Made by a program: the position numbers and the translations under genes | Part shown: in pieces, positions 1-28,538 of the stretch | Layout of the letters: each line of letters begins with the position of its first letter | How positions within the stretch are numbered: the stretch's first letter is position 1 | Virus record (IMG/VR): IMGVR_UViG_3300028299_000021 | Span: 1 to 28,538 of that record | Reading direction: 5' to 3' (one strand) | Length of the DNA: 28,538 nucleotides | Source: a virus | The notes under the pieces: generated by a model | Told to the model about the DNA's origin: nothing | The model's database searches: none | The model's input: the letters and a program-made list of their open reading frames with translations, nothing else

Positions 1-266
1 AGGGTACCGACCGGCCCGGGCAGTTGAGCCGCCGGTACATCGCCGTTTTCATCCAGGGCCGCCACTCCGCTGGCCGCGCCCTTTTCGCTGGACTGGATCG
101 CCGTGTTCAATGAAGTGACGATATTCTCCAGGTTAGTGTTCAGAAAAGATTTCAGGTTGCTCCACCAGGAGCGCGAGATCTCCGGGAAATCACCCAGGGT
201 GACGCCCAGGACAAACAGTGTCATAACGGTCATCAAAACATTGAAATTGATATTAGGAATTTGCAT
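1..266 (-). CDS. Fibre-like protein, 5' part only (paralogue of the DGR target)
   Basis: This gene runs off the left edge, so only its first 88 codons are visible. The ATG at 266-264 follows a strong Shine-Dalgarno (AAAGGAG). The N-terminus has a hydrophobic stretch, then FPEISRSWWSNLKSFLNTN, then GVAALDENGDVPAAQLPGP. Each of these blocks has a close match at the start of the 630-residue DGR target (FPEVPRSWWSNLKSFLNTN, GVATLDENSKIPEAQIPPL), so the two share an N-terminal module. The second block resembles linkers in phage tail fibres. It lies downstream of the membrane-protein gene in the same direction. Whether it has its own variable region cannot be seen. The paralogy is seen directly; the fibre role is inferred. 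Confidence 0.75.
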   Translation of the reverse strand, partial: MQIPNINFNVLMTVMTLFVLGVTLGDFPEISRSWWSNLKSFLNTNLENIVTSLNTAIQSSEKGAASGVAALDENGDVPAAQLPGPVGT

Positions 267-281
267 GATATATCTCCTTTT

Positions 282-626
282 TTATTTATTGAATACTATG
301 AAAATGAATAGGAAAAGCGCTGCGCCGGTCCAGGCTGCCAGCATGTCTCTCCAGGAAAAGCCATCGCCGCCCCAGTTGTATTCGATCGGCCATCTGGTGA
401 TATAGCCCGCTTTCCAGGATAGCAGCCCATCCTTGATTTCCCAGAAGAACCAGAACAGTCCACTGATCAGACTGCCGATCACAGCCGATTTGCAGATAAT
501 CGCTGCCAATAGGGCCACAACGATTCCGCCCAGAAAATGCTGAAACTTGTCATAACTCAGGACGCCGCTTCCGGCAAAGCTAAATTCCTGAGATTTCCAC
601 TTGTCTTTGGCAAACTGAAATTTCAT
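282..626 (-). CDS. Small integral membrane protein following the DGR
   Basis: 114 residues with two or three hydrophobic segments (about 31-60 and 92-112) separated by a polar part with EIKDG and NWGGDGFSWRDMLAAWTGA. The DK-x-QHF-x-GG start, the central E-x-x-DG and the FSWRD-x-LA-x-x-G block resemble the DUF2279/YfiM-like or VanZ-like small membrane proteins, but I cannot make a firm family call. Its ATG overlaps the reverse transcriptase stop by four bases (ATGA), and a GAGGC ribosome site lies upstream, so the two genes are probably translated together. A holin-like or surface role is possible; nothing in the sequence decides it. Confidence 0.7.
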   Translation of the reverse strand: MKFQFAKDKWKSQEFSFAGSGVLSYDKFQHFLGGIVVALLAAIICKSAVIGSLISGLFWFFWEIKDGLLSWKAGYITRWPIEYNWGGDGFSWRDMLAAWTGAALFLFIFIVFNK

Positions 627-1642
627 GATAGCGCCTCGTATCTTAATACTATATTTGATAAAATATTTTTACGGGCATGATAACTCTGCGCCCATTTTGC
701 ATAGCCGATTAAACTCTGAACCGCGCTATGAATTTTTTCAAATGTAATCATCCCGTCTGAAAACTGCCGGGAATATTTCCTGAACTTTCGCTTGTTTTTG
801 ATGACGTTTCGTTTCCGTAGCAGTCTAAATTCTTGATACTGACGATAGCCTAAAAAATCGATTCCCTGAGACAGCGGAAACACTTTTGTTTTGCCATTCA
901 ATTGTAAATGTAATTCATCCACCAGGTATTTATTAATTTGAGATAGTATTTCCCAGAGCTGCGATTTATTATTTGATAAAATTACAAAATCATCCATATA
1001 GCGGATATAATGTTCACAATGCAATATTTCTTTTACATAATGATCGAGGCTGTTTAGGTATATATTAGCAAATAACTGGCTGGTTAGATTCCCTAATGGA
1101 ATGCCAATTTTTTGATGATTTGAATTAATAATTTCATCGATCAGCCATAATGTGTCCGGACATTTGATTTTCTTACGGATCAAAGATTTTAAAATATCGT
1201 TGTTAATTGAATAGAAATATTTCCTGATATCACATTTCAAAACATAAATAGAATCAGATCTTGCCCTGATAAAATTCTGCAATCGGGTAATTCCTTTATG
1301 AGTTCCCTTATTTACCCGGCAGGCATAAGAATCAAAAATAAATACCCGGTCGAAAATCGGCTCGATCAAATTGCAAAGCGCATGATGAATAATCCGGTCA
1401 CGAAAAGGAAGCGCTGAAATTAATCGTCTTTTAGGATCGGTGATATAAAAATCTCGATATTTTCCGGTTTCGTATGTTTTATTTTTCAATTCTTCAATCA
1501 AGTCAAAAAGATTAGATTCGCGGTTCAGTTCAAAGTCTAATACCGTCTTGTCGTAACGGTGACCGTTTCGGGCTTTATGATAAGCTCTTTCCATATTAGG
1601 ATATCTGATAATCTGTTCGAATAAATTTCCGTGTCGTTTCAT
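623..1642 (-). CDS. DGR reverse transcriptase
   Basis: 339 residues, a normal length for reverse transcriptases of diversity-generating retroelements. Catalytic residues are visible: D138 in LKCDIRKYF and the YMDD box at 215-218 (RYMDDFVIL). The motif IPLGNLTSQ (181-189) has Q where most group II intron and retron enzymes have P, as in the known DGR enzymes such as Bordetella phage BPP-1 bRT. It would copy the template repeat RNA into cDNA with errors at adenines, working with Avd. It lies just downstream of the template repeat, as in BPP-1. The ATG has only a weak ribosome site and overlaps the end of the reading frame running through the template repeat. The gene is visibly more AT-rich than the structural genes. 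Confidence 0.97.
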   Translation of the reverse strand: MKRHGNLFEQIIRYPNMERAYHKARNGHRYDKTVLDFELNRESNLFDLIEELKNKTYETGKYRDFYITDPKRRLISALPFRDRIIHHALCNLIEPIFDRVFIFDSYACRVNKGTHKGITRLQNFIRARSDSIYVLKCDIRKYFYSINNDILKSLIRKKIKCPDTLWLIDEIINSNHQKIGIPLGNLTSQLFANIYLNSLDHYVKEILHCEHYIRYMDDFVILSNNKSQLWEILSQINKYLVDELHLQLNGKTKVFPLSQGIDFLGYRQYQEFRLLRKRNVIKNKRKFRKYSRQFSDGMITFEKIHSAVQSLIGYAKWAQSYHARKNILSNIVLRYEALS

Positions 1643-1958
1643 AATATTAAAAGTTTGAGAGAGGCGGATTTTCGTCCGGCCCGCCTGCTGTTCGGGCAGA
1701 CAGCCGCCGGATTACCAATCCGCCGCCCCCTGTTTTTCCTTTTTGTCGTTAACTTATCGACATGGGTTGATATTCCTTTTAATACTGCACTGTCCGAACA
1801 TCCGTAAATATCCGGTCTCTGGCTTTTTTTAAAAGCGGAACGGAAACCTATATTGTTATTCGAATTGGTTACTACATTATTCATGTTCATTGCAAACAAT
1901 CCTGTATTGATTCCATTATTCCAATTTCCAGCCCGTAGCGGGACAAACATTAACAATA
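1643..1958 (-). ncRNA. DGR template-repeat RNA (TR plus downstream spacer)
   Basis: This interval lies between the avd stop and the reverse transcriptase start and contains the template repeat plus about 190 nt of spacer. In BPP-1 the equivalent RNA primes and templates adenine-mutagenised cDNA. The spacer holds GC-rich self-complementary pieces, for example GCCCG/CGGGC and GGATT-GGT-AATCC around 1680-1725, in keeping with a structured RNA. RNA ends are not visible, so the coordinates are only those of the gap. A 107-codon reading frame also runs through it (see findings). Confidence 0.6.
1831..1945 (-). repeat. DGR template repeat (TR)
   Basis: About 115 bp matching the end of the target gene at 2347-2461 (offset 516). 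On the coding strand there are 20 mismatches, and every one is an A in this copy: 10 A-to-G, 6 A-to-C and 4 A-to-T in the variable copy. The codons are rich in AAC/AAT, the usual DGR design. The 20 bases at 1831-1850, at the 3' end on the coding strand, are identical in both copies and are where the initiation-of-mutagenic-homing region is expected. Confidence 0.97.
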
Positions 1959-2297
1959 TCAACCCCTTTGTACAGATTTAATCCACCCTCCCAGCATTCT
2001 TCCTATTTCAGATAGTTTCTGGGAAAGAATTTCGTATTTTTTATACGGTAAAAAAGAAAGGTCTCTGGCTAAACGTACCTTATATTGCAATGTATTTAAC
2101 AATACATCCAAATTAAAAAGGTCCGGCAGTTTATTTCTCTTTTTATTGGCGATAATAATCAAAGAAATCATTTCATAAAAGTCTTTCCGAATATCCGCCG
2201 CAAGAATAAATTTCTCGCTCTTCGGAAAATACCGAAGAGCGATATAGGCATATTGCGTTGCTTCATATGTCTTTTCCAAAATTGATAGATCTTGCAT
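1959..2297 (-). CDS. avd: DGR accessory variability determinant (Avd)
   Basis: 112 residues from the ATG at 2297, which has GGAG six bases upstream; the longer frame starting at 2348 would overlap the variable repeat and is unlikely. The protein is all-helical and basic. It ends in IGRMLGGWIKSV, which matches the tail of Bordetella phage Avd (VGRILGSWIARV). Avd is a four-helix-bundle protein related to the S23 ribosomal insertion family. It forms a pentamer that binds RNA/DNA and the reverse transcriptase, and is needed for mutagenic retrohoming. It lies between variable and template repeats as in BPP-1. The call rests on position, size, helical pattern and the C-terminal motif. Confidence 0.9.
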   Translation of the reverse strand: MQDLSILEKTYEATQYAYIALRYFPKSEKFILAADIRKDFYEMISLIIIANKKRNKLPDLFNLDVLLNTLQYKVRLARDLSFLPYKKYEILSQKLSEIGRMLGGWIKSVQRG

Positions 2298-2319
2298 CAA
2301 ATACTCCAAAAACAAATTA

Positions 2320-4212
2320 TCAAGTGACAGATGACAAATTGCCAACAAAAGCGGAACGGAAACCTACACTGTCATTCGAATCGGTTACCACACCAGGCAT
2401 GTGCAGCGCAAACAATCCTGAACTGAGACCATAATACCAATGCCCAGCCCGTAGCGGGACATTGTTTTCACCTACATCCGGTTTGTAAAAATAGTCGTTT
2501 CCGTAATCGCCGGCACCTGCGCCGTCTGCTGCAATTAAAGCCAGTTTTTCGGCGTCTGCATCAGAATAAGCACCCGCCGGCGTAAAAGCCGTGGCATTTT
2601 CATTTCTAAAGACTTCGTCTGTTAAACTTCCCCATTCACCGATTTGCACCCACGGGGCGCCCGGCGCCGTAGCAATGTTTTTCAATTGCGCCGGTGTGGC
2701 TATTGCCGCCTCGTTATTTGGTATAATCCAGGCTTGTTTTCCAGTACCGGCATCCGGACTCTGTAGACCAATTATCCATTCCCAGATCAATCCATTCATA
2801 TCGAATATACCTGATATATCCAGATTGTGTGCGGTAAGCGGACCGCCGGATCCGGTTCTCCAGCGCCCGTAGTAAGGCGCCCCATAATCTCCTGCTCCAC
2901 TTCCGATTGTCAGGAGTTCATTCAGAACTGCGCCGGTAATTCCCTTTGCATCGATATCCTGCCCGTAGTTATTGTTGCCGCGTGGGAAATGTGCCAGAAT
3001 CGTACCCACAATCATCTGTCTTGTCCAGATTGCAATCGCCGCCGCCTCGGCATTTGTGACGGCATGAAATAGATTTTTATCCGTCCGCATCTGGGCGGAG
3101 TTTTTGGCCTCGCAGATATCAATTGCTTCGTTGAAGTTCAGAAACACAGCGGGATCTTCAAACGGCAAAGATGCGCCCACGGCATTGGATTTGTTCCAGC
3201 CGGTGGTATGGGCTGTGATGATCTGCCCGGTGGTCTTATCAATCGCTACGTTTTTGAATTTCGAATACCAGAATCCGGCATGTTCGACGCCATTCCAGAT
3301 AAAAGCCGGATGAACTACTGTGCTCGCAAATCCGTTGATCGGGTCCCAGTTAAACTTCGGAATGAAGACATATACTCCGGGTATGCCGTATTGATCGTAC
3401 AGAATTCGGTTATTCGGGAGATTGTTGTAAGCCAGAAGATTCTCGATATAGCCGCGATTTGTTATTATATCCGCACCGGTCACGTTTGATGATGATGCGA
3501 TAACTTTTCCATCAGCGTTGGACTCCAGAATGCGACTTGCCGTCAGCGGCAAACTTGCGGCTTCCGGAAGCGTGGGCTTATTCAGCACATTCGACCAGTC
3601 TACTTTTGAGGCGTCGATTTTTTTATAATCACCGGTCACGCTGCCGTTATTCTGAAAAAGTTGCCAGAGTTCAATGGTTTCATCAGCCAAAGTAATACTT
3701 ACGACGTCGCCCTTCTGGACGGAGCCGTCAGTCCATTCATTGGCGATATAATCCGCCAGGGTTGCCTCGGCAGATACAATAATATCGATAATAGCCAGGG
3801 GTGGAATCTGAGCTTCCGGTATTTTAGAATTTTCATCGAGTGTAGCCACGCCGTTCGCAGCGGCTCGCTGGGTCTTTGGAATCAGCAGACCCTCAGCAGT
3901 TCCCGCCCGGTCAACTTCATCTTTTAATCCCATGTCCAGAGCGTCAACACTGGCAGTGACCGATTCTTCATCCGTGACATAATTATCTTCAGTATAGGTC
4001 CGGGGACCGATGGCCGTCGACTGATCACTGATATCCGACTCATTGCTGTTGACCTGGCTGATGATGCTCCCAAAATTGGTATTCAGGAATGATTTAAGAT
4101 TGCTCCACCAGGAGCGTGGTACCTCCGGGAAATTACCCAGGGTGACCGTTCCCAGAACGAGAAATGATAAGATCATTCCTAAAATATTGTGGTCAAATGT
4201 TGGAACTTGCAT
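2320..4212 (-). CDS. DGR target: fibre-like protein with C-terminal C-type-lectin/FGE-like variable domain
   Basis: 630 residues. The N-terminus has a hydrophobic stretch (about 9-26), then RSWWSNLKSFLNTN shared with the left-edge gene, then a low-complexity tail-fibre-like region with the linker GVATLDENSKIPEAQIPPL. The C-terminal third resembles formylglycine-generating-enzyme/C-type-lectin domains (GLIWEWIIG, ending in GFRSAF). The variable repeat encodes PLRAGHWYYGLSSGLFALHM onward, ending in GFRSAF nine codons before the stop. Fourteen residues there differ from the template. In known DGRs this fold displays the variable side chains for ligand binding. Receptor binding at the phage tail is likely. 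The hydrophobic N-terminus leaves membrane anchoring open. Confidence 0.9.
   Translation of the reverse strand: MQVPTFDHNILGMILSFLVLGTVTLGNFPEVPRSWWSNLKSFLNTNFGSIISQVNSNESDISDQSTAIGPRTYTEDNYVTDEESVTASVDALDMGLKDEVDRAGTAEGLLIPKTQRAAANGVATLDENSKIPEAQIPPLAIIDIIVSAEATLADYIANEWTDGSVQKGDVVSITLADETIELWQLFQNNGSVTGDYKKIDASKVDWSNVLNKPTLPEAASLPLTASRILESNADGKVIASSSNVTGADIITNRGYIENLLAYNNLPNNRILYDQYGIPGVYVFIPKFNWDPINGFASTVVHPAFIWNGVEHAGFWYSKFKNVAIDKTTGQIITAHTTGWNKSNAVGASLPFEDPAVFLNFNEAIDICEAKNSAQMRTDKNLFHAVTNAEAAAIAIWTRQMIVGTILAHFPRGNNNYGQDIDAKGITGAVLNELLTIGSGAGDYGAPYYGRWRTGSGGPLTAHNLDISGIFDMNGLIWEWIIGLQSPDAGTGKQAWIIPNNEAAIATPAQLKNIATAPGAPWVQIGEWGSLTDEVFRNENATAFTPAGAYSDADAEKLALIAADGAGAGDYGNDYFYKPDVGENNVPLRAGHWYYGLSSGLFALHMPGVVTDSNDSVGFRSAFVGNLSSVT
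2347..2461 (-). repeat. DGR variable repeat (VR)
   Basis: Copy of the template repeat inside the last 38 or so codons of the target gene. All 20 differences from the template are at template adenines on the coding strand, giving changes such as N to H, Y, S, P, G and D. Both edges (AAAAGCGG and the CGTAGCGGGAC end) are unchanged. The unmutated end encodes GFRSAF. Confidence 0.97.
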
Positions 4213-4240
4213 GATATTCTCCTTTATTTAGTTTTTTTTT

Positions 4241-4332
4241 ACCACTAAGGCACCAAGACACGAAATATTTTTTAATTTTTAATTTTGAATTTTGAATTCT
4301 CATTTGTGCCTTTGTGTCTTCGTGGTTGCCTT
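4241..4332. repeat. Family-1 interspersed element, full length
   Basis: An arm ACCACTAAGGCACCAAGACA and an inverted arm near the other end (GTGTCTTCGTGGTTGCC) flank an AT-rich centre made of TTTTAATTTTTAATTTTG-type sequence. It begins a few bases after the stop codon of the 4337-4765 gene and fills the gap before the DGR target. Related copies occur near 4779-4985, 8018-8168, 15731-15806 and 24434-24463. Confidence 0.85.
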
Positions 4333-4336
4333 ATCT

Positions 4337-4765
4337 TTATGTTTCACTGTCATCCACCATTGCTGAAGACTGGATACTTTTTTTGAACTGAGTATTGAAA
4401 TAATCCTTGAGGATGCTATCGATCTCCCCGATATAAATCTCCCGCTGCATGGCAACTTCCTTCGGACTGAGGAACTTAAACTGAGTATCGCCGATATTCC
4501 CCTGGTGACTGATGCCTCCGGTCAGAACCCAGACCATATTGAGCCGGGGCAGGGCATAAAAGAGCACAAAATAGGCTTCCGCCATTTTGAGATCTTCCGC
4601 CCGGTCCTCATTTTCCGGAGTTACACTGCCTGCGTCGGTGTAGATGGTTTCGCCGACAAGCTTCTTCAATCGCCGGGCCGCTCTCCCGGTGAAGGGTTCC
4701 AGGATGTCATCATCCACATCGGGAAACCCGCCAATGCCTTTGATCTGGATATAGCTTGTGATCAT
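4337..4765 (-). CDS. Probable head-tail connector/completion protein
   Basis: 142 residues, no clear catalytic motif. It begins MITSYIQIKGIGGFPDVDDD, then an acidic and helical body with RAEDLKMAEAYFVLFYALPRLN and a C-terminal helix rich in charged residues. In Mu-like phages the gene one or two places after the major capsid protein is the gp36-type head-completion protein. A short protein starting with a possible metal or helix cap and a conserved AEAYFVLFYALP-type helix fits small phage connectors. The family is inferred from position and size, not recognised directly. The stop is followed at once by a repeat element. Confidence 0.5.
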   Translation of the reverse strand: MITSYIQIKGIGGFPDVDDDILEPFTGRAARRLKKLVGETIYTDAGSVTPENEDRAEDLKMAEAYFVLFYALPRLNMVWVLTGGISHQGNIGDTQFKFLSPKEVAMQREIYIGEIDSILKDYFNTQFKKSIQSSAMVDDSET

Positions 4766-4778
4766 CGTTAATTCCTAT

Positions 4779-4985
4779 AACCACCAAGGCACCAAGACAC
4801 TAAGTATTTATTAGTATTCCTTTTGTGTTTTTGTGTCTTCGTGGTTGCCTTAAACATAATTAAACTTTGTGTCTTTGTGTCTTCGTGGTTGCCTTAAACA
4901 TAATTAAACTTTGTGTCTTTGTGTCTTCGTGGTTGCCTTAAACATAATTAAACTTTGTGTCTTTGTGTCTTCGTGGTTGCCTTAT
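4779..4985. repeat. Family-1 element followed by a 44-bp tandem repeat
   Basis: A full element (arm AACCACCAAGGCACCAAGAC, AT-rich centre, inverted arm CTTCGTGGTTGCCTT) is followed by further copies of its right half. The block GTGGTTGCCT starts at 4841, 4885, 4929 and 4973, an exact 44-bp period, with AAACATAATTAAACTTTGTG between. The array extends into the C-terminal codons of the small gene at 4948-5187. Confidence 0.95.
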
Positions 4986-5187
4986 CTTTTTCCCAGGTAT
5001 GGCAGAACACATCCCGGACTTCCTTGCTCTTGATGAAATCCCGCCAGTAAGCTCTTCGCGCCTGCCGGGAATAATGCATCTTCACCATCAGCCTATCCAG
5101 TTTCCGGATGAATTTCGAGGCCTTGCGGCCTTTGCGCTGGAAGTACCGGTACTGAATTCTTTTCCAGATGTTTTTCTGTGCCATCAT
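4948..5187 (-). CDS. Small very basic protein, hypothetical
   Basis: About 79 residues from the ATGATG at 5187/5184, preceded by GGGAAG; an in-frame GTG at 5211 lies in a palindrome and is less likely. The protein is rich in Lys and Arg (KNIWKRIQYRYFQRKGRKAS, KMHYSRQARRAYWRDF) and probably helical. It follows the major capsid gene on the same strand, where small head proteins are common. The last residues (KATTKTQRHKV) are encoded by the interspersed repeat, so the original C-terminus was replaced or extended. I do not recognise the family. A nucleic-acid-binding or capsid-associated role is only a guess. Confidence 0.5.
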   Translation of the reverse strand: MMAQKNIWKRIQYRYFQRKGRKASKFIRKLDRLMVKMHYSRQARRAYWRDFIKSKEVRDVFCHTWEKDKATTKTQRHKV

Positions 5188-5202
5188 CTTCCCGGGATTA
5201 TG

Positions 5203-5232
5203 TAGAGGCACGGCACGCCGTGCCCCTATCGT
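5203..5232. repeat. GC-rich palindrome
   Basis: GAGGCACGGC-AC-GCCGTGCCCC forms a near-perfect hairpin between the major capsid gene and the small basic gene. It resembles the chromosomal interspersed palindromes that occur in many copies in some bacterial genomes. No T-tract follows on the minus strand, so it is not an obvious terminator; it may act as an mRNA processing or stability site. Confidence 0.6.
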
Positions 5233-5255
5233 TCATTTTTCACATTTCACGACTA

Positions 5256-6275
5256 CTACGCCGGCGTCCAGACCTTGCCGGCATCCGTAAAGGTCTTGGC
5301 AAATCCCAGCACCATGGAAATCACAATGACGTCCCACTGACCGTCGATGATCTTGTCGGTTTCAGTCATGGACGATCCGGTTTCTACAACTTTTTCCATG
5401 CAAAATCGGGAGTCGAGTCCCAGAACCTTCGTGGTGGACAGTTCCGACGCTGCGCTGCGTTTCAGGGTCTTGCCCAGCGGCGTCATCCACTTTCCGGTTT
5501 TCTGGTAATCGAAGCCGATCATCGGGTCTTTGAATTCCGCTAATTTCAGGATGCTGCCGATCATGACTTTCGGGCCGACCAGGAGGTCGCAATCGTATGG
5601 ATCGAATTCTAGGTCGAAATCAACCAGGTTGTTATAATCGACTGCGCTGTAAGGTACTACTCCGGCGGCGTCGCTATTACCGGTCCCTTCGATGACGATT
5701 TTAACGCCCATATTGGCCATCTCTTCCGCCATGGCCATACCAATAAACTGCAGAAGCTTGGCAAAAACATTGGCCTTGATCCGGCGCCGGTATTCGTATG
5801 TCGCCAGGATTTTCCGGCCGTATTTTCCCAGATAAATGGTCTTCTCGTTCAGAGTTAGTTTGACCACCGGGAATTCGGAACCTTCTCCAACCTTTTTCAG
5901 TTTAGGTTTATTGGTCATATCGACAATGGCGTTCTGATATGTCCCGGAATCGATTTCCGTGGTCGTATAAATCAGATCTTCGATCTTCACCGCGTTCTTG
6001 CCCATCAACAGTCCCATCCGGATATTGCGGTCGATGAATTCCGGAAAGAGGATCCGGTTGGATTCTTCATAGAAGGCGTCCAGGGTCACGGAACTGCCCA
6101 GGTTATTGATTTTAATGCCCCGGGCCGCCAGCTGCCGCTCGAAAGCGTCCAGTTGGATGTCCCCGTACTTGACCGATGGATCTTCTTTCTCCAGAAGTGC
6201 GGTCAGGGATATACCCTGCTTCAACGCCTCCATCAAGGCGTCTTTTCCAAGTTGGATAATCTTAAAAGGATTCAT
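5256..6275 (-). CDS. Major capsid protein
   Basis: 339 residues, the usual size for HK97-fold capsid proteins of Mu-like phages. It has an N-terminal helical part (LGKDALMEALKQGISLTALL), then segments such as LFPEFIDRNIRMGLLMGKNA and a long mixed region with FAKLLQFIGMAMAEEMANMG, like the spine helix of HK97-fold proteins. The ATG follows GGAGAAATAATC. It sits directly after the decoration-protein and protease/scaffold genes, the standard order in phage head modules. The identification rests mostly on position, length and fold-like pattern; no single diagnostic motif exists for this family. Confidence 0.8.
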   Translation of the reverse strand: MNPFKIIQLGKDALMEALKQGISLTALLEKEDPSVKYGDIQLDAFERQLAARGIKINNLGSSVTLDAFYEESNRILFPEFIDRNIRMGLLMGKNAVKIEDLIYTTTEIDSGTYQNAIVDMTNKPKLKKVGEGSEFPVVKLTLNEKTIYLGKYGRKILATYEYRRRIKANVFAKLLQFIGMAMAEEMANMGVKIVIEGTGNSDAAGVVPYSAVDYNNLVDFDLEFDPYDCDLLVGPKVMIGSILKLAEFKDPMIGFDYQKTGKWMTPLGKTLKRSAASELSTTKVLGLDSRFCMEKVVETGSSMTETDKIIDGQWDVIVISMVLGFAKTFTDAGKVWTPA

Positions 6276-6312
6276 GATTATTTCTCCATTTTTAGTTGTT
6301 TATAATTCTCTG

Positions 6313-6687
6313 CTATCCGAGCCAGATCGTCAGGATGGTATTGGTTGTGTCCACATCGATGACCAGGTACTCATCCCCGCCGACATCTTCCTTGACCCCG
6401 TCCGCGCCGTCGGCCAGCAATTTCACCAGCCCGGCGGTCGGCGCAGTACCGGAATACAAGACGTCCACAAACCCGCGCTTGGCTACTGTTAATAGTTTTC
6501 CATCCCGGGAAATGGCCTTGACAATCCCGTGAAAACGGTCGCCATCAGCGCAGTGCCCCATTTCCTTGTTGCCGGTGACTTTCACCGGGTAATTCTCGTG
6601 AGTTCCCAGGGTAAATGTGTCCGTAGACAGAACATTTACGCTGAACAGGGCATCCACTCCAATCTCGTTAAAAGCAACGTTATCCAT
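6313..6687 (-). CDS. Capsid decoration/stabilisation protein
   Basis: 124 residues, mostly predicted beta strands with many Gly, Val and Asp, ending in DEYLVIDVDTTNTILTIWLG. Small beta-rich proteins between the protease and major capsid genes are usually head decoration proteins (phage lambda gpD-like or DUF2190-like); the segment GFVDVLYSGTAPTAGLVKLL fits that group. The start ATG follows AAAGGAGAATTATC. It would bind the outside of the assembled head. The role is inferred from gene order and composition. Confidence 0.65.
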   Translation of the reverse strand: MDNVAFNEIGVDALFSVNVLSTDTFTLGTHENYPVKVTGNKEMGHCADGDRFHGIVKAISRDGKLLTVAKRGFVDVLYSGTAPTAGLVKLLADGADGVKEDVGGDEYLVIDVDTTNTILTIWLG

Positions 6688-6712
6688 GATAATTCTCCTT
6701 TGTTATGGTTGA

Positions 6713-7207
6713 TTACTTCAAATCCCGTAATGAATATTTCTGCTGGTTGATTTCAGTCTTCGGCTTCGGATTGCCGGTTTCCTGGCTCGAGCGCAGGGAA
6801 ATATTGGACGAGCCGCAGTCCTGGCATTTGGCCGGAAACATGGCGTCCGCTTTTTCCTCAAACTCCGTCCGCAGGGTTTCCAGTTTTTCCGGACCCGCCG
6901 ATTCGATCAGCTCCTGCATCGATTCCGACAGGTTGCCCATCACCAGACCCGCCAGCCCTTTGACGTCCTTTTTTAGGGTGTCAATGTATTTTTTGCCCAT
7001 GGCCACATGGTTCTTATCGGTTTCGATCTGGACATTCAGATCGGCAATGGTCCGGGTGAGTTCCCCATTCTGAACATCCAGATCGATCACCCGTATGTTC
7101 AGGTCTTCCAACTGTCCTGCCGCGCTCATCAGACCGGCAATTTTGGTTTCCAGCTGGTCCTCTTTTTCAAGGCCCAGGGTTTTTATGATTTTTTCTAAAA
7201 TAGTCAT
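6713..7207 (-). CDS. Internal in-frame scaffold protein (Mu gpZ-like)
   Basis: An ATG at 7207-7205 inside the protease gene, in the same frame (747 bases after the first start), is preceded by GAAGGAGACAATATC, a textbook ribosome site at good spacing. It would yield a 164-residue coiled-coil protein beginning MTILEKIIKTLGL. Phage Mu makes its scaffold gpZ in exactly this way from inside gene I. Nested scaffold starts are also known in lambda (Nu3 in C). The nested start and its site are seen; independent production is inferred. Confidence 0.75.
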   Translation of the reverse strand: MTILEKIIKTLGLEKEDQLETKIAGLMSAAGQLEDLNIRVIDLDVQNGELTRTIADLNVQIETDKNHVAMGKKYIDTLKKDVKGLAGLVMGNLSESMQELIESAGPEKLETLRTEFEEKADAMFPAKCQDCGSSNISLRSSQETGNPKPKTEINQQKYSLRDLK

Positions 7208-7954
7208 GATATTGTCTCCTTCATTTGTTACTTGTGATAATTCAATCTGTGATTGTTCAATCTGCGATTGTTCAATCCCGGCGGGAAATTCTTCGGAATG
7301 TTCTCTCCAGAGCTGGGTTGCATTCAGCCGTACCGCTTTTTCATCGGCGCCCCCCCAGACCAGGGCGACATGGTACACTTCCAAAATTTCCGTCACCACG
7401 ATCCGGACAATCTCACCATCAACTTCATGGCCAAGCAAGTCGATGAACTGCCAGAAGCGCATTTCCGGATGGGACTGGACCCAGTTGTAGTTCAATGCCA
7501 CGGACACGGATTCCAGCAGCGGCGGATCGGTGCTCAGCATTTCGATTTCTTTTGCCGCTAAATCTCTATGCAGCCGGGCCACGCTGGTGATCTGGCCGAC
7601 AGCGCCGTCGTACCCGAAAGCCGCCGATTCACTGTAACCCAGAGTATCTTCGATCCGGTAGGAATGATTGCGCTGGTATTTCAAGGGTTTTTCCCGAACG
7701 CCGCCGGCGCTCTTCATCCGGAACAGCGGTACGGCATTTTCCAAAACTCCGGGATTGGCAAAGTCCAGGAAATATCCGGTTTCTCCAAAATAGCGACCCG
7801 TCAAGAGCCGGAAATCGAATTCCATCCAGGGCATGCCTTCCACCGAACGGCCCTGTTTGCTTTCCAGGGCAATCGGTACTTGCATCTTGAAACTTTCACC
7901 AGCCTTCAGATTTTGCTTTAAATGGTCTTTAATGATATTTAAGGGCTTAGCCAT
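6713..7954 (-). CDS. Prohead protease with C-terminal scaffold (Mu gpI-like)
   Basis: 413 residues in two parts. Residues 1 to about 215 look like a Mu gpI-type head protease (MPWMEFDFRLLTGRYFGETG; SVSVALNYNWVQSHPEMRFW; then EILEVYHVALVWGGAD). A linker with three IEQSQ-type repeats (about 225-240, from 15-bp DNA repeats) follows. Residues 250-413 are coiled coil (LEDLNIRVIDLDVQNGELTR), typical of a scaffold, with one CQDCG pair near the end. The protease would cut itself and the scaffold during head maturation. An internal start gives a separate scaffold protein (next entry), as with Mu I/Z. Catalytic residues cannot be assigned with certainty. Confidence 0.75.
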   Translation of the reverse strand: MAKPLNIIKDHLKQNLKAGESFKMQVPIALESKQGRSVEGMPWMEFDFRLLTGRYFGETGYFLDFANPGVLENAVPLFRMKSAGGVREKPLKYQRNHSYRIEDTLGYSESAAFGYDGAVGQITSVARLHRDLAAKEIEMLSTDPPLLESVSVALNYNWVQSHPEMRFWQFIDLLGHEVDGEIVRIVVTEILEVYHVALVWGGADEKAVRLNATQLWREHSEEFPAGIEQSQIEQSQIELSQVTNEGDNIMTILEKIIKTLGLEKEDQLETKIAGLMSAAGQLEDLNIRVIDLDVQNGELTRTIADLNVQIETDKNHVAMGKKYIDTLKKDVKGLAGLVMGNLSESMQELIESAGPEKLETLRTEFEEKADAMFPAKCQDCGSSNISLRSSQETGNPKPKTEINQQKYSLRDLK

Positions 7955-8017
7955 ACTTAACTCCTGTTTTGCGTTTTATACGGCGTATACCGGCGTTATA
8001 CACCTGTTTTTGATTGA

Positions 8018-8191
8018 AACCACAAAAGAATTATATATAAAAATACTTTGTGCCTTAGTGTCTTGGTGGTTTATCATTCTACTATCAACATTGAAACCAC
8101 AAAAGCACGAAGACCCTAAGAAAGAATTATATATAAAAATACTTTGTGCCTTAGTGTCTTGGTGGTTTCTCCGTATCATTCTACTATCAAC
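8018..8191. repeat. Family-1 elements in tandem with duplicated portal-gene end
   Basis: Two copies of the element's right part (GAATTATATATAAAAATACT through TCTTGGTGGTTT) lie at 8028-8072 and 8124-8168, 96 bp apart. The 17 bp ATCATTCTACTATCAAC, which include the portal stop codon, occur at 8073-8089 and again at 8175-8191. The whole 7955-8175 gap is therefore repeat; the 67-codon reading frame in it is repeat-encoded and not a gene. Confidence 0.95.
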
Positions 8192-10473
8192 TCCGTTTTA
8201 CATTCCGGGTGAAAGGGCGGCATACCTTCACCGCTCAATGCAAAGGCATTCATATCTGCTGCAGAGGACACGCCGATCGGATGCAGCCAGCCTTCAAACT
8301 CCTGGGGCGTCATCAGTGACAGCGTCTGCAGGCCTTCCCGGAGGTTTGGAACATTGATGGAATGACCGTTCAGGTATCTGCAGATCTCGGCAATGGGCGC
8401 CGGGTTATAATACTTCGCGGTTTTGATCCCCGCTTCAAAAAGTTGCCCCACATGGCCCCAGTTGCGCAAGCGGGAAACCGATGTGTTCACAATCCTCCGA
8501 ACCTGGGCCTGGGATAGGTCGATCATTTTATCCTGGAAGACGCCCCGGAATTTTGCCAGGGTGTCGGGATCGAATACGGACTTGCCTTTTTCCAGGTAAT
8601 GCTCCTTCAGGAATGTCACCATCGGGCTGCGGACGCCATTGTTTTTCACATATTTGCCCATATAGAACTGGTCCAGTTTTTCGAGGAATCCCAGCGCCCG
8701 GTCATCCACGGTATCAAAGGAAAAGGAGAGAGGTGAGTTCGGATCGAAGAGGGATTTGTCATCAAGCCGGTAAAAGGCAAATATCTGCCGTATCTGGTTG
8801 GCCACTTTCAGGCGGACGGTATTGTCCGTCATTTGCATGGCCACCACGCCTTCCGTCAGGTTCATTGTTTGCCGGGCAAAATCCGCCTCGTCCGTGAAGT
8901 CCTCAAACTTATGCTCCCGGATGAAATCACTCACCGCCGTGGCCGCTTTGCTATTGGCAGTTTTATTGAAGGGGAGGACGCTGTTCAAATACTTCGTGAC
9001 GCGTTCGGCAAAGAGATCTTCCGACCCCGCTGCCAGTTCCCGGCTTTGGACTTTGGAGGCTGAACATTGAACCATACTCCGGACGGGAATATATTTCTGC
9101 TGCAATTTGGAGAATTGAAATCTTACCTTGTTTTTAGTGAAATTAGTAGTTGAATTCTGCTGCCTGATTTCCTCATCGCTCAGCCAGGGTTCGTCGTAGC
9201 CCAATTCCTGGGCGGCTTGCTCCTGGTTGATAAATCCGGCGTCACGTTTCTTGATAATGTTTTCCAGGCGTTTGGCTTCCGCTTCTTCCTGGTCTTTGCG
9301 GTTCATCCCGGGGATCGGATTCCACTGGAACATGACTCCATCCGTGAGGATCCCCATGGTCAGCAGATCCAGGCGGTAGGTCGATTCCATCCGGCGCTTG
9401 GCCAGGCGGCGGAAATTACCGGCGTCGTTCACCAGCATATTGTAGACCACACCCGCGTATGTTTCGGTAGTGGAATAGGAGCGCCCGTGCATCGCCGGAT
9501 CGGTGCCGATGCCGGAAAAGACCTGCTCCTCATTCATCTGCATAATGTCCTTGGCACCCCGGGCCTCGCCGGTGATATTGAAATGCTCGATGGTCTGGTC
9601 GTTGTATTTTACCATCATGCCCTGGCTGAAATTCTTGTTCATGGAGTCCAGGACGGTGGAGGCGTATTCTTCGCAGTGGCTTTTATATTCCGCTTCGGTC
9701 TCGTTCGGCTGCCGGTTCGGCGGCGTCAGGCTGAGCGATACCAATCCCAGCAAACCGAGTTTCTTGGCGATAAAGGCAATATTCTTGAGCATATCCCGCT
9801 GGGTGATGATCGGCTCGATCGCCGCCAGCATGGGCGGAACCGGGTATGGTGAATTCTCGATTGTCTGGTAGCAGTATATTTTATAGGTGGTCTCATTCAG
9901 TTTGATCAGGTAGCCGTCGGACGTGAGCTGTGTATTTGAAGTGAAAGGATCGGTGATACTCTGGTAAGGTCGATAATCATTGTCCTCATATTTGAAGCGG
10001 ATCCTGCGCACCGGGACGATATGCACCCGCCGGACGCCCTTCAGGTTGAGATTTAATTCATCTTCGCTGGAGATGGCACCCATGCGTCCGATCTGGGCCA
10101 GGTAATGATTCAGCAGGCCGTCCACGCCGGCGGAGCGCTGATAGATTTCATAAGAGAGTATGTTGATCCGGTCAATGGCCGTTTCGATCATCCGGTCGCT
10201 GCCTTCGATGATCACCTGGTGACCGGTATTGGCAATGTTCACCCAGTTCTTCACCGCCTGGGACATATCCGCATTCACCAGGGAAATCTGTTCGCAGAAC
10301 TGATACATCCAGGCCGGCAGATCCGGGCCGAGGCCGTCCAGCCAGCTGCGGTATTGACGAATACCCCCCAGCAGGGAGCTCGCCTCTTCGATTGAAGAGC
10401 GGCCCCCTATTGGGAGTCTCAGTCCCTCAGCGGTTGGGTTTTTCTTAAAACTTATCGGCCATTGCAGTTTCAT
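8176..10473 (-). CDS. Portal protein fused to Mu F-like minor head protein
   Basis: 765 residues. The first about 440 look like a DUF935/Mu gp29-type portal protein (helical, ending with AEAKRLENIIKKRDAGFINQ and EQAAQELGYDEPWLSDEEIR, the usual portal C-terminal pattern). The rest, from about 500, ends with MPPFHPECKTEL (751-762), which matches the PPxHPxCR end of the Mu gpF/SPP1 gp7 minor head family. In Mu these are the two adjacent genes 29 and 30, so this is a fusion of neighbours. The portal forms the DNA entry ring; the F part is a head-morphogenesis protein. The Shine-Dalgarno GGAG for the portal start lies in a family-3 repeat. Confidence 0.88.
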   Translation of the reverse strand: MKLQWPISFKKNPTAEGLRLPIGGRSSIEEASSLLGGIRQYRSWLDGLGPDLPAWMYQFCEQISLVNADMSQAVKNWVNIANTGHQVIIEGSDRMIETAIDRINILSYEIYQRSAGVDGLLNHYLAQIGRMGAISSEDELNLNLKGVRRVHIVPVRRIRFKYEDNDYRPYQSITDPFTSNTQLTSDGYLIKLNETTYKIYCYQTIENSPYPVPPMLAAIEPIITQRDMLKNIAFIAKKLGLLGLVSLSLTPPNRQPNETEAEYKSHCEEYASTVLDSMNKNFSQGMMVKYNDQTIEHFNITGEARGAKDIMQMNEEQVFSGIGTDPAMHGRSYSTTETYAGVVYNMLVNDAGNFRRLAKRRMESTYRLDLLTMGILTDGVMFQWNPIPGMNRKDQEEAEAKRLENIIKKRDAGFINQEQAAQELGYDEPWLSDEEIRQQNSTTNFTKNKVRFQFSKLQQKYIPVRSMVQCSASKVQSRELAAGSEDLFAERVTKYLNSVLPFNKTANSKAATAVSDFIREHKFEDFTDEADFARQTMNLTEGVVAMQMTDNTVRLKVANQIRQIFAFYRLDDKSLFDPNSPLSFSFDTVDDRALGFLEKLDQFYMGKYVKNNGVRSPMVTFLKEHYLEKGKSVFDPDTLAKFRGVFQDKMIDLSQAQVRRIVNTSVSRLRNWGHVGQLFEAGIKTAKYYNPAPIAEICRYLNGHSINVPNLREGLQTLSLMTPQEFEGWLHPIGVSSAADMNAFALSGEGMPPFHPECKTELIVE

Positions 10474-10483
10474 ATATATTTAT

Positions 10484-10525
10484 CTCCGCGCCCTCTGCGA
10501 TCTCTTTGCGTCTCTGCGGTTATTC
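10484..10525. repeat. Family-3 interspersed repeat
   Basis: On the coding strand it reads AACCGCAGAGACGCAAAGAG then ATCGCAGAGGGCGCGGAG. It starts just after the terminase stop codon and its final GGAG serves as the ribosome site of the portal gene. Related copies occur at 16679-16720 and 18182-18222, all in the same orientation. Confidence 0.85.
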
Positions 10526-10531
10526 CTGCTT

Positions 10532-12172
10532 TCATCTCAAATTCCCAAACACCGGCGGAATTCCTACAAACTTATTAAAATCCATCTGCATTAGGCGGAA
10601 TGCTTTCCGGGCGTTGTTCCCTGCCATGAGGTAATGGTTCTCCACCTGTTTGCGGTAGCGGGTAATCGTCTTGCCGGTTTTCTGGTCAAGCACTTCTTCT
10701 TTTTGAGCGCCCTTCAGGTGATGCTTGCCGAATTCACTCTCCACGACGTCCACACCATCGATAAACATGGGAATGATGATCCCCGCCGGTTTCATGGTAT
10801 AGAGGTCGGTGTATTCATCCAGGGAGTCATCCCGGTCTTCCTGCACGGTCCGGTATTCCGTCTCTTCGTGTTCCTCGGTTCCTTCGGAAAACCCGGTGTC
10901 CTTGAAATATTGCAGCACCACGATATTGGGAAAACGGCGGTAGAGTTTGCGGACTTCCGTCCGGAAAGGCTTGGCGTCGATTACAAAGCAGCGGCAGTTC
11001 ATGGCAATGATCAACTTCGAGATCACGTCCACCATATTATCTGAAAAGCATTTCTTAATCGTTACAAAACGGAGTTTTTCGCTGTGAACATCGGCAAAAG
11101 TGAGGTGGCAATAGTCGCCCACATCGGCCCCGCCCACCGACCAACTGGCTGAATCGGCCAGTGGATAATTGTCGGCTGCCCGGTGCAAATCATCAGCGGT
11201 GATTCGCTGGCGGTCGCCGGCGTCGGGAACGGCCAATGTGGAACAGCGAAATTTCGACAGCAGGGATTTCTTTTTCTGGGCCCGTTCCCAGCGCTGCATG
11301 ATCTTACCGAGTTGTATCTGGGGAACGATCAGCTGCGGTATCCGCAGACCGACCACCCGCCGGTCGGGATATTTGGCCACAAAACGCCCGTCCTTTTCCA
11401 CGTCAAAGGGCTTCCCGCACTTTGGGCAGGCATAATAAAACTTGCCACCATCAAATAAAACGAAATCCGGATTGCCCTCTTTCGGCCAGCCCTCTTCCAG
11501 ATTCAGATCGTCCAGGCCGCAATGGGGACACTTGATCAGCCAGACCATCTGGCTGGTGTCCTGGAACCCGGCGTCAATGCCCATGCCCGGATTCATACCC
11601 ACCGAGAAATAGCATCGCTGCTGAAAATCCGACGCCGCGATCCGGTCTTCCGACCAGGCCATATTAATGGCATTCAGAATATCCACTTCATCATAGCCGA
11701 GCGCATCCAGGGGAATGGATATTGCGTCGGATATATCTTCCATGCCGAGCATGTAGAGAAAATTATTGCCCACTTCCATCAGGCCGTCGGAAGTCGTGAC
11801 CTTGATCTGGCTGTTCAGCGTCCGGTCTTTCCGGACCGCAACCTTGAACCTGGTCTTGATAAAACGTTTGGCAAAAACTTTGGTCGGCAGCCCGTAGCCG
11901 ATATTATAGCCCCGCCCCAGCAGCAGCCACATGTAATAGCCCAGGAACAGGGTGGAGATACCGATCTGGGCTCCCTTCAGTATCCAGGCCTCTTCCCAGT
12001 TCACCAGGTTTTCCGCGATATAGCGGAAGGCTTCGTGTTTTTCAAAGGTGTAGGGACCGCGGTCATGATGGACGTGGTTCAACAAGAAATCCGTAAATGT
12101 CCCGCTCTGGATTTTGGAAACCTTCAGGCTCTGTTTAGATGCTTTTAATATTTCGTCTTTATTAATAACCAT
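10532..12172 (-). CDS. Terminase large subunit (Mu gp28/GpA-like)
   Basis: 546 residues. The ATPase half has a degenerate Walker A, KGAQIGIST (66-74), and a Walker B-like LDALGYDEVD (155-164). Two CxxC pairs (C215/C218 and C249/C252) form a zinc ribbon as in GpA-type terminases. The C-terminal half has D-rich nuclease-like segments, VGGADVGDYCHLTFADV and CRCFVIDAKP. The enzyme cuts and packages phage DNA into the prohead through the portal encoded next door. In transposable phages it performs headful packaging from integrated copies. Its ATG lies within a family-2 repeat, directly after the small-terminase stop. Confidence 0.92.
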   Translation of the reverse strand: MVINKDEILKASKQSLKVSKIQSGTFTDFLLNHVHHDRGPYTFEKHEAFRYIAENLVNWEEAWILKGAQIGISTLFLGYYMWLLLGRGYNIGYGLPTKVFAKRFIKTRFKVAVRKDRTLNSQIKVTTSDGLMEVGNNFLYMLGMEDISDAISIPLDALGYDEVDILNAINMAWSEDRIAASDFQQRCYFSVGMNPGMGIDAGFQDTSQMVWLIKCPHCGLDDLNLEEGWPKEGNPDFVLFDGGKFYYACPKCGKPFDVEKDGRFVAKYPDRRVVGLRIPQLIVPQIQLGKIMQRWERAQKKKSLLSKFRCSTLAVPDAGDRQRITADDLHRAADNYPLADSASWSVGGADVGDYCHLTFADVHSEKLRFVTIKKCFSDNMVDVISKLIIAMNCRCFVIDAKPFRTEVRKLYRRFPNIVVLQYFKDTGFSEGTEEHEETEYRTVQEDRDDSLDEYTDLYTMKPAGIIIPMFIDGVDVVESEFGKHHLKGAQKEEVLDQKTGKTITRYRKQVENHYLMAGNNARKAFRLMQMDFNKFVGIPPVFGNLR

Positions 12173-12197
12173 TAGTGAAATTCGCGTAATTCGTAGT
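12171..12197. repeat. Family-2 interspersed repeat
   Basis: Reads ACTACGAATTACGCGAATTT then CACTAAT on the coding strand. It fills the whole gap between the small-terminase stop (TAA) and the large-terminase ATG, which it partly supplies (CACTAATG). Other copies are at 15196-15212, 15258-15286, 17965-17990 and 24802-24827, all in the same orientation. Confidence 0.85.
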
Positions 12198-12722
12198 TTA
12201 TTTTATCTCTCTCTCTAAACTTTCATCGATCTTTTCCAGAATATATTCTTCCCGCTCTCTCAGCAGCGGCCCGATATCGTCATCCTCCAGCAGCACCTTC
12301 CAGATCACGCCCACAATCACATCCAGGTTGTTCCCGGCGGACTTCAACCCGGTATTCCGGGAACCCCGCAGGGCGTCGATATATTTCCGGATCTTGAGCA
12401 GCGCATTCACCCCGCCCTCGAAACTGGTGGGTGATGTTATTTTCAGGGACTTTGTAATCTGGTTCTCAATAACGCCCAGTTCTTCTATAAATTCCGTAAA
12501 GGTGGATATCCGTTTTTTATCCGCCGCTGTTTCCGCCCGGCGCTGGATCGCCGCCCGGCGCTCTTCCCAGTTGCCCTCTTTGGCCCATTGCTCCAGGGTC
12601 TTGCGGTTGAGTTTGAAATCCTTCCGGCGTTTCCGGGACATCTCCTTGATCATCGAATCAAAGGACAATCCCTGGCTGAAATAGCCGAATGCTTCTTCTT
12701 TGATTTTCTGGGAGTAGGCCAC
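12198..12722 (-). CDS. Terminase small subunit candidate
   Basis: 174 residues starting with GTG, which overlaps the previous stop (TAGTG). The N-terminal part has a helix-turn-helix-like region (FSQGLSFDSMIKEMSRKRR) followed by LNRKTLEQWAKEGNWEERRA, a pattern typical of phage small terminases, where a tryptophan-rich wHTH leads into a helical oligomerisation region. The remainder is helical (ENQITKSLKITS, VIWKVLLEDDDIGPLLRERE). It lies directly upstream of the large subunit. It would bind phage DNA and regulate packaging. Confidence 0.8.
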   Translation of the reverse strand: MAYSQKIKEEAFGYFSQGLSFDSMIKEMSRKRRKDFKLNRKTLEQWAKEGNWEERRAAIQRRAETAADKKRISTFTEFIEELGVIENQITKSLKITSPTSFEGGVNALLKIRKYIDALRGSRNTGLKSAGNNLDVIVGVIWKVLLEDDDIGPLLREREEYILEKIDESLEREIK

Positions 12723-12976
12723 TATCTCATTATCCTGGCAAAAAAGGTGATGATATTATTGGCATTCATGAGGCCAAACATGGAGACCCCGATGCCGATC
12801 CCGGTCAGCAGTGTCTTGAACGGATGGTCCCGCATGATTTTCACAATGCCCCATTTCGCTTCGTTGTTTGTATGGTAATTGAGGTGTTCAATTAATTTGT
12901 CCTGGAGGATGAGTTGAACTTCGGATATTTCATGTTCAAGCCGTTCCAGATCCTTTTTGAATTCATTTAAATCCAA
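12722..12976 (-). CDS. Small coiled-coil membrane protein
   Basis: 84 residues: an N-terminal coiled coil (LNEFKKDLERLEHEISEVQL) followed by one transmembrane segment (about 54-80, FKTLLTGIGIGVSMFGLMNA). This layout (amphipathic helix then a single membrane span) is seen in XhlA-like and other phage lysis-associated or spanin-type proteins. It lies two genes after the endolysin and overlaps both neighbours by a few bases, so it belongs to the same late operon. A lysis role is suggested by position only. Confidence 0.7.
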   Translation of the reverse strand: MDLNEFKKDLERLEHEISEVQLILQDKLIEHLNYHTNNEAKWGIVKIMRDHPFKTLLTGIGIGVSMFGLMNANNIITFFARIMR

Positions 12977-13361
12977 TTTCTTCTTTGACCTTTAAAAATG
13001 TTTTGAAATTTTCATCGTCGAGCTGAATGCCGGTGAGCCGTTTGCGCAGCTGCACATAGTAATCCATGATCTTGAAAATCCGGCCGTCCAGGTTTGACAT
13101 CTCATTCTGTTCCTTTTCAATCGCCGGTTCTTTCTTGGGGACCGCTATGGATTGAAACTCGATCATGGCCACCTCAAGCAGCGTGGATAACATTTTCACG
13201 GTATTTTCGAGGTTCTTGATCCGCTCCTGGTTCTGGGTGTGGTCGCCGGTACTGCCTTTTTCAAGCAATTGCATCAGCCCGATCATCTCATTCGAGATAT
13301 CGGAGATTGTTTTGATTTTTCGGTTTAACTCGTCAATCAGAGTCTTATTGGACATGATCAC
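12963..13361 (-). CDS. Coiled-coil protein, hypothetical
   Basis: 132 residues, largely coiled coil with charged helices (LIDELNRKIKTISDISNEMI; QERIKNLENTVKMLSTLLEV). Between endolysin and terminase genes in Mu-like phages there are usually short helical proteins (for example DUF2730-type), and this one fits the slot. There are no catalytic motifs and no membrane span. It overlaps the membrane-protein gene by 14 bases and could pair with it as a two-component assembly. Family not recognised. Confidence 0.65.
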   Translation of the reverse strand: MIMSNKTLIDELNRKIKTISDISNEMIGLMQLLEKGSTGDHTQNQERIKNLENTVKMLSTLLEVAMIEFQSIAVPKKEPAIEKEQNEMSNLDGRIFKIMDYYVQLRKRLTGIQLDDENFKTFLKVKEEIGFK

Positions 13362-13370
13362 CTCAATTTT

Positions 13371-13955
13371 TTACGATTTATTTATTTCAACCCGCGACAG
13401 CCAGCCGCCGGCAAAGGCTTCCTGGCTCGGGTCTTTTTGCATGATCTCCAGGTAATACGCGCCCTGGAGAAGATTCAAAACCTTATACAACATTGCCGCG
13501 CCCCTGGTCTTCAGACAGAGATGCAGCGCCGCGATCGACATTTTACCGATCGCCCGGTCCACCGGGATATCATTGTAGGTTTTTCCGTTGCGGTTCAGGA
13601 CATTCAGCGCCTTCTGCAGAAACTCCGCTGCCCGGCCGACTCCCATATTGACCGCCGTATCGAACAGTTCTTCCGCAATCAGTTGATCCGGTATCTCGTC
13701 GCCGTGAACTTTGTCCCAGAAGTTTTGTTTGTAGAATTGTAGAATCAGGCCCTGCAGGTCTGCATCGGCCAGGTATTGATTGCTGAAGCTTCCGGTTTTA
13801 TGCTTGACGGCGTCCACAAACTTCCAGCCCGGCCAGTCAGGATGTTTCCGCCGGGCAATACCGCAGAGCGTTTCACCGCCCCGGTCATTGGGGTCATTGA
13901 CGTATCCGCCCTCGTGGCTGAGGGTCTTCTCAAAGGCTGCTTCGAACTTGGCTAT
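13371..13955 (-). CDS. GH108 endolysin (peptidoglycan hydrolase), AUA start proposed
   Basis: The open frame runs from 13988 to 13371 and encodes an N-acetylmuramidase of glycoside hydrolase family 108: TLSHEGGYVNDPNDRGGET carries the conserved EGGY with the presumed catalytic Glu. A C-terminal peptidoglycan-binding region has AAEFLQKALNVLNRNGKTYN and VDRAIGKMSIAAL. No ATG, GTG or TTG lies in frame before GTG 13817, which would remove the catalytic half. The codons ATA GCC AAG TTC at 13955 would give the usual MAKFE start if ATA were ATG, and the result is 194 residues, normal length. A nearby ATG (13963) with an ideal ribosome site is one frame off and stops after three codons. Either AUA initiates or the gene carries a point or indel change. 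Confidence 0.85.
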   Translation of the reverse strand: MAKFEAAFEKTLSHEGGYVNDPNDRGGETLCGIARRKHPDWPGWKFVDAVKHKTGSFSNQYLADADLQGLILQFYKQNFWDKVHGDEIPDQLIAEELFDTAVNMGVGRAAEFLQKALNVLNRNGKTYNDIPVDRAIGKMSIAALHLCLKTRGAAMLYKVLNLLQGAYYLEIMQKDPSQEAFAGGWLSRVEINKS

Positions 13956-13988
13956 CTTCTCATCCCCGGTTCCTCTTTGATCACTGTC

Positions 13989-14094
13989 CTAAAAATCAAG
14001 TAAAAAATAAGGAATGAAACACTCCCGTGACGTCATACTTGCGAAGGATGCGAAGGATGCGAAAATAGACAAAGAAAGTTTGCTTTTTCGAGGT
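13989..14094. promoter_or_regulatory. Late-operon leader with GCGAAGGAT iterons
   Basis: A stretch with three direct repeats (GCGAAGGAT, GCGAAGGAT, GCGAAAAT at 14041-14058) and a TGACGTCA palindrome around 14029-14036, lying between the early-operon terminator and the first late gene. In Mu the late promoters need an activator (C protein) that binds such sites. No convincing -35/-10 pair was found, as expected for an activated promoter. The late-promoter role is inferred from position. Confidence 0.45.
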
Positions 14095-14120
14095 AAAAAG
14101 AAAACCCCGACGGATCGGGG
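14095..14120 (-). terminator. Intrinsic terminator of the early/middle operon
   Basis: On the minus strand CCCCGA-TCCG-TCGGGG is a perfect 6-bp GC-rich stem with a 4-base loop, followed at once by TTTTCTTTTT. It lies 25 bases past the DUF5131 stop codon and separates the early/middle genes from the late lysis-head-DGR operon. Confidence 0.92.
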
Positions 14121-14145
14121 CAATATAAAACATTTCCCAAAAAAT

Positions 14146-15030
14146 CTAATCCACAGCGGCAGATACCCTTAGAAAACTTTTCCGCACGAGTTCCAGACAC
14201 TTTGCCCATCCCATCGGCTTTCCGAATTTTTCCCCTGCTTCGCCTCCCGGATACTCATTCCACACCCGGCCATCAAGTAATCGTCCGGCCTTTTTCTTAT
14301 TTGACCCGCCCCATTGCTTGAAGAAAAACGGCACTCCCGCAGCCAGGCATTGATCCCGCAACGACCGCGCCCAGTCCGGGCGCATCGGTCTGGCGTTCGG
14401 TCCCGATTCCCCGCCGCAGATCACCCAGTTGAGATGATCTATAGCATAATCACATTCATGTGCGCTTTCAGTGCGGTCACACCACTTTAATTCATCTGAT
14501 CTTAAATCTACAGGACTAAGCATCGGCTCCACACTCACAAAGCGCACCGCCGCCGGGATCTGCAGTAGGACAGGAATACGTTGATCAGCTGTTTTCTGAT
14601 TCTCAATCGATACGCCAAGCCAGAGATTTTTTAGTGGGTTGTTATTTTTTAGATTAAATGGATTTAGAGTATATTTATTAAAAAAATCATACATTCTTTT
14701 GGGACGTTTAGTTAATATTATAAAGGTGTGCTGTGGACATTTTTTAATAATCAATAACACTTCTATAACTGCCTCAAAACAAACATCTTTATGAAACAAA
14801 TCTCCCATGCTACATACAAATATTCGTCGCGCCTGCCTCCATTTCAGTGGCTGGTTTAGTTTGTCCCAGTGATATGTTATCTTAAACGGATTCTCCGCCG
14901 GATATCCAAATCTTCCTCTCAATCGCTTCGCCATCTTCTCAGCATAGCAATTCGCACAGCCTTCGCTGATCTTCGTGCAGCCGGTGATCGGGTTCCATGT
15001 ATCATTGGTCCATTCTATTTTTGTCGCCAT
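14146..15030 (-). CDS. DUF5131 (phage Gp37/Gp68 family) three-Cys protein
   Basis: 294 residues, full length for DUF5131. The N-terminus holds WNPITGCTKISEGCANCYAE with C18-x6-C25-x2-C28, the three-Cys motif that gives the family its name, and later blocks IFVCSMGDLFHKDV, VRFVSVEPMLSP, WVICGGESGPNARPM and PFFFKQWGG all match family hallmarks. The protein is thought to be a radical-SAM-like iron-sulfur enzyme, but its substrate is unknown. It is common in phages, often with the partner TcmP, which is not seen in this window. It is the last gene before the terminator. Confidence 0.93.
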   Translation of the reverse strand: MATKIEWTNDTWNPITGCTKISEGCANCYAEKMAKRLRGRFGYPAENPFKITYHWDKLNQPLKWRQARRIFVCSMGDLFHKDVCFEAVIEVLLIIKKCPQHTFIILTKRPKRMYDFFNKYTLNPFNLKNNNPLKNLWLGVSIENQKTADQRIPVLLQIPAAVRFVSVEPMLSPVDLRSDELKWCDRTESAHECDYAIDHLNWVICGGESGPNARPMRPDWARSLRDQCLAAGVPFFFKQWGGSNKKKAGRLLDGRVWNEYPGGEAGEKFGKPMGWAKCLELVRKSFLRVSAAVD

Positions 15031-15170
15031 AATCGGATACCTCTCCTGAATATTATAGATTTAATGATCGCCCAGATTGCCGACCGCCCCTTATAACACA
15101 TCTCATGCCCGCAATAATAGATATAGATATATGGCGGTACGGTTATTATAGATATTACGTTATTTTTCAT
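15015..15170 (-). CDS. Short reading frame upstream of DUF5131, hypothetical
   Basis: 51 codons from an ATG at 15170 preceded by GGAGCGGG; it begins MKNNVISIITVPPYIYIYYC and continues GHEMCYKGRSAIWAIIK, and overlaps the DUF5131 start (stop at 15017-15015). The ribosome site and the overlap suggest translational coupling. The protein is tyrosine- and isoleucine-rich with two cysteines. No family is recognised, and it could be a chance frame in AT-rich sequence. Confidence 0.4.
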   Translation of the reverse strand: MKNNVISIITVPPYIYIYYCGHEMCYKGRSAIWAIIKSIIFRRGIRLWRQK

Positions 15171-15195
15171 TTTTTCCCGCTCCATAATTAGTAAA

Positions 15196-15286
15196 ATTAG
15201 TGTAATTAGCGGATCTCTCTTCCCAATTTCCTCTCTGTGTCTCTTCGGCTAAAAAACATTAGTGTAATTAGCGTAATTCGTAGTTA
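15196..15286. repeat. Family-2 repeats, two copies, with family-3-like sequence between
   Basis: ATTAGTGTAATTAGCGGA (15196) and ATTAGTGTAATTAGCGTAAT (15258, continuing TCGTAGTTA) lie about 60 bp apart. Between them CTCTCTGTGTCTCTTCGGCT is a diverged family-3-like copy. The second copy forms the end of the gene at 15268, supplying its last codons and stop. Confidence 0.75.
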
Positions 15287-15477
15287 GTTCTTCTTCCAAA
15301 CCCCGGCTTAGTTCTCAGCGCGATAGCGAAAACCCCGATCCCCGCCCAGGTGAAGAAAAACACGCTCCCGGCGCAGTCGCCGGTTTCCAGATAGAGGAAA
15401 AAATAACGCAGCGCGACAAACATCAAAAAAACCGCAACGAACAGTAAAAACATCGATAAAAGGAGTCTTGCTTTCAT
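15268..15477 (-). CDS. Small two-span membrane protein, hypothetical
   Basis: 69 residues from the ATG at 15477 (ribosome site GAGGGAGAAATTC), which gives MKARLLLSMFLLFVAVFLMF as the first membrane span; a second span lies at about 38-57 (SVFFFTWAGIGVFAIAL). The last residues (TNYELR) and the stop are encoded by the family-2 repeat. Its ATG overlaps the stop of the HTH gene upstream. Phage membrane proteins of this size are often of unknown role; holin-like or superinfection-exclusion roles are possible. Confidence 0.65.
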   Translation of the reverse strand: MKARLLLSMFLLFVAVFLMFVALRYFFLYLETGDCAGSVFFFTWAGIGVFAIALRTKPGFGRRTNYELR

Positions 15478-15713
15478 GAATTTCTCCCTCGCTCCTGGGG
15501 CTCGGCGCACCAGGCGTTTTGAATATATTTTTGCAATGATAGTGAATGGATCTTCCAGCGGCCGCGCATCCGGAAAGCGTCGATCTCGCCGGAGGCCGCC
15601 ATATTATATACCGTCCTGGTATTCATCTGCAGAATATAAGCCGCCTCTTTGATCTCATAGAGTTTGTCGGGCTCCACCTTTGCCAGCAATGCCGTTATCG
15701 CTTCATCGTGCAT
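15474..15713 (-). CDS. Excisionase-type (HTH_17) DNA-binding protein
   Basis: 79 residues from the ATG at 15713 (AGAGGTGACG upstream); the in-frame start at 15755 lacks a ribosome site and is not used here. LYEIKEAAYILQMNTRTVYN followed by MAASGEIDAFRMRGRWKIHS is the winged HTH_17 fold (MerR/excisionase family) that reads DNA with a short wing. In phages such proteins act as excisionases or as transcription activators for late genes. This one lies in the middle region and could be the late activator, but the link is unproved. Confidence 0.8.
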   Translation of the reverse strand: MHDEAITALLAKVEPDKLYEIKEAAYILQMNTRTVYNMAASGEIDAFRMRGRWKIHSLSLQKYIQNAWCAEPQERGRNS

Positions 15714-15730
15714 CGTCACCTCTGTTAATG

Positions 15731-15806
15731 CAAGCACCAAAGCACGAAGGCCCAAAGGAATTAATTATAATATTTCTTCTTAGTGTCTTAGTGTCTTTGT
15801 GGTTTC
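15731..15806. repeat. Family-1 interspersed element
   Basis: Arm GCACCAAAGCACGAAGGCCC, AT-rich centre (AATTATAATATTTC), then CTTAGTGTCTTAGTGTCTTT and GTGGTTTC. It starts three bases after the stop of the gp16-like gene and occupies the gap up to the HTH gene. Confidence 0.85.
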
Positions 15807-15809
15807 TCA

Positions 15810-16295
15810 TTACGCATATCCCGGAACCGAATGCCGGGCCTCCCGGATCAGTTCGTTCTGTCGTTGATATTTGCGGCCCACCATTGCCTTCAGGCCCTCG
15901 ATGATGTTCTGAGCTTTTTTCAGGGTAATGCCCCTGGAATTGATACTTTGGAATTTATGCCAGCGTATCAGCCAGGTATTGAATTCAAACTCGTTCCATT
16001 CCAGGTCGGCGTACAGTTCCTCGATATGCCGCTTCTGAGCCGTTGTGATCCACTTGCCGCCGCCGGACTGCCGCACCTGCCCGGCCAGGTCGTTGATCAT
16101 CGCCCGGGCGGTCTCATAGTTCAATTTCGATATATGCAGGAGGCCGCCGTTGTACTGGGCCGCAATCTCCCGCAGCCGGTCAATGTCCAGGTAGAGTTTT
16201 TTACCCAGCCCGAATATCCGTCGCCGCTGCCACTCCTGGAGCGGCGGTGGATTATTCACAGTCTTACGTCTTGATTCTTGACTCTTACTACTCAT
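15810..16295 (-). CDS. GemA/gp16-like protein (Mu DUF1018)
   Basis: 161 residues. The C-terminal half, ITTAQKRHIEELYADLEWNE then LKKAQNIIEGLKAMV, matches the Mu gp16/GemA family (PF06252): helix, W, then the lysine-alanine rich helix that ends the domain. GemA modulates host gene expression and DNA supercoiling in Mu; other members have no assigned role. Its position next to Gam and small early proteins fits Mu gene order. The ATG is close behind the previous stop. Confidence 0.75.
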   Translation of the reverse strand: MSSKSQESRRKTVNNPPPLQEWQRRRIFGLGKKLYLDIDRLREIAAQYNGGLLHISKLNYETARAMINDLAGQVRQSGGGKWITTAQKRHIEELYADLEWNEFEFNTWLIRWHKFQSINSRGITLKKAQNIIEGLKAMVGRKYQRQNELIREARHSVPGYA

Positions 16296-16298
16296 TAC

Positions 16299-16670
16299 TC
16301 ATATCTCAAGGCTAATTTGGTTCAGGTATTCCCGCAGCCCGATCTTCTTCTGCTTGGCCACCCGGGCCAGCACCTTCAGTGCCCGTTTCGTCAATTTTTC
16401 ACAGGACTCCTGGGTCTCTCTCAGGCCGTCATTCATATAATATCCCGGCAGTTCTTTATTGCAGGACGACCCGATATTTTTACCGTAATCCATTATTAAT
16501 CTTCTGACTACTTTCTGAACCTCCCTGCCCGGCAGTCCGCTCATAGCCGCCACCGTCAAGCGGGGAATGGGCTTGCTCTTCCCGTGATCGCCGATGATCC
16601 GCAGCACCGCCCGGTCTTCCGGGGACATGGGCGGCGGCAGGCATTCAAACAGGGTCAGTTCTTCAGGCAT
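16299..16670 (-). CDS. Winged-helix-like protein, hypothetical
   Basis: 123 residues. Residues 15-60 (MSPEDRAVLRIIGDHGKSKP; LTVAAMSGLPGREVQKVVRR) look like a winged-helix reading head: start helix, a short turn and a second helix followed by LIMDYGKNIGSSCNK. The C-terminal part is helical. It lies between the gp16-like and Gam genes, in the part of Mu-like genomes that carries small regulators of unknown role. No family is recognised. Confidence 0.6.
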   Translation of the reverse strand: MPEELTLFECLPPPMSPEDRAVLRIIGDHGKSKPIPRLTVAAMSGLPGREVQKVVRRLIMDYGKNIGSSCNKELPGYYMNDGLRETQESCEKLTKRALKVLARVAKQKKIGLREYLNQISLEI

Positions 16671-16678
16671 ATACCTAC

Positions 16679-16720
16679 TTTGCGTCCTTTGCGCTTATTT
16701 CTCTGCGCCTTCGCGGTTAA
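16679..16720. repeat. Family-3 interspersed repeat at the end of gam
   Basis: Coding-strand AACCGCGAAGGCGCAGAGAA then ATAAGCGCAAAGGACGCAAA. The gam stop codon lies inside it, so the repeat supplies the residues NREGAEK. Confidence 0.85.
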
Positions 16721-17231
16721 TATCATCTTCAAACAATTCAAAATAGAATTCATCGTCGGTGACCCATTTCAATCCATAGACTTCCAGGGAATCGTCGGAC
16801 AGCTGGTTTTCCTTGTAGGCTTTTTCCAACGCCTCTTTATCGATTTCCTGCTTGACCCGGATATATTGCTTTTTCCCCAGTTCCAGGAGTTTCTCGACGA
16901 CCTGGTTCCAGTTCCATTTCTTCAGTGGTTTGAATTTGCCGGGCGTTTTATGAAAGCCGATTTTCCCGAACATCAGTTTCCGGCTGCGCGGCGCCTTTTC
17001 AAATTCCTCTTTATGGTGGGCGGCGAACTGCTCCAGGGCGGACGCCAGCTCTTTGTGTTCCAGTTCCAGCGGGTCCAGTTCTTTCTGGGCCTTGGTTTTT
17101 GCGGTCTCTATCCGCTCGGTCATGGCGTCCCTGACCAGGTTTCTATCCCGCTCGATCTGGCCGATCCGTTTCAGGGTTTCGTTGACTTCGTCCCATGATT
17201 CCAGCAGGGGTACTTCGATTTTTCTGCGCAT
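16695..17231 (-). CDS. gam: Mu Gam-like host-nuclease inhibitor
   Basis: 178 residues, close to the normal Gam length. The long N-terminal coiled coil (LLESWDEVNETLKRIGQIER then RDRNLVRDAMTERIETAKTK), the central LMFGKIGFHKTPGKFKPL, and the C-terminal KQEIDKEALEKAYKE all match the Mu Gam family (PF07352). Gam is a Ku-like dimer that binds DNA ends and protects them from exonucleases such as RecBCD; in Mu it protects linear phage DNA. It lies in the early operon. Its C-terminal residues come from the family-3 repeat. Confidence 0.9.
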   Translation of the reverse strand: MRRKIEVPLLESWDEVNETLKRIGQIERDRNLVRDAMTERIETAKTKAQKELDPLELEHKELASALEQFAAHHKEEFEKAPRSRKLMFGKIGFHKTPGKFKPLKKWNWNQVVEKLLELGKKQYIRVKQEIDKEALEKAYKENQLSDDSLEVYGLKWVTDDEFYFELFEDDINREGAEK

Positions 17232-17238
17232 TATTTCC

Positions 17239-17556
17239 TCACTTTTTAATTGTTACAATGACTCCGTTGATCCGCTGGGCGCTGAACTCTTTACGGCATT
17301 TATTGCAGTTGTGAGTAAGGGGATGTTCTTTGATCACCGCCTTGGCCTGCATATATCCGCAATGGGGACAGGAGAGGCCAGCCTCTTTTTTATTCTTTTC
17401 TTCCGGATTGATTCTATTGTAACTGTCCACCAGCTGCTTCATTTCATTTTCATGAAGCATCAGCGTGGGCGAGTGAAAGTCATCGCCGACCTCATTGATC
17501 ATATAGTAATGGGTTTTCGGATCTGCGGCATTGATCAGTTTGCTAAGTTGGTACAT
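17239..17556 (-). CDS. Zinc-ribbon protein, hypothetical
   Basis: 105 residues from the ATG at 17556 (ribosome site GGGGAGGACAAA); the longer frame starting at 17748 overlaps the holin gene and is not used. Two CxxC pairs (C63/C66 in SCPHCGYM, C84/C87 in NCNKCRKE) form a zinc ribbon. Its start overlaps the holin stop as TAATG, so the two are translated together. Phage zinc ribbons often bind nucleic acid or RNA polymerase; which one is unclear here. Confidence 0.7.
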   Translation of the reverse strand: MYQLSKLINAADPKTHYYMINEVGDDFHSPTLMLHENEMKQLVDSYNRINPEEKNKKEAGLSCPHCGYMQAKAVIKEHPLTHNCNKCRKEFSAQRINGVIVTIKK

Positions 17557-17951
17557 TATTTTGTCCTCCCCTGGAGTTTTTCGACTGTTCTCATGGCTCC
17601 CATTCCCAGCATGGCCCAGACCAGTTTCATGATCGATTCCGTCGGCAAATCCGGCCCTGGATTGCCTGATATCCATTGCACGATTGGATTGATCAGGAAG
17701 ATGAATGCCAGCCCGCCGCCGCAGATCCAGCCGATAGCCGGACGCCAACCCGCCACAAATAGCGACCGGTGTCCCGCTTCGATCTTGTTCAGTTCGTTTT
17801 GCAGTTCGCCGGGGTGCTGTCTTATCTTGTCCATGACCGCCTGGGCTTGCATCTTTTCTTCCTGGTTTGTGAAAATCTTATCCACGGCGTTGCCGATGGC
17901 GTCGATCGGCGCCGCCGCCGAACCGCCAAGAATTTTATCAAAGAGTCCCAT
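17556..17951 (-). CDS. GTA-type 3TM holin
   Basis: 131 residues. HRSLFVAGWRPAIGWICGGG is the hallmark of the 3TM holin family (PF11351) found in gene transfer agents and Mu-like phages, and MLGMGAMRTVEKLQGRTK is the usual end. Two clear spans lie at about 72-95 and 107-121, with an N-terminal amphipathic helix. It would permeabilise the inner membrane and let the endolysin out. The endolysin is about 4 kb away, past a terminator, so the two lysis genes lie in different operons. Confidence 0.85.
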   Translation of the reverse strand: MGLFDKILGGSAAAPIDAIGNAVDKIFTNQEEKMQAQAVMDKIRQHPGELQNELNKIEAGHRSLFVAGWRPAIGWICGGGLAFIFLINPIVQWISGNPGPDLPTESIMKLVWAMLGMGAMRTVEKLQGRTK

Positions 17952-17964
17952 TTTTCACCTCTTT

Positions 17965-17990
17965 CGTGTAATTCGCGTAATTCGTAGTTA
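17965..17990. repeat. Family-2 interspersed repeat
   Basis: Coding strand AACTACGAATTACGCGAATT then ACAC, overlapping the stop codon of the small basic gene; the rest reaches the ribosome site of the holin (GAAAGAGGTG). Confidence 0.85.
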
Positions 17991-18179
17991 TTCTCCCTTC
18001 CTGTTTTTCCGCCGGCTGGCTTTGGCCATCTTCTTTCGCTTATATGATTTTCGTGCCTTGTTTTTATCCCTATGCTCTTCACTCAGAGTAGAAAACCTCT
18101 TTGTTCGGCGCTCACCGTCTATCACCTTGCCATCCGGCGTCCAAATAAGAGAATTAAAATAATCGCCGAGTTCCATCAT
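17988..18179 (-). CDS. Small basic protein, hypothetical
   Basis: 63 residues starting MMELGDYFNSLIWTPDGKVI with a lysine/arginine-rich tail (KARKSYKRKKMAKASRRKNR). Its ATG overlaps the stop of the upstream gene (TAATG), which argues for coupled translation. The basic tail suggests nucleic-acid binding; the N-terminal part has no recognised family. A family-2 repeat overlaps its stop codon. Confidence 0.55.
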   Translation of the reverse strand: MMELGDYFNSLIWTPDGKVIDGERRTKRFSTLSEEHRDKNKARKSYKRKKMAKASRRKNRKGE

Positions 18180-18850
18180 TACTCTGCGTCCTCTGCGGTT
18201 TCTTTGCGCTCTTTGCGGTTAAACTTCTCCAGCATCGCTTCCAGTTTTAATTTTCCCTGGACTTCAAACTGATCCACGTCGAGTCCCTTTTTCCGAAGTT
18301 CATCCAGTCGTTTTTTTTCATCGATCACCCACTGCGGTTCGACCTTTTTCACCGGTTCATCTTCCAGGATATGCTCCCGGAAGAAAATGCCGTCTTGACG
18401 GTACTCCGCCTTTTCCGCTTCATAGATTTCGTTCTGACGCTGGTAATATAGATTGCCCCAGCGGCATTCATTCGTTCCGCCGCCGGTCTGCAGGAAATAC
18501 TTGATCGTCCGGATCTGGTGATTGACCTTTATCGCATCCTGCATGTCGCCGATCAGCCGGGCCACGCCCAGGTGCTGGACATAGATAGCGATTTTCTTCC
18601 TGGTCTCCATATCGGTGTTGTAATCCGGAATATTCTTCAGCTCACCAAAGACTTTCAGCATCCGGTCAACGGCGTTTTTATTCTTCTTCAGGCAGACCCA
18701 GCCGTCCTGGTTCCACTGCTGCTGGGCGTAGAGTTTCACCGCGCCCCATTCGCCCCGCTTGATCGCCGTAATAAAGGCCACATGCACCTTGTATTTCCGG
18801 GCCGCTTCCCGGTCGAATTCCGTCACTTCGCTGAGGTAATTCTTCGGCAT
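18179..18850 (-). CDS. Early-region protein of unknown function
   Basis: 223 residues, mostly helical, with a tryptophan- and glutamine-rich centre (LYAQQQWNQDGWVCLKKNKN; FLQTGGGTNECRWGNLYYQR) and a charged C-terminal coiled coil (WVIDEKKRLDELRKKGLDVD). I do not recognise the family; a phage protein of this length between a regulator and the holin is often a regulator or DNA-binding protein. The last 13 residues (NRKERKETAEDAE) and the stop come from a family-3 repeat. Confidence 0.6.
   Translation of the reverse strand: MPKNYLSEVTEFDREAARKYKVHVAFITAIKRGEWGAVKLYAQQQWNQDGWVCLKKNKNAVDRMLKVFGELKNIPDYNTDMETRKKIAIYVQHLGVARLIGDMQDAIKVNHQIRTIKYFLQTGGGTNECRWGNLYYQRQNEIYEAEKAEYRQDGIFFREHILEDEPVKKVEPQWVIDEKKRLDELRKKGLDVDQFEVQGKLKLEAMLEKFNRKERKETAEDAE
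18182..18222. repeat. Family-3 interspersed repeat inside a gene end
   Basis: Coding strand AACCGCAAAGAGCGCAAAGA then AACCGCAGAGGACGCAGAG, read through as the C-terminus of the 223-residue protein. Confidence 0.9.
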
Positions 18851-19212
18851 TAGTCCTCTATCGGTTCAAAATCATATTTAACTTTAGCCAGTAGATATTG
18901 AGCATAGTCATCACAAACCGGATTGTCAGAAAAATGCCGCTTCAATTCCGCTTCCGTCTCAAAACCTTTATGACAATTCGGGCACTTAAAACAGCCTTGT
19001 GGCGGATATATGGTCAGATTTATCCCCAGCGTTTGGCAGATTCTTTCCGCAGTTGATAATGTGATTTTCTGGACTCCGCTTTCGAGACGGGCGACAGTAT
19101 CTCTGCTCTTGCCAATCAAGCGGCCCATTTCGGTCTGGGTGATTTTTTGCGCCTTTCGCCGACGTATCCACTCGGATATGAACCAGGAATTATAATCTTT
19201 TTCATTACTCAT
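18850..19212 (-). CDS. XRE repressor-like HTH fused to a zinc finger
   Basis: 120 residues. Residues 15-65 are a classic XRE/Cro HTH (RRRKAQKITQTEMGRLIGKS then RDTVARLESGVQ). After a short link comes a C2H2-type zinc finger, GCFKCPNCHKGFETEAELKR with C77, C80, H93 and C100 as probable ligands. The fusion is uncommon: most phage XRE proteins carry an LexA-like or coiled-coil tail instead. The zinc finger could give a second DNA contact or hold a dimer. It sits inside the early operon rather than at its start, so it is a second regulator besides the repressor at 26341. Confidence 0.85.
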   Translation of the reverse strand: MSNEKDYNSWFISEWIRRRKAQKITQTEMGRLIGKSRDTVARLESGVQKITLSTAERICQTLGINLTIYPPQGCFKCPNCHKGFETEAELKRHFSDNPVCDDYAQYLLAKVKYDFEPIED

Positions 19213-19231
19213 ATCTCTTTACTCCATTCAA

Positions 19232-19272
19232 TCCCTAAGTCCCCCTTTGAAGGGGGATTAAGGGGGATGTTC
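19232..19272. repeat. AAGTCCCCC-type interspersed repeat
   Basis: TAAGTCCCCCTTTGAAGGGG then GATTAAGGGGGATG. CCCCCTT-TG-AAGGGGG (19241-19256) is a perfect hairpin. This motif is a common dispersed repeat in several bacterial lineages; here it lies between the tRNA-like element and the XRE gene. No T-tract follows on the minus strand. Confidence 0.8.
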
Positions 19273-19314
19273 CTCTGCAATCCGAAATCTCCATCACTCC
19301 ATTCCTGTCTTTGC

Positions 19315-19421
19315 GGAAACGGCGGGATTTGAACCCGCAGTTTGGGTTTCCACCCGGAATTTGTTTCTTTGTTTCCACCGGGGAGTTGTTCACCTGCGTT
19401 TACCAATTTCGCCACGTTCCC
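19315..19421 (-). tRNA. tRNA-like element (Leu-type arms, abnormal anticodon region)
   Basis: Acceptor stem GGGAACG/CGTTTCC (7 bp, one G-U pair), TG at positions 8-9, D arm GCG-AAATTGGTAAA-CGC exactly as in class II leucine tRNAs, and T arm GCGGG-TTCAAAT-CCCGC (perfect). Between D and T arms lie 57 nt instead of about 33, and no 5-bp stem with a 7-base loop containing T33 can be formed. That insert has two near-direct repeats of CCGG(G)TGGAAAC and a GGGT-GGAA-ACCC hairpin. CCA is not complete (CAA follows). It is probably a tRNA-derived or degenerate phage tRNA. Confidence 0.7.
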
Positions 19422-19503
19422 GGGATGGCGCCGGGCGATACCGGCGCCTTTATGTGAGAGGAGGTATGAAATATTATTAATCATGAATATCATGTGATCC
19501 TGT

Positions 19504-19887
19504 CTATTTCTCTTCGTCAGTTACCATACTGAAATCCATGATCAGTTCATGCTGGCCGCCAATGATAATATTCGTAAAAACCTTTTTTAAATGCGGCAGT
19601 TTGGCCTTCTCCGGTTCATTGAAAGTGATGAACATTCTATGGCTGTTTTTTTGGTAGACTTTAAATCCCTTGTCGCTTCGGGAAATCTTGAGTATCCGGT
19701 CCTCATCATTCCATTCAATCCTCAACAAAGCGCCTTTACCGATTTTCATTTTCTCAGAAATGTCATGGCCGAATGTGATCCGGATTCTGCTCCGGTACTT
19801 TTCGGGATTTTCCCGGGAATATTTCACCTGGTCGTCTCTCATCCCGCTTATACGCCTTGTGTCCATTTCAAATAAATTGTGAATCAT
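19504..19887 (-). CDS. Early-region protein of unknown function
   Basis: 127 residues, mostly predicted beta strands in the second half (IRITFGHDISEKMKIGKGAL; LRIEWNDEDRILKISRSDKG; KVYQKNSHRMFITFN). The first part is charged and helical. Small beta-rich proteins of this kind occur between the transposition and Gam genes of many Mu-like phages; I cannot name the family. The ATG follows GGAGAAAG. Confidence 0.6.
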   Translation of the reverse strand: MIHNLFEMDTRRISGMRDDQVKYSRENPEKYRSRIRITFGHDISEKMKIGKGALLRIEWNDEDRILKISRSDKGFKVYQKNSHRMFITFNEPEKAKLPHLKKVFTNIIIGGQHELIMDFSMVTDEEK

Positions 19888-19924
19888 AACTTTCTCCTTC
19901 CGCTTTGGGTTATTAACATCATTT

Positions 19925-20113
19925 TCAATCCCTCGTCAAAAAATACCCGGCGCCTTCCAATTGGGCTCTCAGTGTTGAAATTTTAGCCCCCGCGCTAAAG
20001 GTTTCACCGGGACTCCGGGCTTCCCGCATCATCCGCCCGTATTTTTTCAGATCCCGCCGGGCCTTGCGCACCCAGACCGGCTCATTCACAGCTTCGATAT
20101 CGGTGAATCTCAA
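19925..20113 (-). CDS. Small basic protein, hypothetical
   Basis: About 62 residues; I prefer a TTG start at 20113 right after the previous stop, with AGGG upstream (LRFTDIEAVNEPVWVRKARR then DLKKYGRMMREARSPGETF). An ATG 30 bases further up would overlap the neighbour. Helical and basic; no family recognised. It ends 38 bases before the next gene. Confidence 0.5.
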   Translation of the reverse strand: MRFTDIEAVNEPVWVRKARRDLKKYGRMMREARSPGETFSAGAKISTLRAQLEGAGYFLTRD

Positions 20114-20117
20114 TTCC

Positions 20118-20312
20118 CTAGTCCTCAAAGTGCTCACACACATATTCCCCGTCCTTGATGTAGATGCCGTGCGGCGTCCGGAATGTCCCGTTTTTCAATA
20201 CTTCCCGGATGAACGGGCAGCCGTTCTCGAAGTCTTTCTCCCGGGTGCTTTTGTCTCTGCTGCAGAACACACATTTCCGCTCCATGAAATCCAGGAAATC
20301 TTCCCTTCTCAT
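20118..20312 (-). CDS. Small Cys-containing protein, hypothetical
   Basis: 64 residues: MRREDFLDFMERKCVFCSRD at the start, then GCPFIREVLKNGTFRTPHGI and EYVCEHFED. Four cysteines (CVFC, then single C's) suggest metal binding. Its ATG overlaps the MuB-like stop by four bases, so it is co-translated with the transposition genes. Several Mu-like phages carry tiny zinc proteins directly after B. Function unknown. Confidence 0.65.
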   Translation of the reverse strand: MRREDFLDFMERKCVFCSRDKSTREKDFENGCPFIREVLKNGTFRTPHGIYIKDGEYVCEHFED

Positions 20313-21688
20313 CGCCCCTCCAGCGCCGCATAAGCATGGCGGACAACTTCTTCATTCACCGGTATCTGTCCCCGGTCATAGGCCAGTTTGATCGCGTGGG
20401 ACGCCAGGACATTGATTTCCAGCGGCGTTGCCGACGGCATTTTCCGCTGCATCTCTTCCAGGCCGTCCTGAGAAAATAAGGCGTCCGGACGCCCGCCGGC
20501 TCGCTGGATTTTCCAGAGCAGGTAATTGATCGTGAAATTCTTGATCGGGCGCAGTTCCAGCATTTCGATCCGCGCCGCCACTTCCCGCACCCGCACATCC
20601 CGGCGTAGCTGAATTTCCATCTCCTCCTGGCCCAGAATGATAATCCCGATCAGTTTCTTGAAGCCCAGCTGGTGCTCGTGAATGCGCTTTAGGCATTTCA
20701 GCGTCAGGCTCGGCAGCCCGTGGCTTTCATCGATCAGCAGTACCGGTTTGATTCCCTGCTTGTAGAGCGTTTCCAGTACCGCCTGCACCCGTCGCGACGA
20801 CCGTTCTTTGTCCCGGGGCGCGTCCATTCCGCCCAGGTCGTTGATAATTGCCGAATGGATATGGTTCACATGCGCCTTCTCTTTTTCATCCATTTTGAGT
20901 TCGGCGATCCGGTAGCGGCTTTCCGTGGCCAGGGTCTCGTAGAGCAGGGTTTTTAGGGTGCTTTTCCCGCTGCCCACGGCCCCGAAAACTCCCAGGAATT
21001 TCTGATGCTTGGCCGCGTCCAGCATTTTCTTGAACACCTCGTCATGAGGGGTGGAATGAAACACGTCCCGCAGGGACTCCATCTCATTCCGGAATGGGTC
21101 TTTTTTTAATTCTAGCGCTGATAGGACTTCTTCATGCAGCATGGCTACTCCTTTCGATAATATTTTGCGAATTATATTGAGATTTTTTGTGTCGTCTTCG
21201 ACCATCTCCGTGACGTCTTCAAACAGATCCCGCCAGGCTTTGTCGATCTCCTTTTCCGGCACGTTCCGCTTCCGGAGATCCATTTCGATCAGCCGTTTGG
21301 CTTCGGATTTACCCGTTTTCCGGGGAAATATCTGCTTATTAATGATATTCGAAACATCGGCTTTCGTAAACCCGATCACCGCGCCCGCCAGGTCATTATA
21401 ATGAATGTCATAATCCTTGCAGATCTGCTTGAGATAAAACCGCTTCAGCGAATTTGTCCGCATCGTCAGCTTGGTCTTGAATAGCTCGTTCACCGGCACG
21501 GATTTTGCCTCCAGGTGTTCGGTGATCAGCCGCTCTATATCTTCCTGGCTGTGACCGTTCAATCTTCCTGTATTTATAAACATATGCAGGTCAAGATGAT
21601 GCATTCCCAGGGCTTCCGCCAGTTCGCTGCGGTCAACCCTGTATTTCCCTAATCGATTCTGAAGGATCGGGTATTTATCCAATATCAC
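20309..21688 (-). CDS. MuB-like transposition ATPase
   Basis: 459 residues. The AAA domain has Walker A GAVGSGKST (236-244), Walker B PVLLIDES (315-322) and a sensor-1-like block GIIILGQEE. The N-terminal 200 residues are helical with HTH-like stretches (RSELAEALGMHHLDLHMFIN; GFTKADVSNIINK), as in Mu B, whose N-terminus binds DNA. MuB chooses the target DNA, avoids Mu DNA (target immunity) and activates the transposase. It overlaps the transposase stop by four bases, so the pair is one operon. Confidence 0.92.
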   Translation of the reverse strand: MILDKYPILQNRLGKYRVDRSELAEALGMHHLDLHMFINTGRLNGHSQEDIERLITEHLEAKSVPVNELFKTKLTMRTNSLKRFYLKQICKDYDIHYNDLAGAVIGFTKADVSNIINKQIFPRKTGKSEAKRLIEMDLRKRNVPEKEIDKAWRDLFEDVTEMVEDDTKNLNIIRKILSKGVAMLHEEVLSALELKKDPFRNEMESLRDVFHSTPHDEVFKKMLDAAKHQKFLGVFGAVGSGKSTLKTLLYETLATESRYRIAELKMDEKEKAHVNHIHSAIINDLGGMDAPRDKERSSRRVQAVLETLYKQGIKPVLLIDESHGLPSLTLKCLKRIHEHQLGFKKLIGIIILGQEEMEIQLRRDVRVREVAARIEMLELRPIKNFTINYLLWKIQRAGGRPDALFSQDGLEEMQRKMPSATPLEINVLASHAIKLAYDRGQIPVNEEVVRHAYAALEGR

Positions 21689-23301
21689 TCCTGTTGAATT
21701 TTAAATTTTAAATTTTGAATTTCATCCGAAGGATGATTGTTTTTGAGCAGCTGGTTCTTGTATTTTTCAATGAATAATTCGGTTTCACTGCGCGGGATCT
21801 CCGGGCGGCCGGCAAAGAGTTGTTCCAGCAGATCGTCCTGGGTCGGCGTCACCGGCTTACTGAAGAGGTCTTCATCCTGCAGCATGCCAATTGCCACAAA
21901 CTTCGATACCATCGGGTCGATTGGCCGGGCCTGTCCGTCTTTGAAAACCTTGCCTTCCGGCACCTGGTAATCCGGAAACTCCGTCTCCTGCAGGGTAATG
22001 TCAAAATGCGATATGTCCGTTTCCTTGACCTGCTGCCGGAACTTCAGGTAATCCGGGGTCTGCACCGCCCGAAACTCTCCGGCTTCGTGCACATCCACCG
22101 GTGCATAGTCGATCTCATAATCCTTATTGTCCAGGATCAACCAGATTTTATCCTCGTTCTCCGGATGCCAGGCAATGTCAACCATCTGCTGCACATAGTT
22201 GATGAAGGGCTTTTTCCGGGGTAGCTGAAATGTCTTGCCGAATTTCCTGATCGTAATATTATTGTATATCAGGCCTTTGTCGAAATTCAGGTACAATGTT
22301 TCATATAGTTGCTGATCCGGGACCATCCGCGGCGCGCCGTCCAGGTTCGCCAGCCAGCGCACAAACGGTATTTCATCGGTGCTGCCGTGATCATGATTAT
22401 TCCAGTACAGCAGTTCATTCCAGAGATAGCCGTTCGCCTCTTCGATGGATTTGAATTTGATGATCTTGGTGATTTTTTCAAATTCCTGGAGGATCTTAAA
22501 ACCCGATTCCACCTTGCCCTTGGCCCGGCTTTTTCCCGGCATGTGCGTTATTACCTCTACCTGCAGCCTGTGCATGGCATAGATGAACTTTGTCGATTTG
22601 ACCACCGAATCGTTATCGGAATACAGCTTGTCCGGCAATCCGTAAAAGGGGAAGGCGCCGCTTTTCTTTCTCCAACCCCTGTAGAGAAATTTCATCCACG
22701 CCAGTGTATTATTGCCTGAAATAAATTCCGCGTAGATCACCCGGCTTTTATCGTCTTTGATCTGTGCCAATGTCAGCCGCGGCTTGCGGTTGCCGGGCCG
22801 GTTCTTGTTCACCGACCAGGCTTTTTCATACCCGAAACTCCCGTCGTCGTCCAGGTAGAACTGCTGGGCAACCGTGGTGTCCATCTGGTGCAGCTCGTTG
22901 GAATATTTCGCTTCCCAGTGCCGCCAGGGCTCCAGATCCAGTTTCAGATCCTTGCGGCTCATCCGGTCGTCCCGCAGGTACCGGCGAAATGTTGCAGCTT
23001 TAAAATCGATCCCGTTCAGACTGCCCTTGCGCACCAGGGTCGTCGCCGCAAAGTCATAATCCAGCGTCAGTTTTGCCAGTGTTTTGTAATCGTCTTCGTT
23101 AATCGCTTTCCGGCTGCCTGCATCCGCCCGCTTATCCCGCTCCGGACGCAAATCTTTGGTGTAGTGATAGATCCGGGATATATCCACATTGAAATCCCTG
23201 GCCAGTTTTTTGGCCGTTTTTCTGAATGGACCGCCGCTGAGTTTGGTGTCGATACACCGGGACCGGATTTCCTGTACGTCGTGTTTATCGATCCGCCGCA
23301 T
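21685..23301 (-). CDS. MuA-like DDE transposase
   Basis: 538 residues. The DDE triad is visible: D141 in LHQMDTTVAQQ, D229 in LYSDND and E265 in SRAKGKVESGF, with RNase-H-like strands between (DDKSRVIYAEFISGNNTLAW). The N-terminal part (IDKHDVQEIRSRCIDTKLSG, RPERDKRADAG) would bind the phage ends. The C-terminal 270 residues are the usual MuA/B-contact and beta-barrel region. It cuts and joins phage ends during replicative transposition. The gene ends in the AT-rich NLKFKIQQE, sequence that a dispersed AT-rich repeat supplies. Confidence 0.93.
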   Translation of the reverse strand: MRRIDKHDVQEIRSRCIDTKLSGGPFRKTAKKLARDFNVDISRIYHYTKDLRPERDKRADAGSRKAINEDDYKTLAKLTLDYDFAATTLVRKGSLNGIDFKAATFRRYLRDDRMSRKDLKLDLEPWRHWEAKYSNELHQMDTTVAQQFYLDDDGSFGYEKAWSVNKNRPGNRKPRLTLAQIKDDKSRVIYAEFISGNNTLAWMKFLYRGWRKKSGAFPFYGLPDKLYSDNDSVVKSTKFIYAMHRLQVEVITHMPGKSRAKGKVESGFKILQEFEKITKIIKFKSIEEANGYLWNELLYWNNHDHGSTDEIPFVRWLANLDGAPRMVPDQQLYETLYLNFDKGLIYNNITIRKFGKTFQLPRKKPFINYVQQMVDIAWHPENEDKIWLILDNKDYEIDYAPVDVHEAGEFRAVQTPDYLKFRQQVKETDISHFDITLQETEFPDYQVPEGKVFKDGQARPIDPMVSKFVAIGMLQDEDLFSKPVTPTQDDLLEQLFAGRPEIPRSETELFIEKYKNQLLKNNHPSDEIQNLKFKIQQE

Positions 23302-23315
23302 ACTGTTCCTTAACC

Positions 23316-24236
23316 TTAATTCAAGTCCTTATCTTCAATCTCCGGGATGCTCTCCATTTCCGGTTCCAGTCCCGGTACCCGGTATACCGGGAATCCCCGC
23401 CGGAATGCAATTTTTTTCATCACCTCGATGATCAGATCCGTCCTCGCCACAAATCTCGAATATCTGCTGTTGATCAGACTTTCAAACTCTTTCTCTTGCG
23501 GTAAGTCGTGAATATTGTCATTGAAATAATTATAGAGTTTATCCAGTGCATATTCGGCGGCGTCTACCATCTCCATTATCGGCAGAATCCCCGGCGGCAC
23601 CTGCAGCCGCGGATCGTCGCCCTTGAGCGCCGCAATCTGAGCCGATTTATCGCGAAGACCTATCTCGCTTTCCCGGAGTTTGATATTCTTGTCGTGCACC
23701 TCTTTCTTCAGCGTCGCTATCAAATTCTCCTGGTAGCGCTGCTTCGCCATGAATTCCGATAATTCCCGCCGGGACATACTTAGAATTTCATCCTTATCTT
23801 CGCCGTAAAATGTCCCGTCCGTCAGCAGGTGATGGATTTCCTCACCCGGCGCCTGCGCCAGTATCTGCAGCTTGCTTATCTCTGCCGTACCCAGGTCTTT
23901 CATCTGGCGAACCGTATATCCGCCGAAGGCTTCGCCAACCTTAGCCCAGTTGTACCCGGTGCTTTTGGATACTCCTATCCGGGTTTCGCAGATTTCCGCG
24001 AATGACTCTTCCGCTTCCATTGTCTTTATCACATGATAGGCTTTCGCCATTTCTATGATATTGTAGATTGCATTTGCGGCGCTGTCCCGTACTATCCGGA
24101 TAAAATATTCCGGGTTGTAGCGGGTCAGCCCACTGGTGTATTTCGCCAGGCTCAGGAATTTTTGTTCGTTGTATTCCCGGATGTCCTGGATTTTATTTTT
24201 GATATCTTTGTCGAATTCTTCTAAGGATTGTTTTAT
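23316..24236 (-). CDS. HTH coiled-coil regulator, first gene of the transposition operon, AUA start proposed
   Basis: The open frame continues 62 codons upstream of the ATG at 24050, which has no ribosome site, and the added region looks coding (IKQSLEEFDKDIKNKIQDIR; FLSLAKYTSGLTRYNPEYF). The frame closes at a TGA (near 24250), and no ATG, GTG or TTG lies between. ATA at 24236, eight bases after GAGAGG, sits exactly where a start is expected. The 306-residue protein has a central HTH (AEICETRIGVSKSTGYNWAK), a coiled coil and an acidic tail. It would bind DNA near the transposition genes. A mutated ATG or a sequence error is the alternative to AUA initiation. Confidence 0.75.
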   Translation of the reverse strand: MKQSLEEFDKDIKNKIQDIREYNEQKFLSLAKYTSGLTRYNPEYFIRIVRDSAANAIYNIIEMAKAYHVIKTMEAEESFAEICETRIGVSKSTGYNWAKVGEAFGGYTVRQMKDLGTAEISKLQILAQAPGEEIHHLLTDGTFYGEDKDEILSMSRRELSEFMAKQRYQENLIATLKKEVHDKNIKLRESEIGLRDKSAQIAALKGDDPRLQVPPGILPIMEMVDAAEYALDKLYNYFNDNIHDLPQEKEFESLINSRYSRFVARTDLIIEVMKKIAFRRGFPVYRVPGLEPEMESIPEIEDKDLN

Positions 24237-24240
24237 CTTT

Positions 24241-24410
24241 AATACCTCTCAATTTTTTTGTTCATAATATTTTCCAGCGGTTGGAAAAAGTTTTTCTCGT
24301 CGATAGAAAAAATACAGGTTTACATAATCTGGAAAAGTTATGTGTAATTGCGCGCCTGTTTTTAGTCTTAAAAATAATCTTGATAATCTTGTTATCATTC
24401 AAATTTCTCT
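24241..24410. promoter_or_regulatory. Leader of the transposition operon
   Basis: 170 bp of AT-rich sequence between the 24466 gene and the regulator. It holds short palindrome-like pieces (for example TTTTTCCAACCGCTGGAAAA) but no clear -35/-10 pair on the minus strand. An ATG at 24265 starts a nine-codon frame that ends before the AUA. I see no gene in it. Confidence 0.4.
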
Positions 24411-24473
24411 GCCTTCATCTGACTAAAAAATAATCCTTCGTGTCTTGGTGTCTTTGTGGTTGCCTTCATCTGA
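24411..24473. repeat. Family-1 half element flanked by a duplicated gene end
   Basis: The right half of the element (CTTCGTGTCTTGGTGTCTTT then GTGGT, 24438-24460) lies between two copies of TGCCTTCATCTGA (24410-24422 and 24461-24473). The second copy is the end of the 24466 gene including its stop codon, so the stop region is duplicated on the other side of the repeat. Confidence 0.85.
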
Positions 24474-24786
24474 ACCTGTTGACCTCCATCTTGATCTTCT
24501 CATGCTGATCGTGCAGCGCCTTCATATACCGGTAGCTCAGCTGGATCAGCGGCTGTCCCACGGTGTATTTCTTGTCCGGCCGGGCGTCCACCCAGCCCCG
24601 GTCCGTCAGCGTCTGCAGCACCCGGAAAACCTTATTCTCCGAAGCGTCGATCCCGTGATCCTGGCCCATCTTCGTAATCTCTTTCAGGCTCAGCCCGTCG
24701 AAGGGTACCATCTGGTCCATCATCAACTGCAAGACGTCGATCCCGTCCCGCAGCGCCTCGATTATATATACATTCTCTTCAGCCAT
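24466..24786 (-). CDS. IclR-type winged-helix regulator
   Basis: 106 residues. LSLKEITKMGQDHGIDASEN then KVFRVLQTLTDRGWVDARPD and KKYTVGQPLIQLSYRYMKAL match the DNA-binding domain of IclR-like proteins (helices, recognition helix KVFRVLQTL, wing KYTVG). There is no effector domain, so it is a compact regulator, possibly with the Ner-type role of Mu (repression of the early promoter). It lies upstream of the transposition genes. Its end is duplicated by a repeat. Confidence 0.85.
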   Translation of the reverse strand: MAEENVYIIEALRDGIDVLQLMMDQMVPFDGLSLKEITKMGQDHGIDASENKVFRVLQTLTDRGWVDARPDKKYTVGQPLIQLSYRYMKALHDQHEKIKMEVNRFR

Positions 24787-24801
24787 AAATTTCTCTTAAC
24801 A

Positions 24802-24827
24802 ATTAGTGCAATTAGCGTAATTCGCGG
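24802..24827. repeat. Family-2 interspersed repeat
   Basis: Coding strand GTCCGCGAATTACGCTAATT then GCACTAATT, starting at the TAG stop of the 24829 gene. Confidence 0.85.
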
Positions 24828-24828
24828 A

Positions 24829-25251
24829 CTATCCTATTAGCCGCGCTTTAAGTTCTCTTTCCTTCGTCTGCAGCTTCAGAATATCCTTCTGAATTTTCGC
24901 CAGCGCCACATACTCCAGCTCGTCGCCGGAAACAAATTCGCCGCCCGCCGCGCCGCACAGTAATACCATAGCGCTGCTGTCTCTGCAGACTATGCCCGCC
25001 GCGACGATCACATCCGCCGGCACCCGCACGTCGTCATGGCTCTCGGCGGTATAATTATCCAGCATCGACTTTGAAACTTCATAGCCGACCAGCTCCGATA
25101 CCTGCGCCGCTACCTGGTAGCGTGAGAGATCGGACTTTCTTAACATGCGTGAAAGCGTTCCCTTGATCTCCCCCTGGATCGCCAGGGACCCGGGAACTGT
25201 CTCGCTTACGATCGATAATTGATTCGGGTTTACATCTTTTTTACGCGTCAT
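24829..25251 (-). CDS. Mu-like phage early regulatory protein
   Basis: 140 residues. LSRYQVAAQVSELVGYEVSK and SMLDNYTAESHDDVRVPADV match a small protein family found near the early operon of many Mu-like prophages, where the pattern L-x-R-x-QVA-x-x-VS-x-L-x-G and ML-x-x-x-TAES-H is conserved. The rest is helical. It is thought to be a DNA-binding regulator; the exact role is not known to me. The ATG follows AAAAAGGGGCGAGAT. A 15-bp palindrome lies just upstream. Confidence 0.7.
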   Translation of the reverse strand: MTRKKDVNPNQLSIVSETVPGSLAIQGEIKGTLSRMLRKSDLSRYQVAAQVSELVGYEVSKSMLDNYTAESHDDVRVPADVIVAAGIVCRDSSAMVLLCGAAGGEFVSGDELEYVALAKIQKDILKLQTKERELKARLIG

Positions 25252-25266
25252 ATCTCGCCCCTTTTT

Positions 25267-25281
25267 GTAACCGCCGGTTAC
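25267..25281. promoter_or_regulatory. Palindromic operator GTAACCG-C-CGGTTAC
   Basis: A perfect 7+1+7 inverted repeat 16 bases before the regulator's ATG, between the gene and the promoter motifs near 25304-25339. A repressor dimer could bind it. The protein is not identified; the IclR-type regulator encoded next door is the simplest candidate. Confidence 0.6.
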
Positions 25282-25303
25282 TAATCTTTTTTATTTTTTG
25301 AAA

Positions 25304-25332
25304 TTGACATTCTTTATATGTATCTGTAATAT
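25304..25332 (+). promoter_or_regulatory. Sigma-70 promoter, plus strand
   Basis: TTGACA (6/6), a 17-bp spacer and TAATAT (4/6) form a strong plus-strand promoter. It would run antisense to the membrane-protein gene at 25438-25653 and then into the small plus-strand gene at 25840. On the minus strand TTGACT (25339-25334) with TATAAA at 15-bp spacing is a weaker overlapping promoter for the early genes. Only the motifs are seen; activity is inferred. Confidence 0.65.
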
Positions 25333-25437
25333 TAGTCAAGATGCTACGTAATTGCCCCCAGAAGAAACTCCTGCCCGAAGCGCCCTCAGTGAAGAATCCG
25401 GGCGGGCAAATCTTTACGGCTGTTGTCATGGAATTAA

Positions 25438-25653
25438 TCACTTAATAACGTCAAGGATTACAAATGCAAAACATGAGATTGCGAACCCACCTAAAAAACA
25501 CCATAAAATGCGTGACATCAGTAATACTTGTAGTTCTAGCTTTTCGAGAGGTGTATCTGCTTTTATGCCGTCGATTTTTAGCAACAACTGTACTGCAATG
25601 GCAGATCCTATATACATCGGGAGTAACACTGCTGATTCCAATAAGCGTATCAT
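25438..25653 (-). CDS. Small two-span membrane protein, hypothetical
   Basis: 71 residues, with AAAGG nine bases before the ATG. Two membrane spans: residues 8-25 (VLLPMYIGSAIAVQLLLK) and 48-70 (RILWCFLGGFAISCFAFVIL). The middle is polar. Small membrane proteins between repressor and early genes occur in several phages as superinfection-exclusion or lysis-timing proteins. No family recognised. Confidence 0.65.
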   Translation of the reverse strand: MIRLLESAVLLPMYIGSAIAVQLLLKIDGIKADTPLEKLELQVLLMSRILWCFLGGFAISCFAFVILDVIK

Positions 25654-25756
25654 GTATTATTTACCTTTCTGTTATAAATAGACGGTTAAAGAAAAGAGTT
25701 AATTTCACACCATCCCCGGCTCCGGTATGCGGGGATCTGCGAAAGCATTTTTGAAA

Positions 25757-25809
25757 TATAAAAGAAAAGGCCCCGCAGACGTGAGGGTGACGCCACAGTC
25801 CGCAGGGCC
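25757..25809 (-). terminator. Terminator hairpin, copy 1
   Basis: GGCCCCGCAGAC pairs with GTCCGCAGGGCC (two mismatches in 12) around a GTG...CAC inner stem; on the minus strand the hairpin is followed by TTTTCTTTTAT. Copy 2 lies at 26121-26171. They bracket the two convergent small genes. A structured regulatory RNA is also possible. Confidence 0.75.
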
Positions 25810-25839
25810 GCAGAAACCACACTAAAAACAGGAGTAATT

Positions 25840-25995
25840 ATGTGTGATTGCAAAGAACAAGTTGCCTTTGAGATGTACAAAATATTAGTCAAACTCGACG
25901 GCCAAAACCCTAAAGTTCCCGACGACGATACGGTCAAGAAGCACCTTGATCTTTTTCGGAAGTGTCTGGATTCGGTTCGTCAAGTCGAGCCTTGA
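25840..25995 (+). CDS. Small plus-strand protein, hypothetical
   Basis: 51 residues, MCDCKEQVAFEMYKILVKLD then GQNPKVPDDDTVKKHLDLFR. The ATG follows AGGAGTAATT, a strong ribosome site. The N-terminal CDC and the acidic helical body give no family. It overlaps the minus-strand gene 25934-26095 by 62 bases, tail to tail. The upstream TTGACA promoter could drive it. It is in the immunity region and may be a regulator or exclusion factor. Confidence 0.7.
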   Translation: MCDCKEQVAFEMYKILVKLDGQNPKVPDDDTVKKHLDLFRKCLDSVRQVEP

Positions 25996-26095
25996 TATAA
26001 TGATAGGTCTCCATGAATTCTTCTTTTTTTCGTTTCTTAGTGATTTGAATGGCGATTTTCAAAAGTTCAATACAGAATTCATTTACTTCGTGCAT
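25934..26095 (-). CDS. Small minus-strand protein, hypothetical
   Basis: 53 residues, MHEVNEFCIELLKIAIQITK then KRKKEEFMETYHYIKARLDE. AAAGGATAGATC precedes the ATG. Helical and charged. Its C-terminal codons overlap those of the plus-strand gene. It lies between the two terminator hairpins and downstream of the leftward early promoter. Function unknown; both small genes have good ribosome sites, so the overlap is unlikely to be an artefact. Confidence 0.7.
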   Translation of the reverse strand: MHEVNEFCIELLKIAIQITKKRKKEEFMETYHYIKARLDEPNPDTSEKDQGAS

Positions 26096-26120
26096 GATCT
26101 ATCCTTTCGTTTTTTGATTT

Positions 26121-26171
26121 ATAAGGAAAAGGCCCCGCAGACGTGAGGTAGGCGCCACAGTCCGCAGGGCC
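26121..26171 (-). terminator. Terminator hairpin, copy 2
   Basis: GGCCCCGCAGACGTGAGGTA then GGCGCCACAGTCCGCAGGGC, closely matching copy 1 (25769-25809). TTTTCCTTAT follows on the minus strand. Transcripts from the leftward promoter at 26286-26314 meet it before the first small gene, so it may act as an attenuator. Confidence 0.75.
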
Positions 26172-26285
26172 GGGGAAACCAATAATAAATGATTGTTAGA
26201 GGAGACTGTCTTTTTCTGATTCGCCATTAGCCTACCGGCGTTTCAATTGTTTAGTAGCTAGTTAGTACGATTTTCATCTTGGATT

Positions 26286-26314
26286 AATATAAAAAGTGAT
26301 TTTATCACATGCAA
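26286..26314 (-). promoter_or_regulatory. Leftward early promoter (proposed)
   Basis: TTGCAT, 17 bp, TATATT on the minus strand. The repressor operator GTGATTTTATCAC fills the spacer, so a bound repressor would block it. It reads leftward into the early genes, divergent from the repressor. Motif match is 3/6 and 5/6; the placement over the operator is the stronger argument. Confidence 0.6.
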
Positions 26315-26334
26315 GTAAAAAGTGAATATATCAC
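26296..26334. promoter_or_regulatory. Two repressor operators, GTGA-N5-TCAC
   Basis: GTGATTTTATCAC (26296-26308) and GTGAATATATCAC (26322-26334) are perfect 4+5+4 palindromes whose centres are 26 bp apart. One overlaps the leftward promoter, the other lies just before the repressor ATG, as in lambda-type autoregulated immunity regions. Confidence 0.85.
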
Positions 26335-26340
26335 AATCTT

Positions 26341-26760
26341 ATGAATAAGCGATTAGAGTACGTCCGAAAAAAAATAATGAAACTAACTCAGCAAAAATTT
26401 GCTGATGAATTGGGTATAGATAGAACCAGCCTGTCTAATTATGAACGTGGTAAAACAGAAATTCCGCTTTACATCGCCAAACTGATCGCTGCAAGATACC
26501 TGATCAGTGAAAAATGGCTGTTGACTGGCGAAGGATCTGTTGTGGAATATCCTGTCAGGGAAGAGTCGTTTTCCGGTAATACCCGTGATGAAACAAAATT
26601 ATTACGCATAGAGGCAAACATCAATGCCATGCTAAAAGAAACGAACATTTTGGACGAAAAGATTAAAGTCCTGGACGAAGCGCTTGATCGTCTGGATGAG
26701 GGGGAGCGCCGGATTCTGATCGATTCTTTTCTGAGTATTATCCGGCTCAAGACCACCTGA
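26341..26760 (+). CDS. XRE-family repressor (immunity repressor)
   Basis: 139 residues. LTQQKFADELGIDRTSLSNY then ERGKTEIPLYIAKLIAARY is a XRE HTH (about residues 14-52) and SEKWLLTGEGSVVEYPV is the usual end of the domain in such repressors. A C-terminal coiled coil (NINAMLKETNILDEKIKVLD) should dimerise it. There is no LexA-type protease domain. The ATG lies seven bases after the second operator with no ribosome site, so a leaderless mRNA is likely, as for lambda cI. It would keep the early promoter off in the lysogen. Confidence 0.88.
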   Translation: MNKRLEYVRKKIMKLTQQKFADELGIDRTSLSNYERGKTEIPLYIAKLIAARYLISEKWLLTGEGSVVEYPVREESFSGNTRDETKLLRIEANINAMLKETNILDEKIKVLDEALDRLDEGERRILIDSFLSIIRLKTT

Positions 26761-26790
26761 GCGCTTCCGGGTCGGAATATGATCTTCCTT

Positions 26791-26852
26791 TTGCCCCCGG
26801 AATTGAATATAGTATAAATGTACGCGCACGCGTTCGAGAAAAGGAGATTTTT
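26791..26852 (+). promoter_or_regulatory. Cargo promoter/leader cassette, copy A
   Basis: TTGCCC at 26791, 16-bp spacer, TATAAA at 26813, then AATGTACGCGCACGCGTTCG and AGAAAAGGAGATTTTT to the ATG at 26853. It has the same geometry and 31 of 36 leader bases in common with copy B at 27563-27624. Confidence 0.75.
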
Positions 26853-27530
26853 ATGAAAAATCAAACAAATAACGGAACATGCCCTTTTTGCGATCATAAA
26901 TTTAATAAAAGTCCCCTGCGCAAAACGAAATGTCTCCACTGTCATAATTTTGTTTATGTTCGCACATATCCCGATACCAGAAAGAAAGTACTTGTCACTA
27001 AAGAGCGTGCGGATGAAATTCAGGAAATCTACAATCAGAGAGCGGTTTCATCTGCATCCAGAACTCAGGTACTTAACTTTATTCATGCCAGTAATTTTGA
27101 TTTTGAAAATTCAAAAAAGATTTTATCTGCTAAATTCGGATCAGAGCCTTCGGAAAACGATGTGTTGTGGAACCTGGCCAACCAATCTTTATTAAATACT
27201 CAAGATCATCATACAAAACAATCTGTCTATCATGCCATGGCCCTGATCGATCACGCCAGGGGCCGCGACCCATTCCGGCATTTGGTATTGTCAATCCAAC
27301 AGAACATCTATGATCACCAGGCAAAAGGCGCCACCCATCTTGAAATAATGAGTAAACATTGTTGTGATGAATGTAAAATATTTAACGGAAAAGTAATCTC
27401 TGTAAAAAACGCTCTATCTGAGATGCCATTGCCGGTTAAAAAATGCTCAAATCATTCCGGACTTTGCCAATGTGAATATCTATATCATGTAGACATGAAT
27501 GAATTCAAATCGATGCTAAGAAATAAGTAA
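26853..27530 (+). CDS. Zinc-binding cargo protein, hypothetical
   Basis: 225 residues. An N-terminal zinc ribbon has C10, C13, C27 and C30 (CPFCDHKF, KCLHCHNF). A helical middle follows. The end (residues 166-225) has HCCDECKIFNGKVISVK, LPVKKCSNHSGLCQCEYL, a Cys/His cluster like the C-terminal module of some Mu F/SPP1 gp7-type proteins, so it may bind a second metal. It lies on the plus strand beside the repressor, outside the lytic operons, and shares its promoter with the lipoprotein gene. Likely lysogenic conversion (moron) cargo; its role is not known. Confidence 0.75.
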   Translation: MKNQTNNGTCPFCDHKFNKSPLRKTKCLHCHNFVYVRTYPDTRKKVLVTKERADEIQEIYNQRAVSSASRTQVLNFIHASNFDFENSKKILSAKFGSEPSENDVLWNLANQSLLNTQDHHTKQSVYHAMALIDHARGRDPFRHLVLSIQQNIYDHQAKGATHLEIMSKHCCDECKIFNGKVISVKNALSEMPLPVKKCSNHSGLCQCEYLYHVDMNEFKSMLRNK

Positions 27531-27562
27531 ATATGAATCACGACCGGACTGTATTATCCCGA

Positions 27563-27624
27563 TTGTTATTTGTGATTATATTAATATTAATGTGCGCGCC
27601 CGCGTTCGAGAAATGGAGGATTTT
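27563..27624 (+). promoter_or_regulatory. Cargo promoter/leader cassette, copy B
   Basis: TTGTTA at 27563, 16-bp spacer, TATTAA at 27585, then AATGTGCGCGCCCGCGTTCG and AGAAATGGAGGATTTT to the ATG at 27625. Distances to the ATG (62 and 40 bases for the two boxes) equal those in copy A. Confidence 0.75.
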
Positions 27625-28245
27625 ATGAGACATTTATTATTCATTTTCGCTATTTTATTTTTAATTGGATGTGCTACTACTCAATACCGCTCATCGGCTA
27701 TTTATGATTTTATTTTAGTCAATTGTGAAAAATCAAATAATGAATATACTATCATTAAAAATGATCGGTTGACATTGGAAGATGAAAATATTTTAATAAG
27801 ATGGAATCCCGATGCTCATCATTTGAATTTTACCCTTTTGAATAAAACTGATAAAACAATCAAGATCATCTGGGATAATTCGGTTTATATAGATGAAAAT
27901 GGCATAAGTAATCGTGTTATCCATTCCGGTATCAAATATATTGAAAAAGACAGACCTCAAATGCCATCTATAATCATAAAGAATGGAACAATATCGGATT
28001 ATTTATACCCATCAAATAAAATATACTTCTTACCTGGACAATTTGGTGGTTGGTTTGAAAAACCATTATTCCCCTCATATACTATTTCAAAAAATATTGA
28101 TATGAGATCAGAAACTGAAACATATATAGGAAAAGAGATCAAAATATTATTAGCACTTGAAATTAATAATGAAGAAATAGAATATATTTTTACGCTTAAA
28201 ATAAACGACATTACAATTCAAGAATCAGAAGTTCCTTTATTTTGA
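27625..28245 (+). CDS. Lipoprotein, lysogenic-conversion candidate
   Basis: 206 residues. The start MRHLLFIFAILFLIGCATTQ is a lipoprotein signal peptide with lipobox LIGC (Cys16). The in-frame ATG at 27592 would add residues before the signal and is not used; the ATG at 27625 has GGAGGA. The mature part is beta-rich and polar (ILIRWNPDAHHLNFTLLNKT). It would be anchored in the cell envelope. Prophage lipoproteins of this kind often block superinfection or alter the surface. The gene is clearly AT-rich compared with the structural genes. Confidence 0.85.
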   Translation: MRHLLFIFAILFLIGCATTQYRSSAIYDFILVNCEKSNNEYTIIKNDRLTLEDENILIRWNPDAHHLNFTLLNKTDKTIKIIWDNSVYIDENGISNRVIHSGIKYIEKDRPQMPSIIIKNGTISDYLYPSNKIYFLPGQFGGWFEKPLFPSYTISKNIDMRSETETYIGKEIKILLALEINNEEIEYIFTLKINDITIQESEVPLF

Positions 28246-28449
28246 ATATGTTTTCCGGCCTCAGCCCCCGGGATCTCCGAGACCATATTTTCCTATTCAT
28301 TTGCCAACATTATTCCCACCCATAAATACTTGACTCTGTAAAATTATACCTGTCCAGTTTTTGACCAGTTTTGGGTAGATTCCTCCTCAATATCGTGTAC
28401 ATACCCCATATTTATAGTGTTCGTTTTTACGATAGAAATATCGGTGAGC
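28246..28449. other. Prophage right end / host junction candidate
   Basis: About 200 bp without a gene. It holds CCAGTTTTTGACCAGTTTTG (28354-28373), two copies of a CCAGTTTT motif, and a TCGT-TTTT-ACGA inverted repeat at 28421-28432. In Mu the end nearest the repressor carries several transposase sites, so this is a plausible place for the phage end, but no 5'-TG boundary can be assigned with certainty. Confidence 0.3.
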
Positions 28450-28538
28450 ATGACGGTCAACGGTTATGCGGAAGCGGTGATAACACCAGATTCGATGGAG
28501 GTCTTTGCTGAACCGGGCAGTTCTGGGACTGACACGCT
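28450..28538 (+). CDS. Partial reading frame at the right edge
   Basis: An ATG at 28450, with GGTGAG upstream, opens a frame that runs off the window: MTVNGYAEAVITPDSMEVFA then EPGSSGTDT. Only 29 codons are visible. It may be a host gene beyond the prophage end or another cargo gene. The composition differs from the AT-rich cargo genes. Confidence 0.35.
   Translation, partial: MTVNGYAEAVITPDSMEVFAEPGSSGTDT

Follow-up and report, generated by a model that had tools for sequence, protein, structure and literature searches.

Results

The endolysin frame and its surroundings

The window, meaning the whole stretch of DNA analysed, is a 28.5 kb virus record that carries a Mu-like transposase, a terminase, a portal, a head protease and a major head protein (PHROG), together with a Mu Gam-like protein and an AAA ATPase in the MuB position, which on account of that position we take to be MuB. 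The source is a Mu-like transposable phage, and the endolysin heads its head and packaging gene block. On the minus strand, an in-frame TAG (13991-13989) is followed by 205 sense codons and a closing TAA (13373-13371). Read from an ATA at 13955, this frame (13371-13955, minus strand) would give a protein of 194 amino acids with a Glyco_hydro_108 domain (Pfam, E 1.7e-23, 83.3 bits against a gathering score of 21.2) and a C-terminal PG_binding_3 domain (E 9.4e-14, 51.8 bits against a cut-off of 24.6). It matches the endolysin family phrog_315 (E 7.9e-40) and is related to the solved structures PDB 6v3z and 6v40. By these matches the frame is a GH108 muramidase-type endolysin with predicted muramidase activity; both domains exceed their curated cut-offs, which bears out the identification made in an earlier note on this DNA. 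The conserved Glu of the HEGGY (EGG) motif, which we take to be the catalytic residue, is residue 26 of the frame (13911-13913, minus strand) and occupies a column that is 98% conserved, being Glu in 158 of the 161 aligned loci, the window included.

Downstream on the same strand lie an unassigned gene (12963-13355), two further genes (12722-12976 and 12198-12722), the large terminase (10532-12172) and the portal (8176-10473). The gene 12722-12976 starts with TTG and the gene 12198-12722 with GTG; the GTG shares bases with the preceding stop (TAGTG) and stands in a context, ATGAGATAGTGGCC, that is similar to the endolysin leader, ATGAGAAGATAGCC. Besides the endolysin one lysis gene was recognised, a holin (GTA_holin_3TM, 17556-17951, minus strand; PF11351, E 8.2e-14; phrog_3427 holin, E 4.6e-26), and no second endolysin was seen among the window proteins scanned. 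Between the endolysin and the DUF5131 gene upstream of it (14146-15030, minus strand), a consensus scan alone picks out a terminator-like hairpin (14104-14121, minus strand); the region has seven such hairpins against 5.0 expected in shuffles, about the number due to chance. The DUF5131 gene has the lowest codon-usage score of the 24 genes scored (0.014 per codon), which may reflect recent acquisition.

The gene order from 12722-12976 through terminase, portal and protease is common to phages in other genomes, found by way of the portal. Portals about 40-45% identical occur in 3 of the 40 genomes of the G017 group, a fourth match being marginal. In three regions of shared order (L170, L171 and L173) a search with the GH108 query turned up no endolysin at the corresponding position; GH108 genes in or near such regions were found at L174 and, further along the L171 contig, at L172, both with ATG starts.

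Elsewhere in the window there is a complete-looking diversity-generating retroelement (623-2461, minus strand), made up of a reverse transcriptase (RVT_1 in Pfam, 623-1642), a bAvd accessory protein (1959-2348; PF22296, E 5.6e-29), a template repeat (1831-1945) and a variable repeat (2347-2461) at the C-terminus of a 630-residue protein (2320-4212), all on the minus strand. Over 115 nt the two repeats differ at 20 positions, every one a template adenine (10 A>G, 6 A>C, 4 A>T). The variable protein is tail-like (phrog_2889, phrog_1446) and nearly adjoins the head genes (2320-4765). The proteins scanned between these and the variable protein include none recognised as a tail tube, sheath or tape measure, and the record may be a fragment.

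The coding part is intact

In a set of 132 homologues, cleared of duplicates, of frames interrupted by stops and of matches that ended short of query residue 180, 31 columns reach at least 80% conservation; the endolysin retains 29 of them, and the two changes are Y to F and T to S. By this measure it ranks 86 of 133, the median being 30 columns. Its codon-usage score of 0.279 per codon falls within the range of the other window genes, and the 33 nt from the upstream TAG to the ATA (13988-13956) score -0.09, unlike coding sequence. Given the columns kept and the two codon scores, the coding part starts close to the ATA and shows no trace of decay. The protein is thus intact. Elsewhere among the relatives, one GH108 gene (L190:1498-1671) has a normal ATG start and a stop after 57 codons.

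The leader and the out-of-frame mini-ORF

The in-frame codons from 13988 to 13910, read one by one, include no ATG, GTG or TTG, in agreement with the earlier claim that the frame is open from the stop at 13991 without a canonical start before the catalytic motif. The ATA at 13955-13953 is the sole codon in this interval that differs from ATG by its third base alone. The earliest in-frame table-11 start is a GTG at 13817, past the conserved Glu, and standard start-codon rules would call the endolysin from there, losing the catalytic part.

The best anti-Shine-Dalgarno pairing in the leader is made by AAAGAGGAA (13970-13978, minus strand; duplex -6.0 kcal/mol), which stands 6 nt before an ATG at 13963-13961 and 14 nt before the ATA, outside the spacing sought for an AUA start. 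This ATG, 8 nt upstream of the ATA, opens an out-of-frame mini-ORF, ATG AGA AGA TAG (M-R-R; 13952-13963, minus strand), so that the strong ribosome site belongs, as had been proposed, to a dead end of three codons that finishes in ATAG. In this overlap the ATA and the TAG (13954-13952) have the -4 spacing of a coupled stop/start pair. The base A 13953 is both the third base of the ATA and the middle base of the TAG; consequently, a single event accounts both for the lack of a start and for the end of the mini-ORF. Folding of 14000-13901 at minimum energy leaves the core of the Shine-Dalgarno sequence, the mini-ORF and the ATA all unpaired.

When the dinucleotides of the 45-nt leader are shuffled, a Shine-Dalgarno sequence followed by an out-of-frame ATG arises in the last 20 nt in 13% of cases, and of 148 homologues that start normally, 6 have an out-of-frame ATG so preceded within 20 nt upstream (one further homologue had too short an upstream sequence to be counted). 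By itself, therefore, this upstream pair is weaker evidence of something beyond chance than is the absent start. One of the six, L067, has ATG AAA AAA TGA overlapping its normal ATG; it was rejected as a conserved parallel of the mini-ORF, given that L075, L078 and L081, which are related to it, read CTG at that place. No such layout is kept among the homologues compared.

The ATA occupies the initiator position of the family

For the comparison of starts, 161 loci including the window were aligned to the frame, and the removal of duplicates left 149 distinct homologues besides the window. In each of the 149 an ATG, GTG or TTG precedes the conserved Glu by no more than 40 codons, and the window alone has none; the odd start codon is thus not conserved, the best relative being 52% identical. 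With the start of each homologue chosen as that nearest to 14 codons before the Glu, a choice that favours 14, it falls at exactly 14 in 74 of the 149 (68 ATG, 4 GTG, 2 TTG), with 46 more at 13, 13 at 15 and 16 at other distances; a start at 17 codons is found in four. Among the best 29 rows besides the window, some of which are duplicates, the start is exactly at 14 in 26, the exceptions being L082, L070 and L019, and in 22 of these 26 the second residue is Ala. The window reads ATA-GCC at this very position (ATA at 13953-13955, minus strand), GCC encoding Ala as in the close relatives. That ATA-GCC stands exactly where the relatives start argues that the ATA is homologous to an initiator codon and is not a random Ile codon. 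The start at 13955 that the earlier note proposed, were the ATA read as Met, agrees with this family position.

No second copy of the phage was found in the records searched, although a near copy may exist outside them. A probe of 23 bases spanning the start matched nothing exactly, and viral contigs yielded no near relative of either the large terminase or the protein encoded at 12198-12722.

Discussion

The endolysin is probably an ordinary member of the GH108 family in which a single substitution, real or miscalled, turned the start codon into ATA. Its ancestor would have had a normal start at the usual family position, 14 codons before the Glu, and a change of one base, either a recent mutation in the phage or a consensus error in an uncultivated record, would then have produced the ATA. 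The good ribosome site would now drive a dead-end ORF of three codons, and only weak initiation would be expected at the AUA, which lies 14 nt from it, so that the copy as read would yield little endolysin. The position of the ATA, the intact protein, the lack of another start and the placement of the ribosome site are observed here; we infer that the change is recent and expression low. One substitution accounts at once for the position of the ATA, the intact protein, the absence of the arrangement in all relatives and the ATAG overlap. Two points count against loss of the start: 8 nt upstream of the ancestral ATG there would already have been an out-of-frame ATG in a better place, which is awkward, yet 6 of 148 relatives are similar; and no second copy of the phage was found to confirm the base.

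Alternatively, the AUA may be a genuine weak start, whereby ribosomes load at the strong Shine-Dalgarno sequence, translate M-R-R and restart at the -4 overlap, the low coupled synthesis delaying lysis. This is doubtful. In its favour are the intact protein, the good ribosome site 6 nt before the mini-ORF and the unpaired state of site, mini-ORF and ATA in the predicted fold. Re-initiation at -4 overlaps is well known, and this is given as the commonest coupled spacing in prokaryotes (PMC12548453). Natural AUA starts also exist: in Staphylococcus aureus, infC, ccpN and citZ are started in this way, reporters with AUA reach about 10% of AUG for ccpN and citZ in poor medium and up to 30% for ccpN in rich medium, and the ccpN start is conserved as far as B. 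subtilis (PMC13009471). However, extended Shine-Dalgarno motifs serve the odd start codon of infC, cvfC1 and ccpN in S. aureus (PMC13009471), and here the motif is 14 nt off. Furthermore, the layout is common to no relative, L067 being similar and its own relatives being without it. The suggestion that re-initiation at the AUA is conceivable through ATAG survives to the extent that the overlap and its -4 spacing are present; because both codons depend on the one base at 13953, the overlap is not an independent sign of design.

A stricter form of the same idea, in which the minicistron AUG AGA AGA UAG sets the time of lysis by feeding terminating ribosomes to the AUA and the endolysin is made solely by rare re-initiation, is unlikely. 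Given that no relative has the same arrangement, there is no conservation pointing to selection, and the earlier proposal that weak initiation serves to put off lysis finds no backing in the comparison. Minigenes with AGA-AGA have a toxic effect in E. coli; since AGA makes up 11% of the Arg codons in the 23 other window genes, a toxic reading of the mini-ORF was set aside. A limited literature search found no case of an endolysin with a non-canonical or AUA start or a minicistron.

Instead, a gap of one base between 13960 and 13956, whether present in the phage or introduced in assembly, could have split the gene from a true start at ATG 13963, and a missing base near 13960 had been put forward as what would overturn the AUA reading. 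Such a gap is possible in that the ATG and the ATA, 8 nt apart, are one base short of a common frame and the Shine-Dalgarno sequence is correctly distant from the ATG. Nevertheless it is quite unlikely, given that the protein would begin 17 codons before the Glu, three codons earlier than the family norm and as in just 4 of the 149 homologues, and that the fall of ATA-GCC on the ATG-GCN of the family would be due to chance. A substitution at the ATA fits the relatives better. Highly improbable is an endolysin extended at its N-terminus (M-T-S-R-E-C...) by readthrough of the TAG at 13991 from an ATG that lies in frame 15 codons upstream: the frame above the TAG is open to this ATG at 14036, but no Shine-Dalgarno-like sequence precedes it by eye, the stretch 13988-13956 has a negative codon score and TAG terminates 6 of the 24 window genes examined. 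On this last count a recoded TAG was likewise rejected. A -1 ribosomal frameshift leading from the frame of the ATG to that of the GH108 domain was also rejected, as AGA AGA T is by eye not slippery.

In summary, the altered start is most likely a one-base change or a sequence error and not a new mode of translation start. As read, the locus is of small import: a standard endolysin with one changed start base in a little-studied group of Mu-like phages. Were the AUA functional, the phage would be starting a lysis gene naturally at AUA and metering lysis by a minicistron, although natural AUA starts as such are already known from S. aureus (PMC13009471).

The likeness to infC, ccpN and citZ of S. 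aureus lies in the AUA as would-be initiator; in that species an extended Shine-Dalgarno sequence serves the AUA of infC and ccpN and the ccpN start is conserved (PMC13009471), whereas in the window the motif stands at 14 nt and there is no conservation. With the coat/lysis coupling of the RNA phages MS2 and fr the window shares a lysis gene possibly started by ribosomes that terminate nearby, but the upstream ORF of those phages is a real gene with a longer overlap (PMC12548453), and that of the window has three codons and may be there by chance. The GH108 (Glyco_hydro_108 / DUF847) plus PG_binding_3 phage endolysins match in domain order, in the Glu of HEGGY and, for most close relatives, in the start distance of 14 codons, and differ in the initiator itself, which is ATG, GTG or TTG in those endolysins and ATA in the window.

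Follow-up and report, generated by a model that had tools for sequence, protein, structure and literature searches.

A putative AUA start codon in the gene preceding transposase A of a B3-like transposable phage

Features of the locus

The window, meaning the whole stretch of 28,538 nucleotides analysed here, is a virus record of 28.5 kb with MuA/MuB-like transposition genes, Gam, head genes, terminase, holin and endolysin. The gene under study lies directly before transposase A, in the following setting.

24466 to 24786, minus strand: IclR-like winged-helix regulator preceding the AUA gene (phrog_1368; weak Pfam HTH_IclR)
24239 to 24265, minus strand: out-of-frame mini-ORF, ATG AAC AAA AAA ATT GAG AGG TAT TAA, ending 2 nt before the ATA
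24245 to 24250, minus strand: GAGAGG, Shine-Dalgarno-like, 8 nt before the ATA (anti-SD duplex of -7.2 kcal/mol)
24234 to 24236, minus strand: ATA codon in the putative start slot (from homologue start positions)
24048 to 24050, minus strand: first in-frame ATG, residue 63, without a ribosome site and within predicted helix 42-73
23316 to 24236, minus strand: putative B3-ORF13-like (DUF3102-like) gene before transposase A, 306 codons from the ATA (synteny, profile match, AlphaFold2 model)
21685 to 23301, minus strand: transposase A, MuA/B3-like (phrog_310, 4e-25)
20309 to 21688, minus strand: transposition protein B, AAA ATPase (phrog_296, 1.9e-31)

An earlier note on this DNA had taken the gene for the first of the transposition operon, a placing that does not hold because the Ner-like gene (25251) and the IclR-like gene (24786) come earlier. 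Its description of the start region was borne out. The stop-to-stop frame (24248 to 23316, minus strand) comprises 310 codons, bounded upstream by a TGA at 24251 in the gene frame, and contains no ATG, GTG or TTG ahead of ATG 24050, from which a product of only 244 aa would be made. The 62 extra codons reported upstream of that ATG are exactly those counted from the ATA, and shuffling gave P=0.022 for the frame remaining open across them. GAGAGG (24250-24245) does stand 8 nt before the ATA (24236-24234), and ATG 24050 shows no anti-SD pairing (+1.9 kcal/mol), as the note had claimed. Pairing at 28 other minus-strand starts ranged from -11.2 to +1.9, with 11 of the 28 at or below -7.2, and by chance a Shine-Dalgarno (SD) sequence as good as that of ATA 24236 occurs at 4.3% of positions on the minus strand and, at a fixed place, in 1.3% of upstream intergenic shuffles. 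Most other genes in the window use ATG, again as described (27 of 34, with GTG/TTG in five and ATA in two). The start region is weakly folded, and RNA structure around the ATA starts showed nothing beyond shuffles.

Identity and relatives of the gene

The order repressor, Ner-like gene, IclR-like gene, AUA gene, transposase A and transposase B matches that of phages B3, D14F, phiSHP3 and Mae-JY22, in which the equivalent gene encodes a conserved hypothetical protein of 305-326 aa. The window protein matched phrog_1748 (1.2e-9), and the length of B3 ORF13-like proteins (about 290-330 aa) is reached only when counting from the ATA (306 codons), a canonical start being absent. No match to PF11300 (DUF3102) was obtained with the window protein at the Pfam cut-off; among relatives, B3 scored 26.5 bits (passing), L087 23.6 and phiSHP3 21.9. 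A sequence search of the PDB with the same protein returned coiled-coil noise only. Judged from position and profile match, the AUA gene is a putative member of the B3 ORF13 family (DUF3102-like), the conserved ORF of ~300 aa between the IclR-like regulator and transposase A.

Single-protein queries found no close relatives of the gene, transposase or terminase among viral contigs, nor of the gene among genome contigs, and a search for a second copy of the exact DNA pattern around ATA 24236 returned none in a collection that may lack near records. An alignment of B3-type transposases, used as query, fetched 160 transposase loci, and two more came from Calditrichota genomes; 141 loci, including the records of the four phages named above, carry a recognisable syntenic gene. 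The loci L170, L171, L086 and L087 are B3-like prophage transposition modules in Calditrichota and Chromatiales MAGs with transposase identity of about 40-45%, and represent a little-described branch of transposable phages.

Other features of the phage

A complete diversity-generating retroelement, consisting of reverse transcriptase, Avd and a target gene, occupies 623-4212 of this Mu/B3-like phage. Between its template (1831-1945) and the variable copy (2347-2461) there are 20 differences, 20/20 of them at template adenines. The left end of the record carries another copy (116-203) of the 5′ segment of the target gene (4059-4146), an 88-nt repeat (80%), and this copy is perhaps a second target gene cut by the contig end. 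Several further repeats were found. The dispersed repeat TTTGTGTCTTTGTGTCTTCGTGGTT occurs in direct and inverted copies (4303-4989, 8047-8178, 15729-15808 and 24421-24472), mostly intergenic, with one copy within the 229-nt gap before the AUA gene; it is rare in Calditrichota (1/40 genomes). A second dispersed repeat, ATTAGTGTAATTAGCGTAATTCGTAG, lies at gene ends or in gaps (12163-12198, 15250-15285, 17954-17989 and 24794-24829), and a 72-nt repeat (83%) with GGCCCCGCAGACGTGAGG (25748-25819 and 26110-26181) is located in the control region that separates the repressor from the Ner-like gene.

Position of the start

Starts were placed relative to a shared anchor, a column in the HTH-like core, with SD-supported starts taken for the homologues. 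In the 141 homologues the distance from start to anchor was 60-100 residues (5th-95th percentile; median 80), compared with 70 residues from ATA 24236 and 8 from ATG 24050. Against a profile from which the window was left out, the long form scored 54.5 bits and the form from ATG 24050 scored 40.6 bits, the match opening 31 residues ahead of that ATG. In the AlphaFold2 model of the 306-residue form (mean pLDDT of 85), a helix spanning residues 2-31 (pLDDT 87-94) begins immediately downstream of the ATA, and ATG 24050 falls inside helix 42-73, so that a product starting there would cut a confidently predicted helix. Given these homologue distances, profile scores and predicted helices, the short form from ATG 24050 is not the ancestral protein. 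Homologues starting at the position of ATG 24050, which the earlier note had named as a reason to abandon its reading, were not seen among the 141 syntenic relatives, whose N-termini agree with a start slot at the ATA. Sequence comparison and the predicted fold hence support the gene model and the position of the start slot.

The gene could alternatively be dying, the loss of its start codon leaving no useful initiation or nothing more than a truncated product begun at ATG 24050. Such decay would be compatible with the lack of an SD at ATG 24050 and with the normally weak activity of AUA; nevertheless, the frame is intact through 310 codons with its SD kept, transposases A and B and other genes are intact, and truncation would remove most of the conserved helix, all of which makes a dying gene very improbable.

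A second ATA in a start slot

The earlier note had also named the endolysin as a second gene with AUA in the start slot, and the comparison with relatives agrees.

13371 to 13955, minus strand: GH108 endolysin, 194 codons, putative start ATA 13955 (Pfam PF05838/PF09374)
13952 to 13963, minus strand: out-of-frame mini-ORF, ATG AGA AGA TAG, overlapping the endolysin ATA

No canonical start is present in the endolysin frame before 13817, and when relatives from Calditrichota contigs are aligned, their start Met falls exactly on ATA 13955 (IAKFEAAFEKT in the window, MADFNAAIVKT and MGEFDEAIRKV in the relatives).

Origin of the AUA codons

The 141 homologues of the transposition gene start with ATG (131), GTG (8) or TTG (2), and canonical starts are also present in the four nearest relatives (L086, L087, L170 and L171). 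With a canonical start in every homologue, AUA is peculiar to this phage, whether the change arose in its lineage or in the record. The reading of an AUA start is supported in part: the gene model agrees with the homologues, the profile built without the window and the predicted fold, and the codon is not conserved (0/141).

A change in the record would mean that base 24234 (and 13953) is really G, altered by an assembly or sequencing substitution, and that the genes start at ordinary ATG. The canonical starts of all homologues are in keeping with such an error, positions 24234 and 13953 would both represent the same G>A transition, and the record is a virus contig considered without reads. 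On the other hand, the 34 intact genes (7,871 codons) offer 570 sites at which C>T or G>A would create a nonsense codon against 34 starts, about 17-fold more, and none is hit, in a gene list that was itself composed of intact frames. Two hits would both land on starts with a probability of ~0.003 (0.056 for a single hit), and the neighbouring genes are full length. This 570-site test argues against random error or decay, yet allows one unlucky base, and a substitution error is accordingly regarded as unlikely.

A 1-nt deletion near the start, either erroneous or real, would shift the true starts to ATG 24265 (MNKKIER...), which the missing base would connect with the gene, and, for the endolysin, to ATG 13963. 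Each gene does have an out-of-frame ATG just upstream, and that of the endolysin has a good SD (-6.0, spacing 6), which is compatible with either ATG 13963 or ATA 13955. The relatives favour the latter, as their endolysin Met aligns with the ATA instead of three codons earlier. For the transposition gene, the SD of ATG 24265 is weak (-3.3), whereas the strong SD fits the ATA, and the TGA at 24251 in the gene frame confines the lesion to about 10 nt. With no other frameshift among the 34 genes, a deletion seems decidedly unlikely. The mini-ORF contains an A7 run, but slippage there was rejected, because the same TGA follows the run in the gene frame.

The two mini-ORFs raise the further possibility of translational coupling, in which ribosomes leaving a mini-ORF, 2 nt before the ATA or overlapping it, would reinitiate there. 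A mini-ORF is present at both ATA sites, with an expectation of 4.6% per site; the pattern is nevertheless post hoc, mini-ORFs also precede some ATG genes, such as the capsid gene, and in Escherichia coli translation did not resume at an AUA that lay in an AUAA junction and lacked an SD (PMC9955659). Reinitiation after a mini-ORF is therefore less likely than a direct, SD-led AUA start, and coupling is considered highly unlikely as the explanation.

Proposed weak AUA initiation and its implications

We favour, with moderate confidence, the reading that the 306-aa protein is produced by weak, SD-directed initiation at an AUA that changed from AUG in this lineage, and the endolysin likewise. The transposition gene has no canonical start for the full product, an SD at 8 nt and a start position consistent with its homologues. 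After the change of the ancestral start codon, the GAGAGG sequence could position ribosomes and initiator tRNA might read AUA through third-position mispairing with reduced efficiency. The outcome would be a low dose of the B3-ORF13-like partner protein, and the same would apply to the endolysin. This presumes that the base is real and that AUA initiates in the host, with the low dose being either a consequence or the purpose; low doses of a transposition partner and of an endolysin might be useful to a temperate phage.

No phage tRNA able to explain altered initiation, including an initiator tRNA, was found in the window. A code change of AUA to Met was rejected, because sense AUA codons align mainly with Ile/Leu/Val: those in the transposase align with six I, four V and no M, and over 39 columns I/L/V lead, with M outside the top seven residues.

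A stronger proposal is that AUA serves this phage, or the uncultured host, as a start codon in regular use whose low strength keeps two dangerous proteins at low dose and which gene callers miss. We regard this as quite unlikely. The absence of AUA from the relatives lowers confidence in a selected use, even though conservation is not strictly required (citZ of Staphylococcus aureus has a lineage-specific AUA). Were it correct, a systematic feature would have been overlooked by gene callers.

With gene callers restricted to ATG, GTG and TTG, 62 residues of this protein and 46 of the endolysin would be lost. If both are real, AUA starts in two of 34 phage genes would exceed known rates by far and suggest tuning of transposition and lysis at the initiation step in phages of this host. 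If not, the locus would be an example of one contig base mimicking recoding.

Comparison with known rare starts

AUA starts are already known and very rare, so that two in one phage would be unusual and no new kind of start. A survey of 61,358 ancestral AUG starts, limited by annotation, has no AUG-to-AUA switch in its list (PMC5622118). The AUA starts of infC, ccpN and citZ in S. aureus were found by Ribo-Ret and reporters, and with a strong SD to position the ribosome, the AUA reporters of ccpN and citZ reached ~10-30% of AUG; these genes have an extended SD, and the non-canonical start is conserved in ccpN and lineage-specific in citZ (PMC13009471). Such bacterial precedent makes real AUA initiation in the host plausible by analogy.

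Pseudomonas phage B3 ORF13 and phiSHP3 orf17 (phrog_1748, DUF3102-like) share position, length, HTH-like core and coiled region with the window gene, but start at ATG and have 15-20% identity to its protein. Streptomyces sigR is likewise a single gene in which translation is lowered by a rare start codon, with IF3-mediated repression demonstrated, but the codon is a different one, GTC (PMC5472188). The S. aureus genes share with the window an AUA downstream of an SD and a predicted weak, dose-limiting initiation; they are cellular genes with an extended SD, whereas those of the window are phage genes with a medium SD and a non-conserved AUA, known from their sequence.
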